A stretch of 64,000 bases of DNA from an uncultured Bacteroidales bacterium. Its GTDB lineage: Bacteria > Bacteroidota > Bacteroidia > Bacteroidales > Muribaculaceae. Where the stretch lies: the NCBI GenBank assembly GCA_902779125.1, contig CACZAC010000002.1:1-64000 (forward strand), given 5' to 3'. The notes under the pieces were generated by a model. It saw only the letters and a program-made list of their open reading frames with translations. It did no database searches and was not told where the DNA came from. A program made the translations under genes and the position numbers. Every line of letters starts with the position of its first letter. Position 1 is the first letter of the stretch. Shown one piece after another: positions 1 through 64,000 of the stretch.

Positions 1-9
1 TAAAAACGA

Positions 10-36
10 GTAAACCGCTATAAATTAGCGGTTTAC
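10..36 (-). terminator. Probable intrinsic terminator after mnmE
   Basis: A perfect 11-bp inverted repeat (GTAAACCGCTA, 5-base loop, TAGCGGTTTAC) lies 40 bp past the mnmE stop. Read on the minus strand the stem is followed after a few bases by a run of five T, the form of a Rho-independent terminator. It is symmetric enough that it could also serve a convergent gene beyond the window. Confidence 0.6.
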
Positions 37-76
37 TTCAAGTCGTTCAAAGTTGTTCGGAGTTGTTTCTAAGGCT

Positions 77-1474
77 CTACTTTCCGATGCAGAAGTGGGT
101 GAAGATTTCGCCGAGGATGGCGTCGGTGGTGATTTCGCCGGTGATTTCGCCAAGCCAGTGGAGGCATTCGCGGATGTCCTGGTCGAGGAGGTCGCCGCTG
201 AGGCCGCTGTCGAGGCCGTCGATGGCGCGAGCGATGGCATCTCGGGCATGCGTCAGGGCTTGGTAGTGACGGGCGTTGGTCACGATGACGGCATCGCTGT
301 CCACATCGGGCAGAGAGGCGGTCTCGACGATGAGATTGCGCAGGGACTCGATGTCGCTTTCGCTTTTGGCGCTGATGGCTACGACTTGTGCACCCTCGGG
401 CAGGATGTCGTTCAGCTCACTTCTCGCGGCGACATCGTCGTCAAGATCGGTCTTGTTGAGTATGGCAATCAGCGCCTTGCCTTCGCAGCGGTTGAGGATG
501 TCATGTGCCATGCTGGTGTCGGCGCTCGTGACGTCAACGACCCAAAGCACAACGTTGGCCTTGTCGATAGCCTGCCATGTGCGCTCGATGCCCATCCGCT
601 CGACAGTGTCGCTCGACTGGCGGATGCCTGCCGTGTCGATGAAACGGAACAGCGTTCCGCCCATGAAGACGGTGTCCTCGATAGTGTCGCGTGTGGTGCC
701 GTGAATGTCACTCACCAGGGCGCGGTTGTCACGCAACAGGGCGTTGAGCAGGGTTGATTTTCCTGCATTGGTCTGGCCCACGATGGCGACGGGCAAACCA
801 TTGCGAATGGCGTTACCATCTCTATAACTGTCGGCCAAGCGACTGATGAGCGTGTGGATTTCCCTAGCCAGGTCGGTTACCTCGCTACGGTCAGCAAAGG
901 TCACATCCTCCTCGCTGAAGTCGAGTTCCAGTTCAATCAGTGCCGTGAAATGCAACAATTTGTCACGCAGTTTCTTCAACTCATCACTGTAACGACCTCG
1001 CATCTGGTTCATCGCTACATGATGGGCGGCACGGGACTGAGCCTCGATGACGTCGGCGACAGCCTCGGCCTGCGACAAGTCCATGCGACCGTTGGCAAAG
1101 GCGCGACGCGTGAATTCGCCAGCAGCAGCATGGCGACAGCCCGCATCAATCAGCGTCTGAACGACTTGTTGCTGAATCCATGTCGAGCCATGGCAAGCAA
1201 GTTCCACGACATCCTCACCAGTAAATGAGTTGGGTGCCTTAAATACGGTCAATACTGCCTCATCAAGCATATCGCCCTTGGTATCTACCAAGTGACCCAA
1301 GTGGACGGTGTGTGAAGCCATCTCGGCAAGGGGCTTGCCTTGCCAGCGGCGCTGTACGATGTCTAGCGCCTCGGGACCACTGACGCGAACTACCGCAATA
1401 CCGCCACGGCCCGCAGGGGTCGAAACGGCGCAGATGGTGTCACCCGTGAGTCCTGTCAATTCTGTAATGTTCAT
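77..1474 (-). CDS. mnmE: tRNA uridine-5-carboxymethylaminomethyl modification GTPase MnmE
   Basis: MnmE with MnmG installs the carboxymethylaminomethyl group at C5 of wobble uridine 34 in a set of tRNAs. The 465-residue product has the full family plan: an N-terminal folate-binding domain (residues 1-120), a helical domain, and an inserted GTPase domain with G1 GQTNAGKS (233-240), DTAG (280-283) and NKTD (340-343). It ends in CIGK, the conserved C-terminal Cys motif required for the modification. Length is normal for the family. The start overlaps the stop of the upstream nuclease gene by ATGA, so the two are probably co-transcribed and translationally coupled. Very confident. Confidence 0.97.
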   Translation of the reverse strand: MNITELTGLTGDTICAVSTPAGRGGIAVVRVSGPEALDIVQRRWQGKPLAEMASHTVHLGHLVDTKGDMLDEAVLTVFKAPNSFTGEDVVELACHGSTWIQQQVVQTLIDAGCRHAAAGEFTRRAFANGRMDLSQAEAVADVIEAQSRAAHHVAMNQMRGRYSDELKKLRDKLLHFTALIELELDFSEEDVTFADRSEVTDLAREIHTLISRLADSYRDGNAIRNGLPVAIVGQTNAGKSTLLNALLRDNRALVSDIHGTTRDTIEDTVFMGGTLFRFIDTAGIRQSSDTVERMGIERTWQAIDKANVVLWVVDVTSADTSMAHDILNRCEGKALIAILNKTDLDDDVAARSELNDILPEGAQVVAISAKSESDIESLRNLIVETASLPDVDSDAVIVTNARHYQALTHARDAIARAIDGLDSGLSGDLLDQDIRECLHWLGEITGEITTDAILGEIFTHFCIGK

Positions 1475-2370
1475 CGGCGTGGGTAATAAGCGGGCCAGTC
1501 TTTAATGTTCTGTTTGCTCTCGATGACGTTCTCGACGCCATCCTCTAGTTTGGCGAGGAAATCATATCCTGTCAGTGCCTCCACCTTGTCGATGGTGGTG
1601 GCATAGTTTGTCCAGCTGTTGGGCATGCCCTTGTTCTCCATCACGAAGGCGATAGCGCGGTTTTGCTCGGGTGAATACACCACCTTGAAAAAGCGTTCAG
1701 GCACTGCGATATCGATATCCTTGCCGATATACTCCATATCGTCGGAGAAGATAGGTCCCGTGAACACGATAAGCCTCTTGGCTGTTCTCGACCACTTGTG
1801 GACCGCTTCCTCGACATGACGCCACTCGCCATCATTCATTTCCTCGACCTGCGGGCAGATGTTGGTCATCAAGAAGCACTGCTCCATCGCGGTTTTGTTC
1901 CACCGCATGTCCATCGCCGGAGCCATGTGGCCGCGGGTGTAACCGCTATCTTTGTAATCCCACCAGTCGGGACATCCTTTCACGTTATAGTCCCGTTCAA
2001 ACTTATAGTTCGCACGGTTCTCGGCGTCATGCGAGTCGGCCATCGAGGTCATTGTGTTGGTCAGTTCATAGGCTACGCAGTTGGGCACATGGTAATGCTT
2101 ATTGAAATAGACCACAATCGCCTTGTAATGCACCGTCTGGTTGTCGAGGCGCCCCGGCAACTTCACATCGAGCAACGAGAGGTCGCCTGTTGTCTTGTAT
2201 TCCTTGCCCTCCTGATCGCCTTGTTTGTCATCGGCCGTCTGTTCGGTAGGCAAATCTTCGTTATAGGCACTCTTGTAGAACGAGTTCTTCTGGAACCCTT
2301 GATAGCCTGCCAGTGCCAGCAGCACCAGTGCCAACAGGTAATATAAAACTCTCTTCTGTTTCTTCTTCAT
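1471..2370 (-). CDS. DNA/RNA non-specific endonuclease (NUC family), membrane-anchored or secreted
   Basis: A beta-beta-alpha-metal (NucA/Serratia nuclease type) endonuclease. The catalytic motif RGHMAP sits at residues 146-151 with His148 as general base, and TNICPQ (169-174) supplies the metal-binding Asn. A basic N-terminus followed by a hydrophobic stretch (residues 8-23) makes a signal anchor or signal peptide, so the enzyme should act outside the inner membrane, probably in nutrient nucleic-acid breakdown. I chose the ATG at 2370: AAGGA lies about six bases upstream, and the longer frame (to 2394) would begin within the predicted promoter at 2392-2423. The stop overlaps the mnmE start by ATGA. 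Confidence 0.9.
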   Translation of the reverse strand: MKKKQKRVLYYLLALVLLALAGYQGFQKNSFYKSAYNEDLPTEQTADDKQGDQEGKEYKTTGDLSLLDVKLPGRLDNQTVHYKAIVVYFNKHYHVPNCVAYELTNTMTSMADSHDAENRANYKFERDYNVKGCPDWWDYKDSGYTRGHMAPAMDMRWNKTAMEQCFLMTNICPQVEEMNDGEWRHVEEAVHKWSRTAKRLIVFTGPIFSDDMEYIGKDIDIAVPERFFKVVYSPEQNRAIAFVMENKGMPNSWTNYATTIDKVEALTGYDFLAKLEDGVENVIESKQNIKDWPAYYPRR

Positions 2371-2391
2371 AATAATCCTTGTTTCTCGCTG

Positions 2392-2423
2392 CAAAGTTAC
2401 AGCAACCCAATGGAAAAATCAAA
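2392..2423 (-). promoter_or_regulatory. Bacteroidetes-type promoter for nuclease-mnmE
   Basis: On the minus strand TTTG (2420-2423) is followed after 20 bp by TAACTTTG (2392-2399), matching the Bacteroidetes -33/-7 pattern. It lies about 20 bp before the nuclease ATG at 2370 and just after the esterase stop, so the nuclease-mnmE pair has its own promoter. Confidence 0.75.
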
Positions 2424-2440
2424 TTTGTTTTTCCATCTTA

Positions 2441-3310
2441 CTATTTCACATATCGGGAGAAAAATTGCCACACTTCCTCACCCGTGTCGATGTCGCCATT
2501 GTGCCAGGAGTGGACGCCACCCACGACCTCATAGAGCCACACGTCACAGCCAGTGGTCGTGCTCGTGTAACGGTGCTTGATAATCGGGTGGCCATCGGCA
2601 CCCTGAAGGCTCTCTACACGCTCTATCGTCTCATGGGTGCAGCGGTTACGCGCAATCCAATAGCCGACGGCTACCGGAACGGGCAAATAGGCACCCCAGC
2701 CGCTCTTGTTGTCCATATCGCCTGTCCATTCCGACACGCGGTCCTCGGTGCCGTGGATTTCCATCAAAGGGATGGGGCGTGGTGCCTCCAGCTGCTCATA
2801 CATCCATGCCATCGTCAGACCGGCAATAGGGGCAACGGCTTTGAAGGTATTCTGCTTGCTGTAAGCCATCAGGTAGCACATCTCGCCACCGTTGGACATT
2901 CCTGTCAAGAAGGTGTTGTCGCGGCTCAAGCGGTAACGCTTTTGCACATACCGGGCGATGCGGCACAGGGACTTGACATCATCCACTTTCCACCCCTGCT
3001 GGAACGGATAGCCCACATTCCAGCTGGGTTCTCCCTGCGGGTCTTTCAGTCCTTGAGGAATGCAGACGGCAAAGCCGTGCCTGTCGGCAGCCGCCAACAT
3101 CGGGTTTTCGCGCCAGATACCTGCGCCATAGCCATGCAGGATGAACACTAGCGGCGCACCGTTCTTCACCCCGTCAGGCAGATACATGGCAAAGTGCCTC
3201 ATATAGCCATCAACCTTCACCGAGTCATCAACAAACTGTTCCGCTTGGCATGGCTGGAGTACAAAGGTTAAAAGCAGTGAAGCCAGGAGATGTTTAAGGT
3301 ACTGTTTCAT
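2441..3310 (-). CDS. Secreted alpha/beta-hydrolase esterase (PHB depolymerase/feruloyl esterase-like)
   Basis: A 289-residue alpha/beta hydrolase of the esterase PHB/LpqC-like group, which cleaves esters on polymers or carbohydrates. Residues 1-23 are a signal peptide ending near QAEQ. HG at 59-60 forms the oxyanion region, GMSNGG (137-142) holds the nucleophile Ser139, an Asp lies in HGTEDRVSEW and the catalytic His in GGVHSW near the C-terminus, so the triad is complete. The true substrate is not shown; a feruloyl or acetyl ester of dietary polysaccharide is an inference from the family. It starts 2 bp after the uraA stop and is probably the second gene of that operon. Confidence 0.85.
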   Translation of the reverse strand: MKQYLKHLLASLLLTFVLQPCQAEQFVDDSVKVDGYMRHFAMYLPDGVKNGAPLVFILHGYGAGIWRENPMLAAADRHGFAVCIPQGLKDPQGEPSWNVGYPFQQGWKVDDVKSLCRIARYVQKRYRLSRDNTFLTGMSNGGEMCYLMAYSKQNTFKAVAPIAGLTMAWMYEQLEAPRPIPLMEIHGTEDRVSEWTGDMDNKSGWGAYLPVPVAVGYWIARNRCTHETIERVESLQGADGHPIIKHRYTSTTTGCDVWLYEVVGGVHSWHNGDIDTGEEVWQFFSRYVK

Positions 3311-3312
3311 AT

Positions 3313-4509
3313 TTATTTGGATTGAGGAATCACAAGGTTAAGAATCACACCAGCAAGTGCCGACAGACCGATGCCGCTCAGCGAGAAGCTGCCCATCGGG
3401 AGGATGGCACCGCCGATGCCCAGCGTCAGCACCACGCTCACAATAATAATACTGCGCGTTTGGTTCAAGTCCACCTTATTGCTCACCAGATTCTGGATGC
3501 CCACCGAGGCGATGGAGCCGAACAACAGCAACATGATGCCACCCAGCACAGCGCTAGGGATGCTCTGCAACACGGCACTCAGTTTGCCGATAATCGAGAA
3601 GATGATGGCGGTTGCTGCTGCGATGCGGATGACTGCGGGGCTGGTGATGCGCGTAATCTGCATGGCACCGGTCACTTCGCTATAGGTGGTCACGGGAGGA
3701 CCGCCGAACAGGGATGCCGCCATACATGCCAGACCGTCACCCAACATCGTGCGGTGCAGTCCAGGGTCCTTGATAAAGTCCTTGTCGGCCACTGCGCCAA
3801 CAACATACACGTCACCGATGTGTTCAATTACAGGAGCGATGGCAACGGGTATCATGAACAAGAACGGTTCCCATGAGAACTGCGGCAACTTGAAATGGGT
3901 GATGCTCTGCGGTGGGGCAAACCAGGATGCGCTACCCACCGCCGAAAAGTCCACCAGTCCCATCATCCACGCCACGATATAGCCCACGACGAGACCGCAC
4001 ACCACGGGCACCAATTTGATGAGTCCTTTGCCCAAAATGAGGACGAGAATTGCCGTCAGAAGCGATATGAAAGCCAGGAGCCAGTTTTCCTGAGCCATGT
4101 TGACGGCGGCAGGCGCCAGCGACAGACCGATGCAGATGATGACAGGTCCAATGACGACAGGCGGGAACAGCCGTTCCAGCAGACGCCGCCCCTGCCACTT
4201 GATCAACGCCGACATCACAAAATAGACCAGCGCCACACCCATTATGCCAGCCAGGGTGCCTGGCATCCCCCATTGCTTGGAAGCCGAAATGATGGGAGCG
4301 ATAAAGGCAAAACTAGAGCCTAAAAAAATGGGCACCTTACCCTTGGTGACCATGTGAAAGATAAAAGTGCCGATGCCTGCGGTGAATAATGCTGCTGCCG
4401 GGTCAAGTCCCACAAGTAACGGGACAAGGACAGTGGAGCCAAAGGCTACAAACAGGAATTGAATGCCCACAATGGTTTTTCGGGCAGCGGTCAAATTGGA
4501 GGTTTCCAT
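3313..4509 (-). CDS. uraA: Uracil/xanthine permease (NCS2 family, UraA-like)
   Basis: A nucleobase:cation symporter of the NCS2 family with about 12-14 hydrophobic segments. The opening FLFVAFGSTVLVPLLVGLDP and the central VIEHIGDVYVVG, followed by GDGLACMAASLFGGPPVTTY, are hallmark UraA segments (substrate-binding and the conserved GGPPxTTY stretch). It takes up uracil, possibly other nucleobases. I prefer ATG 4509 over the in-frame ATG at 4533 because the predicted promoter would leave only about a dozen bases of leader for the latter; this is not certain. The esterase follows after 2 bp. Confidence 0.93.
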   Translation of the reverse strand: METSNLTAARKTIVGIQFLFVAFGSTVLVPLLVGLDPAAALFTAGIGTFIFHMVTKGKVPIFLGSSFAFIAPIISASKQWGMPGTLAGIMGVALVYFVMSALIKWQGRRLLERLFPPVVIGPVIICIGLSLAPAAVNMAQENWLLAFISLLTAILVLILGKGLIKLVPVVCGLVVGYIVAWMMGLVDFSAVGSASWFAPPQSITHFKLPQFSWEPFLFMIPVAIAPVIEHIGDVYVVGAVADKDFIKDPGLHRTMLGDGLACMAASLFGGPPVTTYSEVTGAMQITRITSPAVIRIAAATAIIFSIIGKLSAVLQSIPSAVLGGIMLLLFGSIASVGIQNLVSNKVDLNQTRSIIIVSVVLTLGIGGAILPMGSFSLSGIGLSALAGVILNLVIPQSK

Positions 4510-4550
4510 TGTTTTTCTCAGATCGGGTGTCATGACTTTGAAATCTGCTA

Positions 4551-4581
4551 CAAAGATAGTGCAAGCCGAACGGAATGCAAA
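4551..4581 (-). promoter_or_regulatory. Promoter for uraA-esterase
   Basis: TTTG (minus strand, 4578-4581), 19-bp spacer, TATCTTTG (4551-4558): a near-perfect Bacteroidetes housekeeping promoter placed about 40 bp before the chosen uraA start. Confidence 0.8.
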
Positions 4582-4744
4582 ACAAGAAACGATTTTTTTG
4601 ATTCTGCACTGCCTAAAAGTCCCCCTATCTTCAACCGTAGGTTAATGATTCAGCCATTCCAGCCTCCTACCCCACCACTAACGATTATGCCCAACTTGCT
4701 AGCGTTTTTCACTTGAACGGCTCAGGCGATACGGATTATTTGTG

Positions 4745-4752
4745 TAAATTTG
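4745..4752 (+). promoter_or_regulatory. -7 element for the MmcQ/AlkD pair
   Basis: TAAATTTG matches the TAnnTTTG -7 consensus and lies 48 bp before the ATG at 4800. No clear -33 TTTG is seen at the expected spacing. Confidence 0.55.
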
Positions 4753-4799
4753 CAGTGATGATGTTAGATTAATGAACTGTTGAGAGATTGACAGAGAAA

Positions 4800-5156
4800 A
4801 TGAACATCGAGGAATTCAGAGAATATTGCCTGTCGCTGCCTGGCGTCACCGAGGCGACCCCGTTTGAGAAATTCTCGCGCGGGAAGTTCACTATCCTCGT
4901 ATTCTATGTGAGCGGTCACATGTTCTGCTACTTCAACATCGATGATTTTAACGCCATCACCATCAAGTGCGACCCCGCCGAAATGGCAGAACTGAAAGAG
5001 CGGTATCAGGCCATCGGGGAGCCATTCAACGGTGACAAGCGGTATTGGATTAGCGTTCAGTTGGGACAGGATGTGACCGACGATGAAATCAGAGCATTGG
5101 TGAGCAAATCGCACCAATTGGTTGCCAACAAATACAAGACAAAGAATAAAAGATGA
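4800..5156 (+). CDS. MmcQ/YjbR family protein
   Basis: A small single-domain protein of about 118 residues matching the MmcQ/YjbR family (cyclic alpha/beta fold similar to DNA-binding double-wing proteins; true function unresolved). Family features visible are the opening MNIEEFREYCLSLPGVTE, the central strand-rich part, and CDPAEMAELKERY ahead of the C-terminal WISVQLG and helix. A TTG at 4788 is in frame, but ATG 4800 gives the conserved N-terminus, so I use it. Its stop overlaps the start of the next gene by ATGA, indicating translational coupling with a DNA alkylation repair protein. Confidence 0.88.
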   Translation: MNIEEFREYCLSLPGVTEATPFEKFSRGKFTILVFYVSGHMFCYFNIDDFNAITIKCDPAEMAELKERYQAIGEPFNGDKRYWISVQLGQDVTDDEIRALVSKSHQLVANKYKTKNKR

Positions 5157-5902
5157 CAGCTAAGGAGATTATCGGGTATATGGAGTCGCTGCAGAATGAG
5201 AAGCAGCGGCAGGTGTTGATGGGGTTCTTCAAGACGGGTCCTGGAGAGTATGGCGAGGGTGACCAGTTCCTGGGGCTGAAAGTGCCGCAGACGCGCGAAG
5301 TGGTAAAGTTGGCGGTTGCCGACACGCCGCTTGACGAGATACCCGAACTGCTGATGTCGAGGTGGCACGAGGTGCGCCTGTGCGGGCTGCTCATGCTGGT
5401 CGATAAATTTGGCAGATTGGCGAAAAAACGTCTAGAGAACGACGAGACCGCTATCCGGGGACGCGACGAAATCGTAAAGATGTACCTGAAGTATGCCGAG
5501 CAGGCCAATAACTGGGACCTGGTCGATTTGTCGGCACCCAAGATTCTTGGCATCTGGTTGCTGTTGCCCTCCCGACTGGGTGACAAACGCGAAATCATGG
5601 ATGCCTTGGCGGCAAGCCCTTGCCTGTGGCGCCAGCGCATGAGCATGGTGAGCACCTGGAAGACCACCCAGCAGGGAGACCCGTCATGGTGCCTGCGCTA
5701 TGCCGAGTGGCATCTGCATCACCCGCATGACTTGATGCATAAGGCGGTAGGCTGGATGCTGCGCGAGGTGGGCAAGCGGTGTAGCATGGACCTGCTGCGC
5801 CAGTTCCTAGAACGTCATGCCCACGAGATGCCGCGCACCGCCCTGCGCTATGCCATCGAACAGATGTCCGATGACGAGCGCAAATACTGGATGAAGGCTT
5901 GA
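5153..5902 (+). CDS. DNA alkylation repair protein (AlkD-like HEAT repeats)
   Basis: A 249-residue all-helical protein of the AlkD/AlkC-like glycosylase superfamily, which removes N3- and N7-alkylated purines. HEAT-like helices run through the whole chain, and segments such as WHEVRLCGLLMLVD, NNWDLVDLSAPKILG and HKAVGWMLREVGKR are typical of the family; the Trp and Asp in NNWDLVD correspond to the conserved DNA-facing residues. Length is normal. Coupled to the preceding MmcQ/YjbR gene by a 4-bp overlap, suggesting the two proteins are made together, perhaps for repair of alkylated DNA. Confidence 0.9.
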   Translation: MTAKEIIGYMESLQNEKQRQVLMGFFKTGPGEYGEGDQFLGLKVPQTREVVKLAVADTPLDEIPELLMSRWHEVRLCGLLMLVDKFGRLAKKRLENDETAIRGRDEIVKMYLKYAEQANNWDLVDLSAPKILGIWLLLPSRLGDKREIMDALAASPCLWRQRMSMVSTWKTTQQGDPSWCLRYAEWHLHHPHDLMHKAVGWMLREVGKRCSMDLLRQFLERHAHEMPRTALRYAIEQMSDDERKYWMKA

Positions 5903-5922
5903 AACAGCTAAGAAGGCTTGTA

Positions 5923-6822
5923 CTATTCCATTATCTCAGGCTGGTCCATTGATGTGGGTTGGTCCTGCACTAAGGGTTCGCCCATCGTTGCGGGTTCTTC
6001 CATCGGTAGGGGTTGACCCATTACTACCGGTTCCTGCGGTACAGTGAGTGGCAGTTTCTTGTATTGCTGTGCAAACACATAAATCACGACAATGCCAACA
6101 AGCAACAGCACCAAGTTGACAGGCGGCGAGTAGGGGCTGGCGCCAGTCTCATCGTTGGTGAGCAGAAAGGCTACCGTAGATACTGTGTTGTTCAAAGCGT
6201 GGACAAAGATGCAGTACCAGATGTTGCGGGTGCGGTAATAAATCCAACCCATGAATATACCTAACGTCAATGCTATGATACCCTGAATCAAATTCATGTG
6301 AACGATGGCAAATGCCAAAGCCGATAGCACAATGGCAAACCAAGGGCTACGGTCTTTCTTCTCCAGCAACTTTCGCTCAATCGTGCCCCTGAAAATACCC
6401 TCCTCCAATAGCGGAGCCAGAACACACACGCTGATGATACCCAGAGGGTTCTTAGACATTTCACCAATATCTTTCAGGAATTCCAAATCCCATTCAAACT
6501 GGGGCACGTAAGTCTGAATAAAAGTAGCAATAATTACAAATCCGACCCAGCCAACAGCTGCCCACAAGAGGAAGCGATAGGTATCAGGGTCCTTGATGAA
6601 ACTGTAGTCACACCATTTGCGCTTCCAGAAGACGAAGAGCGGGAGCAACTGAGAGCCCAACATCATAATGACCAATGACCATGTATTCGTACCTAAAGTC
6701 TCGGCTGAGATGTCCCCATGATTAAGCGCAATCTCAATAATCAACGCAGGAAACATCAACAGAATGGCCCCGACTATAGACAAGCCAAAATAAATCAGTA
6801 CATACTTTAAAACCGTTTTCAT
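5923..6822 (-). CDS. CPBP-family intramembrane metalloprotease (CAAX protease-like)
   Basis: A multi-span membrane protein with the three motifs of the CPBP/Abi glutamic-type intramembrane protease family: EEGIFR (residues 140-145), FAIVH (171-175) and HALNN (208-212). Family members cleave prenylated or other membrane substrates; bacterial ones are often linked to bacteriocin immunity, but no bacteriocin gene is adjacent. The last 40 residues after the final span are an unusual hydrophilic tail with imperfect repeats of a short P-M/Q-x-x-P-type unit (MGQPLPMEEP, MGEPLVQDQP, MDQPEIME), absent from the core family. It converges on the AlkD gene with a 20-bp gap. Confidence 0.9.
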   Translation of the reverse strand: MKTVLKYVLIYFGLSIVGAILLMFPALIIEIALNHGDISAETLGTNTWSLVIMMLGSQLLPLFVFWKRKWCDYSFIKDPDTYRFLLWAAVGWVGFVIIATFIQTYVPQFEWDLEFLKDIGEMSKNPLGIISVCVLAPLLEEGIFRGTIERKLLEKKDRSPWFAIVLSALAFAIVHMNLIQGIIALTLGIFMGWIYYRTRNIWYCIFVHALNNTVSTVAFLLTNDETGASPYSPPVNLVLLLVGIVVIYVFAQQYKKLPLTVPQEPVVMGQPLPMEEPATMGEPLVQDQPTSMDQPEIME

Positions 6823-6985
6823 AACTTTTCGTTTTTATGTTGTTATTTTTTATCTTTTACCCATTAGACGCAGGCGGGGTGCAATAAACTACAAAAAAAC
6901 GAGAAAAAAACGCGCGAGAAATAAAAAACAGTCTTATATCAGCGATTCGGCCGATGCTCTGGCAAGGGGTGACGCCGTTGGATGT

Positions 6986-7594
6986 CTATTTCTTGGATTT
7001 TAAGCGTTTATACTCGTCATTGGCCCATTTGGTTATCCGGTCAAGTGGATACAGTGAACACCTGAAATTGATATTTTCTATTTTTTTAGGGTCGGTCACG
7101 TGATTGTGACAAGCGAGGCATTTCCAGGTCCCGTCGGGCAGCAGCGACATCTTGTAGCGGTGGCACTTGCCGCAACGTGGACTGGGATGCGTCCAGCAGT
7201 CGCAATTCAGGCAATGGACGAAGCCATCCTCATAGACCTCGGTGTTATCACTACCGCACTTGAGGCAAAGGACCTGTTCTTCTTCATATACTTCATCTTC
7301 CTCATCCGCTACTTCATCCACTATCTCTACTTCCCTCACAGGGGGGATGATGCGGTCATTATAGAAGTTGGTGCCGCAATACAGGCAAGAGTAAGTGCCA
7401 TCAGTCAGCAACATGGCGGACCAACTCCCGCAGCGGGGACACCGGGCATGAATGGGGATATAATCCGGACCGGGATCGCCAGAGCTCTCAGCGTCGACAT
7501 AGTCGATGCTATCGTCCTCATCAAAATACTCAGGCAGTTCACCCGTATTCTGGTGATAATCATAGTCCTGCCACATTTCTTCATCGTGCGTCAT
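6986..7594 (-). CDS. Triple zinc-ribbon protein of unknown function
   Basis: I do not recognise a named family. The 202-residue product has an acidic N-terminus (about 45 residues rich in D/E/Y), then three CxxC...CxxC zinc-ribbon modules of similar build: CPRCGSW...CLYC, CLKCGSD...CLNC and CGKCHRY...CLAC. Each contains a G-T/F-Y/W-x-C strand (DGTYSC, DGFVHC, DGTWKC), so the modules look like internal duplicates. The C-terminal 40 residues are basic. No signal peptide, so cytoplasmic; RNA, DNA or protein binding is possible. It starts 56 bp after the FAD dehydrogenase stop and may share its transcript. Confidence 0.7.
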   Translation of the reverse strand: MTHDEEMWQDYDYHQNTGELPEYFDEDDSIDYVDAESSGDPGPDYIPIHARCPRCGSWSAMLLTDGTYSCLYCGTNFYNDRIIPPVREVEIVDEVADEEDEVYEEEQVLCLKCGSDNTEVYEDGFVHCLNCDCWTHPSPRCGKCHRYKMSLLPDGTWKCLACHNHVTDPKKIENINFRCSLYPLDRITKWANDEYKRLKSKK

Positions 7595-7650
7595 ACAACA
7601 CTATATACTTTATCTTTGGTTATTTAAATGTCAAGGCAGTACCCTTGTTG

Positions 7651-10600
7651 TCACTTTGACCGAGTGACCTCGTTGACGAGATAGACGATGCTCTGGTAGG
7701 GGATACCGCCGTTGGTTTCCAGACCAACCTCGCAGGTGCGGCTGTTGCTGTAGCCCATCTCAATGCGGTTATCCTCGAGTTGGCGGCGCAGCTTGCGTAA
7801 TGCCCAGCGATTGACCTCAGGATGCGTCCAACCACGGTCGCCGGCAAAACCGCAGCAACCCACGCCCTCGGGCAGAAAGACATTGTTACTGCACAAGTGA
7901 GCCAAATTGGTCATCTTGTCCACCAGTCCCATCTCGCGCGTCGAGCAGGTAAAGTGCAGGGCGATATGGCGGTCAATCGGGGTGAATTCCAAGCGGTCAC
8001 GCAGGTACTCCCAGATGAACTCCACGGGCTCATACAGCTTCATGCGCTTGATGCACTTGCGCAGGCGATGCAAGCAGGGGCTCTGGTCGCACATGACGGG
8101 ATATTTGCCCTGTTCACTGGCTTGCCACAGCGCCTCGTCGAGTTCGGCTGTTTTCTGGTCGGCGATGTCGAGCATGCCTTTAGACTCCCAGATGGTGCCG
8201 CAACACATCTTTTCCATTCCCTCGGGGAAGATGACCTCGTAGCCCGCCTTGCGGCACAGTTGCACCATCTCATCGACGAGGGTATTCTTCACGGGGGCGC
8301 CTTTGGCAAGGCCCATCGTCTGGTTGATGCACGAGGGGAAATAGACCACCTTCAGTACCAGTTCGGGACTGGGCTTTTGAGAGGATTCTGAGACGCAAGA
8401 TTTTGCGTCTCTACAAGCATGGGGCTGGCGGGCTTTGCCTGGCATGGCAGGGGTCCACAGGGGTAGCCCAGCCTTGTGCATAGCACTAGCAACGCCCTTC
8501 ATGGCTGAAGTGCCCAGGATGTTGTGTCCAAGGCGTGCCACGTCCAACGTGAAGCGCAGGCCGCTCTTGATGCCCGCAAAATGGCGGGCGGCAAAGTCAC
8601 CCACACGATAGCCCATGCTACCCTGAGGCAGCGCTTCTTGACGGACGAGATGCGTCAAATCGGCGACGTTGATTTTCATCGGGCACGAGGTGGAGCATAA
8701 GCCATCTCCTGCACAGGTCTGGTCACCTTGATAGCGGTATTGCTTGACAAGGGTTGCCAAGCGCTCGGGATTCTCGCCCGTCTCACGCAGGTGGGAGATT
8801 TCGCGTTGGATGACGATGCGCTGACGAGACGAGAGCGTCAAGCCGCAAGTCAGGCAGTTCACCTCGCAGAAGCCGCACTCGATACACTTGTTGGCATTAC
8901 GAACGCCCTCGATGGTCTCGCGGGTGCTATCGTTGTGATTCTCTGAATCGGCCACGCCAAGGCGAGGCCCTACAGATGTGGCCATTTCCAAGCCTTTCAA
9001 CTTCAACTCGGGCAGGGGTTTAAAGTGCTTGATAAAGCACTCGGGGTCGTCGTTGAAGATGACACCGGGATTGAGCAGATAGTACGGGTCGAAAATCTCT
9101 TTCAATTCGCGCATGGCGGCAAATGCCTCCTCGCCCCACTCGTACTTGACAAAAGGTGCCATGTTGCGGCCCGTGCCGTGCTCGGCCTTGAGCGAGCCGT
9201 CATATTCCTCGACCACAAGGCGTGCCACGTCGCGCATCAAGCTGGCATAGCGCTGCACCTCGCTCTCGTCGCTGAAGAGCTGGTTGATGATGAAGTGGTA
9301 ATTGCCCTCGAAGGCGTGCCCGTAGATGCAGGCGTCCTTGTAGCCGTGGTCGGCGATGAGTTTTTGCAGTTTCACAGTGGCTTCGGGCAAGTCTTCGACG
9401 GCAAAGGCGACGTCCTCAATAAGGCACGACGTGCCCACGGGACGGGCACCGCCCACACTCGGAAAAATGCCCGAACGGATGGCCCAGTACTTGCCATAGA
9501 CGGCAGGGTCGGTGGTGAATTCGACGGGCCGATAGGTCTTGAACTGCGACAGGCAGTCGGTAATCGTGTCGATGCGGTGCTGCAGGTCCTCGGGCGTCAT
9601 GGCCTTGGTCTCGGTGAGGATGGCGGTCAGATTGTGGTAGTCGCCAGGCTCCACGCCATCGATTTTGCCGGCATCCACATCTTTCTTGTACTGCAGATAT
9701 ACGGGGTCATCGACCGAGGCGAGCGACAGGTAGTCGAGCATCTCGGCACTCTTGACCATGAGGTTTTCCTCGCTCATGGCGATGTCCTCGTCGCTGGACT
9801 TGAGCTGCTTGAGAGCAACCACAGCCTCGCAACTCTCACGCATGGTGAAGAAATAGAGCATTGCCGAAGCTTTGCAGGGATAGTCGTGCAGCGTGCGCAT
9901 GGTGACCTGGCTGATGAATGCCAGCGTGCCCTCGCTGCCCACCACGCAGTGGGCGATGATGTCAAACGGGTCGTCATAGGCAATAAACGGCCGCAAGTTC
10001 AAGCCCGTGACGTTCTTGATGCTGTATTTCTTGCGGATGCGGTCGGCCAGCGGCTGGTTGGCGCGGATGCGGTCACGCATGGCCTCGATGCGCTTGATGA
10101 AATCGGGATGGGACCGCTTGAAGGCCTCACGGCTCACGGCGTCGCCCGTGTCGAGCACGGTGCCGTCGGGCAGCACCAGGCGTGCCGACAGCAGCATGCG
10201 GTCGCTATTGGCATGGGTACCGCAGTTCATGCCCGAGGCATTGTTGGCGACGATACCGCCCACCATCGCCGAACCGATGCTGGCGGGGTCAGGCGGGAAC
10301 ACGCGTCCCAAGGGTTTCAGTATCTGGTTCACCCTCGCGCCCACGATACCGGGCTGCAGGGTGATGCTCTCGGCATCAGCCGAAACACGATAATCCTCCC
10401 AATTCTTTCCAGCCACAATCAGGATGCTGTCGCTCACGCTTTGGCCTGAGAGCGATGTTCCCGCAGCGCGGAAGGTGAACGGCAAGCCAAATTTATTGGC
10501 AGTCTTGACAATCACCGACACCTCATCCTCATCCTTGGCACGGATGACCACCTGGGGCGTCAAGCGGTAAAAACTCGCGTCGGTGCCCCAAGCCAGGGTG

Positions 10601-10671
10601 CGCAACTCGTCGGTATAAACCCTGTCCTCGGGCAAGATACTTTTTATTTCATTCAAGAACCTTCTCATCAT
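7651..10671 (-). CDS. FAD-linked oxidase / iron-sulfur protein, YdiJ-type D-2-hydroxyacid dehydrogenase
   Basis: A three-part respiratory-type dehydrogenase of about 1006 residues, as in Escherichia coli YdiJ (a D-2-hydroxyglutarate dehydrogenase). N-terminal VAO-type FAD-binding domain (about 40-270, with GTSLSGQS and NNASGMNCG), FAD C-terminal domain to about 555 (LKAEHGTGRNMAPFV), two 4Fe-4S clusters (CIECGFCEVNC at 595-605, then CAGDGLCSTSCP), and two CCG cysteine-rich domains (FPSC...CCG; FTCS...CCG). It should oxidise a D-2-hydroxy acid such as D-2-hydroxyglutarate or D-lactate. Two interdomain linkers (residues about 566-574 and 753-761) are encoded by dispersed repeats found elsewhere in intergenic DNA. 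A second Met codon at 10668 could also be the start. Confidence 0.93.
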   Translation of the reverse strand: MMRRFLNEIKSILPEDRVYTDELRTLAWGTDASFYRLTPQVVIRAKDEDEVSVIVKTANKFGLPFTFRAAGTSLSGQSVSDSILIVAGKNWEDYRVSADAESITLQPGIVGARVNQILKPLGRVFPPDPASIGSAMVGGIVANNASGMNCGTHANSDRMLLSARLVLPDGTVLDTGDAVSREAFKRSHPDFIKRIEAMRDRIRANQPLADRIRKKYSIKNVTGLNLRPFIAYDDPFDIIAHCVVGSEGTLAFISQVTMRTLHDYPCKASAMLYFFTMRESCEAVVALKQLKSSDEDIAMSEENLMVKSAEMLDYLSLASVDDPVYLQYKKDVDAGKIDGVEPGDYHNLTAILTETKAMTPEDLQHRIDTITDCLSQFKTYRPVEFTTDPAVYGKYWAIRSGIFPSVGGARPVGTSCLIEDVAFAVEDLPEATVKLQKLIADHGYKDACIYGHAFEGNYHFIINQLFSDESEVQRYASLMRDVARLVVEEYDGSLKAEHGTGRNMAPFVKYEWGEEAFAAMRELKEIFDPYYLLNPGVIFNDDPECFIKHFKPLPELKLKGLEMATSVGPRLGVADSENHNDSTRETIEGVRNANKCIECGFCEVNCLTCGLTLSSRQRIVIQREISHLRETGENPERLATLVKQYRYQGDQTCAGDGLCSTSCPMKINVADLTHLVRQEALPQGSMGYRVGDFAARHFAGIKSGLRFTLDVARLGHNILGTSAMKGVASAMHKAGLPLWTPAMPGKARQPHACRDAKSCVSESSQKPSPELVLKVVYFPSCINQTMGLAKGAPVKNTLVDEMVQLCRKAGYEVIFPEGMEKMCCGTIWESKGMLDIADQKTAELDEALWQASEQGKYPVMCDQSPCLHRLRKCIKRMKLYEPVEFIWEYLRDRLEFTPIDRHIALHFTCSTREMGLVDKMTNLAHLCSNNVFLPEGVGCCGFAGDRGWTHPEVNRWALRKLRRQLEDNRIEMGYSNSRTCEVGLETNGGIPYQSIVYLVNEVTRSK
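8390..8414. repeat. GAGACGCAA palindromic repeat inside the FAD/Fe-S gene
   Basis: The palindrome GAGACGCAAGA-TTTTGCGTCTC plus flanking CTAC is nearly identical to the intergenic copy at 21928-21955 and to the split copy at 63652-63741. Here it is in frame and encodes part of a linker (residues about 753-761, CRDAKSCVSE). Confidence 0.8.
8949..8973. repeat. GGCCTCGCCTTGGCG repeat inside the FAD/Fe-S gene
   Basis: Twenty-five bases are identical, in reverse orientation, to intergenic copies at 11139-11163, 12526-12550 and 12613-12637. On the gene strand it reads GGGCCTCGCCTTGGCGTGG and encodes VGPRLGVAD (residues about 566-574), a linker between the FAD and iron-sulfur domains. Confidence 0.85.
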
Positions 10672-10674
10672 GGA

Positions 10675-10974
10675 CTAATAATACTTGATAGTGAAACTGT
10701 CGGTTATGTTCAACTCCGTTCCCCAGTGGTCGCGATACACGATGGGAATGCCACGGTAAGCCTCAGGGACTTGGAGCACACCCACTTTGCTCCAACGGGG
10801 CGGTCCATAGTCAAACGACTTGCCCGACAATATCAAGATATTGCTTGCATAGTCGTACTCATAGAAACCGCCACCCAAGCAGTCCTCATGCGGCATCAGC
10901 AAGTCACGATGCAACGTGACCATGCCAAGCCTCAAATGCCCGCCACTGGTGATGATAAACTTAGGATGTTCCAT
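10675..10974 (-). CDS. Conserved small protein of unknown function
   Basis: I do not recognise the family. About 99 residues, no signal peptide, no Cys-based motif, with a beta-rich pattern (KFIITSGGHLRLGMVTLH, GGFYEYDYASNILILSG). Aromatic and Gly residues dominate. ATG 10974 gives MEHPKFII; an in-frame ATG at 10992 would add six residues. The stop is 3 bp before the start of the FAD/Fe-S dehydrogenase, so it is probably the first gene of that operon and may assist or sense the same metabolism. Confidence 0.6.
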   Translation of the reverse strand: MEHPKFIITSGGHLRLGMVTLHRDLLMPHEDCLGGGFYEYDYASNILILSGKSFDYGPPRWSKVGVLQVPEAYRGIPIVYRDHWGTELNITDSFTIKYY

Positions 10975-11043
10975 GCTGCGAAGATAATACAATTATCTGT
11001 AGCAAACAACGACTGCGGGGAATTTATGCTCGCTACGCTCGCA

Positions 11044-11163
11044 GTTTAGAGTTTAGGGTTTAGAGTTTAGAGGGGCATCCGCACTCATACCCCACGCTAA
11101 GACGCCAAGCTGCTAAGTTTTTTAGAGCATCCGCATTGTAGGGCCTCGCCTTGGCGTGGCCGC
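11044..11163. repeat. Intergenic repeat cluster (heptad array and GGCCTCGCC repeat)
   Basis: The 333-bp gap 10993-11325 holds no gene. It contains GCTCGCTACGCTCGCAG followed by a TTTAGAG/TTTAGGG heptad array (11044-11073), a GGGGCATCCGC tail, a degenerate CGCTAAGACGCCAAG unit, and a GCATCCGCATTGTAGGGCCT-type repeat (11127-11163). The same modules recur around 12480-12755 and 17327-17642. Confidence 0.8.
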
Positions 11164-11235
11164 CCGCCCTTAGGTTCGTGCTAAGACGCTAAAGTTTTTG
11201 GGAAAAGAGGCGATATCAGTAATAGTGGCACAAAT

Positions 11236-11268
11236 ACCCGCAAAATGGATACATGCCCTTTTGCGGGT
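11236..11268. promoter_or_regulatory. Perfect palindrome upstream of the cyclophilin-like lipoprotein gene (candidate operator)
   Basis: ACCCGCAAAA (11236-11245) and TTTTGCGGGT (11259-11268) form a perfect 10-bp inverted repeat with a 13-base spacer. It ends 6 bp before the -7 element at 11275, so it covers the -33 region, where a repressor or activator dimer could act. A terminator is less likely since no gene reads into it. Confidence 0.45.
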
Positions 11269-11274
11269 TGTTGG

Positions 11275-11282
11275 TAATTTTG
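11275..11282 (+). promoter_or_regulatory. -7 element for the lipoprotein/flavin reductase pair
   Basis: TAATTTTG matches TAnnTTTG and lies 44 bp upstream of the ATG at 11326. The -33 position is occupied by the palindrome at 11236-11268 rather than by a good TTTG. Confidence 0.6.
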
Positions 11283-11325
11283 CAGTCGGTAAAACATATC
11301 AGTAATCAACTCAAACCGAAACAAG

Positions 11326-11919
11326 ATGAATACATTCACCAAAATTGTGATGATGATGTCTGCAATACTGTTGTTCAGTTGCAACGATGACGGCAACGAG
11401 GTTGTGGCCCAACCTACTATGTCTCAAAAAATGTACATAACCATCGATGGCGTGTCACAGCCTGTCACCCTTTACAACAATGCCGCGGCACAGGCTCTGG
11501 TGGCCAAGTTGCAAGAGGGCAATGTGACGGTGTCGCTCAACTCCAGCGGCGGTTTTGAGATTTGGGGGGCACTGGGTTTCTCGCTGCCCACGAGCAATGA
11601 GCAGATGACTGCGCATCCCGGCGATGTGGTTCTTTATAACGGGAGCAACATTTGCCTGCTCTATGGCTCCAATTCATGGAGTTATACCCGTTTAGGCCAC
11701 ATCGATGAGTTGTCGGGGAACGCGTTGCAGGCATTCTTGAAGGCCGGTGAGAGTAATATCAGCGTCACGCTGTCGCTCGAACCAGTGTCTTCGGGCCTCA
11801 GTGCAGTGAGGATGGATATCAGTCCTCAAGATAGCGCATATTATAACCTCAATGGGCAGAAGGTGGTGAATCCATCTCACGGTATATATATCAAGAACGG
11901 TAATAAAGTAATATTATAG
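11326..11919 (+). CDS. Lipoprotein with cyclophilin-like domain and Prevotella-type C-terminal motif
   Basis: A 197-residue exported protein. Residues 1-19 are a lipoprotein signal with lipobox LLFSC (Cys19). Residues about 36-145 match the bacterial cyclophilin-like fold (MYITIDGVSQPVTL, AAAQALVAKLQEG, GFEIWGALGFSLP, HPGDVVLYNGSNICLLYG, YTRLGHID); this family often accompanies flavin/oxidoreductase genes and is not proven to be a prolyl isomerase. The last 40 residues (YYNLNGQKVVNPSHGIYIKNGNKVIL) are the short conserved end seen on many secreted Bacteroidales proteins. The next gene, a flavin reductase, starts 4 bp after the stop, so the pair is an operon. Confidence 0.82.
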   Translation: MNTFTKIVMMMSAILLFSCNDDGNEVVAQPTMSQKMYITIDGVSQPVTLYNNAAAQALVAKLQEGNVTVSLNSSGGFEIWGALGFSLPTSNEQMTAHPGDVVLYNGSNICLLYGSNSWSYTRLGHIDELSGNALQAFLKAGESNISVTLSLEPVSSGLSAVRMDISPQDSAYYNLNGQKVVNPSHGIYIKNGNKVIL

Positions 11920-11923
11920 GATT

Positions 11924-12460
11924 ATGAAGAAAGTTGTAGTTATCTCTACCAGCCTGCGCCCCGGTTCGAACAGCCAAGCGATGGCCGAACAGTTTGCTGC
12001 GGGTGCTGAAGCCGCAGGTCATGCAGTGGAACTGATTTCGCTGCGCGGAAAGGAAATCAAGTTCTGCATCGGTTGCCTGTCGTGCCAGAAGACCGGTGCC
12101 TGTGTTTTCAAGGACGATGTACCCGCCATCATGGACAGCGTGCTCGATGCCGACGTGGTATGCTGGGCAACGCCGATTTACTACTATGAGATGTCGGGGC
12201 AGATGAAGACGCTTATCGACCGCATGAACGCCATGTACCCCAAGGATTACCATTTTCGCGACATCTACCTGCTGACCACAGCTGCCGAGGACGAGGAATT
12301 CGTGCCCAAGCGTGCCGAGAGCGGTCTGCAGGGTTGGATTGACTGCTACGAGAAATCTGAACTGAAGGGGCATCTGTTTTGCGGCGGTGTGAACGATGCG
12401 CGTGACATCACCGGCAATAGCAAGTTGCAAGAGGCGTTCGAAATGGGTAAAAGCATCTGA
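11924..12460 (+). CDS. NAD(P)H-dependent FMN reductase / flavodoxin-like protein
   Basis: A 178-residue flavodoxin-fold protein of the FMN-reductase group. The N-terminal VVISTSLRPGSNSQAMAEQF is the FMN phosphate-binding loop, FCIGCLSCQKTGACVFKDD carries a Cys-rich segment as in iron-sulfur flavoprotein relatives (C-x2-C-x5-C), and ATPIYYYEMSGQMKTLIDR is the second FMN-contact motif. It is likely a homodimeric flavin or quinone reductase. It is probably co-transcribed with the preceding cyclophilin-like lipoprotein; that pairing of cyclophilin-like and flavin enzymes is common, but their joint function is unknown. Confidence 0.88.
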   Translation: MKKVVVISTSLRPGSNSQAMAEQFAAGAEAAGHAVELISLRGKEIKFCIGCLSCQKTGACVFKDDVPAIMDSVLDADVVCWATPIYYYEMSGQMKTLIDRMNAMYPKDYHFRDIYLLTTAAEDEEFVPKRAESGLQGWIDCYEKSELKGHLFCGGVNDARDITGNSKLQEAFEMGKSI

Positions 12461-12481
12461 TTTCAAACGAAAAACTGCTAG

Positions 12482-12755
12482 CGCTCAGCGCCAAGCCGCT
12501 AAGATTTTTTAGAAGCATCCGCATCGTAGGGCCTCGCCTTGGCGTGGCCGCCCACCACCGGGCCCCACGCTAAGGCGCCAAGCCGCTAAGGTTTAAAGTT
12601 AGCATCCGCATCGTAGGGCCTCGCCTTGGCGTGGCCGCACCGTACGTCCCCCACGCTAAGGCGCCAAGCCGCTAAGTTTTAAAGTTAGCATCCGCACCCC
12701 GCCCCGAAGGGAGGAATGCGGATGCTCTCTAAACCCTAAACTCTAAACTCTAAAC
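12482..12755. repeat. Tandem CGCTAAG/GCATCCGC/GGCCTCGCC repeats and heptad array
   Basis: The 321-bp gap 12461-12781 is almost entirely repeats. Three units start near 12482, 12566 and 12653 with GC(G)CCAAGCCGCTAAG; two carry a near-identical 37-bp segment (12515-12551 and 12602-12638) containing GGGCCTCGCCTTGGCGTGG. A hairpin GCATCCGCA/TGCGGATGC (12688-12696/12717-12725) follows, then CTCTAAA heptads (12727-12755) and GCGAGCGCAGCGAGC leading to the stop of the BspA-like gene. Confidence 0.85.
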
Positions 12756-12781
12756 TGCGAGCGCAGCGAGCATAGCGAGCA

Positions 12782-15700
12782 TTACCACGTGCTCTTGAGC
12801 AGGAAGTCGATAAGGGCGGTGACGTCGCCGATGTTCACGCTACCATCCTGGTTGCAGTCGGCGGCGCTGACGTTGACGCCCGAGGTGTTTCCGCTCAACA
12901 GGTAGTCAATCAGGGCGGTGACGTCACTGATGTTCACGCTGCCGTCTCCATCCACATCGCCACGCGTCACGGTAGGCTTGCTGATGACGACATCGGTGTT
13001 AGAAATTACCATACCGCCGCTTGATACCACTGTGCCTGCCGTATTGAATTTGGCTCCTGCGGGCGCGGTGATAGCCAGGCCGTCGTTCAACGTGGTCTTG
13101 CAGGTGTAGTAACTTGCCGTCATACCATGGGCCAATACCTTGGTGCTAGCACCGCTGATTGCGATTTTGCCATTGTTGACACCTTGTATGCCATAGTTGT
13201 ATCCGTATGCTAATAAATTCAGACCACCCTGGATAGTCACAGTAGTAGTACTGTTATTCACGTATAATCCAGCGTTGTTGGAGCTCTGGCAACTAGCCGT
13301 TCCAGTACCATACAAAGTGGTATTGGCATTAAGTCTGACAGCAGGGCGGTTGGCATAAGACTTAATGATGTTAGTGCCGATAAACCTAATCTTCAGGCCA
13401 GAAATTTCGCTGTCGATACCAGCAGCGAGAGAGCTGGGCTGGATGGTGGCGTTCTGTAGCGTCAGCAACTTGGTGGACGGGTTATAGGTGACGGTTCCGC
13501 TCACGCCATTGATTACCGACAGGTTGTTGCAGTTCTCACTGGACACCTGAATGCCAGCAATCCAGAGGTCATAGGTCTCAATGTCGTTCTCGATGTAAAC
13601 GGCACTTGTCGCGCTGGCTCCAGGGTCAGATGAGCTCAACTCGACGTAGGCGCTGGGGGTATAGGTGGATGTCGTCGAGGTCACCTTGTTGAACTTATCG
13701 GTACCGTTAAAGGTGTAATACCAGGGGCCTGAAGAGTTGTAGCTCAGCGTCACGCGGTAGCCTGTAACACCTTTCAGATAGTTGATTGCCGGGGATACAT
13801 AAGAATAGCTCGAAACAGCATCGTTGCGCCTGAAGCGGTATACCGTCCCGACGGTACCCTTCATGAGCATTCCTTCACCTCCCTTGATGCCCTTGGAGTT
13901 GTCAATCCTGGTCTTGTTGAGCGTATGGGCACCGCTGTTATAGGATGGAGCATAATAGAACTCGCCACTGCTGGGCAACAGGATATTGTCGCTCACGGGT
14001 ACCGAGATGGCCGACCACTCGCTGGTAGGCTTGATGTAGGGCAGCAACCGTCGGTTGGAGGCGGTGTTGCTTAACCACGAACTGGTATTGTAGGCTGTCA
14101 TATAGAGCTGATTCAGCGGCACATAGAGGATGGTCTGCTGTGTGGAACTGAATATATAGGAACCAATGGTGGTAGGTGTGTAGGGACGGGTAATGAACAC
14201 AGAGGGCAACGCCGTGCATCCATAGAATGCCCGAGTGCCAATCTCGGTCACGTTCTCGGGGACATTGACCTCATACTTGAGGGACGTCAGACCCCTGAAA
14301 GCATAGGCACCGATGCGCGTCAACGAAGTTGCGTCATCCAAGTAGATGTGGGTCGCAGCCGTGTGCTTGACAAATGCCGAGTCGCCAATCTCCACCATGG
14401 TATAGGAGATGCCGGTGATGTGGTCGGTGCAAGTCTTGGAGAGAACGATGGCGTTGCTGGTGTTTCCCTCGCAATAGACATACTTGGCGGTCTTGGCAGT
14501 GGGGTTGATCACGGTCATGCGGTAGTTGGTCCCCTCAAAGTTGTTCTCGAAGGTGAAGTCGAATGCGCCGGGGCCGACGTCGTTATTCTCGTTCCATGCG
14601 GCAGCGATGCCCGGGTCGTTGCGGTACTGCTGCACCTGTCCCACGGGCACATAAAGTTTGTGGCCGCTCCAGTCATAGCAGTTGCTGGCGTTATAGTCGG
14701 TGCGGCGCTGCCAATTGTACTTGCTCGTTGTCTTGAAGGCACCGTAGGGGCAGTTCATGAAGATGGCGTCAAGGTGGCGGGCATAGGTGAACGCATCGGG
14801 GTCGATATAGGTGACCGAACTGGGGATGACCACCACGTTCTCGCAATTAATCTCATAGAGGTATTCGCCACCGCCGATTTGCGCCTTGTCGCTGAAAAAT
14901 GCTTGTTTACCAATCGTTTTCACGCCATAGGGGATGACAATGTAGCGCGTATTCACCCAGCCAAGACCGTTCATGGGAATCTCGGTAATGTTGGGTGACA
15001 GGCGCAGCGTGTCAAGATTGGTGTCACCGGCAATGAAGCGGGCGCCGATTGTGGTGACACTGGGCGGCATGAGCAACTCTCTTATTCGACTGCCGCGGAA
15101 GGCGTCCTTACCGATGGTCGTCAGTCGGTCGCCCAGCGAGATGGTCGGCGTCTTGCAATTGAACAGCGATGAGTCGCAGAACTCTACGGGATTGGGGATG
15201 TTGAAGCCCTGAGTGCAGCCCGTCAGGCCCGCAAATGCCAGGGCGCCGATCTTAGTGATGCGTTCACCGCCTTGTACCTTGGTGATACCCGTCATATCAC
15301 GGAATGCCTCGCGATCGATTTCGGTGATGGCAAATGACGTATTGCTATTATAATTATAGTTAAACCAATAGTTGGGGATGTTGAGGTATCCCGTTCTGTT
15401 GGTCATATCACCCCTAACGATTTTGCATTGGCCAGGGTAGGTGACATTTGGTACCAGTGGATCGGTATAACTGTTGTAGTTCATAACAGTGATATAGATA
15501 TTGGTAGCCGTTCCATCACTCTCATATATTTGAGTATCGTAGGCCTTCTCGTCAACAGTGGTGAATGTGGTGGACCAGGGTGAAGTGGTGCGGTACTTGT
15601 TGGTACATGCGCTGGGTACGCTCAGCCGGATGGACGTCCCGCCCGAAGTATTGGTCACGCCGTAGAATGTGGAACTGCCAGTGAGTGAAGAGGGTATGTC

Positions 15701-17131
15701 TGTCTTGTTGAAAATCAGACGATTGACCTTCATGTAGGCAAATGTTGTGGTGGCGAATGACGTTACCGAATTGGGAATGAGAAGGGTATAGCATTTGGTA
15801 CGATAGAACGCATAGGAGCCGATGGATGTCACACCTGAAGGAATTGTGATAGAGTACTCCACACCTGCAAATGCATAAGGATTGATATACTTTATATAAA
15901 GGTATTGATTACGATAAAGTTCAACAGGAGCATTAGGATGCTGATAGAGCGTTAGGAAGGTTGTGCCCTTGCTATATAATGCTAAATTACCTTGTATGCC
16001 GTACGCAGAAAAATATTGGTTTGACGGCGAGACAGAAAACGTTTTCAAGTTGCTGCACATGGCAAAAGCACCATATCCATAACTGGTCAAGGATGAGGGA
16101 ATGTATTGACTGGTTACGGCAGTGTTGGCAAAACATAGATTTCCCAACTTCTGCGTACCATAACTCTCGTTGTTCTTGAGGTAGAGGTTGACCGTAGCCA
16201 GGTTGGTGCAGTTGAAGAAGGCAGACTCCCCAATCTCAGCAGCCGAGATATTGACCTCGGTCAGCCCCGTACAGCCCTCGAAGGCACACGCCCCCACCTT
16301 ATTCAGCCTGAAGTAAGAGCCCAGGTCGCTGCGACCGATTGTCTTCAGGGCGGTCCTGCCATCGGCGGCATAAGATGCAATCTCTGTCCAATTGCAATTC
16401 AAACTTGACCCATTACCATAAGTGGCATTGGTGTAGTCAGTCGTTGAAGAAGTCATGGGCAAGTAGGTGAGGGTTGGGCTGATGCCAACCATAGTGACAT
16501 TGACGTTGATATCTTTGATATTATCGTTGGTAATCACCCAAGCGACGCCATTGTTGATAAAGTCGTTGGCGGCATAGCCATCGGCACTGATGCTGCCGTT
16601 TTTGTCGGCGTCAACAAATTGGCTGGAGTTGCCATAGGCCGTAATGTTGCTTTGCATGGCAACAACGACATCACACTTCTTCATGTTGTAGAACGTTTTA
16701 TCGCCGTATAATATGGGAGGCGTCGGTGCCGCAATCTGGAATTGAAGCATTGAGGTACAGCCCTGGAACGCTTGATTATACATGACACTAACGCTGCTGG
16801 GGAGCCAGACATACTCCAGGGCAGTACAGCCCATGAATGATGCTGAACCGATCTGTTTAACACCCCAACCCACACGAACTTGTTTCAATGTGGTGTTGTT
16901 CTTGAACGCGTTGGTCGCGATGTTGGTCACATAGTAGGTCGTGCCGTTGTAGGTCACACGGCCGGGGATGGTGATGGTCGTTGGATTGCCGGCCGAGGCC
17001 GCCAGACCATTACAGTAGGCATCACCATTGGTCTCAATGTAATACTTGAGCGAGCCTACCGTGAACTCGGTCACTGCTTGGGCAGTGATGGCCATCACTG
17101 CCAGCATGAATGTTAGTAGAATCTTTTTCAT
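12782..17131 (-). CDS. Giant BspA-like leucine-rich-repeat surface protein with dockerin-like tail
   Basis: A 1449-residue secreted protein. Signal peptide at residues 1-19 (MKKILLTFMLAVMAITAQA). Then many LRR_5/BspA repeats of the form IG..AF..C..L..V.IP..V, in two blocks (about 35-480 and 590-1040), interrupted by strand-rich inserts. Residues about 1060-1385 form a beta-rich region also present in the neighbour at 17668. From about 1390 two EF-hand-like dockerin repeats (DVDGDGSVNISDVTALIDYL; DCNQDGSVNIGDVTALIDFL) end in KSTW. BspA relatives bind host matrix or other bacteria; dockerins bind calcium and usually cohesins. The role here is inferred: an adhesin held at the surface. Flanked by repeat modules on both sides. 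Confidence 0.9.
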   Translation of the reverse strand: MKKILLTFMLAVMAITAQAVTEFTVGSLKYYIETNGDAYCNGLAASAGNPTTITIPGRVTYNGTTYYVTNIATNAFKNNTTLKQVRVGWGVKQIGSASFMGCTALEYVWLPSSVSVMYNQAFQGCTSMLQFQIAAPTPPILYGDKTFYNMKKCDVVVAMQSNITAYGNSSQFVDADKNGSISADGYAANDFINNGVAWVITNDNIKDINVNVTMVGISPTLTYLPMTSSTTDYTNATYGNGSSLNCNWTEIASYAADGRTALKTIGRSDLGSYFRLNKVGACAFEGCTGLTEVNISAAEIGESAFFNCTNLATVNLYLKNNESYGTQKLGNLCFANTAVTSQYIPSSLTSYGYGAFAMCSNLKTFSVSPSNQYFSAYGIQGNLALYSKGTTFLTLYQHPNAPVELYRNQYLYIKYINPYAFAGVEYSITIPSGVTSIGSYAFYRTKCYTLLIPNSVTSFATTTFAYMKVNRLIFNKTDIPSSLTGSSTFYGVTNTSGGTSIRLSVPSACTNKYRTTSPWSTTFTTVDEKAYDTQIYESDGTATNIYITVMNYNSYTDPLVPNVTYPGQCKIVRGDMTNRTGYLNIPNYWFNYNYNSNTSFAITEIDREAFRDMTGITKVQGGERITKIGALAFAGLTGCTQGFNIPNPVEFCDSSLFNCKTPTISLGDRLTTIGKDAFRGSRIRELLMPPSVTTIGARFIAGDTNLDTLRLSPNITEIPMNGLGWVNTRYIVIPYGVKTIGKQAFFSDKAQIGGGEYLYEINCENVVVIPSSVTYIDPDAFTYARHLDAIFMNCPYGAFKTTSKYNWQRRTDYNASNCYDWSGHKLYVPVGQVQQYRNDPGIAAAWNENNDVGPGAFDFTFENNFEGTNYRMTVINPTAKTAKYVYCEGNTSNAIVLSKTCTDHITGISYTMVEIGDSAFVKHTAATHIYLDDATSLTRIGAYAFRGLTSLKYEVNVPENVTEIGTRAFYGCTALPSVFITRPYTPTTIGSYIFSSTQQTILYVPLNQLYMTAYNTSSWLSNTASNRRLLPYIKPTSEWSAISVPVSDNILLPSSGEFYYAPSYNSGAHTLNKTRIDNSKGIKGGEGMLMKGTVGTVYRFRRNDAVSSYSYVSPAINYLKGVTGYRVTLSYNSSGPWYYTFNGTDKFNKVTSTTSTYTPSAYVELSSSDPGASATSAVYIENDIETYDLWIAGIQVSSENCNNLSVINGVSGTVTYNPSTKLLTLQNATIQPSSLAAGIDSEISGLKIRFIGTNIIKSYANRPAVRLNANTTLYGTGTASCQSSNNAGLYVNNSTTTVTIQGGLNLLAYGYNYGIQGVNNGKIAISGASTKVLAHGMTASYYTCKTTLNDGLAITAPAGAKFNTAGTVVSSGGMVISNTDVVISKPTVTRGDVDGDGSVNISDVTALIDYLLSGNTSGVNVSAADCNQDGSVNIGDVTALIDFLLKSTW

Positions 17132-17178
17132 AGCTCATTGGATTTAAAAGTTAATAATAATTGTTGTTTTTGATATCG

Positions 17179-17186
17179 CAAATTTA
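17179..17186 (-). promoter_or_regulatory. -7 element of the first BspA-like gene
   Basis: TAAATTTG on the minus strand, 48 bp before the start at 17131. The surrounding bases (about 17130-17225) are nearly identical to those before the second BspA-like gene (21185-21280), including an ATTG 18 bp upstream of the -7, so both genes share a duplicated promoter and should be co-regulated. Confidence 0.65.
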
Positions 17187-17326
17187 CGATAATATGATTG
17201 AATACAATTAACATTTTCAGTCAAAATACTGAACATTTTTGACCAAAATCACAAGAAAAAGCAATATTTATCAAAAACAATTAAAAAAATATACTTTTTC
17301 TTACTTTTTCGACAACCCCACGCCAA

Positions 17327-17480
17327 GGGTTAATGCTCGCTGCGCTCGCAGTTTAGAGTTTAGAGTTTAGGGTTTAGAGGGGCATCCGCGCTCCTTTGCC
17401 TCACGCTAAGGCGCTAAGGGTTAATGCTCGCTGCGCTCGCAGTTTAGAGTTTAGAGTTTAGAGTTTAGAGGGGCATCCGC
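17327..17480. repeat. Two direct 63-bp repeats with TTTAGAG heptads
   Basis: Units 17327-17389 and 17418-17480 differ at one base. Each reads GGGTTAATGCTCGCTGCG, CTCGCAG, four TTTAGAG/TTTAGGG heptads, then GGGGCATCCGC. They are 91 bp apart and separated by CTCACGCTAAGGCGCTAAG. Part of the 536-bp gap 17132-17667, which also holds the promoter region of the first BspA-like gene and no gene. Confidence 0.9.
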
Positions 17481-17528
17481 CCCCCATGCCCTCACGCTAA
17501 GGCGCCAAGCCGCTAAGGTTTAATGTTA

Positions 17529-17642
17529 GCATCCGCACTCCGACCCGAAGGAGGGAATGCGGATGCCGGTTAGTTGAATTCGCAAAATCAGCAGTTCAAG
17601 AGCGCAGATGCTCTCTAAACTCTAAACTCTAAACCCTAAACT
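17529..17642. repeat. GCATCCGC hairpin plus inverted heptad array downstream of the second BspA-like gene
   Basis: GCATCCGCA (17529-17537) pairs with TGCGGATGC (17558-17566); then CTCTAAA/CCCTAAA heptads (17611-17642) and GCGAGCACAGCGAGC run to the stop at 17668. The same hairpin-heptad-GCGAGC order follows the first BspA-like gene (12688-12781), so this is a conserved 3-prime module, perhaps acting in mRNA ending or recombination. Confidence 0.8.
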
Positions 17643-17667
17643 GCGAGCACAGCGAGCATAGCGAGCA

Positions 17668-20600
17668 TTACCACGTGCTCTTGAGCAGGTAGTCGATGAG
17701 GGCGGTGACGTCGCTGATGCTCACGCTACCATCCTGGTTACAGTCGGCGGCACTGACGCTGATGCTCGAGGGATTGCCGTTCAGCAGGTAGTCAATCAAT
17801 GCCGTGACGTCGCTGATGCTCACGCTGCCGTCGCCGTTCACGTCACCACGGGCGAATGCGGGCTTGCTGATGATGACACTTTGATTGTAGATAGGGCTGC
17901 CGTTGGCTCCGACCACAGTGCCGTCGCTGTTGAAATACGCTCCGACAGGGTTTGTGATTGTCAGGCCGTCATTGAGTGTGGGCTGCATGTAACGAATCGT
18001 AGCGTTGGTCCGACCAAAGGCAGTCAGTTTGGTGTTCGCTCCACTCATGATCAGTCGGCATGAAGTAGAGCCACCGTTAATGCCATAATACTTACCTCGG
18101 AACAGGACTTGGGCGCCACCGCTGATGGTCAGTGTTAGGCCGGAAGCCACCGAGCATCCGTAGTAGGCATTTCCATAGCAGTTGAGGGTACCTGAGCCCG
18201 AGATGGAAAGTGATTTCTTGACCCTGAGCGGAGTATGGCTGCCTGATGTGGTTTCGATAGTATTAGTTCCCGTAACGGTAATCTTCAAGCCGCTGATTTC
18301 GTTCCTGATGACATCGTTGTTGTTGATGGTTATGGTCGCATTGCTGAGATTCAGCGTGTTGGTACCTGGGACGTAAGTCACTGTACCGTCCACGCCATCG
18401 ATAAACGACAGGTCGCTGCAGTTCCGGTTGTTGACCTGAACGCCATTGATCCACAGATTGTAGTGCGTAGAATTATCCTCGATGTAAACGGCGGATACTG
18501 ATACCGAGCCGACATCGGTCGCTGCCAGTTGCACATAAGCCGAACCACTATTGATCGTCTGCGACGAGGTCACGCGGTTGAACCGGTCGGAACCGTTGAA
18601 AGTGTAGTTCCAGGGCCCTGAAGATGTGTAGGTGAGTGTCTGGGATGCACCTGTCACACCCTTGAGATAGTTCTTGTTAGGGCCGTAGAAATTGTAGGGC
18701 GCCACAGCGGTCTTGGGCCTGAAGCGATAGACGGTGCCCACCGTGCCCTTGAGCAACATGCCTGTATTGCCTTCGATGCCCACGTCGTTGCTCAGTTTCT
18801 TCAAGACAAGCGAACGGGTCTCCATGTCAAACTGCTCAGCGGTATGGAACTCTCCGGTGGCGGGCAGCAGCACGCTGCCATCGACAGGAACCGAGATGGG
18901 GGTCCACTGGGTGGTAGGCTTGACCCAAGGCAGCAGCTTTGTGGGCGCTGTAGTGGGATCGTTCGAATAGGTGCTGGTCTTCATCTTGGAGTAGAAGTCG
19001 TAGAATTGGTTCAGAGGCACGTAGCAGATGAAGCCTTCGGCGTTGCTCGGGAAGAAATCCCTGCCAAACGTGGTGGTCTCGGTTCTGCTGATGAAGATGC
19101 TCGACAGTCCAGTGCAATTGGTAAACACTCCCGACTCGATGGTGGCCAGCGTTGCCGGCATTGTGAGCTCTCCGGTGAGCGCTGAGCAGGCATAGAAGGC
19201 CTGCGACCCGATAAATTCCAGTCGGCTGCCCATGTTGATGGAGTTGAGCTTGTCGCAGAAGTAGAACGCACTTCTGCCGATGTGGACCGGGTTGGGGATG
19301 TTCACCGTCGTCAGGTAGAAACAGTAATAAAAGGCTCTCTCGCCAATCTTCTTGACGCACTTGCCGCCATAGACCGCACTCAGATTGGTGCCCGAGAACG
19401 CCTGGTCCTCGATCTCGGTGATGGCGTAGTTATCGACATTGGTACTGTAATACCTGATCGGGATGTTGATCGTGTTCGGGTTGTACATTTCACCCCTGAC
19501 GATTTTCACCTGACCATTGAACGTGAGCGTGCTGGCCACTGCGTCGGTATAGGTACCCACGCTGGTGACGGTGTAGTACAGCGTCGTGTTGCCCGAATCG
19601 TCGGCCTTTGCAAAGTCGTAGGCATTGCCGTTGATAGTGGCAAAGGCACTGCTCCACACGCTGTTCTGAGAGTAGGCCGAGACGCTGTTGAACGGCACGC
19701 TCAGCTCACAGTTAGTGCCGATGCCCGAGAAGTCCATGCCCGAGGGCGGACTAGGTCTATTGAAAATGAGCTTACTCAGTGAGGGCATGTTGGAGAAGGC
19801 ATGGGTAGAAACCGAAGTCGCAGAGCTGGGAATGCGCAACTCCTCCAGTGTCGTGTTGTAGAAGGCGTAATCGCCGATCGTCCAGACGCCATAGGGAATC
19901 TTGAGATAGGTCGACTTGTTGCAGCCGGCAAAGCACCACGGCTTGATAGTCCTGGTCGTGCCATAGAAACCGCCGTTGCCCACCCTGGTGTTGGCGGCGC
20001 CCACCTGGTAGATGGTTTCATAGTTCTCGCTGCACAGCCAGCCGGCAAAGCTCTCAAAGATGGTGTTATTGGAACTTACATTAATATTCTCCAAGTTGCT
20101 GCACTGTGCAAAAGCACCGTCACCATAGTAGGTCAACGATTGGGGGATGTACACCCAGGATACAGCAGTATTGGCAAAGCAGCGCACACCCAGTTTCTGT
20201 GTGCCATAGTTCTCGGTATCCTTGAGGTACAGGTTGACGGTGGCCAGGTTGGAACAATTGTAGAAAGCGTAGTTGCCGATCGTCTCGGCCGAGATATTGA
20301 CCTCGGTCAATGCCTGGCAGCTGTTGAAGGCATAAGCGCCCACCTCCTTGAGACGGAAGTATGAGCCCAGGTCGCTGCGCCCGATTTTCTGCAAGGTCGA
20401 GTGGTTATAGGCGGCATAGGGTGCAACCTCGGTCCAGTTGCAGAAGATGTAAGAGCCACCGCCGTAGGTACTGTTGGTATAGTCATGGACCGAAGAGACC
20501 ATGGGCAGATAGGTCACCCCCGACTCGATGCCCACCAGCGTGACGTTGACGTTGTTGCTCATTGTCGAGGGACTCGTGATGACATAGCACAGGCCGTTCT

Positions 20601-21183
20601 CAACAAAGTCGTTGGCCTTGACGCCGCTATAGGAGACCGAGCCGTTGCTGTCGGCAGCCTTCCAGGCACTCACGGCGTTGTAGCTGCTGGCGTTGGTCTG
20701 GATCGCCGTCAAGACATTGCACGTCCTCATGCCCGACAAGGCATAGGATGACAGCGTGGGCGGCGTCGGTGCTGCCACACCCATCTCGGTCATCGATGAG
20801 CAATTCTGGAAGGCATAGTTGTAGATGTGCGTCAGCGTGCTGGGCAGAAACACATATTTCAAACCCGTGCAGCCCGCAAAGGCCGAGGAGCCAATCTCCT
20901 CCACGCCCCAACCCAGGCGCACACGCTGCAGCGTGGTCACGTTCTTGAAGGCCTCGCTGCCGATTGAGGTCACGCGATACTCCCTGCCGTTGTAGGTCAC
21001 ACGACCGGGAATCGTGATGTCGGTCAAGCCGTCATAGCCACCATAATAGGGGCTGTCGCGCACCCAGCAAGTGCCGTCGTCGGCTTGTTCGTCGGGCTGA
21101 TAATAAATGTTGCCCACCTTGAAGTAGGCGCTGGCGTATATCGCCACTAACGCAAATGATAGCGTGAGTAAAATCTTTTTCAT
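17668..21183 (-). CDS. BspA-like leucine-rich-repeat surface protein with dockerin-like tail (paralogue)
   Basis: A 1171-residue paralogue of the protein at 12782. Signal peptide about residues 1-19 (MKKILLTLSFALVAIYASA), BspA/LRR_5 repeats over about 35-780 with clear units such as TSIGSEAFKNVTTLQRVRLG, then the shared beta-rich region (about 790-1100, with WTPISVPVDGSVLLPATGEF and ALVLKK-type strands), and from about 1111 two dockerin-like calcium loops (DVNGDGSVSISDVTALIDYL; DCNQDGSVSISDVTALIDYL) ending KSTW. It lacks one of the LRR blocks of the neighbour, which explains the shorter length. Same promoter, same 3-prime repeat module: a tandem duplication followed by divergence of the repeat region. 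Confidence 0.9.
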   Translation of the reverse strand: MKKILLTLSFALVAIYASAYFKVGNIYYQPDEQADDGTCWVRDSPYYGGYDGLTDITIPGRVTYNGREYRVTSIGSEAFKNVTTLQRVRLGWGVEEIGSSAFAGCTGLKYVFLPSTLTHIYNYAFQNCSSMTEMGVAAPTPPTLSSYALSGMRTCNVLTAIQTNASSYNAVSAWKAADSNGSVSYSGVKANDFVENGLCYVITSPSTMSNNVNVTLVGIESGVTYLPMVSSVHDYTNSTYGGGSYIFCNWTEVAPYAAYNHSTLQKIGRSDLGSYFRLKEVGAYAFNSCQALTEVNISAETIGNYAFYNCSNLATVNLYLKDTENYGTQKLGVRCFANTAVSWVYIPQSLTYYGDGAFAQCSNLENINVSSNNTIFESFAGWLCSENYETIYQVGAANTRVGNGGFYGTTRTIKPWCFAGCNKSTYLKIPYGVWTIGDYAFYNTTLEELRIPSSATSVSTHAFSNMPSLSKLIFNRPSPPSGMDFSGIGTNCELSVPFNSVSAYSQNSVWSSAFATINGNAYDFAKADDSGNTTLYYTVTSVGTYTDAVASTLTFNGQVKIVRGEMYNPNTINIPIRYYSTNVDNYAITEIEDQAFSGTNLSAVYGGKCVKKIGERAFYYCFYLTTVNIPNPVHIGRSAFYFCDKLNSINMGSRLEFIGSQAFYACSALTGELTMPATLATIESGVFTNCTGLSSIFISRTETTTFGRDFFPSNAEGFICYVPLNQFYDFYSKMKTSTYSNDPTTAPTKLLPWVKPTTQWTPISVPVDGSVLLPATGEFHTAEQFDMETRSLVLKKLSNDVGIEGNTGMLLKGTVGTVYRFRPKTAVAPYNFYGPNKNYLKGVTGASQTLTYTSSGPWNYTFNGSDRFNRVTSSQTINSGSAYVQLAATDVGSVSVSAVYIEDNSTHYNLWINGVQVNNRNCSDLSFIDGVDGTVTYVPGTNTLNLSNATITINNNDVIRNEISGLKITVTGTNTIETTSGSHTPLRVKKSLSISGSGTLNCYGNAYYGCSVASGLTLTISGGAQVLFRGKYYGINGGSTSCRLIMSGANTKLTAFGRTNATIRYMQPTLNDGLTITNPVGAYFNSDGTVVGANGSPIYNQSVIISKPAFARGDVNGDGSVSISDVTALIDYLLNGNPSSISVSAADCNQDGSVSISDVTALIDYLLKSTW

Positions 21184-21230
21184 AGCGCAATTGGATTTAA
21201 AAGTTTATAATATTTGTTGTTTTGATATCG

Positions 21231-21238
21231 CAAATTTA
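21231..21238 (-). promoter_or_regulatory. -7 element of the second BspA-like gene
   Basis: TAAATTTG on the minus strand, 48 bp before the start at 21183, in a context duplicated from the first BspA-like gene. Confidence 0.65.
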
Positions 21239-21610
21239 CGATAATATTATTGAATACAATTAACATTTTTAGTCAAAAAACTGAACATTATTTACCAAAA
21301 ACACCAGAAAAACCATATTTATCAAAAACGATTAAAAAAATATACCATTTCTTTTTTCAAACAACAAAGCACCGTTGAACAACAAAAACAACACTTAATT
21401 ATGCATCCGCCACCGGGTTTTCAAACAACAGGAACAACTAAACAACAACAGGAACAACTTTTTTATTGGGCATCCGCCAACCTATTCCCTCACGCAAAGA
21501 CGCTAAGCCGCTAAGGTTTTAACAACAACTGCGGTGCAACCGACCTCCCCCCCCTGGCTGCACCGCTATTGTTATCGGCTTGCGACGCAATTATTTAGAA
21601 TAAAGCCGGC

Positions 21611-21870
21611 AGGGACACTAGTTCATGCTGATGAAACACCCGGAGGGTGTCATTTGAGTAACCGAGGGTACCTGCTAACGAAACGAGTGTAGCGAGTGAA
21701 GTGGCAGGCACCCCCGGCGCCGCAATCCATCAGTGCCGTCGCCGAGGGTGACCCCAATACCCATGACTGTTAAGGGGGTCGCCTTCAGCGACATCCTTAC
21801 GTACGACCTTACCCGTGGTGATGCTGACTCTCTCGCTCCTCTTGATTGCCAGCATTACCACGGGTTAATC
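21611..21870. other. Structured noncoding element with long hairpins
   Basis: In the 809-bp gene-free gap 21184-21992. ACCCGTGGTGATGCTG (21811-21826) pairs with CAGCATTACCACGGGT (21850-21865), 15 of 16 positions, loop 23. Upstream, CCGAGGGTACCTGC (about 21663) pairs imperfectly with GGCAGGCACCCCCGG (about 21702), loop containing repeated GAGTGTAGCGAGTGAAG. A small open frame across it (21733-21966) has no protein-like features. It may be a dispersed repeat or a structured RNA. The left part of the gap holds AACAACAGGAACAACT direct repeats (21425-21458) and another CGCTAAG unit. Confidence 0.4.
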
Positions 21871-21927
21871 AAAGGCTCGCCCGTGGGGCGAGAACATCCC
21901 TATAGCAAGCCACACGAACAAGAAGAT

Positions 21928-21955
21928 GTAGAGACGCAAAATTTTGCGTCTCTAG
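21928..21955. repeat. Intergenic copy of the GAGACGCAA palindrome
   Basis: GTAGAGACGCAAAA-TTTTGCGTCTCTAG, a near-perfect palindrome of 28 bp located 38 bp past the stop of the TPR-AraC gene. Same family as 8390-8414 and the split copy 63652-63741. As a hairpin it could also end the leftward transcript. Confidence 0.8.
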
Positions 21956-21992
21956 TGGTCTTGTGAAAGTAGCTAAATAAGTTGGCTTGAAG

Positions 21993-23672
21993 TTATGCCC
22001 GTGCGCGGTACTGGGTGGGTGTGAGACCCAGGACACGCTTGAAGGTGCGGGTAAAACTGCCTGGCTCGGTGAATCCGCATTGCATCGCCACATCGGCAAT
22101 CTGCAGACCGCTGTCGAGCAGGTTGCAGGCGTGCTGCATCTGAATCGCCTGGATGTAGGACTTGGGAGAAACGCCGGTAGCGTCCTGCAGGCGGCGGCGC
22201 AGGGTGGAAACGCTCATCGCAAAGTGGTCTGCCATATTCTCGAGTCCGAAGTCCCCTTGCTCCAGATGGTCGTTGACGAAATCGATGACGCGTGTCAGGA
22301 ATTCGTTCTCGGTAACACCGACGATAGTCGGGGCGGGTTCGTCGGGCAAAGCGTCTTCGATATCGGCAGAGTTCTCCTGGCTGCTGGCCATAGCCGCACG
22401 TGCTGCCTCACTCTCGGCCTTTAACCGCTCAATCTCGCGCATCAGCTTGTTGATGTGCTGCTGCTGACGATGGCGCTGGCGCCTGATAATCCACCACGCC
22501 CCTGCCGCAAGCAGAACGAGCAGTAAGGCCGCGATGACAAGATCGCGGATGTGGGCGTAGCGTTCCTGCTCGTTGGCAAGGGTCAACTGGTCGTTGCCAA
22601 ACTCAGCATTGAGGCGTGCCAGCGCCTCGGCCGACTCGCTGGAGTAGAGTGAGTCCTTGAGGAAATTGAAACGGTTCAACTCGCTGCGGGCGCTGTCGGG
22701 GTTGCTCTCCCACTGACTCAAGCACAGGCCGCGACGGGAATACATCTCGTTAACAGGGTCACCCATTTTGACCAACAGGTCAGCGGCCTCGCGGAAAAAC
22801 GGAAACGCCTCGTCGTTGCGTTTCTGCAATATCAGGCAGGTGCCCAGATGATTGCTGGCAATGGCCAGCGAATGCAGGTCGCCCTGCTCACGCATCACCG
22901 GAATGGCCTCGCGCAGGGCCTTTTCGGCCTCCTCATAGCGTTTCAGGCCCATCAGCGCCGACGCCTTCTGGTCCAGGCGGTAAGCGGCAGGCAGGCTGCG
23001 GCCCAGCTTCTGCTCCAGGTCATAGGCTTGCTGGGCATAGTCCAGAGCCTTTTCCTCCTGTGTCAGTGAGTGATAGATTTCGGATGCCGTGCCCAGCAGG
23101 ACGGCCTTGCGAGCAGGATTGTTAGCCAAGTCGGCATGGTTGATGGCCTGGACGATGAGTTTCTCGGCTTCGTCGGCTTGATGAGCGGCCATATAGATGC
23201 CTGCCAGCGTATTCATGCTCGATGAGATGCGGTCGTGGTCACCGCTGGCCATGTCGATATTGAGGCATTGCTTAGCATAGGCAGCAGCATTCTTGAAGTC
23301 GCCCAGACGAACATAAATGCATCCCAGCAGGTTCAAGCAGTCAGCCTTGTTGTCGCTGGAGCCATGATACAGCTTGAGCGCCTTCAGGCCATAATCCTTG
23401 CTCTGGGTATAATCCTGCTTGTCATAGAACCACTCGCTGGCCCAATACCACACCTGCTGGCGAAGCGAGTCGGCAGGCACCCGAGGCGAGAAGTGGATTC
23501 TTTCCTCGGTGAACTCTTCCTGGTCGAGAAGCGAGAAAAACCGGTTGGCGGCTTCCACCGACGGGGCACGGTTATAGTCATCGAGCGCTTTCTCGACGGC
23601 TGGTTGTTGTGCTAGTGCCGTTATGGGACACATCGCCAACAGAATGACAAGACAGATTAGATTTTTAATCAT
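21993..23672 (-). CDS. Membrane-spanning TPR sensor with AraC-type DNA-binding domain
   Basis: A 559-residue one-component regulator. Signal peptide at residues 1-21 (ends ALAQ), an exported region of tetratricopeptide repeats (about 60-340; clear units around KADCLNLLGCIYVRLGDFKNAA and EKALDYAQQAYDLEQKLG), one membrane span (about 376-395, LVIAALLLVLLAAGAWWII), a cytoplasmic coiled coil (HRQQQHINKLMREIERLKAE) and an AraC helix-turn-helix pair at about 455-559 (FGLENMADHFAMSVSTLRRR; IADVAMQCGFTEPGSFTRTF). It should pass a periplasmic signal straight to DNA. Neighbouring surface-protein and CotH genes are plausible targets, an inference only. Confidence 0.9.
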   Translation of the reverse strand: MIKNLICLVILLAMCPITALAQQPAVEKALDDYNRAPSVEAANRFFSLLDQEEFTEERIHFSPRVPADSLRQQVWYWASEWFYDKQDYTQSKDYGLKALKLYHGSSDNKADCLNLLGCIYVRLGDFKNAAAYAKQCLNIDMASGDHDRISSSMNTLAGIYMAAHQADEAEKLIVQAINHADLANNPARKAVLLGTASEIYHSLTQEEKALDYAQQAYDLEQKLGRSLPAAYRLDQKASALMGLKRYEEAEKALREAIPVMREQGDLHSLAIASNHLGTCLILQKRNDEAFPFFREAADLLVKMGDPVNEMYSRRGLCLSQWESNPDSARSELNRFNFLKDSLYSSESAEALARLNAEFGNDQLTLANEQERYAHIRDLVIAALLLVLLAAGAWWIIRRQRHRQQQHINKLMREIERLKAESEAARAAMASSQENSADIEDALPDEPAPTIVGVTENEFLTRVIDFVNDHLEQGDFGLENMADHFAMSVSTLRRRLQDATGVSPKSYIQAIQMQHACNLLDSGLQIADVAMQCGFTEPGSFTRTFKRVLGLTPTQYRARA

Positions 23673-23715
23673 CGTTTTTTAGAAACTCATTAGAAAATAG
23701 CTAACAATAGTTTTA

Positions 23716-25320
23716 TCAAGTGCCCGTCAAGAGATAGTCTATCAGTGCAGTCACGTCGCTGATAGAGGACTCTCCGTCCTGGTCACAGTCGGTAGCATCC
23801 ACTACAATACCCACCTCGACACCCGACGTCAGGTAATCGATGAGAGCGGTCAAATCGTCGATTGTAACCACACCGTCACCATTCACGTCGCCGCGTTCAA
23901 GCGCGTTGGGGTCATATTCCAACTTGGTGTCCATCCAAGCGATGCGGTCGTGGAGCCATTGCTTGAGGTAGTCCACCTCGTCGGCATAGTCATCGGCAAT
24001 ATAATAGTTGGGCCACACATACTCTCCCCAACGGGGCCACGCCTCGCTGTTGCGCTGCTCAGCACCATTCGCGGTAAGAACGTTAGCGAGCGAGTCCACA
24101 GTAGCCATCAAGCGGTCCTCGCGCAGGTTGGCACGGCGATACTGTGCCCAACGCGTCTTGAGGGCTGCGGTATAGTTGGGGTCGGTATTGAGTTTGTACC
24201 ACCAGAAAGGAACCAGCTGCGGGTCGCCCTCGTTATTCAAGATGTTGTTATTCTGATAAACCCATGTGTCGGTGCGCCAACCCTGATAGTAGTCGGAGTT
24301 ACCGTATGCCAGATTCATGTCCCACACCACCATCTTGAAACGCTGGTCCTCGCTGTCACGGCGCTTGAAGAACTTGCCGCTCAAGCGGTAGGCATCCACA
24401 TTGTGCCCCAACTCCATGGCAATCTGGTAATCAACGAAATTCTCTATGTCAAGATATGCCCCGTAGGTTGAAGCTCCGCCCCAATAGTTCCAGAGCGACC
24501 TCTCCATCTTGTCGATTTGACCAGTGATGTAATCCACCTGCTCCTGAGTCAACTCTTCATAATCAGGCGACTTGTACTGGAAATTGATGTATTGGTTATT
24601 GTATGGCTTGCCGCTGTTGCTCACGGGGTGGTATTTTGAGGTATAGACGACCTCGTCCTCGGTGCGGTTCACCTCCATGATGTAACCTCCGGTGATGTCA
24701 TCGCCCTCAGTGCCCGGATCAGGCAGGTTCAGGCGGTGTTTGCCCTTGGAAACGACTTCTGTGAGGATAAACACGCCATAGTAGGTGCCATCGAGGAACA
24801 ACTCGCAGTAACGGCCCTGGGGCGTGTATTCCATCCACGGGCGCGAGACCTCAAAGGCGAGCAAGTCCCTCATCATGCTCTTGTCGGCATAGGGCGCCAG
24901 CAGAGCCCAGTTGTTGTCCTTGCCCATGCCCAGAATCTTGACTTTCTTTTTGTCGCCGCCTTCCTCGAGCGGTTTGTCCAGCGGACGGAAGGAATAAGGT
25001 TTCTTGTCACTGGCATTGAACGACGAGCTGCCACGGTAACGCAGCGCTACATAGCCCTCATAGTCAATCGTCTGACCAGGATGCCGAATGGTGTCGGCAT
25101 AGTTAAGCTGCCCGTCACCGTTGTGGATAATCTTCATGCGCGCGGTGATGCGCTCATAACGGTCGATAACTTGGCCATCAACGTCAAGCCACACAATAGG
25201 CAGATTGGTGGAGTTCAGTTGCACATCCTCATTGTCAGGCGGATAATTCCACCACGACCAAGCGTTTGCAGTCCCTGCAAGCGAGATTAGTGCCAATAGA
25301 AACAGTAATAATCGTTTCAT
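23716..25320 (-). CDS. CotH-family kinase with dockerin-like tail, secreted
   Basis: A 534-residue secreted protein. Signal peptide about 1-20 (LISLAGTANA). The CotH kinase-like domain (about 35-450) shows KKPYSFRPLDKP with the conserved Lys, LGMGKDNNWALLAPYADKSMMRDLLAFEVSR, GVFILTEVVSKGKHRLNL and WDMNLAYGNSDYY with the metal-binding Asp. CotH proteins are atypical protein kinases; the spore-coat enzyme phosphorylates secreted protein. From about 475 two dockerin-like calcium loops (DVNGDGVVTIDDLTALIDYL; DCDQDGESSISDVTALIDYL) match those on the two BspA-like proteins. A lipoprotein paralogue without the tail lies at 56118. Confidence 0.9.
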   Translation of the reverse strand: MKRLLLFLLALISLAGTANAWSWWNYPPDNEDVQLNSTNLPIVWLDVDGQVIDRYERITARMKIIHNGDGQLNYADTIRHPGQTIDYEGYVALRYRGSSSFNASDKKPYSFRPLDKPLEEGGDKKKVKILGMGKDNNWALLAPYADKSMMRDLLAFEVSRPWMEYTPQGRYCELFLDGTYYGVFILTEVVSKGKHRLNLPDPGTEGDDITGGYIMEVNRTEDEVVYTSKYHPVSNSGKPYNNQYINFQYKSPDYEELTQEQVDYITGQIDKMERSLWNYWGGASTYGAYLDIENFVDYQIAMELGHNVDAYRLSGKFFKRRDSEDQRFKMVVWDMNLAYGNSDYYQGWRTDTWVYQNNNILNNEGDPQLVPFWWYKLNTDPNYTAALKTRWAQYRRANLREDRLMATVDSLANVLTANGAEQRNSEAWPRWGEYVWPNYYIADDYADEVDYLKQWLHDRIAWMDTKLEYDPNALERGDVNGDGVVTIDDLTALIDYLTSGVEVGIVVDATDCDQDGESSISDVTALIDYLLTGT

Positions 25321-25350
25321 CTTTCAATATATCTTTATCGGTAGTTACCG

Positions 25351-25358
25351 CAAAGATA
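25351..25358 (-). promoter_or_regulatory. -7 element for the dockerin-tailed CotH gene
   Basis: TATCTTTG on the minus strand, 30 bp before the ATG at 25320; no good TTTG at -33. Confidence 0.6.
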
Positions 25359-25441
25359 GTAAAAAAGCCTCTAGGTCGCCTTTGTTTCTACGTCTTTTTA
25401 ACATAAAAAACTCATGTGTGACCATTACTGTTGAAATGAAA

Positions 25442-26368
25442 CTATTTGGACTGACTTGAGGAGGAGTTGCGGGGGTGATGGGATAGAATCTCATCGCGCA
25501 GGCGGGTGCGGTCGATGTGAACGTAGATTTCGGTTGTGGTGATGCTCTCGTGGCCTAGCATCTGCTGGATGGCTCGCAGATTGGCTCCACCCTCGAGCAG
25601 GTGGGTCGCGAAGCTGTGGCGCAGCGTGTGAGGGCTGATGACCTTGCGCACTCCAGCAAGTTCACACAGTTGCTTGACGATGTGGAAAATCATCTGACGC
25701 GTGAGCATGGCGCCACGTCGATTGAGAAACAGGATGTCCTCGCTGCCGCGCTGAGCGACCTGATGGGAACGCGTCTGCTCAAGATAGAGGTTAATCTGCT
25801 CGATGGCAACGGGCGAAATGGGCACAAGGCGTTGCTTGTTGCCCTTGCCCTGGATGATGACATAGCGCTCGTCCATGAAGAGTTGAGACAACTTGAGGGT
25901 TACCAGTTCGCTCACGCGCAACCCGCAGCCGTAAAGCGTCTCGATGATGGCGCGGTTGCGCTGCCCCTCGGCCTTGGACATGTCAATACAGGCTATCATG
26001 CGGTCAATCTCGTCGATGGTCAGCACCTCGGGCAGATGGCGGCCAATTCTGGGCGCGGGCAGCAATTCGGTGGGGTCAGTATCCATATAGCCCTCCAGCC
26101 GCAAGAACTTGTAGAAACCTTTCACTCCACTGATGATACGCGCCTGAGACCTTGGCTGGATGCCTACGTCCTGCAAGGTGCAGACAAAGCGCTCCAGGTC
26201 ATCGGTTGTGGCATGCTCGACAGCTACACCCGCGCCAGTGAAGTAACGCGTGAGTTTGTCCACGTCGTCACTGTAGGCTTGGGCCGTGTTGGCGCTCATT
26301 CCCTTCTCCATGGTCAAGAACCACAAGAAACGCCGTTTCACATCCGCTATGTCAGTAATATCACGCAA
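25442..26368 (-). CDS. xerD: Tyrosine recombinase XerD
   Basis: A 308-residue site-specific tyrosine recombinase. N-terminal SAM-like core-binding domain (about 10-95) and catalytic domain with the full residue set: Arg151 (CGLRVSEL), Lys175, His247 and Arg250 (HTLRHSFATHLLEGG), His273 (LGHESITTTEIY) and nucleophile Tyr282. The length and the LRAIQQMLGH block are typical of chromosomal XerC/XerD that resolve chromosome dimers at dif; nothing marks a mobile integrase here. It lies 52 bp after the last serine-hydrolase gene and may be read from that long operon as well as alone. Confidence 0.92.
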   Translation of the reverse strand: MRDITDIADVKRRFLWFLTMEKGMSANTAQAYSDDVDKLTRYFTGAGVAVEHATTDDLERFVCTLQDVGIQPRSQARIISGVKGFYKFLRLEGYMDTDPTELLPAPRIGRHLPEVLTIDEIDRMIACIDMSKAEGQRNRAIIETLYGCGLRVSELVTLKLSQLFMDERYVIIQGKGNKQRLVPISPVAIEQINLYLEQTRSHQVAQRGSEDILFLNRRGAMLTRQMIFHIVKQLCELAGVRKVISPHTLRHSFATHLLEGGANLRAIQQMLGHESITTTEIYVHIDRTRLRDEILSHHPRNSSSSQSK

Positions 26369-26420
26369 AAGGGGATTTTTTAGTTAATAGTTAATAGTGA
26401 ACAGTTAATAGTTGAAACTC

Positions 26421-28016
26421 CTAATTCCTCACTCCTAACTTACCTTGTATGGTGTCGGTCAAGAGCGCATCGAAATTATCGTTAACCATAACCGTGACGT
26501 TGTTTCCGTCAAACGCCATCTTCAGTCGACGGTTGTCGCCACCATCAAGCCAGTCAAGGCGTAACGATAGTGTGTCGTTCTGCCATGCGTAGGCCGCTGC
26601 CATTTTGAACGGTCCTGGAACACCTATCAGTTGTTCTCGGGTCTCCATAATGTAGATAGGGCGTTCATTGTCGGTAGTGATGCGCCACCCGCCACAAGAG
26701 GCGACAGCTCGCAGTGCGCCAAGCCTGTCATTCATCGTGAAGATGCGGTCCTCACCGTCGCGGGTCAATTCGATGGATTTCAGACCCAGCAGATTGTCCT
26801 CAAGAAGAACCGTGTTCCCGAGCAGTCTCATCTCATCGGGATGCGTGGCATCACCCTGCGGCATCTCAATCGACAAGTTGACAGGAGATACCTCCACGGC
26901 CGACTGCTTCCCGCTTATCAATGGATCCAAAAAGTGATAATAGATGGTGTTCAGTTCGTGACCATAGTTGGCAGCCCTGCCGTTGATGACGATGACCATA
27001 TCCAGTTTGGGAATGACATCAATGAGTTGACCGCCATAGCCTGCAGCAAAGAACGACTCGGCACGCGGTTGCAGAATGGTCTTGGTCTGGTAACCATAGC
27101 CTAGGTAATAGTCATCAACATTGTATCCCGTGAACCAGGAACGCACCGTGTGCCACAGGTGGCGGAAGAATCGCATGATTTTTTCCCAAAAAGACAACTG
27201 TGGCGCTTCGCCCTCCTCAGTGCTCAGATAGCGCTGGGTCATGTCATGTATCCACTGGCGGCTCACCAGTTGCTTGCCGTTCCACTCACCGCCTTGCAGC
27301 ATGAGCAGTCCCAACTTCGCCTCACTCTCGGCTTGCAGGCGAAGCCCCCACCCTGCCGCTTCAACACTGTCGGGAGCGAGTTCCCAGTCGGTCTGCACAA
27401 TGTGCATCGGTGTAAAAATGCGTTCCCTCAGATACTCGAGCAACGGCTTACCCGTCAGCCGTGTAACGATAACCGCCAATGCGTGGGTACACATCGAGTC
27501 ATAGTGGAACCGCTTGCCCACATCGTGGAAATCGCCCTTAAACCATGTGGTCAGCCAGTCGTCCTCACCCAAAAGAATACTCAAGTCCTCAAGCCGTCCC
27601 GATGCCATCATCAAGAGGTGGCGGACTGTAAGGCTATCGAGAGCAGGCGACAGTTTGGCAGGCATCTTGTCGCTCAAATACTTGGACACCTTGTCATCGA
27701 CAGCGAGCAGACCATCATCAACGGCAAGTCCCACGGCGAGCGCTGTCACCGTCTTACTGGCGCTGTAGAGCGTGTGCAAATCATCTGCCTGATAAGGATC
27801 TGCATGCAATTCACCGATAACTTTACCATGCCGCAAAATCATGATATGGTGGATATCCACATCAGGCAAGTTAACCAGGCGATGGTAAAGACCATCAAGC
27901 AGTTCCTGGCTCACACCTTGCTCCTCGGGGGCAGAACGGGGTAATTCTCCCGTCTGGGCGCCCGAGACAAAGGCCAGTGCGGCAAACAATATGACGGCAA
28001 CGCAGTATCGTGTCAT
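26421..28016 (-). CDS. Secreted serine hydrolase of the class C beta-lactamase family (copy 1)
   Basis: A 531-residue member of the beta-lactamase/transpeptidase-like family (PBP4*, esterase EstB group). Signal peptide about 1-20. The nucleophile motif S85-A-S-K88 (LYSASKTVTALAVG) and the second motif Y-D-S (FHYDSMCTHALAVIV) are present; GYGGQLIDVIP is the likely third-motif strand. The C-terminal third is a separate beta-rich domain with FDG-type strands (NRRLKMAFDGNNVTVMVND). It could act on D-amino-acid peptides, peptidoglycan fragments or esters. First of three paralogues; its start overlaps the stop of the next paralogue by ATGA. It has an extra loop (about 270-305) not seen in the other two. 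Confidence 0.9.
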   Translation of the reverse strand: MTRYCVAVILFAALAFVSGAQTGELPRSAPEEQGVSQELLDGLYHRLVNLPDVDIHHIMILRHGKVIGELHADPYQADDLHTLYSASKTVTALAVGLAVDDGLLAVDDKVSKYLSDKMPAKLSPALDSLTVRHLLMMASGRLEDLSILLGEDDWLTTWFKGDFHDVGKRFHYDSMCTHALAVIVTRLTGKPLLEYLRERIFTPMHIVQTDWELAPDSVEAAGWGLRLQAESEAKLGLLMLQGGEWNGKQLVSRQWIHDMTQRYLSTEEGEAPQLSFWEKIMRFFRHLWHTVRSWFTGYNVDDYYLGYGYQTKTILQPRAESFFAAGYGGQLIDVIPKLDMVIVINGRAANYGHELNTIYYHFLDPLISGKQSAVEVSPVNLSIEMPQGDATHPDEMRLLGNTVLLEDNLLGLKSIELTRDGEDRIFTMNDRLGALRAVASCGGWRITTDNERPIYIMETREQLIGVPGPFKMAAAYAWQNDTLSLRLDWLDGGDNRRLKMAFDGNNVTVMVNDNFDALLTDTIQGKLGVRN

Positions 28017-29527
28017 TTTACTGTAAACGGGGCAGTTGCAGGTTTTGAATTGGGATAAGTGTCACATATGGTTACCTCATTCTTGCCGAAGTCGAAGAAA
28101 AAGGTTAAGCCGCTAATCCAATTGACGTAGTGCACACGCACCTCAAGCGTAGTCGGCGTAGGCCAGGCATAAGCAGCCGCTGCATCAAAACCGTGAGTAA
28201 AGCCCTGCATGCGGTTGATGGAATTGATTGAATAATAGGGGTAACCCGTCAAGGTGCTATAGCGCCAAGTGCGATAACCCATCGACAATGCCTCTTTTGT
28301 GCCATCTTCATAGCCGAGCTTAAGTACATCGCCACTCACTTCAATGCTGTTCACTCCAAATCGGTTGTGTGCCAGCTGAAGTTGCCTGCCCATGAAGGCA
28401 GCAGCCTTTTTACCAGTTCGTTTGCCCTTGGGTAACGTCAGTTTGGCTGACGCGCACAGGTTGTCAAGGCGTTTCTGCAATTTATTCTCAGGCTGGAGCG
28501 GTGCACTCTTCAGTCCCGGCATCAGCTGATTCCAGATACACGCCAATTCCTCGTGACCATAGAGTTTCATGCCCAGGATGACCACCACGAGGTCCTCCTG
28601 CGGCACTACAACGGTATATTGCCCCATCGCGCCGTCGGCACGGAAAGAGCCTGGCCACTTGCTCTGCCACACCTGGTAACCGTAACCCTGGTTGCCATCG
28701 GTGGGCGGCATGGTTTCCTTAGCACCGCCGTCAATAAGGCGCGAACAAGCCGCTTTCACATAGTCAGCACTGACGAGTTGCTCACCGTTCCACCTGCCCT
28801 CGTCCAAGAGCAACTGACCCAGTTTGGCCATCGTCTCGGCCTGAACGCGCAATCCCCAGCCGCCAGTGTTGATGCCGTCAGGACTGGACTCCCAATCGGC
28901 CACGGTAATGTGCATGGGGGCGAATAATTTCTTCTCGAGGTATTCCAGCATGGTATAACCCGTCACACGCTGCACGATGGCACTGAGCATGAAGGTACAC
29001 ATCGAGTCATACTGGAACAGGCTGCCCGGCTTGTCATCAACAGGTTTGGCCAACCAGTCCTTGACCCAGTCCATGCTGTTGTTGCGCATCGTCCAGTCGG
29101 GTTTCAGGCCCGATGCCATCATCAGCAGGTCACGCACGGTCATCGCTGCCATGTTGTCGCTAACGTGGTCGGTGCGTTTGTCGGGGAAGAAGGTCATTAC
29201 CCTGTCATCGAGCCGCAGCAGATTCTCATCAATGGCGATACCCACCGCCAGCGAAGTGAAAGTCTTGCTCGCCGAATAGAGCGTGTGGCTGTCCTCGGCA
29301 CGGAAAGGCGCTGGATGCAGTTCGGCAACCACCTTGCCATGTCTCATAACCACCACATGATGGATGTCACACTCGGGCAACGCCATCAACGAGTCCATCA
29401 TGTTGATGACAGCTTGGGTGCTGATACCCTCAGCCGCAGGCGTACTACGGGGCAAGTCACCCGTCTGCGCCAAAGCCATTACACTGGCTGCCAACAGCAG
29501 CCACAACGATAGCAAACAATGTTTCAT
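28013..29527 (-). CDS. Secreted serine hydrolase of the class C beta-lactamase family (copy 2)
   Basis: A 504-residue paralogue of the genes on both sides. Signal peptide about 1-20 (SVMALAQ), S85-A-S-K88 (LYSASKTFTSLAVG), Y-D-S (FQYDSMCTFMLSAIVQ), and GAMGQYTVVVPQEDLVVVILG as the C-terminal active-site strand. The C-terminal beta domain ends WISGLTFFFDFGKNEVTICD. Four-base overlaps with both flanking paralogues show tight translational coupling. Conservation of all active-site elements in all three copies suggests each is functional with a different substrate. Confidence 0.9.
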   Translation of the reverse strand: MKHCLLSLWLLLAASVMALAQTGDLPRSTPAAEGISTQAVINMMDSLMALPECDIHHVVVMRHGKVVAELHPAPFRAEDSHTLYSASKTFTSLAVGIAIDENLLRLDDRVMTFFPDKRTDHVSDNMAAMTVRDLLMMASGLKPDWTMRNNSMDWVKDWLAKPVDDKPGSLFQYDSMCTFMLSAIVQRVTGYTMLEYLEKKLFAPMHITVADWESSPDGINTGGWGLRVQAETMAKLGQLLLDEGRWNGEQLVSADYVKAACSRLIDGGAKETMPPTDGNQGYGYQVWQSKWPGSFRADGAMGQYTVVVPQEDLVVVILGMKLYGHEELACIWNQLMPGLKSAPLQPENKLQKRLDNLCASAKLTLPKGKRTGKKAAAFMGRQLQLAHNRFGVNSIEVSGDVLKLGYEDGTKEALSMGYRTWRYSTLTGYPYYSINSINRMQGFTHGFDAAAAYAWPTPTTLEVRVHYVNWISGLTFFFDFGKNEVTICDTYPNSKPATAPFTVK

Positions 29528-31047
29528 TTCAGGTCAAAAGAGATTGTTGCAGGCTGGGTTCCCGGGAAGTCATCCCTGAACGTCAACTCATGCTTGTCAA
29601 AGTCAAAAATATAAGTGCTGGCGGTAATCCAGTTCACATAATGCATACGCACCTCCAGCGTGGAGGGAGAAGTCCATGCCCAGGCCGCCGCTACCTCAAA
29701 ATCATGACAGAGGTCACGCATTCGATTGGCCGCATGGATGGGATAAGGCGGAACGCCCGCCAGAGAGCCATAACGCCAAGAGCGGTAGCCCATGGGAAAA
29801 GATTCGACAGGGACTCCGCTACGTGCAAGTCTTAGAGTGTCGCCATCCACACTGGCCCACTTCAACCCATAGCCATTGGGACTGAACAAAAGGCGCTTGC
29901 CGTTCACCGGCTGCCCCGTGGCTTTGCCTTGAGGGAGATAAATCATGGCATGAGCGCAAAGGGAGTCTAAGCGCTGCTGCAGGACCCGTTCTGATACCAA
30001 TGGGTTATCCCCTACTCCCGCCAGCAGCACGTCACGGATATCACTCATTAGGGCATTATTGTCATTGATAATTCCCAAAATGACAACCACCATGTCCAGT
30101 TGAGGCAGCATCACGACATACTGTCCATAGGCCCCCGACGCGATAGAGACATCTCCATAGCCAGGCCAGGTAGTTTTCCACAATTGATACCCGTAGCCGA
30201 AACGAGTGGTCGTGTCGGGCGCTGTATCACAATCTATAATCCGGGAGCATGTCTGGTCCACATAGTCGGCACTGACCAACTGTTTTCCTTGCCAATTGCC
30301 CTTGTTGAGCAACAGCACACCCAACTTGGCCAAGGCCTCGGCAGGCACCCGCAGCCCCCAACCGCCGACATTGACACTGTCAGGACTCATCTCCCACTCG
30401 GCTCGGTCAATGCCCATCGGCAACAGCAATTTCTCGTTCAGGTAATCGAGAAGTGTGCGGCCTGTCACGCGCTGCACGATGGCGGCCAGCACATGACTAC
30501 ACATCGAGTCATAGTGGAACTTAGTGCCAGGTTCCTCATCGCAGGGTTTTGCCAACCACGCCTTTACCCAATCTGTGCTCTCGTTTCGCAGGGCAGCATC
30601 GGGTTGCACTCCCGACGACATGGTCAACAAGTCACGTACCGTCAATGCGGCCATACGGTCACTGATGTAGTCTGGCATCTTGTCATAGAAGAATGTCATT
30701 ACGCGGTCATCAGGGCGAAGGCGGTTCTCATCGATGGCGATGCCCACGGCCAGCGAAGTGAACGTCTTGCTCACCGAGAAAATCGTGTGAGTGTCACTGG
30801 CACGGAACGGAGCGGGATGAGCCTCGGCAACCACCTTGCCGTGCCTGACGACCATCACATGGTGGATGTCGCTGCCCCGCAATGCTAGCAGAGAGTCCAT
30901 CATGTTGATGACTGCCGCCGTGCTGATACCCTCTGCAGCAGGAGTGCTACGAGGCAGGTCTCCCGACTGGGCACGAGTCAAAAACGGAATAGAAATAAGT
31001 GCAATTCCTGACAGGATAAACAATATGATGAGTACACGTTTAAACAT
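29524..31047 (-). CDS. Secreted serine hydrolase of the class C beta-lactamase family (copy 3)
   Basis: A 507-residue paralogue. A hydrophobic N-terminus (VLIILFILSGIALISIPFL) acts as signal or anchor. S91-V-S-K94 (IFSVSKTFTSLAVG) replaces the SASK of the other copies; Y-D-S follows in FHYDSMCSHVLAAIVQ. Later strands (GAYGQYVVMLPQLDMVVVILG) and the C-terminal beta domain (WITASTYIFDFDKHELTFRD) align with copy 2. It is the most upstream of the three, starting 11 bp after the WYL regulator stop, inside the leftward operon from namZ. Confidence 0.9.
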   Translation of the reverse strand: MFKRVLIILFILSGIALISIPFLTRAQSGDLPRSTPAAEGISTAAVINMMDSLLALRGSDIHHVMVVRHGKVVAEAHPAPFRASDTHTIFSVSKTFTSLAVGIAIDENRLRPDDRVMTFFYDKMPDYISDRMAALTVRDLLTMSSGVQPDAALRNESTDWVKAWLAKPCDEEPGTKFHYDSMCSHVLAAIVQRVTGRTLLDYLNEKLLLPMGIDRAEWEMSPDSVNVGGWGLRVPAEALAKLGVLLLNKGNWQGKQLVSADYVDQTCSRIIDCDTAPDTTTRFGYGYQLWKTTWPGYGDVSIASGAYGQYVVMLPQLDMVVVILGIINDNNALMSDIRDVLLAGVGDNPLVSERVLQQRLDSLCAHAMIYLPQGKATGQPVNGKRLLFSPNGYGLKWASVDGDTLRLARSGVPVESFPMGYRSWRYGSLAGVPPYPIHAANRMRDLCHDFEVAAAWAWTSPSTLEVRMHYVNWITASTYIFDFDKHELTFRDDFPGTQPATISFDLK

Positions 31048-31058
31048 TCAATCTATCA

Positions 31059-31955
31059 CTAATCATAGTGGGCCAGGGCATTTTCCATTTCATTGCGGAT
31101 GAGCATTTTCAGCTCTTTGGGTTCAAGCACCTCGATGCTGGCGCCGTGGGACATAATTTCCTCCTTCAGGTCGTAGGTGATGCGCATTTTGTAGGTAAAC
31201 ACCGAGTAATGGTCATGCACCTCTTCCAGTTGTGAATGGTGCAGTGGCAAGGCGCGGAAATACTTGGCTTGGGTAGGTTCCACCCTCAGAACGATTCGCT
31301 TGGCGCTGTTCTTATTGGTGATAATGCCAAAACAGTCTTTAAAGAATTCCGACGGATTGATGTCCTCGGGCATGACAAACGTTTCCTGCAAGAGGTTTAG
31401 GCTACTGATGCGGTCAAGTGAGTAGGTCTTGACGACGCCCTCATTGACATTCATGCCGATGACATACCATAACTGTTTGAAGATTTTGACGAAATACGGT
31501 TCCAGCACAATGCCGTTGGTAGGCAAGGAACGTGTGTAACTCTTGTAGGAAAAGCGAATGCGGCGATTCTGCTTCATGGCGTCGATAATGACAGGCAAAT
31601 GCTCACGTGCCGAGGGAACATTCTCAAGCATGATTCGTTCGCTGATATCATGGGCATTGCTTAACATTCCGCTCATCGACACCGAGTCCACCAGCCATGA
31701 ACGAAGCCGCGCATTGCTCTCGTTGCCAGAATCGTCGATGTAGTACTCAAAGGTGGACTTATCGCACTGGATGTTGATGTCGAACATTTCCTCTACCCCA
31801 TCGCGATAATGGAAAAAAGTGCGACGTGCCAACGGTTTGCCCTCGCTGATGGGGCTGCGCAGCCACACTTGGTTCAGGTCCTTAAGCGTAATGCGCCCGT
31901 AGCGGCTGATGGTATCCACCAGCCACACGTAGCGATTAATCAGATTGCGGGCCAT
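31059..31955 (-). CDS. WYL-domain transcriptional regulator
   Basis: A 298-residue regulator with an N-terminal winged-helix region (about 1-60, RYGRITLKDLNQVW; preceding the RRTFFHYRDGVEE stretch) and a WYL domain (about 120-220) containing the IRFSYKSY strand and LEPYFVKIFKQLWYVIGMN, where the Trp-Tyr-Val replaces the classic W-Y-L. WYL domains bind ligands or nucleic acid and control DNA binding. The family covers defence-island and carbohydrate-locus regulators; here it sits between the symporter and the serine hydrolases, so it probably controls this operon in response to an imported compound. Confidence 0.88.
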   Translation of the reverse strand: MARNLINRYVWLVDTISRYGRITLKDLNQVWLRSPISEGKPLARRTFFHYRDGVEEMFDINIQCDKSTFEYYIDDSGNESNARLRSWLVDSVSMSGMLSNAHDISERIMLENVPSAREHLPVIIDAMKQNRRIRFSYKSYTRSLPTNGIVLEPYFVKIFKQLWYVIGMNVNEGVVKTYSLDRISSLNLLQETFVMPEDINPSEFFKDCFGIITNKNSAKRIVLRVEPTQAKYFRALPLHHSQLEEVHDHYSVFTYKMRITYDLKEEIMSHGASIEVLEPKELKMLIRNEMENALAHYD

Positions 31956-31987
31956 GCGTTTTTTAGTTAAGAGTTAGGCATGAGCAG

Positions 31988-33439
31988 TTAGGCCTCCCTT
32001 TTCTTGATGAGCAGGGCAAGACCAATCATGGTCAAGGCGGCATTCAGCAGCAGCAATTCAAAGCCCAAAGTGTAGTCAAACTGGTTCTTGAGCCACATCT
32101 GGATGAAAAAGCTGATGACGGGTGCAGCGATGCACACTACAGGCACCAGACGGTCGCGCACGGGGCTCTTGCACATCATACCAAAGGCAAATAAGCCCAA
32201 GATGGGACCGTAAGTGTAACTAGCCAAGGTGTAAACAGCACTGATGGCGTCACTATTGCTGATGGCGTAGAAAACGAGAATAACTAAACCCATACCGGCA
32301 GCCATGGCAATGTGTACCATGCGGCGTGTGCGGCCCAGGGTGGCATCGTCCTGCTTTTTGTCTGCCTCAAGGATATCGACGGTGAACGAGGTGGTGAGCG
32401 ATGTCAATGCCGAGCCTGCTGCCGAGTAGGCGGCTGCAATCAGTCCGATAATAAATACGACGCCCAGCAACACAGGCATGCCCTCGCTGAAAGCCACGGT
32501 GCCAAAGAGTTCGTCGGTCTTCTCGGGCATCACGATGCCGTGAGCCTTGACGTGCAAAGTGAGCAGGGTTCCCAGAACCAAGAACAAAGCGATAACGATG
32601 ACCTGAAGGAAAACACTCACAATGAGGTTTTTGGCCGATTCACTGGCATTCTTGCAGGCGAGGCTGCGTTGCATCAAGTCCTGATCCAAACCTGTTGTGG
32701 CAATCACCATGAATATACCGGCAATAAACTGTTTCCAGAAGTAGGTTCCTTCCTTGGGATTGTCAAAGAAGAACACACGCGAGGTCTCATCACCTCCCAC
32801 TGCTTTACACAGGCCTGCAAGGTCATAACCCAAGCCCTTTGCGACGAAATAGATACTCAGTACCACCGACAAGATGAGACAGAAACTCTTCAAAGTGTCG
32901 GTCCAGATGACGGTCTTCACGCCGCCCTGCAAGGTGTACAGGAAGATGAGAGCGATGGTCACGATGACATTGATGACAAAGGGAATGTGAAGCGGTGAGA
33001 ACACGAGCAGCTGCAGCGTCACACACACCACATAGAAACGTACCGCAGCACCCAGCATCTTACTGATGAAGAAAAACCATGCGCCGCTCTTGTGGGTGCT
33101 GCCACCGAAGCGTTGCTCCAAATAGCCGTAGATGGAAACCAGGTTGCGCTTGTAGAACAGCGGAATGAGCACATAGGCAATGACAAAGTATCCCACAATG
33201 AAGCCCAATGCCATCTGCAGATAGCTGAAGCCTTTGGTTACCACCATGCCAGGCACCGAGATGAAGGTCACGCCCGAGATGGGCGCTCCCAGCATAGCAA
33301 TAGCAACGATAAACCACGGGGCCTGACGACCGCCGCTCAAGGCGGTGGCGGTGTCACTCTTGCGCGACGCAGCCCACGAGATGATAAACAAAAGAATGAA
33401 GTAGCCAACAATCGTGGCAAGTACAATCCAGGGAGTCAT
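31988..33439 (-). CDS. Sodium:solute symporter (SSS family)
   Basis: A 483-residue inner-membrane transporter with about 13 hydrophobic segments. The start (IVLATIVGYFILLFIISW), GGRQAPWFIVAIAMLGAPISGVTFISVPGMV and the A-Y-S-A-A-G-S-A-L-T-S-L-T segment around helix 9 are diagnostic of the SSS family (the last includes the sodium-site Ser/Thr). Substrate cannot be read from sequence. Its position directly after the NamZ-like gene suggests uptake of MurNAc or another cell-wall sugar or peptide, an inference from context. 46 bp from namZ and 32 bp from the WYL gene. Confidence 0.9.
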   Translation of the reverse strand: MTPWIVLATIVGYFILLFIISWAASRKSDTATALSGGRQAPWFIVAIAMLGAPISGVTFISVPGMVVTKGFSYLQMALGFIVGYFVIAYVLIPLFYKRNLVSIYGYLEQRFGGSTHKSGAWFFFISKMLGAAVRFYVVCVTLQLLVFSPLHIPFVINVIVTIALIFLYTLQGGVKTVIWTDTLKSFCLILSVVLSIYFVAKGLGYDLAGLCKAVGGDETSRVFFFDNPKEGTYFWKQFIAGIFMVIATTGLDQDLMQRSLACKNASESAKNLIVSVFLQVIVIALFLVLGTLLTLHVKAHGIVMPEKTDELFGTVAFSEGMPVLLGVVFIIGLIAAAYSAAGSALTSLTTSFTVDILEADKKQDDATLGRTRRMVHIAMAAGMGLVILVFYAISNSDAISAVYTLASYTYGPILGLFAFGMMCKSPVRDRLVPVVCIAAPVISFFIQMWLKNQFDYTLGFELLLLNAALTMIGLALLIKKREA

Positions 33440-33485
33440 TATTTCAGTGAATAGTTAATTGTTAATAGTGAATGCTACTGAAAGT

Positions 33486-34754
33486 TTATTCGGCGTAAAG
33501 GAGATAAGGTTTGCGTTGAACCTTGAACAGTTCCACGTCTCCTTGCCAGGTGGCTTTGATTTCTTCGGCACTCATGCCTTGGGCAATCATCTCGCGCACA
33601 CGGGTGGTACCCATCAGCAGGTCAAAGAAGTTGCTCTTCAAGTAGAACTGCTTGCCGTTTTTAGTGAGGTTGCGATAGGCGTCAATGATATACTCCAAGT
33701 TGATGCCCTTCTTGATAACATCTTCTGCATCCAGATTGTGCAGGTCAACGCCATGACACAGTTTATCCATCTGGGGCGGTGTCTTGGCACCAAAACGGCT
33801 CTTGGGTGTAAATTCAAAGTCATAGCCTGTCATGTCAGGGTGGCCATAGACCTGGAAAGGCCAGTCGGTGCCACGTCCCAAACTCACCGTCGTGCCCTCG
33901 AAGTAGCACATCGAGGGATAGAGGTAAATCGAGAGCATATTGGGCAGATTGGGACTCGGAGCAATGGGCAACGAGTAGCGGGTCTGGTGGGTATAGTTCT
34001 GACAGGGAATGACGGTGAGGTCACATTTCTTGCCGTCCTTGAGCCACCCCTCGCCATTGGCCATCTGTGCCAATTCGCCCAGCGTCATACCATGAACGGT
34101 AGGGATGGGCAGCCGTCCAACGCCTGACTTGAGTGTCATGTCCAGAATGGGACCGTCAACATACATGCCGTTGGGGTTCGGACGGTCCAGGACCATGAAC
34201 TGCTTGCCATAGGTCACGGCAGCGTCCATAAGGTTAATCATCGTCACATAATAGGTGTAGAACCTGAGCCCCACATCCTGGATATCAGTCACGATGACGT
34301 CTATGCTATCCATCACCTGCTTGCTGGGCATCGGCGACTTGCCGTCATAGAGTGACGCGATGGGGATGCCTGTTTTCTCGTCAACACTGCTAGATACATG
34401 TTCACCAGCATCGGCATTGCCACGGAAACCATGCTCAGGCGAGAAAATCGTCACTACATTCACGCCGTTCTCGAGCATCAGGTCCAGCGTGTGTTTGTCA
34501 CCCACCATGCCTGTTTGGTTACTCAGCAGCGCCACGCGCTTACCTGTCAACAGGGGCACGTACTCACCCGTGCGGGCTGCGCCCAGCACGACCTCGCCAC
34601 TGGCCACATCCTCGTTCTTGGCTTGCTGACTCGCCTCCTTGGTGGGGAGCATCGCTTTACCGTTTTTCCCATCACAGGTTTTCAGGGTTGTCATGGAGGT
34701 CAGCGACAACCACACCACCAACACGAGCAGATAAATTTTGGTCATTCTTTTCAT
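33486..34754 (-). CDS. namZ: DUF1343 protein, exo-beta-N-acetylmuramidase (NamZ-like)
   Basis: A 422-residue exported protein of the DUF1343 family, whose characterised members (NamZ) remove terminal MurNAc from peptidoglycan fragments. Hydrophobic N-terminus (LLVLVVWLSLTSM) for export. Conserved blocks: KRVALLSNQTG, FSPEHGFRGNADAGE with the key Glu/His, DVGLRFYTYYVTM, DRPNPNG, GMTLGELA, LPIAPSPNLPN and YFEGTTVSLGRGTDWPFQ. Full family length. First gene of the leftward operon with its own promoter at 34784; followed by a symporter, which fits a secreted-enzyme-then-import salvage route for MurNAc. Confidence 0.9.
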   Translation of the reverse strand: MKRMTKIYLLVLVVWLSLTSMTTLKTCDGKNGKAMLPTKEASQQAKNEDVASGEVVLGAARTGEYVPLLTGKRVALLSNQTGMVGDKHTLDLMLENGVNVVTIFSPEHGFRGNADAGEHVSSSVDEKTGIPIASLYDGKSPMPSKQVMDSIDVIVTDIQDVGLRFYTYYVTMINLMDAAVTYGKQFMVLDRPNPNGMYVDGPILDMTLKSGVGRLPIPTVHGMTLGELAQMANGEGWLKDGKKCDLTVIPCQNYTHQTRYSLPIAPSPNLPNMLSIYLYPSMCYFEGTTVSLGRGTDWPFQVYGHPDMTGYDFEFTPKSRFGAKTPPQMDKLCHGVDLHNLDAEDVIKKGINLEYIIDAYRNLTKNGKQFYLKSNFFDLLMGTTRVREMIAQGMSAEEIKATWQGDVELFKVQRKPYLLYAE

Positions 34755-34783
34755 TGTGATATAAACTTAGAGATATTACCCCG

Positions 34784-34791
34784 CAAAAATA
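34784..34791 (-). promoter_or_regulatory. -7 element for the namZ operon
   Basis: TATTTTTG on the minus strand, 29 bp upstream of the namZ ATG at 34754. No other convincing promoter appears between here and xerD, consistent with one transcript for seven genes. Confidence 0.55.
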
Positions 34792-34908
34792 ACTATTTCG
34801 ATTGAACTGTCATCACGATATGACAACAATTTTGCCAAAAATTGGCACACATTCAAATCAATAGCCTTCCTGCAGCACAGACCATATTCCACTAGTCATG
34901 CCATTATT

Positions 34909-35289
34909 TTAAGTTATATAACTCATGATGTAACACAACCGCGCGCTGTGGCATTTGGGGCAGAACAAGGGATCGTTATTGCCTTTCAAGATATCTTCTT
35001 CTTTTTTTCTGATGACAGTACCACATTCAGGGCAAACGAAATCTTCGGTCGATTCTCCAAATGCATGAAATTCCTGGCCCTCATTATGTTCAACCACAAA
35101 CGCATGGCAATGAGGACATTGCCGACCAATATCACATGACATTATGCCATGAACGAAACTGATTATTTCCTCTTGATGGCCGCAATCCTTGCATTTGATG
35201 GTACCCGCACCTCCCATCAGAGAGAAACACAAGTATTCCTCATCAGGCTTTAAGCCCAGTTTTTCCTTTAACTTGTTCTCGTCTTCCAT
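34909..35289 (-). CDS. Zinc-ribbon protein of unknown function
   Basis: I do not recognise the family. About 126 residues from ATG 35289 (a TTG at 35325 would add 12 residues). Ten Cys arranged as CxxC (IKCKDCG), CDIGRQCPHCH, CPECG and CPKCH predict two or three zinc ribbons. N-terminal helix MEDENKLKEKLGLKPDEEYLC is charged. No signal peptide; cytoplasmic. It lies 41 bp after the C69 dipeptidase stop and may be read from the same promoter. It is a different protein from the triple-ribbon one at 6986. Confidence 0.65.
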   Translation of the reverse strand: MEDENKLKEKLGLKPDEEYLCFSLMGGAGTIKCKDCGHQEEIISFVHGIMSCDIGRQCPHCHAFVVEHNEGQEFHAFGESTEDFVCPECGTVIRKKEEDILKGNNDPLFCPKCHSARLCYIMSYIT

Positions 35290-35330
35290 TATATCATTCT
35301 TTAAATTGTTAATCTCTTTGCTCAATTGTT

Positions 35331-37004
35331 TTACATGTAGGAGGTGTCCAGGGAATCGGTTGCTGGGACCTCAAAGCGGGTGCCAGTTGACTGGTGGATG
35401 CGACGGCGCACTTTCTCGCTCATGCCGGGGCGAGAGAGTCGAGGACGGAATCCGCTGGAATTGCGCAGGTACTGGCCGTTTTCCTCCAAGCGGATGACAC
35501 CATCGTTATACTTCACAATCATGTGATAGGCCATCTGCCGCCAGCGTTTCACCATTTGGTCGCCAATCTTGCAACTGTAATCGGTCAAATGGGCAATGGC
35601 GGTGCTGCGGTCGCGCTGCATCAGTTCAAGGGCACGTTGCTCTACCTCGGCCTGTTGTGCGAAATAGCTGGCTTGCAACGAGTCACGCACCTGCTGCAGT
35701 TCAGGATAGAGCAAACTCCAACGCGGGTAAACCATATTGCTCACCCAGTTGCACACCCAATAGGCGCTCTCGTCGCTGAAAGTGTAAGCATCGGCCTTGG
35801 GGTCATTATAGCAATGCGGCACACGGTCGGCACAGCAATAGACAGGCGTGTAGGCCACCATGCCACTGTCATCGTTGCCCCACCATATCACTCCGCCCAC
35901 CTCGCGCGGCATGAAACTGCGCAACTGGCACACCCATGTAAAGGCGGTGTGCGTCGTGGCCACCGAGCGCTCATGAAACATAGTTGTGCCATCGTCGTCA
36001 TAGCGGGCAGGCTGGGGACGGAAAGGACTATCGTAGATTCCCGCGCCAGGATCATCATCCATAGCAAACGGAGTACCCTCGAAGCGGTCGCGCAAGCACT
36101 CGATAACATCGCCCACGTTAAGCGGTTTGTCGGGGATAATCCACATGGGCAGCGGCTCCACCTCACTCGTGGGCAACTTGCCTTCAATGTAGGGCAGGTA
36201 GCGGTCCATGCCCGTAGTCAAGTGACGGTAGATGGCCCAGACGCGCGAGTCGCCCAAGCGACGGCCACCAAAAGTGGGCGGGTTGTACGCATCACAGAAG
36301 CTGAACTCGCTGTCCTTTCCCTTGAAGTAACCGCGTTCGCGGGCAAACTTGATGCAGTTGGGCGAAATCATCACATTGGCTTTATCTTTCAAATTCACGC
36401 GTCGGATGCGGCTCTGGTTGGCATGCGCCATCACAGCGTTGTCTGGCACGCGCACCGCAATCCACACGACGCTCTTGCTGCCTGGGCCGCAACCCGACAT
36501 TTCCAAAATCCATGCCTCATTGGGGTCACACACTGTGAACGACTCACCCGAGCTGCAGAAGCCATATTGTTCTGCCAGACTCGTCATCACTTTAATGGCC
36601 TCCCGTGCCGTACGCGCCCGTTGCAGCCCCAGGTCCATCAACGAGCCATAGTCGATAATACCCTTATCGTCAATCAGTTCCTCACGTCCCTCAAAGGTCG
36701 TTTCGCCAATTGCCACTTGCCACTCGTTGATATTACCCGTAACCAGATAGGTCTCGGGCGCTTCGGGAATCTCCCCGTGGTAAACGCGGGAATCACGGTC
36801 ATAAATCTTGCGCATGGTGCCGGCTGGATGCTTGCCCGCCTCGTAGCGGTACATCTTGTGGCACGCGCCCCACGAGTCGATGTTGTAGGTACACATAACC
36901 GAGCCGTCGGCACTCGCCTTCTTTCCGACCAATATGCTAGTACAGCCCTCACTCTGCGGCAGGCATAGCGCCACCACCGCCAACAACAGCAATAATCTCT
37001 TCAT
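35331..37004 (-). CDS. Secreted C69-family dipeptidase
   Basis: A 557-residue N-terminal-nucleophile hydrolase of the peptidase C69/U34 family. The signal peptide (residues 1-20, ...CLPQSEG) ends just before Cys21 in CTSILVGKKASADGSVMCTYN; removal exposes Cys as the N-terminal nucleophile, as in family dipeptidase A. SFTVCDPNEAWILEMSG and AHANQSRIRRVNL are further family blocks. It should cleave dipeptides in the periplasm or outside the cell, in line with peptide feeding. Probable operon with the zinc-ribbon gene downstream. Confidence 0.92.
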   Translation of the reverse strand: MKRLLLLLAVVALCLPQSEGCTSILVGKKASADGSVMCTYNIDSWGACHKMYRYEAGKHPAGTMRKIYDRDSRVYHGEIPEAPETYLVTGNINEWQVAIGETTFEGREELIDDKGIIDYGSLMDLGLQRARTAREAIKVMTSLAEQYGFCSSGESFTVCDPNEAWILEMSGCGPGSKSVVWIAVRVPDNAVMAHANQSRIRRVNLKDKANVMISPNCIKFARERGYFKGKDSEFSFCDAYNPPTFGGRRLGDSRVWAIYRHLTTGMDRYLPYIEGKLPTSEVEPLPMWIIPDKPLNVGDVIECLRDRFEGTPFAMDDDPGAGIYDSPFRPQPARYDDDGTTMFHERSVATTHTAFTWVCQLRSFMPREVGGVIWWGNDDSGMVAYTPVYCCADRVPHCYNDPKADAYTFSDESAYWVCNWVSNMVYPRWSLLYPELQQVRDSLQASYFAQQAEVEQRALELMQRDRSTAIAHLTDYSCKIGDQMVKRWRQMAYHMIVKYNDGVIRLEENGQYLRNSSGFRPRLSRPGMSEKVRRRIHQSTGTRFEVPATDSLDTSYM

Positions 37005-37033
37005 TCGTCTGGCTTTTTTAATTTGTTATTCGG

Positions 37034-37041
37034 CAAAGATA
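37034..37041 (-). promoter_or_regulatory. -7 element for the C69 dipeptidase
   Basis: TATCTTTG on the minus strand, 29 bp upstream of the ATG at 37004. Confidence 0.6.
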
Positions 37042-37126
37042 GTGATTTTTCTTGATTAAAAAGAAAAACGAAAAAACCAGGCATTCCATTGTCCAGTCTT
37101 GACTGGTTCAATCATTATTTGTATTG

Positions 37127-37134
37127 TATCTTTG
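37127..37134 (+). promoter_or_regulatory. Orphan -7 element in the gap before the GT2 gene
   Basis: TATTG-TATCTTTG fits the -7 consensus on the plus strand but lies 340 bp before the GT2 start at 37468, in the 463-bp gap 37005-37467. It is followed by a 13-codon open frame (37148-37189) and then by the gene remnant at 37168-37223. It may be the relic promoter of a deleted gene, or give a long leader or small RNA. Confidence 0.4.
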
Positions 37135-37167
37135 CCGTGAAATAACAATGAAACTTGCAATACATAT

Positions 37168-37223
37168 ATTAAGACTCTGCTGTACCTAACCATAATGCAT
37201 GGCATCTGAGTCATCAACTGCGT
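37168..37223 (+). pseudogene. Relic fragment of a paralogue of the membrane protein at 38633
   Basis: These 56 bp align without gaps to 39030-39085 of the membrane-protein gene at roughly 44 of 56 positions, including GAGTCATCAA. In the matching frame it reads MHGI-stop-VINCV against VHGIRVINCV in the intact gene, so a stop has replaced Arg. No longer coding similarity is visible on either side. Confidence 0.5.
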
Positions 37224-37432
37224 GATACCGGGTTACTGAATGCTTACTCATCGTGAGGAGGTAAGGTTTGCGTTTTCACATTGCAAAAAAGCTATTCACT
37301 TTGACACTTTTGTGTTTTTTGACTTTTTTCTCGCCAGAAACATTTAATGAGTTGTAGTCGATTATTTGGTTCGTTTTAAGATGATGAAGCCAAATTTCTC
37401 ACCGAACCCATCACTGATGATGAAAATTTCTG

Positions 37433-37440
37433 TAATTTTG
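37433..37440 (+). promoter_or_regulatory. -7 element for the GT2 gene
   Basis: TAATTTTG, 27 bp before ATG 37468. It lies within the longer frame that begins at 37366, which argues for 37468 as the real start. Confidence 0.6.
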
Positions 37441-37467
37441 CAATCAGGAATCATTGCTGTTGCTTTC

Positions 37468-38547
37468 ATGGACAATCAATATCAACATAAGGTGAGCATC
37501 ATTGTACCCTTGTACAATCAAGAGCGCTACTTGAATGCCTGCATGCGTTCTATCGTCAAGCAGACCTACACCAACCTTGAAATCGTTGTAGTCAATGACG
37601 GTTCAACCGACCGAAGCCCTCAAATCCTTAATGATTGGGCGGCAAAGGATTCCCGTATCAAGGTCGTGACCAAGCAAAATGAGGGCTTGGTCAACGCCCG
37701 TCGAGACGGATACCGTGAAGCAACCGGCCAATTCATCACCTTCGTTGACAGCGACGACTTGCTGCCACTTGACGCTATTGAGATACTGGTTCGCTATATG
37801 ATAGAGAAGGACGTGGATTTGGTTCTCGGTGCGTCACAGCGAAAGTTTGGTTTTTTAAAAATCAACACGCCAATAGGAACGTTCCCGTATAATACCGTAG
37901 TCACCCAGCCTGAGCTATTTGATAAATACTATTCCGGTTTCTTTGGAGAGAAGTGTTTCTACGCCAACATCTGGGCGAGACTGTTCAAGAAAGCCGTCAT
38001 CGACCGTGCACTTCAAGAGACCGAACTGTTCTCTACACAGATTCGTTTCATGGGAGAGGACTTGTACTTCAATATGAAGCTGTTCCCGTATCTGAATTCG
38101 ATGTATCGAACCAATGACATCGTCTATTACTACCGTATCGGTGGGGGCTCTGTGGACCGTTTTAATGCCCTTTATCCTGAATTGTTCGTTTTGTCTGACA
38201 TCCGCCTAGAACTGCTTGACAAGTATAACTATAGCAAATCTTACGACACTTTATACATTGAATATGCAGGGCTCGTCTTCCATCATGCCCACCAGTTAAT
38301 GGAATTCAAAAAGGCTGATAAGGAGGGCATCAAATCTCTCTTGAAAGACGAATTTGAGAACCGCACCATAGCAAAGCGATTATGTGAATTCTATCAGCAT
38401 AAAGAAATCCCCAATCAACAAATATCACTGATATTGGACCATGACTATGAGGGGATGTACAACTATGTCAAACGATGGGTAGAGGAGCGCCGCAGCACAT
38501 TACGGTACAAAGTCAAAAAACTTTTCATGAAAGTGATCAACTCATAG
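37468..38547 (+). CDS. Family 2 glycosyltransferase
   Basis: A 359-residue GT-A fold glycosyltransferase of family GT2. From ATG 37468 it begins MDNQYQHKVSIIVPLYNQERY, the standard GT2 opening. VVNDGSTDRSPQIL and FVDSDDLLPLDA (DxD-type metal site) follow, then a family-specific region with GEDLYFNMKLFP (acid catalyst region). No membrane span, so a peripheral inner-membrane enzyme that adds a sugar to a lipid-linked glycan, substrate unknown. I rejected the longer frame from 37366 because it crosses the predicted promoter and adds a non-conserved leader. Single-gene unit followed by a promoter at 38574. Confidence 0.9.
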   Translation: MDNQYQHKVSIIVPLYNQERYLNACMRSIVKQTYTNLEIVVVNDGSTDRSPQILNDWAAKDSRIKVVTKQNEGLVNARRDGYREATGQFITFVDSDDLLPLDAIEILVRYMIEKDVDLVLGASQRKFGFLKINTPIGTFPYNTVVTQPELFDKYYSGFFGEKCFYANIWARLFKKAVIDRALQETELFSTQIRFMGEDLYFNMKLFPYLNSMYRTNDIVYYYRIGGGSVDRFNALYPELFVLSDIRLELLDKYNYSKSYDTLYIEYAGLVFHHAHQLMEFKKADKEGIKSLLKDEFENRTIAKRLCEFYQHKEIPNQQISLILDHDYEGMYNYVKRWVEERRSTLRYKVKKLFMKVINS

Positions 38548-38573
38548 CAAGTTCGCATGCTATTATATCACCT

Positions 38574-38606
38574 GTTGAGAGAATTAAAAATTGTTGATTA
38601 TCTTTG
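38574..38606 (+). promoter_or_regulatory. Promoter for the membrane protein-GT2 pair
   Basis: GTTG (38574-38577), 21-bp spacer, TATCTTTG (38599-38606); 26 bp before ATG 38633. Confidence 0.7.
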
Positions 38607-38632
38607 TGCCGTGTTATCAACTGCCATTAACG

Positions 38633-39886
38633 ATGAAATTGACACTGCGCATATTGGTGACCTATCTGGTGCTGACGCTTCTGTTCATGGGGGCGTCGGT
38701 GACAGTGTTTTCCATTCCAGGAAACGCCATTGAGGACCATGTGCGACAGTCTGTGCAACAGGTGACTGAGGACGGCAAGATGTTCACGGTCCACGTGGGG
38801 CCTGTAGAGCCGTTCAAAGTGGGCACCTTCAGCGACTGCCTGATTCTGGGCATCGCCTATTGCTCAGACACTGATCATCCATTGCAATCGGCCATGAGCG
38901 ACAAATTCTTCATCCTTGACGGGTCACCCGAAGTTGCAGCGTTGCAAATGATAGATCAGCCCGACAACCCGCTGTTACAGCCTGTCATCTACAGTCGTTA
39001 CTGGCACGGGAACCAAGTTGTCATCAAGCCTCTATTGTACTTCACCACAGTGCATGGTATCCGAGTCATCAATTGTGTGCTGCTTGCAGTGTTGCTGCTA
39101 TTGCTGCTGGCAATGATGTGGCGACGCGTGGGTCATGCCGATTCACTGATTGTCACTTTGAGCCTTGCTGCCGTTATGACGCCTTCGGTACCCATGAGCC
39201 TGAATTATGTACCCACGTTCTACATAGCCCTGCTGTCTTCGCTTGCTATCCTGTGCTGGAAACCGGTCACTGCAAATAGAAATTGCGTGGTGATATCGTT
39301 TTTTGTCATCGGAGCTCTAACCACATACTTTGACCTGCTCACAACACCGATGGTGGCTCTAGTGGTGCCTCTCATAGTATATATGCTGTACAAGAAACCA
39401 AATGAGACCTGGCGCACTGTTATCATGCTGTCCCTGGCATGGCTTGCGGGATATGCCCTGCTATGGGCAACCAAATGGGTGCTGACGGCACTCATCACGG
39501 GACATGCAGCACTAGAAGATGCTATGGGAGCCGTTACCCAGCGCACCGTGGGACATGGAGAGCAGGATTACATGATGTGGTGCCTCAAGACGACCTTTAT
39601 GGCTCTAGTGGCAGTCATCTTTACCATCACAGCGCTCATCGCCCTGTTTGGTAAATCATGGCAAACCCTACGCCGCTACAGTTGGCTACTCCTCGTGGCA
39701 ATGGCAAGTTTTGTATGGACATTTGTCCTGCTCGAACACACATGGCACCACCCGCACTTCACCTGGCGCACCTATGTCGTTCTAGCGATTGGCGTCATGC
39801 TGTTCATGCGGTACGCCTTGGACGTGAAACGCCCATTGACATTGTTTAAAAAGACCAAAACGACATCAAAAGAACCGACCCTTTGA
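38633..39886 (+). CDS. Polytopic membrane protein of unknown function
   Basis: A 417-residue membrane protein with a first span (LRILVTYLVLTLLFMGASV), an exported loop of about 120 residues (VRQSVQQVTEDGKMF...YSRYWHGNQVVIKPLLYF) and then about eight spans. The plan (span, large exported loop holding acidic residues, many helices) recalls integral-membrane glycosyltransferases and lipid-linked sugar enzymes, but I cannot assign a family. The start at 38633 follows the promoter at 38574. Its stop overlaps the ATG of the next gene (a GT2 enzyme) by one base (TGATG), so they are a coupled pair, supporting a role in envelope glycan work. A relic of a paralogue lies at 37168. Confidence 0.75.
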   Translation: MKLTLRILVTYLVLTLLFMGASVTVFSIPGNAIEDHVRQSVQQVTEDGKMFTVHVGPVEPFKVGTFSDCLILGIAYCSDTDHPLQSAMSDKFFILDGSPEVAALQMIDQPDNPLLQPVIYSRYWHGNQVVIKPLLYFTTVHGIRVINCVLLAVLLLLLLAMMWRRVGHADSLIVTLSLAAVMTPSVPMSLNYVPTFYIALLSSLAILCWKPVTANRNCVVISFFVIGALTTYFDLLTTPMVALVVPLIVYMLYKKPNETWRTVIMLSLAWLAGYALLWATKWVLTALITGHAALEDAMGAVTQRTVGHGEQDYMMWCLKTTFMALVAVIFTITALIALFGKSWQTLRRYSWLLLVAMASFVWTFVLLEHTWHHPHFTWRTYVVLAIGVMLFMRYALDVKRPLTLFKKTKTTSKEPTL

Positions 39887-40860
39887 TGACAAAACCAGAG
39901 AAAAGCGATATGAAACAGATTGCAGTAATCATACCATGCTATAATGAAGCATCAACCATCGGGAAAGTGGTGCGCGAGTTTGCCGCGGCATTACCCAGGG
40001 CACAAATCATCGTTGGAAACAACAATTCGCGTGACGACACAGCAGACGTTGCCCGCGATGCAGGTGCAATGGTCATCTCTGAGCCAAGACAAGGCAAGGG
40101 GAACATGTTGCGCACATTGTTCAACTCGGTAGATGCCGACTGCTTTCTGATGGTGGACGGTGATGCTACCTATCCTGCCGATAGTGCCCGCCTGTTGTGT
40201 GACAAGGTGTTGAACGAGGGCTGCGATATGGCTATCGGTGACCGCCTGTCCTCAACCTATTTCACGGTCAACCGCCGACGCTTCCACAACTCTGGCAACA
40301 AGATGATGCGTTCGCTCATCAACTGGATGTGTCACAGCAATGTGCAGGATATCCTCACAGGGTATCGTGCCCTGAGCCGACGATTTGTCGAGAATTTTCC
40401 ACTGAGGTCTGTGGGATTTGAGGTAGAAACCGAAATGACAGTTCATGCTCTGGAGCACAGTTTCAAGGTGGACTCGGTACCTGTCGATTATCAGGAGCGC
40501 CCCGAGGGCAGTTATTCCAAACTGAGCACCTTCAGCGACGGTTACCGTGCCGTCAAGACTGCACTGACGTTATTCGGCGAGCACCGTCCACTGCGTTTCT
40601 TCAGCATCATTTCAGCCGCATTACTGCTTTTTGCACTGGTATTGGTCACCCCTGTGTTCATCGAGTATTTCAAGACGGGACTGGTACCTCGTTTCCCCAC
40701 GCTGATTGTGAGCGGGTTTATCACCATGCTCGCCATGCTGCTGTGGGTGGGTGGTGTGATTCTTGAAGTCATCTCCCGCAACAACTGGAAACAATATGAA
40801 CTGATGCTCATGCACTACGACAAGACAAGCATAGTGAAAACAGAAATCAAAGAAGGATAG
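39886..40860 (+). CDS. Polyprenyl-phosphate-type family 2 glycosyltransferase with C-terminal membrane spans
   Basis: A 324-residue GT2 enzyme close to the DPM1/dolichyl- or undecaprenyl-phosphate sugar transferase group. KQIAVIIPCYNEASTIGKVV at the start, VDGDATYPADSA (DxD) near 80, GDRLSS, and the QDILTGYRALSRRFVENFP block are typical; two C-terminal spans (FFSIISAALLLFALVLVT and FPTLIVSGFITMLAMLLWVGG) anchor it. It should make a lipid-linked monosaccharide used by a membrane transferase, quite possibly the preceding protein. An internal ATG at 39910 is an alternative start. The 3-prime end overlaps the convergent gene by 14 bp. Confidence 0.88.
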   Translation: MTKPEKSDMKQIAVIIPCYNEASTIGKVVREFAAALPRAQIIVGNNNSRDDTADVARDAGAMVISEPRQGKGNMLRTLFNSVDADCFLMVDGDATYPADSARLLCDKVLNEGCDMAIGDRLSSTYFTVNRRRFHNSGNKMMRSLINWMCHSNVQDILTGYRALSRRFVENFPLRSVGFEVETEMTVHALEHSFKVDSVPVDYQERPEGSYSKLSTFSDGYRAVKTALTLFGEHRPLRFFSIISAALLLFALVLVTPVFIEYFKTGLVPRFPTLIVSGFITMLAMLLWVGGVILEVISRNNWKQYELMLMHYDKTSIVKTEIKEG

Positions 40861-42544
40861 TAACCTCGACGGGGTCAGGCGGCAAGTCAACAGGAAAGAC
40901 AATCTTATTAAAGGGAACCTCGGGAACAGGATCAAAAATCAGGTAACTACGCCCTTGATACAGGAGCGGATAGAAGCCTATCGGCATATAGTCAAGACGA
41001 ATTCCGTAGCGGCTAAGCTGTTCATTGTTTTCGTCCTTCTCTTGTTGTCCACTCAATGAGGAGTTCCCATAGAAACGTGACGTTTGGAAAGTGCATGGCA
41101 AAGAGCCGCCTTTCAGCAATACAGCCATATAGGATTGGCCCGGCAAGGCATAGACGGTATCCACCATTTCGGGATGGTCACATTGCATTTTCAAGACGGT
41201 CGCGCCTCCAAGCAGGTTTCCCTCATGGAAACGCTTATAAATTGAATCATTTACAAACTGCACGTTCTGCTTGCCATAATAAGCCCGATAGATTACCTCG
41301 TGGGCAAAGAAATGGTTGGACTGGTAGTTCATGGGCTTGATGAAACGGCTGTAACCCGTAAAATGACGTTCTGGCAACACAGCCTGATAGGGTGCGCTGA
41401 CAATCTCGCTCACCACCTGATCATCAAAGGCCTTATATTCACGCACCATCATCACCCCACGAGCAAACGTGAATAAACTCAACAACAACAGGACTACGAC
41501 AGTGGCTAGGCGCATCCACCTCCAGCGTTCAAGCAAGGCATCGGCAGGCATCGCCACCAGAATGAAAGCAACCGTCGCAAGCGGAGCATAGGCACGTTCA
41601 CCACGGACACCAAGCGCAAACATCAGCACCACAAGCCCCACAAAGACGTAAGCTAGCATATTACGGCGGACAACCGAAACGCCCTTCCAGAACAAGGCAA
41701 CGATACCTACTATTATTGCCAGTAGTGGGGTGTAAAAACGCAGCATTTTCTCACCGAACACATGCCAGCGACTCGATAATAGGTCGGCAAATCCCATATC
41801 CAACGCAATATCCCCGCTTGATGCACGGGACCATGCAGCGGGTGATGCCATAATCAGCAGTACACCCATCAGATAGCCCAAAAGTGCCAACCAAGCCCGC
41901 CTGTCCAGACGATCACGATTCAACGCATAGTACAAGCACAATCCGGCAAAGACGCCAAAAGAAGTGGCTTCATTGAAACTGCCTGCAGTAAAGGCAAAAA
42001 TCACAAGCAACAAGGCCTTATACCAACTAAACTTGCCATGAGCGGGTTGCGGCAAATAGTAGAGCAACAACAGCGACAAAGAAATCGCCCACATGTAATT
42101 GGCGCTGCCCGACATCCACAGCATGGTCTCTCCAGGAACGGGATAGCAAGTCCCTATTAATGCCAAAAATGCCGACACGACCAACAACGAACAGCGACCT
42201 GTCGCCAGCAGACTGACAAGATGCAACATCAGACCGAAAACCAGCGTGTTGCAGATATTAAAAGCCATCTTACCCAATACTCCCGAGAAAAGGAGAGGTA
42301 CCAAATTGGACGTACGGCCAGTGGCATGGAAGAACTGGTTGACAAACGAGTGCACTATATCGGTTAGCGAACGGATAGGCGTCCATTCCCCCTCGACTAG
42401 GGCAAATGACAGGTCGTCCTCCTTGAATGTGGTGAACACATTCATCACCAGGAACACGGCGCATGCCGCGGCAATCACCACCCAATAGGCGACAGCATGC
42501 CATCGTCTGCCGCTCAATGTGTCCCAATAGCCGATTCGGGTCAT
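40847..42544 (-). CDS. Polytopic membrane protein, DUF6056-like
   Basis: A 565-residue membrane protein with about 11 spans. The exported first loop FKEDDLSFALVEGEWTPIRS followed by FFHATGRTSNLVPLLFSGVLGKMAFNICNTLVFG resembles the DUF6056 family, putative envelope glycosyltransferases with a D-D motif after the first helix (EDD at about 42-44). The C-terminal 160 residues are soluble and probably exported. The function is not known; sugar transfer from a polyprenyl donor is a reasonable guess. It converges on the GT2 gene and overlaps its end by 14 bp. Confidence 0.65.
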   Translation of the reverse strand: MTRIGYWDTLSGRRWHAVAYWVVIAAACAVFLVMNVFTTFKEDDLSFALVEGEWTPIRSLTDIVHSFVNQFFHATGRTSNLVPLLFSGVLGKMAFNICNTLVFGLMLHLVSLLATGRCSLLVVSAFLALIGTCYPVPGETMLWMSGSANYMWAISLSLLLLYYLPQPAHGKFSWYKALLLVIFAFTAGSFNEATSFGVFAGLCLYYALNRDRLDRRAWLALLGYLMGVLLIMASPAAWSRASSGDIALDMGFADLLSSRWHVFGEKMLRFYTPLLAIIVGIVALFWKGVSVVRRNMLAYVFVGLVVLMFALGVRGERAYAPLATVAFILVAMPADALLERWRWMRLATVVVLLLLSLFTFARGVMMVREYKAFDDQVVSEIVSAPYQAVLPERHFTGYSRFIKPMNYQSNHFFAHEVIYRAYYGKQNVQFVNDSIYKRFHEGNLLGGATVLKMQCDHPEMVDTVYALPGQSYMAVLLKGGSLPCTFQTSRFYGNSSLSGQQEKDENNEQLSRYGIRLDYMPIGFYPLLYQGRSYLIFDPVPEVPFNKIVFPVDLPPDPVEVTILL

Positions 42545-42669
42545 TAGATGAAAAGGGTAATGATGTTAATGAATAGAGTTGATATGAATCAAGTGGCTAG
42601 AGGGCAATGACAACACATCGACCTCTAACCACCTTAATTATTCGTCAAGCAGGCTGACTGCTCTTTGGT

Positions 42670-43230
42670 TTACACTGTAAGGATTTCCTTCTCCTTGGCG
42701 GCAAAGATCTCGTCGATCTTCTTCATGAACTTGTCATGAATCTTCTGCACCTTGTCCTCTCCGTCCTTACTGATGTCCTCGCTCATGCCTTCCTTAACAG
42801 CCTTTTTCAAGCCCTCGATAGCCTCACGACGGGCGTTACGGATACTCACGCGGGCCTTCTCGCTCTCGGCCTTGGAGTCCTTCACGAGCATCTTGCGGCG
42901 TTCCTCGGTCAAAGGCGGGATATTCAGTCGGATGACCTCACCGTTGTTCACGGGCATGATACCCACGTTGCTGTCGATGATAGCCTTCTCAATGGTACCA
43001 ATCATGTTACGCTCCCAGGGCATGATGGCGATGGTGCGCTGGTCGGGAGTGCTCACGTTGGCGACATTGTCGATGGGCACGGGGCTGCCATAGTAGTTCA
43101 CACGGATGCCGTCGAGAATCTTCACGTTGGCCTTGCCGGCACGGATGTGTGCCAGGGTGTCATCGAGGAAATCCACGGCTTCCTGCATCTTTTTCTCGGC
43201 TGCGTCGAGATAAAATTTCACGTCGTTCAT
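42670..43230 (-). CDS. frr: Ribosome recycling factor
   Basis: A 186-residue RRF that, with EF-G, splits post-termination ribosomes. Full length, starting MNDVKFYLDAAEKKMQEAVDFL, with LAHIRAGKANVKILDGIRVNYYG (the conserved R-x-G-R/K-A region), IAIMPWERNMIGTIEKAI, RLNIPPLTEERRKMLVK, ARVSIRNARREA and DEIFAAKEKEILTV at the end. In many bacteria frr follows pyrH; here the upstream neighbour is the exopolysaccharide block instead. The promoter is predicted at 43280-43311, inside a 37-bp sequence repeated at 49575-49611. Confidence 0.97.
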   Translation of the reverse strand: MNDVKFYLDAAEKKMQEAVDFLDDTLAHIRAGKANVKILDGIRVNYYGSPVPIDNVANVSTPDQRTIAIMPWERNMIGTIEKAIIDSNVGIMPVNNGEVIRLNIPPLTEERRKMLVKDSKAESEKARVSIRNARREAIEGLKKAVKEGMSEDISKDGEDKVQKIHDKFMKKIDEIFAAKEKEILTV

Positions 43231-43274
43231 AGTCTTGCGTTATTATTGTTTTTAAGTTATATTGTTCATTTAGT

Positions 43275-43311
43275 GGTCACGAAATTACACCATTTGCCAC
43301 AACCCTGCAAA
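43275..43311. repeat. Direct repeat, left copy, flanking the exopolysaccharide block
   Basis: Matches 49575-49611 in the same orientation at nearly all positions with one gap; the shared core includes CACCATT(T)TGCCACAACC and CTGCAA. The pair brackets 6.3 kb of A/T-rich polysaccharide genes. Confidence 0.75.
43280..43311 (-). promoter_or_regulatory. Promoter for frr
   Basis: TTTG (minus strand, 43308-43311), 20-bp spacer, TAATTTCG (43280-43287), one mismatch to the -7 consensus; 50 bp before the frr ATG. The promoter falls wholly within the left direct repeat. Confidence 0.6.
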
Positions 43312-43523
43312 TTTTTTGCCAAAAAACTGCCTGTTACGTCATTCCTCGTTCCAATCATTTCAAGCGATAGTTTTTTGCCCAAATGCATCTCGTTTAAAGG
43401 ACCCACACATTTGTAAGACCGACCAGCTATACCCCCACAGTATCCAACAGCGCATTTAAATCACAAACTGCTAGTTTAGAGGCTTCATCAGAGTTTTATT
43501 TGAAGTAAAGCCCCAATTTGCAA

Positions 43524-44633
43524 CTATTTCTTTGACATTAACTGGCGATAAAGTGCCAAATGCTGAGCAAAAACCTGCTCACAAGAATAATCAAGACTTC
43601 TAAGGCGAGCATTGGCTCCCATCTGTCGTCGCAGAGGTTCATTCTCTATGAGAGAATTGATGCCAGCAGCCAGTTGCGATATGTCATCTTGAGGCACTTT
43701 ATACCCTATTTCGAATCCTTCCATAAGGTCGTGCGTACAGTGCATTTCAGTGACCACAATCGGCAATCCGTGTGCAATAGCCTCCAAAATACTATTGGAA
43801 AAGCCTTCACCTTTAGATGTTAATGCAAAGACACTTGCACCAAGCAATACAGAATGCATGTCATCAGTTTTTCCTTTGAGAATAACTTTTCCTTCCAGTC
43901 CAAGCTCTTTTATTTGTTGCAATAATTCGTCTTGGAGGTACCCCTCTCCATATATATGTAATTGCCAGTCAGGATGCCGTGAAGCAACTTGGCTCCAAGC
44001 TGTAATCAATGCAGGAAAGTTCTTAATAGGATGCAAACGACCTGACGATACAACAACCTTGCTGGTCAAAGGAGAACATTTTTCAGGGAGGTCTACTGCC
44101 GTAGGGATAACCACAGCCTTTCTTTTAGGACCGGGAAATATTTGCGGGTCATAACTGGTCAAAAACACGTATCTGTCTACATGCCATGACATCCACTTTA
44201 GCCACAGATTATGGTTATACTCATATGGCACTTCCTCTGGATCAATAGTAGTTGACCATTCTGCGATAAACTTCGCTTCATGGTGAGGCAGAAAGAAAAA
44301 CTCACGTAAGAAAACATCTTGACGCCTTATAATAAAGTCAGGCTTTATGCGATTAATAAACCGGTCCATCGCATAAAAATACTTCAGCTTACCCAAGAGC
44401 CATTTGAGTGAATATTCAAAGTTAGGCCTCTCATGATGCATCAAACCGATGTAGTCCACAACTTTTACCTTGGGATCAATGGGAACTACAGTGAAATCCT
44501 CTGGATCGAAAAAATCCTTACACAGGATATACGCCTCATGGCCATGATTCACTAAAAAATTGCAACGAGTGATAACAGAGCGCTCAATTCCGCCCATAAT
44601 ATTTGGGCTTTTTATATGAAAGACAAATCTCAT
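43524..44633 (-). CDS. Family 4 glycosyltransferase
   Basis: A 369-residue GT-B fold enzyme. N-terminal domain opens MRFVFHIKSPNIMGGIERSV (glycine loop for acceptor binding); C-terminal domain has SSGRLHPIKNFPALITAW, GEGYLQDELLQQIKEL, and the E-x7-E motif EGFSNSILE ending at EAIAHGLPIV that binds the nucleotide sugar. It adds a sugar to an extracellular polysaccharide, O-unit or similar glycan. Base composition is more A/T-rich than frr. It is the distal gene of the leftward block that starts at 48885, 27 bp after the epimerase stop... on the same strand. Confidence 0.9.
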   Translation of the reverse strand: MRFVFHIKSPNIMGGIERSVITRCNFLVNHGHEAYILCKDFFDPEDFTVVPIDPKVKVVDYIGLMHHERPNFEYSLKWLLGKLKYFYAMDRFINRIKPDFIIRRQDVFLREFFFLPHHEAKFIAEWSTTIDPEEVPYEYNHNLWLKWMSWHVDRYVFLTSYDPQIFPGPKRKAVVIPTAVDLPEKCSPLTSKVVVSSGRLHPIKNFPALITAWSQVASRHPDWQLHIYGEGYLQDELLQQIKELGLEGKVILKGKTDDMHSVLLGASVFALTSKGEGFSNSILEAIAHGLPIVVTEMHCTHDLMEGFEIGYKVPQDDISQLAAGINSLIENEPLRRQMGANARLRSLDYSCEQVFAQHLALYRQLMSKK

Positions 44634-44659
44634 TCTTTAGAAAAAAATGCTTAATAATA

Positions 44660-45712
44660 TTAAATATTACTGGATATCAGTCTATGATGAGACATCTCGG
44701 CAGCGTACCATTCCACGAAATAACGTAAACCATCCCTCAATGATGTAGAAGGCTTATATCCCACATCAGCCTCCAACTTGGATGTGTCAGCATACGTCAT
44801 TGACACATCACCCGGTTGCATCGGAAGAAGTTCGCAATGAGCTGCAAAATCGTAGTCTTCGGGGAGAAGTTTGGCATTTATTAACTCTTCCTGAAGAATA
44901 CTTACGAAATCAAGCAACTCTTCAGGATGACTATTCCCAATGTTATACACTATCGGATGATCGGGTACTCTCTTCATCACCTTACAGATACCCTCTACAA
45001 CATCATCTACATAAGTAAAGTCTCTTTGGTGTTTCCCTTCATTATAAAGCCTTATATTCTCTCCTCTCGTCATTTTTTCGGCAAAAGAGAAATAAGCCAT
45101 ATCTGGTCGGCCCCAAGGACCATACACCGTAAAGAAACGCAAGCCTGTTGTGGGGATGTCAAAGAGATGGCTATAAACATGTGCCATCAGCTCGTTCGAC
45201 TTCTTGGTAGCAGCATATAGACTCATTGGATTATCCACCATGTCATCCTCAGAGAATGGAACCTTAGTATTGCCTCCATACACACTGCTTGAAGATGCAT
45301 AAACCAAGTGTTTCACTGGATAATGCCGACAACACTCTAAGACATTCAAGAAACCTGTGATATTGCTATTCAAGTATTCATAGGGGTGATCGATTGAGTA
45401 TCGCACACCCGCTTGTGCCGCCAAATTAACAACTATTTCAAACTTCTCTCGAGCAAATAGTTCATTTAAGGAATCACGCTCTTGTAGGTCGATTTTCCTA
45501 AATGTAAAATGAGGGTACTTGATGCTACACATAGCACCTGTTGTGTCATCTGAATAAGTAATCCCCAATTCAGAGAGCCTTCCCAACTTCAGGTTTACAT
45601 CATAGTAATGATTTAGGTTATCGATACCGACAACAGCGTTACCATCTTCTAACAATCGCTTCACAAGATGAAAGCCGATGAAGCCAGCCGCTCCAGTAAC
45701 TAAACAATTCAT
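44660..45712 (-). CDS. NAD-dependent UDP-sugar 4-epimerase (UDP-glucuronate epimerase-like)
   Basis: A 350-residue short-chain epimerase of the WcaG/CapI group. Start ATG 45712 gives MNCLVTGAAGFIGF with the NAD-binding GAAGFIG (7-13); the longer frame to 45790 adds an unconserved tail. Catalytic elements SSSVYG and YAATKKSNE are present, and GLRFFTVYGPWGRPDMAYFSF with FTYVDDVVEGI is characteristic of UDP-glucuronate 4-epimerases, which make UDP-galacturonate. That product fits the neighbouring pectate-lyase-like gene, hinting at a uronic-acid-containing polysaccharide. Acceptor glycosyltransferases lie on both sides of the block. Confidence 0.88.
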   Translation of the reverse strand: MNCLVTGAAGFIGFHLVKRLLEDGNAVVGIDNLNHYYDVNLKLGRLSELGITYSDDTTGAMCSIKYPHFTFRKIDLQERDSLNELFAREKFEIVVNLAAQAGVRYSIDHPYEYLNSNITGFLNVLECCRHYPVKHLVYASSSSVYGGNTKVPFSEDDMVDNPMSLYAATKKSNELMAHVYSHLFDIPTTGLRFFTVYGPWGRPDMAYFSFAEKMTRGENIRLYNEGKHQRDFTYVDDVVEGICKVMKRVPDHPIVYNIGNSHPEELLDFVSILQEELINAKLLPEDYDFAAHCELLPMQPGDVSMTYADTSKLEADVGYKPSTSLRDGLRYFVEWYAAEMSHHRLISSNI

Positions 45713-45776
45713 AACAGGCAAGTTTATATATATTTTTTTTACTTTTTGTATCTGGTTTAAAGTCTGTCTTTTTTCA

Positions 45777-45929
45777 TTACGACTCAACACACTGTTTTCC
45801 GCCTAATGTTGGTAAGAGCCATTTTACCCAAGGCGTAACATCTTCTCTAATTATTTTATCAGAGCTACCTGCGATAACGACTCCTTCTTTTTCAAAATAA
45901 AAAATAAGATCATCTTTCGTTCGAATCAT
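45777..45929 (-). CDS. Small protein, possible fragment of a serine acetyltransferase
   Basis: A 50-residue open frame (MIRTKDDLIFYFEKEGVVIA...GGKQCVES) in the gap between the lyase and epimerase genes, on the same strand as both, 64 bp before the epimerase start. The opening MI-x-T-K-x-D-L-x-x-Y is like the N-terminus of capsule-locus serine O-acetyltransferases, but the left-handed-helix part is missing, so it is either a remnant of such a gene or a true small protein. Codon content looks protein-like; no homologue can be checked here. Confidence 0.4.
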   Translation of the reverse strand: MIRTKDDLIFYFEKEGVVIAGSSDKIIREDVTPWVKWLLPTLGGKQCVES

Positions 45930-45999
45930 AATCCATCTTTTACATTAATTATTGATAGTATTATTCATTTAATCTCATTCCCATATTGTGCTCTATAGA

Positions 46000-47637
46000 T
46001 TATCTAAAGAATTTCCTCATCCAAGACGAAAGGCAGATAATTGGTCTGAATAAAGAAATGAGAAAAATGCCGTGCTTACGATTGCCATCGAATAGATTAT
46101 CCCATTCTCGGCATCCTTTCAAGACGGGAACCGGATTGGAATTATTATCAAATCCCTTTCTGGCATTATGGTGAGCGATACAGTTCTCAAGAACATGAGC
46201 AACCTCTAGATTTTCTCCTCCTAATTTAAATCCGCTACCTGATTGTTTACTGCTTTCGGGAATTCTCTCCCCAGATAGCCATCCGTTGTTCCAAGCCTCG
46301 CAGTTGGTAAAACGGACAGGGCTTACGGGACCTATTATATCCTTAGTATAAAGGTCAAAGCCATCATCAATGTTGTGATAGGCCTTACATGAGCAGAATA
46401 CGTTATCTTTACCTACTAAGAGTTTAGCTCCAAAACCGTCTGCATTTTTACGAGCACTATCACAATTGTCGTGGGATACACACCCATCAACGGTATTGTT
46501 CGAAGGCCAATCCTCTCTAGGACTATCTGGAAAGGCGATTATCAGGATTCCTGTGTCTCCATTTCCGTATGCCTCACACTGACGCACAATGTTATGCGAG
46601 CCGCAGACCATCAGTCCAGAAGATGGAGCTTCACGGAACACAAGACCATCCAGTATCCAATAATCTGCCCTAAGAACTATGAGCGGCAAGCGGGTGTCAA
46701 TATCAGAGCCGTCAAAGATAGCTTTCCCTGGATGCTCTGCCCTTAGTACGACTGGATATTGGTGGGTTCCTGAACAAGTCTTCGGTATGTAGTATGGTCC
46801 TCCGCCATAAACCCCGTCTGCTAGAATGATTTCGCATCCAGCATCAGCACTGAGTATAGCTGAAGCCATTTTCGCGGGACTGTCATCAGGTGTAATCCGT
46901 ACTCTTTGAAACGATTGGCCCTCCAAACGTTCAATTCCATTGAAACTATTTCTGCTGAAGGGATAGTCAGGAACGTAGTGCCCAATCGCCTCTTCGGGTG
47001 TATGGCTCAGCTTTCCAGGCAACGCCTCAAAGTGAATATCTGTAATATTCAATTCGATATCTCCTGCTATAGCGAATCCCACATAGATAAACTTTTGATC
47101 CTGTTTCAACAAGAAATCGCATCCAGGGAAGCGAATACTTTCAGTACCTGCATCTGTGATAAGTAACGCCTCCAATCCATCATCTGTCTTAGTCAGCCTG
47201 AATTGATGACAATCACCATTACGAATCTCATCCACAGGGCACTGAGTGTTGAACAAGCGCGAAGGATCCAAATGTCGTTTCCCTCGTTGCCAAGCTGCCT
47301 CGGGGTCAGTATATCCACCCACAACGCGAAGACCAAGTCCATAGTTAAGGCCTTCAATAGTACGAAATCGTCCTAAAAGGGCATGGTTGCGGGAGCGGTT
47401 ATAAGGCGAGGGACATGCTATAGTATCAACAACCATGAGTCCATATCCAGTCTGGTAATCGACACCAGATGCGTCTGTAACTTCCATGGTGGCGCTCAGT
47501 ACAAAATTCTCTGTCTTAGGATCAATTATACGATAATAAAACAAAAAACTATCCAGCCCATCAGCCATCTTGAGCACATCCGGCCTGCCAAGTATGGCAC
47601 GCGCCCACCCTGATATGTCAAAGTCTGTAGAACTCAT
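46000..47637 (-). CDS. Right-handed beta-helix polysaccharide lyase-like protein (PL9 type), no signal peptide
   Basis: A 545-residue protein in two parts. Residues 1-215 are a beta-sandwich-like region (DFDISGWARAILGR, DGLDSFLFYYRIID, YGLGLRVVGGY) resembling a carbohydrate-binding module. Residues 240-540 form a parallel beta-helix (IILADGVYGGGPYYI, IVLRADYWILDGLVFREA, NTVDGCVSHDNCDS) with the PL9 signature NADGFGAKLLVG, whose Lys (about 407) is the likely catalytic base, then DDGFDLYTKD and GSGFKLGG. PL9 enzymes cleave pectate; here the target is more likely the polysaccharide made by this block. No signal peptide is visible, unusual for a lyase. Confidence 0.82.
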   Translation of the reverse strand: MSSTDFDISGWARAILGRPDVLKMADGLDSFLFYYRIIDPKTENFVLSATMEVTDASGVDYQTGYGLMVVDTIACPSPYNRSRNHALLGRFRTIEGLNYGLGLRVVGGYTDPEAAWQRGKRHLDPSRLFNTQCPVDEIRNGDCHQFRLTKTDDGLEALLITDAGTESIRFPGCDFLLKQDQKFIYVGFAIAGDIELNITDIHFEALPGKLSHTPEEAIGHYVPDYPFSRNSFNGIERLEGQSFQRVRITPDDSPAKMASAILSADAGCEIILADGVYGGGPYYIPKTCSGTHQYPVVLRAEHPGKAIFDGSDIDTRLPLIVLRADYWILDGLVFREAPSSGLMVCGSHNIVRQCEAYGNGDTGILIIAFPDSPREDWPSNNTVDGCVSHDNCDSARKNADGFGAKLLVGKDNVFCSCKAYHNIDDGFDLYTKDIIGPVSPVRFTNCEAWNNGWLSGERIPESSKQSGSGFKLGGENLEVAHVLENCIAHHNARKGFDNNSNPVPVLKGCREWDNLFDGNRKHGIFLISLFRPIICLSSWMRKFFR

Positions 47638-47796
47638 GTTTTAGAACGTACGATTTGTTTGTAAAAATCACATAAGAACGAAACCATCCATCGCATGGTG
47701 AACAGGTCCATCTTGTTCCGATGCAGGTTTTCAATCTTATGTATATCTATGGTTATCGTTTTCGTCGGTTTTATAATGTTGTTATTTAATCATACA

Positions 47797-48885
47797 TCAC
47801 GAAAATAACACATCACGCCACTTAGGCATAATATTTTCCATTGAGAAGGCCTGAGCAAACTGTACTGCACGTATTGAGAGCGTTTCCCGCAAGGCGGAGT
47901 CGTCAGCCAGGCGAGCCATTGCTTCTGCAAGAGCCACCTCATCACCCACAGGAGTCACCAGGCAGGGTGCATCCTCACCAAGCAGTTCATGGGTGCCTTC
48001 AAAGTCTGTAGTAATACAAGGGAAACCCATCATCAGTGCCTCCAGTAGAGCATTAGGAGTACCCTCGTAATCTGATGAGAGGACAAACTGCTCAGCATCA
48101 ACGATAAATGAATGGATAGGATTTTTGAAGCCTTCTATGAATACCTTGTCAGTGAGTGATAAACTCTCAATCAGAGGGTTTAGATTTTCTTCTCCAAGGT
48201 CTTTTCCATAGATGTGCAGCGTATGTTCAGGATGGTTTTTTGAGAACAATGCAAAGGCCTTGATCAGCATGGTATGATTTTTTTGCGGATGCATTCTTCC
48301 CATTGTGACTATGCGCTTGCAGCCTCCTGTTGCCTTACAGTCGACAAGAACAGGATTAGGCACCACGACCCCCTTCTTCCTAATGGAAGAAGAGTAGTGG
48401 TTACGGATAGTCTCAGTCTGGAATATCACGCGGTCAGCTCTTCTAAAGCATAAATTGCTCCATCGTCTGTAAGCAGCACTTTTTTTTGCGGGATTGTTCC
48501 TTTCTGACAACACTTTAAGTCCTGGTCCTTTTGAAAATGCATTCATAATATTTGGTACTATCAGCATACTTAAAGTCACATCAGGTTTTTCCTTTTGTTT
48601 TATGTCTTTAAGCTTCTTGGCAAAATACCGATACCAATAGAGATTGTTGAATGGCACTAATATTGGCTCTACGAATCTCACCCCTCTTCCGCGATAGGTA
48701 AGAAGACGTGGAGGATATGTAAAATTCAATACCTTGATGTTTTCTGCTATCTGATACCTGTCAGGGGTAGAACGAGTATAAATGACCACTTCATTGTCGA
48801 CCGACAAGGCATTGGCGATCCTGCAGGCCACTCGCTCTGCACCTCCTCCATACAAGGTGTCAATGACTATCAAGACTTTCTTCAT
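47797..48885 (-). CDS. Family 4 glycosyltransferase
   Basis: A 362-residue GT-B enzyme. MKKVLIVIDTLYGGGAERVACRIANALS is the standard GT4 start; MGRMHPQKNHTMLIKAFALF opens the donor domain and SDYEGTPNALLEALMMGFP carries the E-x7-E nucleotide-sugar motif. First gene of the leftward exopolysaccharide block; the likely promoter is at 49193-49200, leaving a leader of about 300 bases. It differs clearly from the GT4 at 43524, so the two add different sugars. Confidence 0.9.
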   Translation of the reverse strand: MKKVLIVIDTLYGGGAERVACRIANALSVDNEVVIYTRSTPDRYQIAENIKVLNFTYPPRLLTYRGRGVRFVEPILVPFNNLYWYRYFAKKLKDIKQKEKPDVTLSMLIVPNIMNAFSKGPGLKVLSERNNPAKKSAAYRRWSNLCFRRADRVIFQTETIRNHYSSSIRKKGVVVPNPVLVDCKATGGCKRIVTMGRMHPQKNHTMLIKAFALFSKNHPEHTLHIYGKDLGEENLNPLIESLSLTDKVFIEGFKNPIHSFIVDAEQFVLSSDYEGTPNALLEALMMGFPCITTDFEGTHELLGEDAPCLVTPVGDEVALAEAMARLADDSALRETLSIRAVQFAQAFSMENIMPKWRDVLFS

Positions 48886-49574
48886 TTTGACCTTTTAAAC
48901 ATTCATAAAGGCGGATTCTAATTCATTATCTAGCCGTGAAGGGGGCAGAACCCAATCAGACTCCCTCCAAAGCCTTTCATCGAGTAGATCGAGGGAATTT
49001 CTCCCTCCTCTATCACGAAATCGTGCTTGGCACTCTCCCATCACACGTTTCTTTACGCTTACTCTTCGTTTAATTGTTGTTTGCAATCAGTGCTTGTTCA
49101 CTGAATGCAATGAGAATACTACCATCACTTCAGAAGTTACGTACCACGACCTGACAACAGTCGTTTAATTCTAGTGACACACAATTCCGCTGCAAAGATA
49201 GCAAATTTTCACATTTGCAACAATAATGCTGACACAATAGCTGATAAATGAACCTCTTTGTATATCTCAACATGGTAACAGAAAAATCCATCGACTTAGC
49301 ATGCGAACTACATAACTTAACATTAATTACAACATCAAAAAACACATCATAATGAACATTCTGATTCTACAAGCTTCCCCGCCGCACCCTTTTACCACTA
49401 CACCCTATGTACTCAGATTCAAGCTATCATCCACTGCAAGTACTGTGTCAATAAACCCGTCCTGGTCAAGAAGATAGCGATGCTCATCTCGGTCTATTCT
49501 CACAGCGTTTATGATGGAACGCCAGCAGAGTATCGTAACATCTGCAACTACTGGTGTGTCGAGGACAGTGGCAC
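48886..49574. other. Gene-poor leader region of the exopolysaccharide block
   Basis: Most of an 812-bp gap. On the minus strand it holds a promoter (49193-49200) and a 63-codon open frame (48895-49086, Arg-rich, ending 9 bp before the GT4 start) that might be a leader peptide or gene relic; I cannot support a function. On the plus strand a frame of about 60 codons ending at 49586 contains two Cys pairs (IHCKYC, NICNYWC) but lacks a convincing start. No named gene is supported. Confidence 0.45.
49193..49200 (-). promoter_or_regulatory. -7 element for the exopolysaccharide block
   Basis: TATCTTTG on the minus strand, with ATTG 20 bp upstream as a partial -33. Transcription would start about 300 bases before the GT4 gene at 48885. 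Confidence 0.6.
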
Positions 49575-49611
49575 GGTCACCAAATGACACCATTTTGCCA
49601 CAACCCTGCAA
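49575..49611. repeat. Direct repeat, right copy, flanking the exopolysaccharide block
   Basis: Same-orientation partner of 43275-43311. Here the -7 and -33 positions have decayed (TCATTTGG; ATTG context), so it is probably not an active promoter. Confidence 0.75.
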
Positions 49612-49697
49612 TTCTTACCGAAAACTTGTATATTCTTTGTTAATCCATAAATAAGCTCAAGGATAATTCCTCCTAATTGTCACATTCAAAACTTGGA

Positions 49698-52600
49698 TTA
49701 AGGTAGCCTTGACTTTACATCAGCTAACAACTTATACACTATGAGAGTATAGTGATGGTTCGGCCCAAATAGTTTTAAGAAAATATTGTATGCCATGCTT
49801 AAATAATTACATGACTCAATGAAATCACCCATTACAGCATAGATATGACCAATATTATAAATCGTTGTGGCCGTAGAGTGATGTTCTGCCCCATAAACAG
49901 TTGAATATACTTCAAAGGACTTGCGGTAATAATTTAAAGCTTCGGCATAATCACGTAATTCTCTATATAAGTCACCGAGATAATTATAACATGTGGCCGT
50001 TGTAGGATTGTTATCGCCAAAATGTTTCAAACACAATGAAAGTGATCGGTTAAAATACTCATGAGCTCTAGTCATTTCGCCTTTTTTCAATAATATATAG
50101 CCCATATTCAAGTATGTCATTATTATCGATGGGTGATCATTTCCTAAAACCCTTTCGCATATGTATAAGTCTTTCTCTTGATACTTTAGGGCATCTGAAT
50201 AAAGACCTTGATTGATATAACTAAAAGCAATGTTGCTATACAACGTGGCTGATTTGGGATGGTTCTCTCCAAATAACTTTTCAAAGATATTTAATGACTT
50301 CATATAGTGTTCCAAGGACATCGAGTGATCAAAAAGTCTATCATATGTTTGTCCTAGGTTATTATGTACACTCGCAATAAATAATTGATCGGGTTTAATA
50401 CTTTTCTCATAGTTCGTTAATGCTTTTCCATAAGATTCCAAAGCCTGCTGGTACTTACCTAATTCGAAGAAAACCAATCCCATATTGTTATAAACAGTCG
50501 CAACGCTCACGATCTCTAAATCGTCAATAGCATCATTACTCTGAAATGTGGAGAGCGCTCTCTCATAGTATTTTATAGCTTCCTTAAAATTACTCTGCTG
50601 ACGGTATACTTCACCGATATTATTATATAACCGTATTAGATGAAGCCTCATCTCAGGGTGTTGTTCTAAAATGTTGAGAGCCATAAAATAGTATTTTAAA
50701 GACTCTATATAATTGCCCAAATCATCGCAACATGCTCCAATCTGGATGTAGTAAATTGCTAAACTTGGCTTTGCTTCGCCAAAGAAGAAATCCCTAGCAG
50801 TTGCTTGGAACTTTTGATAATATAACATGGCTGTTTTGGGGTCAGCCATATACTCTTTAACAAAATCTCCTATTTTTAGATACAAATCTGGTGAGCCTAT
50901 TTTAGAAGGAAGGTCTAGGTAGTCTCGTAGTTGGTATTTCTCAGAAGAGAACTTCAACAGTTTATGCCAATAACGAGCTAAAAATGCTTTATTCTGTTCA
51001 GAACTATTGAAATATTTGAATGCTTCCAAATTCAAAATAGTTTTGTAAAGCATCTCATCATTATCAATGTGATAGTATTGAAAGGCCAATTCAAAAAGTT
51101 CTCTCTCCCTAATAACACTATTGTTGTTCAAGATGTAGTTGATTATTTGGCGGCGATAAGGGTTTGCTTGATTGGAATCATCAAGACCATATCTACAACA
51201 AACGGCATCATTTATATACTGGTGAGCAAAGGTAGTCAGTCCATCACGTAAAATAAGATGGTTATATAACGCACTGTTAAGCTGGCGGAAGTCCATGGGT
51301 CGCAAACAAGATATCGCCTGGAGTTCATCCTCTTTCAGTCCATTATATGAAAGGGCTATAAGCGAGAGAATGCGAGGCACTTCCTGATAATCTTCTTCTA
51401 TACGCTGCAACAAACGGTCAAAGAAGTTCTCAACTGATGTTGCAGACAGATAATAGTCAATGCGATTGTCAAGAAGTTTATGCGAACCAAAACAAATTAA
51501 CTCATCAAGCAATGTCTTAAGCACCAACATATTCTCATTCTTGGAATCATCAAGAATACGGTCTATTTGCTGTTGTGTGAGTTTCTTACCTACACCATGA
51601 AGGTAATTTACTAAAAAACTCTTACGCAAAAAGCGATCTGGTGTTTTAATTGAGTGTTCTGGATAACCTAGCCTCCGGAATGACGCCATTGTTGCGTCAC
51701 CCTCAAGGGTGGAGAAGAGGTATTTTGTCGTGAGAGGAGCTTGCGGCAACCAACTGAGCATCTTGCTATCATCATAGTCCATAATCTGATTTATACCATC
51801 GATAACAATAAATAACGGCTTTCCTTTATGTCCCGCTTCAAGCAAAACACGCTGCACCTCTTGTTCTAACGAATTATCTTCTTCAGTCCTTTCCAGATTA
51901 TATATATCATATATTTCATCGCATAGGTGTTGAAGAATTTGGCGATAATCACTTCCACTAAACGAATTACCAACAAAATGGTAGATAATGTTATAGTTCA
52001 GATCCTCTTTTTGCTTTTCCTTAAGCCAGTTGGCAATCAAAGAACTCTTTCCTATACCACTTGGCCCCGTGATAACTAAATGGGTCCCATCATTATTCAA
52101 GAAAGCATCAAGACGGTCAAAATCAGCCTGCACACGTTGATAATAACCGTGACGAGTATTAATATATGCTTTTTGAACTATACGTTCACGCTCTAGAGAG
52201 GACAATTCACATTCTGGAAAGTTTTTATTGAGAATCTTTCGGATAGCTACCTCCACCTTAGCACAGAGGTCTTCTATAGATGTATATACTTCCTTTAATA
52301 TGTGCTTTTGTTTCTGGATTTTCTTTTTTAAACACTTAAGTTTCTCATTATCGTCGGGAACGGTTCCAGGCGTGGCTTTGATGAAGAATGCGGCATCCAC
52401 ATCATGTGAGTTGCGCAGAATACCATATTGAATTTCCATCTCGGTGATGCTCATGCCGTCCTCAATATCCTTTCGAATCCATGGGTAGCGCTCTTCTAGT
52501 TCAGGATTCTTTTCCAACTCAGATAAACTAGGTGACGTGCCGTAACGGCTGCCCAACAGTCCGATGAAGAACGGGTGGGAGTGCTCTATTTCTTCAAAGC

Positions 52601-52835
52601 ACACCGACAACACTTTACCCGAACGGGCTTCCTCTTCGGTCACACCCCAGCGCAAATCCACCACTGATAGGGTAACGTTACGCTGGTTGGCCTCAATCTT
52701 AAGCGTGTCAAATGTCTTGATTAATGCCGTGCGCTCGGCATCCATGTCTGAAAAAGTTGATGACAGGAAAATGCGCATCTCACGATTATCAATGAGGCGC
52801 TGACTGTCAAATCGAGAAAACTGCTGTTCGTCCAT
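49698..52835 (-). CDS. DUF4062-NTPase-TPR protein (STAND/NLR-like)
   Basis: A 1045-residue protein with a three-part plan. Residues about 20-110 are a DUF4062 domain (MRIFLSSTFSDMDAERTALIK, VDLRWGVTEEEA, GLLGSRYGTSP). Residues about 240-620 hold a STAND-type P-loop NTPase: Walker A GPSGIGKSS (about 255-263), Walker B LFIVIDGINQIMD (about 340), then winged-helix-like segments. Residues about 650-1045 are at least eight TPR repeats of the kinesin-light-chain kind (AIKYYERALSTFQ, ALESYGKALTNYE, SLEHYMKSLNIFE, LNYYRKSFEVYS). DUF4062-NTPase-TPR matches animal NPHP3 and TEP1-like proteins, and tripartite STAND proteins act in bacterial antiphage immunity. Defence is inferred, not shown. A/T-rich like the adjacent polysaccharide genes. 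Confidence 0.85.
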   Translation of the reverse strand: MDEQQFSRFDSQRLIDNREMRIFLSSTFSDMDAERTALIKTFDTLKIEANQRNVTLSVVDLRWGVTEEEARSGKVLSVCFEEIEHSHPFFIGLLGSRYGTSPSLSELEKNPELEERYPWIRKDIEDGMSITEMEIQYGILRNSHDVDAAFFIKATPGTVPDDNEKLKCLKKKIQKQKHILKEVYTSIEDLCAKVEVAIRKILNKNFPECELSSLERERIVQKAYINTRHGYYQRVQADFDRLDAFLNNDGTHLVITGPSGIGKSSLIANWLKEKQKEDLNYNIIYHFVGNSFSGSDYRQILQHLCDEIYDIYNLERTEEDNSLEQEVQRVLLEAGHKGKPLFIVIDGINQIMDYDDSKMLSWLPQAPLTTKYLFSTLEGDATMASFRRLGYPEHSIKTPDRFLRKSFLVNYLHGVGKKLTQQQIDRILDDSKNENMLVLKTLLDELICFGSHKLLDNRIDYYLSATSVENFFDRLLQRIEEDYQEVPRILSLIALSYNGLKEDELQAISCLRPMDFRQLNSALYNHLILRDGLTTFAHQYINDAVCCRYGLDDSNQANPYRRQIINYILNNNSVIRERELFELAFQYYHIDNDEMLYKTILNLEAFKYFNSSEQNKAFLARYWHKLLKFSSEKYQLRDYLDLPSKIGSPDLYLKIGDFVKEYMADPKTAMLYYQKFQATARDFFFGEAKPSLAIYYIQIGACCDDLGNYIESLKYYFMALNILEQHPEMRLHLIRLYNNIGEVYRQQSNFKEAIKYYERALSTFQSNDAIDDLEIVSVATVYNNMGLVFFELGKYQQALESYGKALTNYEKSIKPDQLFIASVHNNLGQTYDRLFDHSMSLEHYMKSLNIFEKLFGENHPKSATLYSNIAFSYINQGLYSDALKYQEKDLYICERVLGNDHPSIIMTYLNMGYILLKKGEMTRAHEYFNRSLSLCLKHFGDNNPTTATCYNYLGDLYRELRDYAEALNYYRKSFEVYSTVYGAEHHSTATTIYNIGHIYAVMGDFIESCNYLSMAYNIFLKLFGPNHHYTLIVYKLLADVKSRLP

Positions 52836-52938
52836 GATTATCTGTAGTTTTATTGGTTTTTGTCATCTATAGGTCAACAGTGAAGAGAGGCCAGTGGAAG
52901 GGGCAATGGTCATCCAGTCATGCCTTATCGTGATTCTT

Positions 52939-53877
52939 TTACAATACTTTCTCGTCATTAAAGACTCTCACGATATAGTCGGGCCTGTTTTTGGTCTCGT
53001 TGTAGATGCGGCCGATGTACTCACCGATAATGCCCAACGAGAGCAGCTGGATGCCACCCAGGAACAGAATCAGAATCACCAGTGTGGGATAACCTTGTAC
53101 CGGGTCGCCATAAATCAAGGCTTTGAAGAACACATAAATCATGTACAGGAAAGCAAACATCGACACGACGAATCCAACGATAGTCGAGATGCGCAACGGA
53201 GCATTGGTAAACGAGGTGATACCGTCAATCGCGAGCGAGAACAGCCCACGGTAGTTCCAGGAGGACTCACCTGCCACGCGGTCACCCTGCACAAACTCGA
53301 TTTCCTTCTTCTTGAAGCCAATCCAGCAGTACATACCCTTGGTATAACGCTCACTCTCACGCATCTTCTTCAGGGCGTTGATGCAACTGCGGTCCAGCAG
53401 GCGGAAATCGCCCACATTCTGCAACACGTCGAATCGGGACGAACTCTGCAATATCTTGTAGAACTGCAACGACAGGCGCTTGCGCAGCCAGCTTTCCTTG
53501 CCACGTGTCTTGCGCTTGGCATAGACGTCGTCATATCCCTGCTCCCACAACTTAATCATATCGGGAATGAGCGTGGGCGGATGCTGCAAGTCGGCATCGA
53601 TGATGACCATACAGTCACCAGTCACATAGTCAAAGCCAGCCAGCATGGCGGTTTCCTTACCGAAGTTGCGTGACAGGTCCACATAGTTGACCCGCTTGTC
53701 CTGCTGACGAAGTTTGATGAGTTCCTGTAGGGTGTTGTCACGGCTACCGTCGTTGACAAACATAAGTTCCCACTCATAGTTCTGGTTGGCATCCATCAGT
53801 TTTACCAACTCGGGATACAGCAATGGCAGGGACTTTTCTTCATTGTAACAAGGAATGAGAATCGAGACTTTCTTCAT
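52939..53877 (-). CDS. Family 2 glycosyltransferase (GtrB/undecaprenyl-phosphate type)
   Basis: A 312-residue GT2 enzyme with two C-terminal membrane spans (RISTIVGFVVSMFAFLYMIYVFF and TLVILILFLGGIQLLSLGIIGEYIGRIY). MKKVSILIPCYNEEKSLP, FVNDGSRDNT, VIIDADLQHPP (DxD) and FRLLDR are the family hallmarks of bactoprenol-phosphate glucosyltransferase-like proteins. It makes a lipid-linked monosaccharide used outside the membrane to decorate a glycan. Higher G/C than the STAND gene beside it. 39 bp from the M16 peptidase stop and probably co-transcribed with it. Confidence 0.9.
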   Translation of the reverse strand: MKKVSILIPCYNEEKSLPLLYPELVKLMDANQNYEWELMFVNDGSRDNTLQELIKLRQQDKRVNYVDLSRNFGKETAMLAGFDYVTGDCMVIIDADLQHPPTLIPDMIKLWEQGYDDVYAKRKTRGKESWLRKRLSLQFYKILQSSSRFDVLQNVGDFRLLDRSCINALKKMRESERYTKGMYCWIGFKKKEIEFVQGDRVAGESSWNYRGLFSLAIDGITSFTNAPLRISTIVGFVVSMFAFLYMIYVFFKALIYGDPVQGYPTLVILILFLGGIQLLSLGIIGEYIGRIYNETKNRPDYIVRVFNDEKVL

Positions 53878-53915
53878 TGTTCGTGATTTTTATATTGATG
53901 ATTGTGATTATTGTT

Positions 53916-55133
53916 TCATTGGAAAGTAAGTGAGGAGAGGCGGTTGGCGTTCAGATAGGCAGCAGCCTGAGCTATCTCATCGGCAGTCACCGCCTGAATG
54001 CGGGCAATGGTATCGTCAACCGTTGCCATCGCGCCGTGATACAGCAGTCCGCGTCCTGCACGCATCGCCATGAACTCGGTACTGTCTGCAGCAACCTTCA
54101 GTTGCCCGCAGTACTGCTTCTTGTAGGCATCAAGACGGCGGGCTGACATCTGCTGCTCGCCCAATCGTGTGGTGATGCGCTCAATCACGCGCAGACTGGA
54201 ACGCACATCATCGGGGTCACAGCCCAAATATATTTCAATCCATCCGCAGTCACTGAGCAATGTGAGCGTTGACTCAACCGTATAGACGTAGCCACGGCGT
54301 TCACGCAATTCCACATTGAGCAGAGAATTCATGCCTGGTCCGCCCAGGATATTGTTCAGCAACATCAAGGCAAAACGCAAAGGGTGATTCATGTCAGGCA
54401 AGCGGGCTCCGACGATGGTATGAGCCTGGTGAGTGCCTATCTGCATGATCTTTCTGAACGGGACGGACTCCAACGGTGTGATGCGATGACGCGGTGCCAT
54501 CACATGATTCATAGGGCCAAAACAGCGCTCGGCTATGCGGAACACCCGCTCGGGTTTCTCGGGTCCTACCGAGAAAAACGCCATGTTAGTAGGCACATAT
54601 AACGTTTTTAGGTAATGCATACAATCCTCCTGGGTGAGCTGTTCCAAATCTTCTTTCCTGCCGAGGATGTTGTGTCCCAGTTCGCTGCCTTCAAACAGCA
54701 GGTCCTCAAAGTCGTCATACACGGCGTCGGCAGGTGTATCACGGTAACTTGCCGCTTCCTCAAGCACGACATCGCGTTCACGGTCCAGTTCATCCTTCGG
54801 AAACACCGACCACTGCACCAAATCGGCAAGCAAGTCGATCGCGCGGTCCAAGTGCTCATGGGGGAACACCGAGTAGAGCATAGTGCCCTCCTTGGTGGTA
54901 TAGGCATTCAACTCACCGCCCACGCGTTCCATGCGGTTGAGAATGTGCCACGCGCGGCGGTGTTTCGTTCCCTTGAAAATGGTGTGTTCAACAAAGTGGG
55001 CCAGGCCATACTGGCCGCAAGTCTCGTCACGACTGCCGGCATTGATAGCCAGTCCGCACCAAGCGACCCGGTTAGTCGTCATCAGATGCACCAACCGCAA
55101 ACCATTGGGAAGTGTATGGTAGAAGATATTCAT
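53916..55133 (-). CDS. M16-family zinc peptidase (processing peptidase-like)
   Basis: A 405-residue member of peptidase family M16. The inverted zinc motif HFVEH is at residues 46-50 (GLAHFVEHTIFKGT), with the downstream Glu in LEEAASYRDTPAD; the second half has the RRGYVYTVESTLTLLSD stretch that forms the substrate wall. A single-chain two-domain form as in bacterial PqqL/YmxG-like proteins; no signal peptide, so cytoplasmic. Probable role in peptide turnover. It starts 60 bp after the LexA-like repressor stop, likely in one transcript. Confidence 0.92.
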   Translation of the reverse strand: MNIFYHTLPNGLRLVHLMTTNRVAWCGLAINAGSRDETCGQYGLAHFVEHTIFKGTKHRRAWHILNRMERVGGELNAYTTKEGTMLYSVFPHEHLDRAIDLLADLVQWSVFPKDELDRERDVVLEEAASYRDTPADAVYDDFEDLLFEGSELGHNILGRKEDLEQLTQEDCMHYLKTLYVPTNMAFFSVGPEKPERVFRIAERCFGPMNHVMAPRHRITPLESVPFRKIMQIGTHQAHTIVGARLPDMNHPLRFALMLLNNILGGPGMNSLLNVELRERRGYVYTVESTLTLLSDCGWIEIYLGCDPDDVRSSLRVIERITTRLGEQQMSARRLDAYKKQYCGQLKVAADSTEFMAMRAGRGLLYHGAMATVDDTIARIQAVTADEIAQAAAYLNANRLSSLTFQ

Positions 55134-55193
55134 TCTGTTTTCAGTGATAAAGCCGCGGCAGTGCGTGGCAGACTGCTGTCAGTTACTTGGAAT

Positions 55194-55898
55194 CTACAGC
55201 CTTGAGTTAAGATGAAGCACATGCTGCACGAGCAACATCTCATGGATATCATTGCGCCGCACGTCCATATCGTCATAGTTAGGATTCTCGCTGCGCAATA
55301 CCACCATATTGGGGTCGGTGTGACGGCGCACATATTTAACAAGCCTGTAGTCATCAAGCTGCACGATATAGATTTGACCCCAATATATCTGGTTGGGGTT
55401 GCTCAACTCGCGCACTGCGACAAAATCGCCGTCCTGGATAACAGGAGCCATCGAGTCACCGCTGACACGCACAATTCGGCAGTTGGGACTGACGTTGGGC
55501 AAATCAACCCATCCCACGATGTTTTCACTGGAAAACAAATCGTTGCGACCCGAAGAAGTACCAGCTGTGACATCCACATCATATACTGGTGTACCCACTG
55601 GAGTAGTGTTATTTCCAGAACCCATCAGCGCCAGACGACCCTCGCTAGCATCAAAGTTCACAGGCGTTTTGCCAAAGGGCAAATCCGTCCCCTCAAGCAA
55701 CCACTCTTTGGAAATGCCCAAATTGACCACCAGACGGTTCAAGAAAGAGTCGCTTAACGGCATATGACCATTCAAATACTTCGACAGATTAGACGTGTCC
55801 ACACCGATGCGCTGAGCAAACTGCACCTGTTTCACTCCCATCTCACGCATCAAATACTTGATTCTTGAGATAATTTCTGTGTTTTTCTGTGAATCCAT
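55194..55898 (-). CDS. LexA/phage-repressor-like regulator (XRE helix-turn-helix plus S24 peptidase)
   Basis: A 234-residue repressor. Residues 9-70 form an XRE-type helix-turn-helix (VKQVQFAQRIGVDTSNLSKYLNG). Residues about 105-225 are an S24 domain with possible cleavage site Ala112-Gly113 (DVTAGTSSG), Ser149 (VSGDSMAP) and Lys188 (RLVKYV) in the standard catalytic positions. It is built like cI-type or stress repressors that self-cleave on RecA activation. It probably controls itself and the M16 gene downstream; no prophage surrounds it. Confidence 0.88.
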   Translation of the reverse strand: MDSQKNTEIISRIKYLMREMGVKQVQFAQRIGVDTSNLSKYLNGHMPLSDSFLNRLVVNLGISKEWLLEGTDLPFGKTPVNFDASEGRLALMGSGNNTTPVGTPVYDVDVTAGTSSGRNDLFSSENIVGWVDLPNVSPNCRIVRVSGDSMAPVIQDGDFVAVRELSNPNQIYWGQIYIVQLDDYRLVKYVRRHTDPNMVVLRSENPNYDDMDVRRNDIHEMLLVQHVLHLNSRL

Positions 55899-55936
55899 TA
55901 TTTCTATTTAGTTATAGCTTTTTGTTAATTTCTCGG

Positions 55937-55968
55937 CAAAATTACCACAAAAAATTGTATTTCGCAAC
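55937..55968 (-). promoter_or_regulatory. Promoter for the LexA-like repressor
   Basis: GTTG (minus strand, 55965-55968), 20-bp spacer, TAATTTTG (55937-55944), 38 bp before the start at 55898. Confidence 0.65.
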
Positions 55969-56047
55969 GATTTTACCATTTTTCTATAAGATTTCACCAC
56001 AAAACAATGACATAAAACTGTGGCATTACACACCTTTAATTATCTGC

Positions 56048-56080
56048 TTTGGCACATATTGCAGTTTTTTTATACCTTTG
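56048..56080 (+). promoter_or_regulatory. Promoter for the lipoprotein CotH gene
   Basis: TTTG (56048-56051), 21-bp spacer, TACCTTTG (56073-56080), 37 bp before ATG 56118. A strong match. Confidence 0.8.
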
Positions 56081-56117
56081 CAAAGAATAATCAAAACAAT
56101 GGGCTGAAAATTAAGTG

Positions 56118-57530
56118 ATGAGACAACTGACATTAGTGATATTGATGATAGCGATGATGCTGGGACTAGGGTCCTGCATCAAAAGGGCGAGAAATTTCCC
56201 GCCCAAGAATCCTAATGTACATCTCGATTCGACCAATCTGCCCATCGTGTGGATTGACGTGGATGGCGATTCCATCAAGCGCGACAAGCGTATCGGTGCC
56301 CGCATGAAAATCATCTACAACGGTGAGGGCAGGCTCAACTACGCTGATACCATTGCCCACCCGGGACAACACATCGACTACCAGGGGCATATCGCCCTGA
56401 GACACCGCGGCAATTCCACCTATAATGACAGTCCCAAGAAGCCATATTCATTCCGCACATTGGCCGATCCCATGTGGCGCGGCATTGCCAAGAAAAAGAG
56501 AGTGTCGCTGTTGGGCATGCCCAAGGACAATAACTGGGCACTGCTGGCCCCCTATGCCGACAAGAGCATGATACGCGACCTGCTGGCGTTCGAAATTTCC
56601 AGACCCTGGATGGAATATGTGCCCGAAGGACATTACTGCGAACTCATACTTGACGGGACATATTACGGCGTGTATATCCTGAGCGAGGTCGTTTCGAGAG
56701 GCCGCTATCGCCTCAACCTTGAAGAGCCAACCGCCAATTCCGGTGACGACCTCACGGGAGGATACCTCGTTGAAGTGGACTGTGACGACGAGATTACCCA
56801 CATATCAAAATTCCATCCAGTCAATGCAAACGGTGTCCCGTACAAGGACAAGCACGTCCTGTTCCAGTTCAAGTCTCCTGACTATGAGGAAATGACGCGA
56901 ACTCAGCGCCACTACATCATCAACCGCATCGACATGATGGAGAAAGCGTTTGCCACAGGTAATTACGAACAGTTCATTGACATGATGTCTTTCATCGACT
57001 ACCAGATTGCGATGGAGTTGAGCCACAATGTTGACGGCTACCGCCTGAGCGGCAAATTCTACAAACGGCGTGACAGCGAAGACCCACGCTTCAAGATGGC
57101 AATCTGGGACTTCAATATCGCTTATGGCAACGCCGACCATCATGAAGGATGGAGAACCGACACGTGGATTTACCAGCACAATGACTTGCTGTATCGCGAA
57201 CAGGATAATTATTTGGTGCCCTTCTGGTGGTATATACTGAACACCAATCCCAACTACACCGCACTACTCAAGCAGCGATGGGCACAATACCGCAATAGCA
57301 CTCTAACCGTGGACCAGCTCAATTCAACTATAGATTCGCTAGCTCAGGCGCTCGTTTCTCACGGTGCAATATCACGCAACAGCGAGGCATGGCCCTGCTG
57401 GGGTAAACGCGTGTGGCCCAACCACTATATCGCCACCGACTATAATGACGAAATCAACCACCTCAAGCAATGGCTCGTCGAGCGCATCGCTTGGATGGAC
57501 AAGCAACTGGAATATCAACCTGAGAACTAA
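56118..57530 (+). CDS. CotH-family kinase, lipoprotein
   Basis: A 470-residue CotH kinase-like protein and close paralogue of the gene at 23716 but without a dockerin tail. Start ATG 56118 (a GTG at 56115 is also in frame) gives a lipoprotein signal MRQLTLVILMIAMMLGLGSC with lipobox Cys20. Core motifs: KKPYSFRTLADP with the conserved Lys, LGMPKDNNWALLAPYADKSMIRDLLAFEISRPW, GVYILSEVVSRGRYRLNL, and WDFNIAYGNADHH with the metal Asp. It should sit on the outer or inner membrane and phosphorylate exported proteins, by family analogy. The thioesterase gene starts 7 bp after its stop. Confidence 0.9.
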   Translation: MRQLTLVILMIAMMLGLGSCIKRARNFPPKNPNVHLDSTNLPIVWIDVDGDSIKRDKRIGARMKIIYNGEGRLNYADTIAHPGQHIDYQGHIALRHRGNSTYNDSPKKPYSFRTLADPMWRGIAKKKRVSLLGMPKDNNWALLAPYADKSMIRDLLAFEISRPWMEYVPEGHYCELILDGTYYGVYILSEVVSRGRYRLNLEEPTANSGDDLTGGYLVEVDCDDEITHISKFHPVNANGVPYKDKHVLFQFKSPDYEEMTRTQRHYIINRIDMMEKAFATGNYEQFIDMMSFIDYQIAMELSHNVDGYRLSGKFYKRRDSEDPRFKMAIWDFNIAYGNADHHEGWRTDTWIYQHNDLLYREQDNYLVPFWWYILNTNPNYTALLKQRWAQYRNSTLTVDQLNSTIDSLAQALVSHGAISRNSEAWPCWGKRVWPNHYIATDYNDEINHLKQWLVERIAWMDKQLEYQPEN

Positions 57531-57537
57531 AATAATC

Positions 57538-57909
57538 ATGTTACAAGAAGGATTACGGCACACCAGTGAGTTAATGGTCACCCAGGACGTCACCGCCATT
57601 GCGATGGGCTCGGGTGACATGGCAGTGCTCGCCACGCCGACAATGATGGCGCTCATGGAGAACGCCGCCATGCTCGCCGTTGCCGACCATCTGCCCGATG
57701 GCTGCACCACAGTAGGCGGTCACATCGCTTCGTCCCACCTCAAGCCCAGCAAGATAGGCGAAACCATTACAGCAACCGCCATTGTCACCCGTGTGGACGG
57801 CAAGAAAATCGAGTTCAAAATCGATGCCCATTGCGGAGATGTGCTGTTGGGTGAAGGCACTCATCTGCGCTTCGTTGTTGACCGCGAGAAATTTATGTCA
57901 CGATTATAA
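57538..57909 (+). CDS. Hotdog-fold thioesterase, FlK-like
   Basis: A 123-residue hotdog protein. Thr33, Glu41 and His67 (LATPTMMALMENAA; GGHIASSHLKP) keep exactly the Thr-8-Glu-26-His spacing of the fluoroacetyl-CoA thioesterase FlK, so the active site is conserved. Many bacteria without fluoroacetate have such proteins; they hydrolyse short acyl-CoA or act in metabolite repair. Length normal. It starts 7 bp after the CotH gene and 10 bp before the thioredoxin-like gene, so it is probably read with both. Confidence 0.88.
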   Translation: MLQEGLRHTSELMVTQDVTAIAMGSGDMAVLATPTMMALMENAAMLAVADHLPDGCTTVGGHIASSHLKPSKIGETITATAIVTRVDGKKIEFKIDAHCGDVLLGEGTHLRFVVDREKFMSRL

Positions 57910-57918
57910 AAAACCAAG

Positions 57919-58425
57919 ATGATTATGAAAAAGATATTGACAATTGTAGTACTTGTTGCCGCATTGTTTTCCATGGCAGCAAATGGCCAGGAACAGACGG
58001 CACCCAAGAAAGTGTATAACGAGCAGATTAATCCGCTGGAGCAGATTGACCAAGCAATCCTGCAGGCTCAGAAGGAAGGCAAGTTCGTCATTTGCCAGGT
58101 GGGTGGCAACTGGTGCCCCTGGTGCCTGCGTTTTGCCGAATTCATCACAGCCGACAGCACCATCAACAGCGTCATTGAACAGAACTTCGTCTATATCCAC
58201 GCCAATTACCATCCCCGCAAGGCGGGCGAAGTGGGCAAGGCCCTGATGAAGCGTCTGAACAATGCTGGACGCTTCGGCTTCCCCGTTCTGGTCGTGCTCG
58301 ATGAGAAAGGTCAGATTATCCATATCCAAGACTCGGGTCTGCTTGAGGAGGACAAGAGCTACAACCAGAAGAAGGTGCTCAGTTTCTTCCAGAATTGGAC
58401 ACCCAAAGCCGTGAGGGGAGAATAA
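57919..58425 (+). CDS. Exported thioredoxin-like protein
   Basis: A 168-residue thioredoxin-fold protein with signal peptide (MIMKKILTIVVLVAALFSMAANG, alternative start ATG 57925) and redox motif C66-P-W-C69 in GGNWCPWCLRF. The surrounding fold (FVICQVGG, QNFVYIHANY, GFPVLVVLDEKGQIIHIQDSG with the cis-Pro region GFPV) fits the thioredoxin_7/DUF255-like group. It probably reduces or isomerises disulfides of exported proteins, in keeping with the envelope enzymes here. Confidence 0.87.
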   Translation: MIMKKILTIVVLVAALFSMAANGQEQTAPKKVYNEQINPLEQIDQAILQAQKEGKFVICQVGGNWCPWCLRFAEFITADSTINSVIEQNFVYIHANYHPRKAGEVGKALMKRLNNAGRFGFPVLVVLDEKGQIIHIQDSGLLEEDKSYNQKKVLSFFQNWTPKAVRGE

Positions 58426-58446
58426 ACCGTTCATCTCAGACCGGCC

Positions 58447-58773
58447 ATGGCAAGCAACCAAGACCTCGTGCAATACATAGCCGACCAATGCGCCGGGGCT
58501 GGAGTGATTACCGTCAAAAAGATGTTCGGGGACTACGGCGTCTATTGTGACGGCAAAATCGTCGGGCTCATCTGCGACGACTGTTTCTACCTCAAGCCCA
58601 CCGATGCAGTAAGGGCGCTGCTACGCACTGTGGAACTGCGGCCTCCCTACGATGGTGCCATGGATTATTTCCTGATAGCTGACGTGGACGACCGCGACTA
58701 CCTCGCCACGCTCGTCAGAGAAACTTGCAATGCCCTGCCAGAACCCAAACCCAAGAAAAAGAAGAAATCATGA
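58447..58773 (+). CDS. TfoX N-terminal-domain protein
   Basis: A 108-residue protein matching the TfoX/Sxy N-terminal domain (VQYIADQCAGAGVITVKKMFGDYGVYCDGKIVGLICDDCFYLKP). It has no C-terminal TfoX domain, so it is the short stand-alone form common in Bacteroidetes, not a competence regulator proper. Basic tail PKPKKKKKS. Its stop overlaps the ATG of the carbonic anhydrase gene by ATGA. Confidence 0.88.
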   Translation: MASNQDLVQYIADQCAGAGVITVKKMFGDYGVYCDGKIVGLICDDCFYLKPTDAVRALLRTVELRPPYDGAMDYFLIADVDDRDYLATLVRETCNALPEPKPKKKKKS

Positions 58774-59312
58774 TTAACAACATTATTGAATACAACAAGC
58801 AATTCGTTGCCAACAAGGGTTACGAACAGTATGTGACCGACAAGTATCCCGACAAGAAGCTGGCTGTCTTGTCCTGTATGGACACACGATTGACCGAGCT
58901 GTTGCCCGCCGCTTTAGGACTGAAAAACGGCGATGCCAAGGTCATCAAGAATGCCGGCGGACTGGTCATCTCTCCGTTCGATTCGGCAATGAGGAGCCTT
59001 GTGGTCGCAGTCTATGAACTGGGCGTGGAGGAAATCATGGTGGTGGCACACTCCAACTGCGGTGCCTGCCACATGAGTTATAGCCACTTCCACGAGGAGA
59101 TGCTCAAGCGTGGCGTGACCGACGAGACGCTCGACACCATCCGCCGCTGTGGCGTGGACCTCGACCACTGGCTTGAGGGCTTCAAGGACACGCCCGAGTC
59201 AGTACGCAAGACCGTTGCCACCATCAAGACCCACCCGCTGATGCCTCACGACATCATCGTGCGCGGTTTCATCATCGACTCAGCAACCGGCGCCCTCGAG
59301 GAAATCATGTAA
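58770..59312 (+). CDS. Beta-class carbonic anhydrase
   Basis: A 180-residue beta-carbonic anhydrase. Zinc ligands Cys36 (SCMDTRL), His94 and Cys97 (HSNCGAC), with the Asp38-Arg40 dyad, are intact. It interconverts carbon dioxide and bicarbonate, needed for anaplerotic carboxylation and growth in the gut. ATG 58770 is within the TfoX stop; its own stop abuts the next gene. The short length matches the plant-like small clade. Confidence 0.92.
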   Translation: MINNIIEYNKQFVANKGYEQYVTDKYPDKKLAVLSCMDTRLTELLPAALGLKNGDAKVIKNAGGLVISPFDSAMRSLVVAVYELGVEEIMVVAHSNCGACHMSYSHFHEEMLKRGVTDETLDTIRRCGVDLDHWLEGFKDTPESVRKTVATIKTHPLMPHDIIVRGFIIDSATGALEEIM

Positions 59313-59329
59313 TGCTCCATCAATGGTTT

Positions 59330-60306
59330 ATGGAAGAGAACAAAATCATCATATACCAAAGTGAAGATGGTAAGACCCAGATAGATGTCCGTTTGGAGAA
59401 CGACACGGTTTGGCTGACACAAGCCCAAATGGCTGAACTGTTTCAAACAGACAGAACTTCTATTGTACGTCATATTCAAAACATCTATAAAATCGGCGAG
59501 TTAGATAGGGAATCAACCTGTGCAAAAATTGCACAAGTTCAAACCGAAGGTCACAGATATGTACGGAGAACTATTCCGTATTTCAATCTAGATATGATTA
59601 TCTCGGTCGGATATCGAATAAATTCAAAACGAGGCGTAAAGTTTCGCCAATGGGCAAATAAGATCCTTAAGGATTACCTTATCAAGGGCTATGCCGTGAA
59701 TGACAATATCCGTCGTGAGCAAATAGGAGAATTACGGCAACTTGTTGGTATTCTGGGACGTACCATCCAGAGCCAGCCCTTGATGCCATCAGAAGAAAGC
59801 CAGGCCTTGTTCGACGTAGTGACCGATTATGCCTATGCGCTGGACACGCTCGACAACTATGATTACGAGCGATTGACCATTGAAAAGGCCACCCAAGAGG
59901 AGCGCTTTCACGCCACCTACAATAATGCCATCCGCGCCATCGAGGGGCTGGTGGCAGTAGCCTGTTCGGCAACGAGAAGGATGATTCCTTCAAGAGCAGT
60001 ATTGGACAAATTTACCAGACCTTTGGAGGCAAGGAACTCTATCCTAGCGTGGAGGAAAAAGCCGCTATGCTACTTTATCTCGTCACAAAGAACCACTCCT
60101 TCAGCGACGGCAACAAGCGCATTGCTGCCACACTTTTCCTCTGGTTCCTCAACAACAACGGCATCCTCTATCGTGAGGACGGCACCAAGCGGTTGGCCGA
60201 CAACACGCTCGTTGCCCTCACGCTGATGATTGCCGAAAGCAAAACCGAGGAAAAAGACGTGATGGTGAAAGTAGTGGTGAATCTGATTAATCAGACTAAT
60301 CAATAG
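59330..60306 (+). pseudogene. RhuM-Fic/Doc fusion protein gene with a frameshift
   Basis: The 5-prime part (59330-about 59945) encodes a RhuM-type DNA-binding protein (IDVRLENDTVWLTQAQMAELFQTDRTSIVRHI; FRQWANKILKDYLIKGYAVNDN). The expected Fic/Doc domain continues only in another frame (LFGNEKDDSFKSSI..YQTFGG, then the active-site motif HSFSDGNKR). Adding one G to the run at 59944-59947 restores a single frame of about 325 residues, so the gene is either broken, a sequencing artefact, or phase-variable. Fic/Doc proteins transfer AMP or phosphate to targets; RhuM-Fic fusions are common in Bacteroidetes. It starts just after the carbonic anhydrase gene. Confidence 0.85.
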
Positions 60307-60358
60307 ATGTGTTATTCCATCATTTTATATCATTGGAACTTTTTAACCCGATTGAATT

Positions 60359-60748
60359 ATGCTGAAACTCAATAAAGTACATCACATTGCACTGATTTGC
60401 TCCGATTACCAGCGGAGCATCGATTTCTATACCCGCGTGATTGGCTGCCAGGTCATTACTGAGCATTGGCGTGAACAGCAACAGTCTTACCTGACCAAAC
60501 TGTCGCTGAACGGCGACTATGTCATCGAGCTGTTCTCGTTCCCCTCCCCTCCGCAACGCCCGTCATATCCCGAAGCGGCAGGTTTGCGTCATCTGGCCTT
60601 TGAGGTCGATGACATCGTGGGCCAGGTCGCAGAACTGGACCGCATGGGCATCGCTCACGAGGATATCAGGACCGACGCAACGACAAGCAAGCGCTTCGTC
60701 TTTTTTGACGACCCTGATGGTCAGCCCCTTGAAATGTACGAGAAATGA
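60359..60748 (+). CDS. VOC-superfamily protein (glyoxalase-like, GloA2/YaeR type)
   Basis: A 129-residue vicinal-oxygen-chelate protein. VHHIALICSDYQRSIDFYTRVIG is the first beta-alpha-beta unit with the metal His, LRHLAFEVDDI has the second-unit His, and DDPDGQPLEMYE ends with the metal Glu, so the metal site is complete. The length and the absence of long loops match the YaeR/SMU1112c group, which is not true lactoylglutathione lyase; the substrate is unknown. Confidence 0.88.
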   Translation: MLKLNKVHHIALICSDYQRSIDFYTRVIGCQVITEHWREQQQSYLTKLSLNGDYVIELFSFPSPPQRPSYPEAAGLRHLAFEVDDIVGQVAELDRMGIAHEDIRTDATTSKRFVFFDDPDGQPLEMYEK

Positions 60749-60813
60749 ACACACAATCCGTCACAGTTGTAACTTTTGGATAATCTTGTGGCTTAATTGA
60801 AAAGAATAACAAC

Positions 60814-61755
60814 ATGTTTTACTTGATAATAACCTTGGCGATAGGTCTGCTGGTGCCTTTCCAGATTGCTGCCAATTCCCGTTTGCGTCAGGTCGTGGGC
60901 CCCGCCTATGTCTCGACGCTTGTATCTTTTTCGGTTTCCACGCTGGCCTTATTGCTGGTGTCGCTATTGTCGGGCAGCCCCATCGTCCCTACTGGCCAAA
61001 TGCTGGCCGATGCGTCCTGGTGGAGCTGGTTTGCCGGGCTGGTCGCTGTAGTGACCATCACCATCTCCATCCACCTGTTTAAGGAAATCGGTCCCTTGCA
61101 AGCCATTATCATCCCTATGTTCAGTCAACTGATATTCAGTCTGTTGATAGACCACTTCGGATGGTTCGGTGCCAACGTGATACCCCTTGACGCCAAGCGC
61201 ATCATTGGCTCCTTATTGCTTATCGCGGGCGTGACGCTTGTCGTCGTGCTGCCCAAACTGAAAGCCCAGCGGCAGGATGCGAGCACAGTCAAAGGGTCCC
61301 GACAACTGTTCTGGCAATTGTGTGCAGTCGTGTCAGGCTGTTTGTCGGCCAGCATCACGGGTGTCTATGCCCAATTGTCGAGTGTCGTGGTCGCTAACGG
61401 CGGTAATCCCATGCAGGCAACGACCGTGGCCTTCTTCGTAGCCACGGTGGTGTTGCTGCTCTTCTGCACCCTCAATGGCAGCGTGCGCTTGATTGGCAAG
61501 GCCTTCTCCAGTGAGTACCCATGGTGGATGTGGACAGGCGGCTTGTGCGGTGCAATCATCGTCTTTGGCAACGCATGGCTTGTCGCCCATGTCGGTGTCG
61601 GCGTCTTCGTCATGGCTTTGCTCGTTGGCCAACTCGCTTTGAGCCAACTGATGGAGCACTACGGCTGGCTCGGAGCCCCACGCAAACGCATCACCTGGCC
61701 CCAGATTGTCGGCATCCTGCTCATGCTCGGCGGTGTCGCCCTCATCCGCCTCTAA
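60814..61755 (+). CDS. DMT-superfamily transporter with duplicated DUF606 (YdcZ) halves
   Basis: A 313-residue inner-membrane protein with ten spans in two similar five-span halves (1-150 and 165-313). Repeated features are GLLVPFQIAANSRLRQVVGPAYVSTLVSF in the first half and CLSASITGVYAQLSSVVVANGGNPMQATTVAFF in the second, each followed by PWWMWTGG/WWSWFAGL and a VILLMLGGV-type end. This is the DUF606 (YdcZ) part of the drug/metabolite transporter superfamily; substrate unknown, but a small metabolite export or uptake role is likely. Confidence 0.88.
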   Translation: MFYLIITLAIGLLVPFQIAANSRLRQVVGPAYVSTLVSFSVSTLALLLVSLLSGSPIVPTGQMLADASWWSWFAGLVAVVTITISIHLFKEIGPLQAIIIPMFSQLIFSLLIDHFGWFGANVIPLDAKRIIGSLLLIAGVTLVVVLPKLKAQRQDASTVKGSRQLFWQLCAVVSGCLSASITGVYAQLSSVVVANGGNPMQATTVAFFVATVVLLLFCTLNGSVRLIGKAFSSEYPWWMWTGGLCGAIIVFGNAWLVAHVGVGVFVMALLVGQLALSQLMEHYGWLGAPRKRITWPQIVGILLMLGGVALIRL

Positions 61756-61785
61756 AGCGTTTTTACTCACAAAATCGACCAATAT

Positions 61786-61816
61786 TTTGCTCTATAAATA
61801 ATAATGTGTACATTTG
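61786..61816 (+). promoter_or_regulatory. Promoter for the Kelch-AraC regulator
   Basis: TTTG (61786-61789), 19-bp spacer, TACATTTG (61809-61816), 59 bp before the TTG start at 61875. Confidence 0.75.
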
Positions 61817-61874
61817 TCGCAATCCAAAGGGTGAGCCACCTTCGTTGGGTGATGCCTATTAACTTCCATAACGC

Positions 61875-63626
61875 TTGAAACAAATTATAGCAGTCATATA
61901 CACCCTCATCGCATTGTTGCCGCTGGTGGCCACGCCACAAGGCAACAACGCTGGCAAGTGCCCTGCGGTGAAGGTCCAGGCTGAACGGTTGGCTGACCTG
62001 AACTTGCCCCGCTATGGGCACACAGTGCTGCTATTGAATGGCGAGCCTACGGTAATTGGAGGACACACCACCAACTTTGTGCCGACGCCAACCCTCGAAT
62101 ACTATAAGGACGGCAAGTGGCATCTGGTGCAGACCGCATTCCCTCATGATGACGGCTGTGCTGTGGAACTATCGACAGGCAAAGTGCTTATCATGGGAGG
62201 ACACAAGGAAAACATGGGCGTCGGGCAAAGTTTCGAAGTAGAACTCTATGATCCGTTGACGCACACGTCTGAGGGCCTCGCCAGTCTCGACATCAAGCGG
62301 GCGATGCTATCAGCCCTTGCGCTGGACGATGGACGTGCAGTCATTGCTGGGAACTGGTACCATAAGGACGCCATCGAAATCTATGATGGCAATATTAGCT
62401 TCTTGCCCGTGAAGGGCGTGAGTTTCGGTCGAGCCACCCCTTTCATCCTGCAAACAGCTAAAGACGACGCCATAATTATCGGTGGAATGGACACGGTTGG
62501 CCATCAAATCACCCATCCTGTAGCCGACCGGCTGCAGGGAGAGCCCTGCCATGTACCATTACTCGAGGAGTGGAGAATCGCCCCGGTATACATATTGTGG
62601 CCGTCATCCACTGCCTTTATCGGTGATAAATCCAAGGGTGACTATTCCTATCTGCTGCTCATCACCAATGACGAGGGGCAGCCAGCCATTGCCCGCGTCA
62701 CCAATGGGGAGTTCACACTGCTGCCCACCGATGTGCCTATCCCGAGGTCAAGCCAATGGGGAGAAATCTACTATAAGGGCATCCTCGTGGACCAACATTC
62801 TCAACGGGCATATCTGGTTGGTGACGATGCTAGTCATGAGGCTGTTAATCCCATTACCTCAACCCGTGCGTATGTTGTCATCATTGACTATACCAAAGAG
62901 CCAGCTGGCCTAACATTCTGTTACACTGATGTGTTGGATGATACGGACATCGATAATATCATCCTTACCGCTGATGGAGACTTGATGCTGACTGGCGGGG
63001 TACCGCATGGTTCATATTTCAAACCCACCGCTGCCACTTGGCTGATACACATTAGCCCACGAAGCCAGGCGGCAGCCAGCAGCAAATCCTTCTCATTTTT
63101 ACCCCCTTGGGCATGGTTGCTCATTAGCATGTCCATCATGGCTTTATGTACTATTTTGATACTACAGGCCCGTCGCAGGAAAAGAAGCCATCCACAAGAA
63201 CCTGTCGCTGCAGTCCACGAGCAAGCTCCCGTTATCACTCAGGAGGCCCCAGCGACAGAGCACCTCGAGGACATGGATGGACAAGAGAACTACGCTGAAC
63301 TGATGCGTCGTATCTGCCAGTTGATGGAAGAGCAACGGCTCTACCTCAATCCCGCCTTGAAGATGACCGACATCGTCGTCGCCTTAGGCACCAGCCGCAC
63401 CACCATTTCCAACTGCATCAACTTGCAGCGCGGATGCTCTTTCCCACAGTTTGTCAACACCTACCGTGTTGCCCATGCACAGGAACTGCTTCGCAATCAG
63501 CCTGACCTCAAGATTACCGAGGTGAGCCTGTCATCGGGATTCTCCAGCGAAGCCTCCTTCTACCGCATCTTCAAGTCCATCACCGGCACTACGCCCACCG
63601 ACTGGCGCCTCGACAATAAGGCATAA
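61875..63626 (+). CDS. Membrane-spanning Kelch-propeller sensor with AraC-type DNA-binding domain
   Basis: A 583-residue one-component regulator. It starts at a TTG codon: no in-frame ATG lies between an upstream stop and the signal peptide MKQIIAVIYTLIALLPLVA. The exported domain (about 30-395) has Kelch-like blades (GHTVLLLNGEPTVIGGHTT, VELSTGKVLIMGGHKEN, SALALDDGRAVIAGNWYH, DAIIIGGMDTV). One membrane span at about 408-430 (WAWLLISMSIMALCTILIL), a charged linker, then an AraC helix-turn-helix pair at about 485-583 (MTDIVVALGTSRTTISNCI; ITEVSLSSGFSSEASFYRIF). Same overall plan as the regulator at 21993 with a different sensor. Confidence 0.9.
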   Translation: MKQIIAVIYTLIALLPLVATPQGNNAGKCPAVKVQAERLADLNLPRYGHTVLLLNGEPTVIGGHTTNFVPTPTLEYYKDGKWHLVQTAFPHDDGCAVELSTGKVLIMGGHKENMGVGQSFEVELYDPLTHTSEGLASLDIKRAMLSALALDDGRAVIAGNWYHKDAIEIYDGNISFLPVKGVSFGRATPFILQTAKDDAIIIGGMDTVGHQITHPVADRLQGEPCHVPLLEEWRIAPVYILWPSSTAFIGDKSKGDYSYLLLITNDEGQPAIARVTNGEFTLLPTDVPIPRSSQWGEIYYKGILVDQHSQRAYLVGDDASHEAVNPITSTRAYVVIIDYTKEPAGLTFCYTDVLDDTDIDNIILTADGDLMLTGGVPHGSYFKPTAATWLIHISPRSQAAASSKSFSFLPPWAWLLISMSIMALCTILILQARRRKRSHPQEPVAAVHEQAPVITQEAPATEHLEDMDGQENYAELMRRICQLMEEQRLYLNPALKMTDIVVALGTSRTTISNCINLQRGCSFPQFVNTYRVAHAQELLRNQPDLKITEVSLSSGFSSEASFYRIFKSITGTTPTDWRLDNKA

Positions 63627-63651
63627 AATCACAAAAGAAACACCGCCCACT

Positions 63652-63741
63652 GTAGAGACGCAAAATTTGAGCAAACCGAACACCATGATGCTTGCATCGA
63701 TGGTTGAGGTGCCGCCAAATTTATCCAAAATCTTGCGTCTC
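63652..63741. repeat. Split GAGACGCAA palindrome (MITE-like, about 90 bp)
   Basis: GTAGAGACGCAAAATTT (63652-63668) and ATCTTGCGTCTC (about 63728-63741) are the two arms of the palindrome seen compact at 21928 and 8390, but here 60 bp of other sequence separates them. Either the compact forms are internal deletions of a small inverted-repeat element, or something inserted into the palindrome here. The 374-bp gap 63627-64000 has no gene. Confidence 0.65.
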
Positions 63742-63798
63742 CTGGGTTGTCGCGCCCAAGGACACATAAGGGTTATAGTTTATTAGTGTCCGCTAAAA

Positions 63799-63912
63799 CA
63801 TCGAAGATGTTAGCGGTTCGAAGAACCGATTTCAATGTGAAAGACCATGCAAGAACCTCGTAGAGGTTCGCAGCTTGGTCCCTGAACGAGATGGGAATGT
63901 GCCTCGAAGAGG
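63799..63912. repeat. Array of four mini-hairpins with TCGAAGA-type cores
   Basis: CATC-GAA-GATG (63799-63809), CGGTTC-GAA-GAACCG (63814-63828), GAACCTC-GTA-GAGGTTC (63853-63869) and CCTC-GAA-GAGG (63902-63912) are perfect short palindromes with a three-base loop and a shared TCG(A/T)AGA core. Followed by a doubled 15-bp unit TGAGGAGGTAATGCA (63947-63961 and 63963-63977). Confidence 0.55.
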
Positions 63913-64000
63913 AACTTTATAATTTCCAGGCATTTTGCGTCGACACTGAGGAGGTAATGCAGTGAGGAGGTAATGCATAAAATGGGCAAATCGGAGGGAT

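Follow-up and report, generated by a model that had tools for sequence, protein, structure and literature searches.

The GTAG-tagged REPs described by Di Nocera et al. (2013; PMC3733652) are defined by a GTAG at the foot of a short hairpin. They are palindromes of 20-40 bp with a stem of 6-13 bp, present as many dispersed and mainly intergenic copies, and they form dimers with the GTAG outward that are mostly 20-100 bp apart. In-frame intragenic GTAG-REPs have already been published; the passages of that paper that treat them report such copies in several species, suggest that they are possibly neutral in linkers or loops, and describe recB of X. campestris and X. oryzae as carrying different REPs at about one site (PMC3733652). 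The same passages identify the intragenic CGTC repeats of R. conorii as RPE-4 and RPE-6, and in the main text the Bacteroidetes are named once, for CGTC repeats (PMC3733652). According to the sections of a second study on TnpA-REP proteins (PMC6006769), subclass 2.4 is abundant in Cyanobacteria and Bacteroidetes, in-frame REPs lie inside tnpA-REP genes, and two REP types belong to this subclass, a long one with three G-C pairs at the base of the stem and a "double foot" type. The motif of the subclass 2.4 TnpA-REP is NH[IFV]H ... WQ ... YIxNNP. A different kind of in-frame repeat is represented by the Rickettsia palindromic elements (RPE), which in the description consulted are about 150 bp long and encode a conserved peptide (PMC10969869).

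The window analysed here, a 64,000-nucleotide stretch of DNA from an uncultured Bacteroidales bacterium, contains a gene for a YdiJ-type FAD/Fe-S oxidoreductase in which copies of two different repeats, R1 and R2, are read in frame. In the following, we relate these copies to those found elsewhere in the window, in the source genome and in related genomes, and weigh the explanations for their presence within genes.

Two repeats are read in frame in a YdiJ-type gene

The features of the window are the following.

7651-10671, minus strand: YdiJ-type FAD/Fe-S oxidoreductase gene, host of R1 and R2 (open reading frame of 1006 aa with Pfam matches)
8949-8974, minus strand: R1 hairpin in linker 1 of YdiJ, GTAG foot, peptide VGPRLGVAD from about residue 567 (by sequence identity)
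8390-8415, minus strand: R2 palindrome of 26 bp in linker 2 of YdiJ, GTAG foot, peptide CRDAKSCVS at about residues 753-761 (by sequence identity)
11137-11162, plus strand: intergenic R1 copy (by match to the gene copy)
12525-12550, plus strand: intergenic R1 copy, of which 12526-12550 (25 bp) is the same as the gene copy (by match to the gene copy)
12612-12637, plus strand: intergenic R1 copy, of which 12613-12637 (25 bp) is the same as the gene copy (by match to the gene copy)
21927-21956, strand not assigned: intergenic R2 copy, a nearly perfect palindrome (by identity and an 11-bp stem, z -6.8)
63652-63668, plus strand: half unit of R2 only, GTAGAGACGCAAAATTT (17 nt), beyond which the sequence is unrelated (by sequence comparison)

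E. coli YdiJ is a D-2-hydroxyglutarate dehydrogenase. The window gene encodes Pfam matches to FAD_binding_4, FAD-oxidase_C (residues 306-537), Fer4_8 (593-667) and CCG (904-982). A previous sequence-only reading of this DNA had placed both repeats in frame in linkers between domains, and indeed the open reading frame continues through both, each lying between the named Pfam domains and outside FAD-oxidase_C, Fer4_8 and CCG. Its statement that a 25-bp stretch of the gene recurs identically in three intergenic copies also holds, R1 being identical at 26 of 26 positions to 11137-11162 and at 25 of 25 to both 12526-12550 and 12613-12637. The palindrome, said to be common to positions 21928 and 63652, is shared with the former at 96% identity over 26 bp (8390-8415 vs 21927-21952), whereas at 63652 just the first half is present, followed by diverged sequence.

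Linker 1 of the window gene comprises 39 codons as compared to a common length of 31 (+8) and to 30 in the nearest relative, L046, and linker 2 comprises 30 codons as compared to a common 17 (+13). A structure model of the protein showed the R1 and R2 segments as coil with pLDDT below 50; since its mean pLDDT was 65.9 and much of the Fe-S part was equally low, the model lends weak support to the two segments being linkers.

R1 and R2 are dispersed GTAG-footed hairpins

The source genome (3.35 Mb in 97 contigs, 90.67% complete) contained 27 R1 places (18 exact) and 26 R2 places (7 exact) at up to 3 mismatches, with no match to a reversed-pattern control. When the 61 genomes of the genus set (own genome included) were searched with up to 2 mismatches, R1 was found in 25 and R2 in 28 of them, both repeats in 24 and either in 29, and the reversed-pattern control again gave 0; carrier genomes held from 1 to about 50 R1 matches and from 1 to about 90 R2 matches. 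R1 was absent at up to 1 mismatch from 294 other genomes of the order. R2, searched at the same stringency, occurred in 10 of 295 other genomes of the phylum, belonging to six families and including two genomes with 26-27 copies, and an R2-like element was also present in one Nostoc plasmid record.

A chance origin of the repeats, which the sequence-only reading had called unlikely in view of two families in one gene, was rejected on the empty controls together with the lack of matches in YdiJ genes outside the linkers (see below). Likewise, the possibility that the intergenic copies are offspring of the YdiJ gene, which that reading had named as speaking against its claim, was rejected because the 27 and 26 places are scattered and have unrelated flanks, and many are in relatives.

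The edges of R1 were sharp in 25 contexts with up to 2 mismatches, with GTAG to the left and GGCCG to the right of a 25-bp core; the inner part of these contexts is alike by selection of the matches, the edges are not. The G, T, A and G of the foot were conserved in 100, 96, 96 and 100% of these contexts, which had been chosen with a pattern that holds GTAG, and in a search from which the leading G had been left out, nearly every R1 copy listed was preceded by GTAG or by a variant differing in one base. R2 likewise has a GTAG foot in the list of matches from the genus set. R1 folds into a stem of 4+3 bp with one mismatch (-7.4 kcal/mol; z -2.1 and -2.5, the latter for the copy in the window gene), and R2 into a 9-bp stem in the window gene (z -5.5) and an 11-bp stem in the intergenic copy at 21927-21956. 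Outward-facing pairs were present among the matches listed, for example G025:C2:22182+/22240- and G018:C1:24349+/24398-, and the spacing of such pairs, among the same matches, was 57-58 bp from start to start for R2 in G025; for R1 it was 49-51 bp in both G018 and G081, and in G002 about 122 bp. R1 and R2 are two unrelated families of GTAG-footed REP elements that display the defining features of GTAG-REPs.

YdiJ linkers are full, empty or swapped among relatives

A YdiJ match was found in 51 genomes of a second set of 61 (the own genome, 36 of the genus and 24 of the order), 30 loci being drawn from among the matches listed, and a further scan contributed the best 80 of 209 relatives. The nearest relatives were metagenome assemblies labelled Muribaculaceae, Prevotellaceae, Porphyromonadaceae or Bacteroidales, and several of their titles name ruminant gut sites. 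After 13 duplicates had been dropped from the 110 genes, 97 distinct genes remained, 34 in a near clade and 63 outside it.

With up to 5 mismatches allowed, neither repeat was listed for any of the 63 genes outside the near clade. Among the 34 near genes, searched at up to 4 mismatches, linker 1 held R1 in forward orientation in three (the window gene, L146 and L152), reversed R1 in another three (L048, L155 and L171) and neither in 28, while linker 2 held R2 in eight, the window gene included, R1 in four (L058, L162, L163 and L171) and neither in 22. The same 34 genes, totalling 102,063 bases, gave 0 matches outside the two linkers at this stringency. Homologues without the residues in question, which the sequence-only reading had asked for as support, were found both outside the near clade and within it. 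The presence of R2 in YdiJ is not unique to the source genome. Overall, the earlier observation is right in substance and partly confirmed, and the homologues support in-frame insertion.

The closest comparisons are between sister genes. L048 carries reversed R1 where its sister L154 has a native linker, and L046, whose protein is 96% identical to that of the window gene, carries R2 in linker 2 and lacks R1 in linker 1. Since R2 in linker 2 is common to the window gene and L046, it probably predates the split of the two sister species, and since L046 is without R1 in linker 1, R1 would either have been gained there later or have been lost in L046. On a quick tree, calculated with the linker columns left out and with 8 of 31 inner branches weakly supported, parsimony gave 5 changes for linker 1 and 7 for linker 2, and in linker 2 the well supported branches require at least 3 changes for R2 and at least 2 for R1. 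Several other YdiJ linkers, such as those of L053 and L049, resemble decayed R1 by eye.

In-frame copies in other genes

Intragenic copies were identified with a filter that uses codon usage and requires an open frame, so that gene-breaking copies escape it. The filter flagged 8 of 53 repeat contexts of the own genome as lying inside genes (4 of 28 for R1 and 4 of 25 for R2) and 2 of 76 copies in relatives, a sample of the listed places, both in the FecR-like gene. The host families comprise a GntP permease, a FecR-like protein, chorismate synthase, an M64 peptidase, LptF/G, a cobalamin adenosyltransferase and a hybrid sensor. The expectation of the sequence-only reading that other genes would carry in-frame copies was borne out by several unrelated genes, namely those for the M64 peptidase, GntP, the FecR-like protein and the N-terminus of LptF/G, in addition to YdiJ. 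Weaker in-frame candidates are chorismate synthase L027 (R1, 3 mismatches), cobalamin adenosyltransferase L077 (R2 with the stem intact and no GTAG seen), hybrid sensor L081 (R2, 3 mismatches) and LptF/G L040, an N-terminal extension that was missed by the open-frame filter and noticed apart from it. Both YdiJ copies and those of the FecR-like, M64, LptF/G and hybrid sensor genes lie outside Pfam domains; the copies in GntP, chorismate synthase and the adenosyltransferase lie within a Pfam domain match.

Homologues of the M64, FecR-like and GntP genes were searched in the 61 genomes of the genus set, with 30 loci each among the matches listed. The M64 peptidase matched in 47 of these genomes, and in 26 of the 30 loci listed (four distant loci without the linker segment being left out of the counts) the linker was native in 17, mostly LPxxEKxA-like, and held R2 in 8 and an exact R1 in one (G009). 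Parsimony gave 5 changes on a quick M64 tree with the linker columns left out and 11 of 23 inner branches weakly supported, the well supported branches forcing at least 3 changes for R2. The 30 FecR-like loci listed, classified by eye, showed the R1 peptide in 13, a decayed-looking version in 5 and unrelated sequence in 5, the remaining 7 being more distant loci without it (L309 badly aligned). The GntP permease carries reversed R1 in the own genome and a version with 3 mismatches, as counted by eye, in G032, and the repeat is absent from G036 at 96% identity.

Search for a mobilizing transposase

Y1 proteins were present in 55 of the 61 genomes of the genus set. A sample of 62 loci, part of all Y1 matches in these genomes, consisted of 40 IS200-type loci, 4 with the 2.6 motif, 7 of other class 2 and 11 that were read by eye (2 of them broken), and the YIxNNP motif of subclass 2.4 was found in 0 of the 62. 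Three of these loci contained an R1 or R2 unit, at a distance of 330 to 1350 bp from the match to Y1; in the own genome, both Y1 genes have repeats of another kind on their flanks. A cognate transposase adjacent to R1 or R2 was sought in the own genome, the 61 genus genomes and the 62 Y1 loci, and none was found. The copy number of the repeats did not correlate with the number of Y1 matches across the 61 genomes (Spearman -0.005 and -0.016), and two carriers were without a Y1 match (G081 with 31 R1 and 22 R2; G076 with 4 and 2), the genomes being incomplete. A resident RAYT was rejected as mobilizer, as none was flanked by R1 or R2 in the REPtron manner in the own genome, the 61 genomes or the 62 loci.

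Discussion

R1 and R2 are dispersed hairpins whose occupancy of a given site varies among relatives, and the copies in genes keep the frame and have been placed relative to the protein domains. We consider it very probable that they are mobile GTAG-REP hairpins, which spread to many places and persist within genes only if the frame is kept and the protein tolerates them. As short non-autonomous elements they would reach new places by mobilization in trans, presumably by a HUH (Y1, TnpA-REP-like) transposase, of which the neighbourhoods described above held none. The surviving copies would be mostly intergenic because gene-breaking copies are purged by selection, and a minority would remain in coding sequence, provided that the hairpin can be read through and falls in a linker, loop or terminus that tolerates it. 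The interpretation given in the sequence-only reading is partly supported.

The R1 peptide VGPRLGVAD recurs in linkers 1 and 2 of YdiJ, in the M64 peptidase (where the D is not part of the element) and in the FecR-like protein, and several DNA copies are intact within otherwise diverged genes, as might be expected if the peptide were useful, for example as an advantageous linker retained by selection on the protein. However, R1 is also read as GHAKARPY and as ATPRRGP-like peptides, two of its three readings coming from the reverse strand, and R2 is read both as CRDAKSCVS and as VETQNxAS (for example VETQNVAS). Moreover, some copies look decayed, and the YdiJ linkers are empty in 28 of 34 (linker 1) and 22 of 34 (linker 2) near genes. 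Since several frames and both orientations of R1 are in use and some copies have apparently decayed, the peptide is likely a neutral filler, and we regard its retention for a benefit to the protein as very improbable. In-frame palindromic repeats in several unrelated genes also recall the Rickettsia palindromic elements, a resemblance to which the sequence-only reading had pointed. As kinship it fails, R1 and R2 being 25-30 bp long and GTAG-footed as opposed to about 150 bp and a CGTC foot, and being read in no single frame, R1 alone in three readings and both orientations. Membership of the Rickettsia-type family was rejected on length, tag and frame, so that Rickettsia-type elements in Bacteroidales are hardly a tenable explanation, and the analogy remains.

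In several hosts native residues have been replaced with little net change in length, which plain insertion does not predict. The sequence-only reading had stated that each repeat adds about nine residues, which is roughly true of the window gene (+8 and +13 codons). At several other sites the net change was 0 to +9 nt: in M64 it was 0 nt for R1 and mostly +3 nt for R2 (0 in G072 and +9 in G018), in the FecR-like gene 0 (35 vs 35 codons), in GntP +6 nt (G000 vs G036), in YdiJ +9 nt for L048 vs L154 and 0 for linker 2 of L058. The addition of nine residues is therefore no general rule, and at several sites native residues have been replaced. It is tempting to suggest that replacement takes place in one step, the hairpin being exchanged for the native linker or an older hairpin by template switching or single-strand exchange at the GTAG, which would leave one site with R1, R2 or native sequence depending on the species. 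The M64 linker, with 8 native codons, 8 codons of R1 (VGPRLGVA, in G009) or 9 codons of R2 (VETQNxASx), and with R1 and most R2 copies beginning after the same codon, fits such an exchange, as do linker 2 of L058, which with R1 has the 17 codons of many native linkers, the small gain in L048 for an element of 25 nt, the GntP pair despite proteins that are 96% identical, the equal lengths in the FecR-like gene, and the adenosyltransferase L077, which at the element aligns without an indel to two of three solved homologues and with a 3-residue gap to the third. On the other hand, there are additive cases, namely linker 1 of the window gene, linker 2 with R2 (+6 to +13 codons) and linker 2 with R1 in L162, L163 and L171 (+7 to +8), and insertion followed by a compensating in-frame deletion would lead to the same end state, the pairs compared differing by about 0.05 to 0.3 changes per site. 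In addition, the direction of change in GntP is uncertain because G032 has a 3-mismatch version of equal length. One-step replacement is thus a possibility that we hold tentatively and consider rather unlikely; somewhat more doubtful is the broader proposal that linkers in this lineage are interchangeable REP sites, at which a hairpin takes over a fixed position from native DNA or from a hairpin of the other family, the length changing little or not at all, by replacement as opposed to insertion, making the repeats swappable in-frame linker cassettes.

The repeated occupancy of one site might also reflect few insertions and much exchange, with homologous recombination of the gene spreading repeat-bearing linkers among species. 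In linker 1, forward R1 has LEMAT on its left both in the window gene and in L146/L152, which lie far from it on the tree, and the R2 copies in M64 start after the same codon except in G018 and G072. Furthermore, M64 genes carrying R2 in different clades had flanks slightly more alike than expected, with ratios of 1.08, 1.02 and 0.96 as compared to 1.16, 1.09 and 1.04 for R2-native pairs at 15, 25 and 40 codons per side. This difference is, however, small relative to the spread (0.08 to 0.21), and none of the flanks shows a conspicuous common tract. Separate events are needed in any case to account for R1 in two orientations and for the occurrence of both repeats at one site, and we find it doubtful that exchange between species accounts for the pattern.

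Under the favoured explanation of mobile GTAG-REP hairpins, REPs, usually viewed as intergenic, repeatedly rewrite the linkers that conserved enzymes have in this uncultured lineage of gut bacteria. What is new is a host lineage with dozens of comparable genomes; two unrelated families found repeatedly in one linker site, with linker 1 of YdiJ holding R1 in both orientations; and replacement that is often near length-neutral. The full, empty and swapped sites across dozens of genomes form a natural series for studying by what route such small elements spread, whether by insertion or by replacement, and how a protein accommodates sudden blocks of foreign sequence, and as the loci examined have no neighbouring transposase, the mobilizer becomes a testable question.

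Compared with known systems, the likeness to the GTAG-tagged REPs is close and includes the GTAG foot, the short hairpin, many scattered and mostly intergenic copies, outward-facing dimers and some copies in genes. Unlike those elements, R1 and R2 have no RAYT found adjoining them, and their hosts are enzymes, a transporter and a FecR-like protein, whereas the hosts presented in the intragenic part of the earlier survey are mainly DNA repair genes (PMC3733652). With regard to the printed description of subclass 2.4, R1 resembles the long REP type and intergenic R2 the "double foot" type, the in-frame copies of that subclass lying in tnpA-REP genes and those of R1 and R2 in unrelated genes (PMC6006769). 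The suggestion of the sequence-only reading that such insertion extends to Bacteroidales is accordingly sound in that in-frame dispersed repeats are real there, and as a novelty it has been overtaken by the in-frame GTAG-REPs in the published passages cited above (PMC3733652, PMC6006769); the literature covered, which included few subscription journals, did not mention R1 or R2 in any Bacteroidales gene. The Rickettsia elements are alike in being palindromic repeats read in frame in many unrelated genes and are similar in their working, and they belong to another family, the published descriptions giving them about 150 bp with a conserved peptide, or a CGTC tag in RPE-4/6, in contrast to the 25-30 bp, GTAG foot and several frames of R1 and R2 (PMC10969869, PMC3733652). 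A further parallel comes from plasmid p057_G of Nostoc sp. C057, a cyanobacterium and thus unlike the host lineage of R2, where an element 93% identical to R2 over 29 bp is also in frame in a coding gene: of two places on the record, the one that was read encodes IETQNFTSLL in a non-ribosomal peptide synthetase.

Repeats in intergenic DNA and beside transposase genes

The window has composite intergenic repeats in which two units, GCTCGCTGCGCTCGCAGTTTAGAG and CCCACGCTAAGGCGCCAAGCCGCTAAG, lie around copies of R1, one of the two families of short GTAG-footed hairpins; the spacing is partly 86-91 bp:

11014-11190, composite intergenic repeat
12480-12780, composite intergenic repeat
17321-17660, composite intergenic repeat

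An R1 variant, GTAGGGCCTGGCCTTGGCCTGGCC, is a perfect palindrome and occurs in two related genomes, G075 and G016 (locus L363). Two Y1 (HUH-type) transposase genes of the own genome, G000, have repeats of their own close by:

L043 (G000:C40:34519-37875), Y1 transposase gene
L044 (G000:C2:93718-96966), Y1 transposase gene

Judged by eye, each gene has its own set, GGGACAAAGGGACGGTTCTTTTGTCCC and CCGTGGCAGGAGCCCCGG, and these bear no relation to R1 or to R2, the second hairpin family.

Repeats within host genes

Further genes of the own genome carry R1 or R2 sequences:

L027 (G000:C23:26349-29371), ORF 985-2016, minus strand, chorismate synthase, decayed R1
L077 (G000:C38:25500-28500), ORF 1165-1677, minus strand, cobalamin adenosyltransferase, R2 stem
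L081 (G000:C19:23700-26700), ORF 612-2882, minus strand, hybrid sensor protein, decayed R2

The decayed R1 of the chorismate synthase gene reads VGPHFGVA, and the loop at this position has 7 residues between aligned blocks, compared with 25 in the best solved homologue. In the cobalamin adenosyltransferase, the R2 stem has nine perfect pairs with no GTAG seen and reads ETQDVASQQ, and the length change at R2 relative to solved homologues is small or nil. The domain search matched HisKA and receiver domains in the hybrid sensor protein and gave no HATPase_c match; the decayed R2, read VEMQNVASP, lies between the two matched domains, as if marking a deletion junction.

A FecR-like relative at 46% identity (L308, G021:C49) has a near-intact R1 at the corresponding position, suggesting a separate arrival or homogenisation in this distant protein. 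In the own genome, R1 sits in a loop of the GntP permease. Short repeats of the ENSEGS or ENSEIS type enlarge this same loop in other species (L344 in G007 and L319 in G018), and the GntP loop therefore changes by more than one route.
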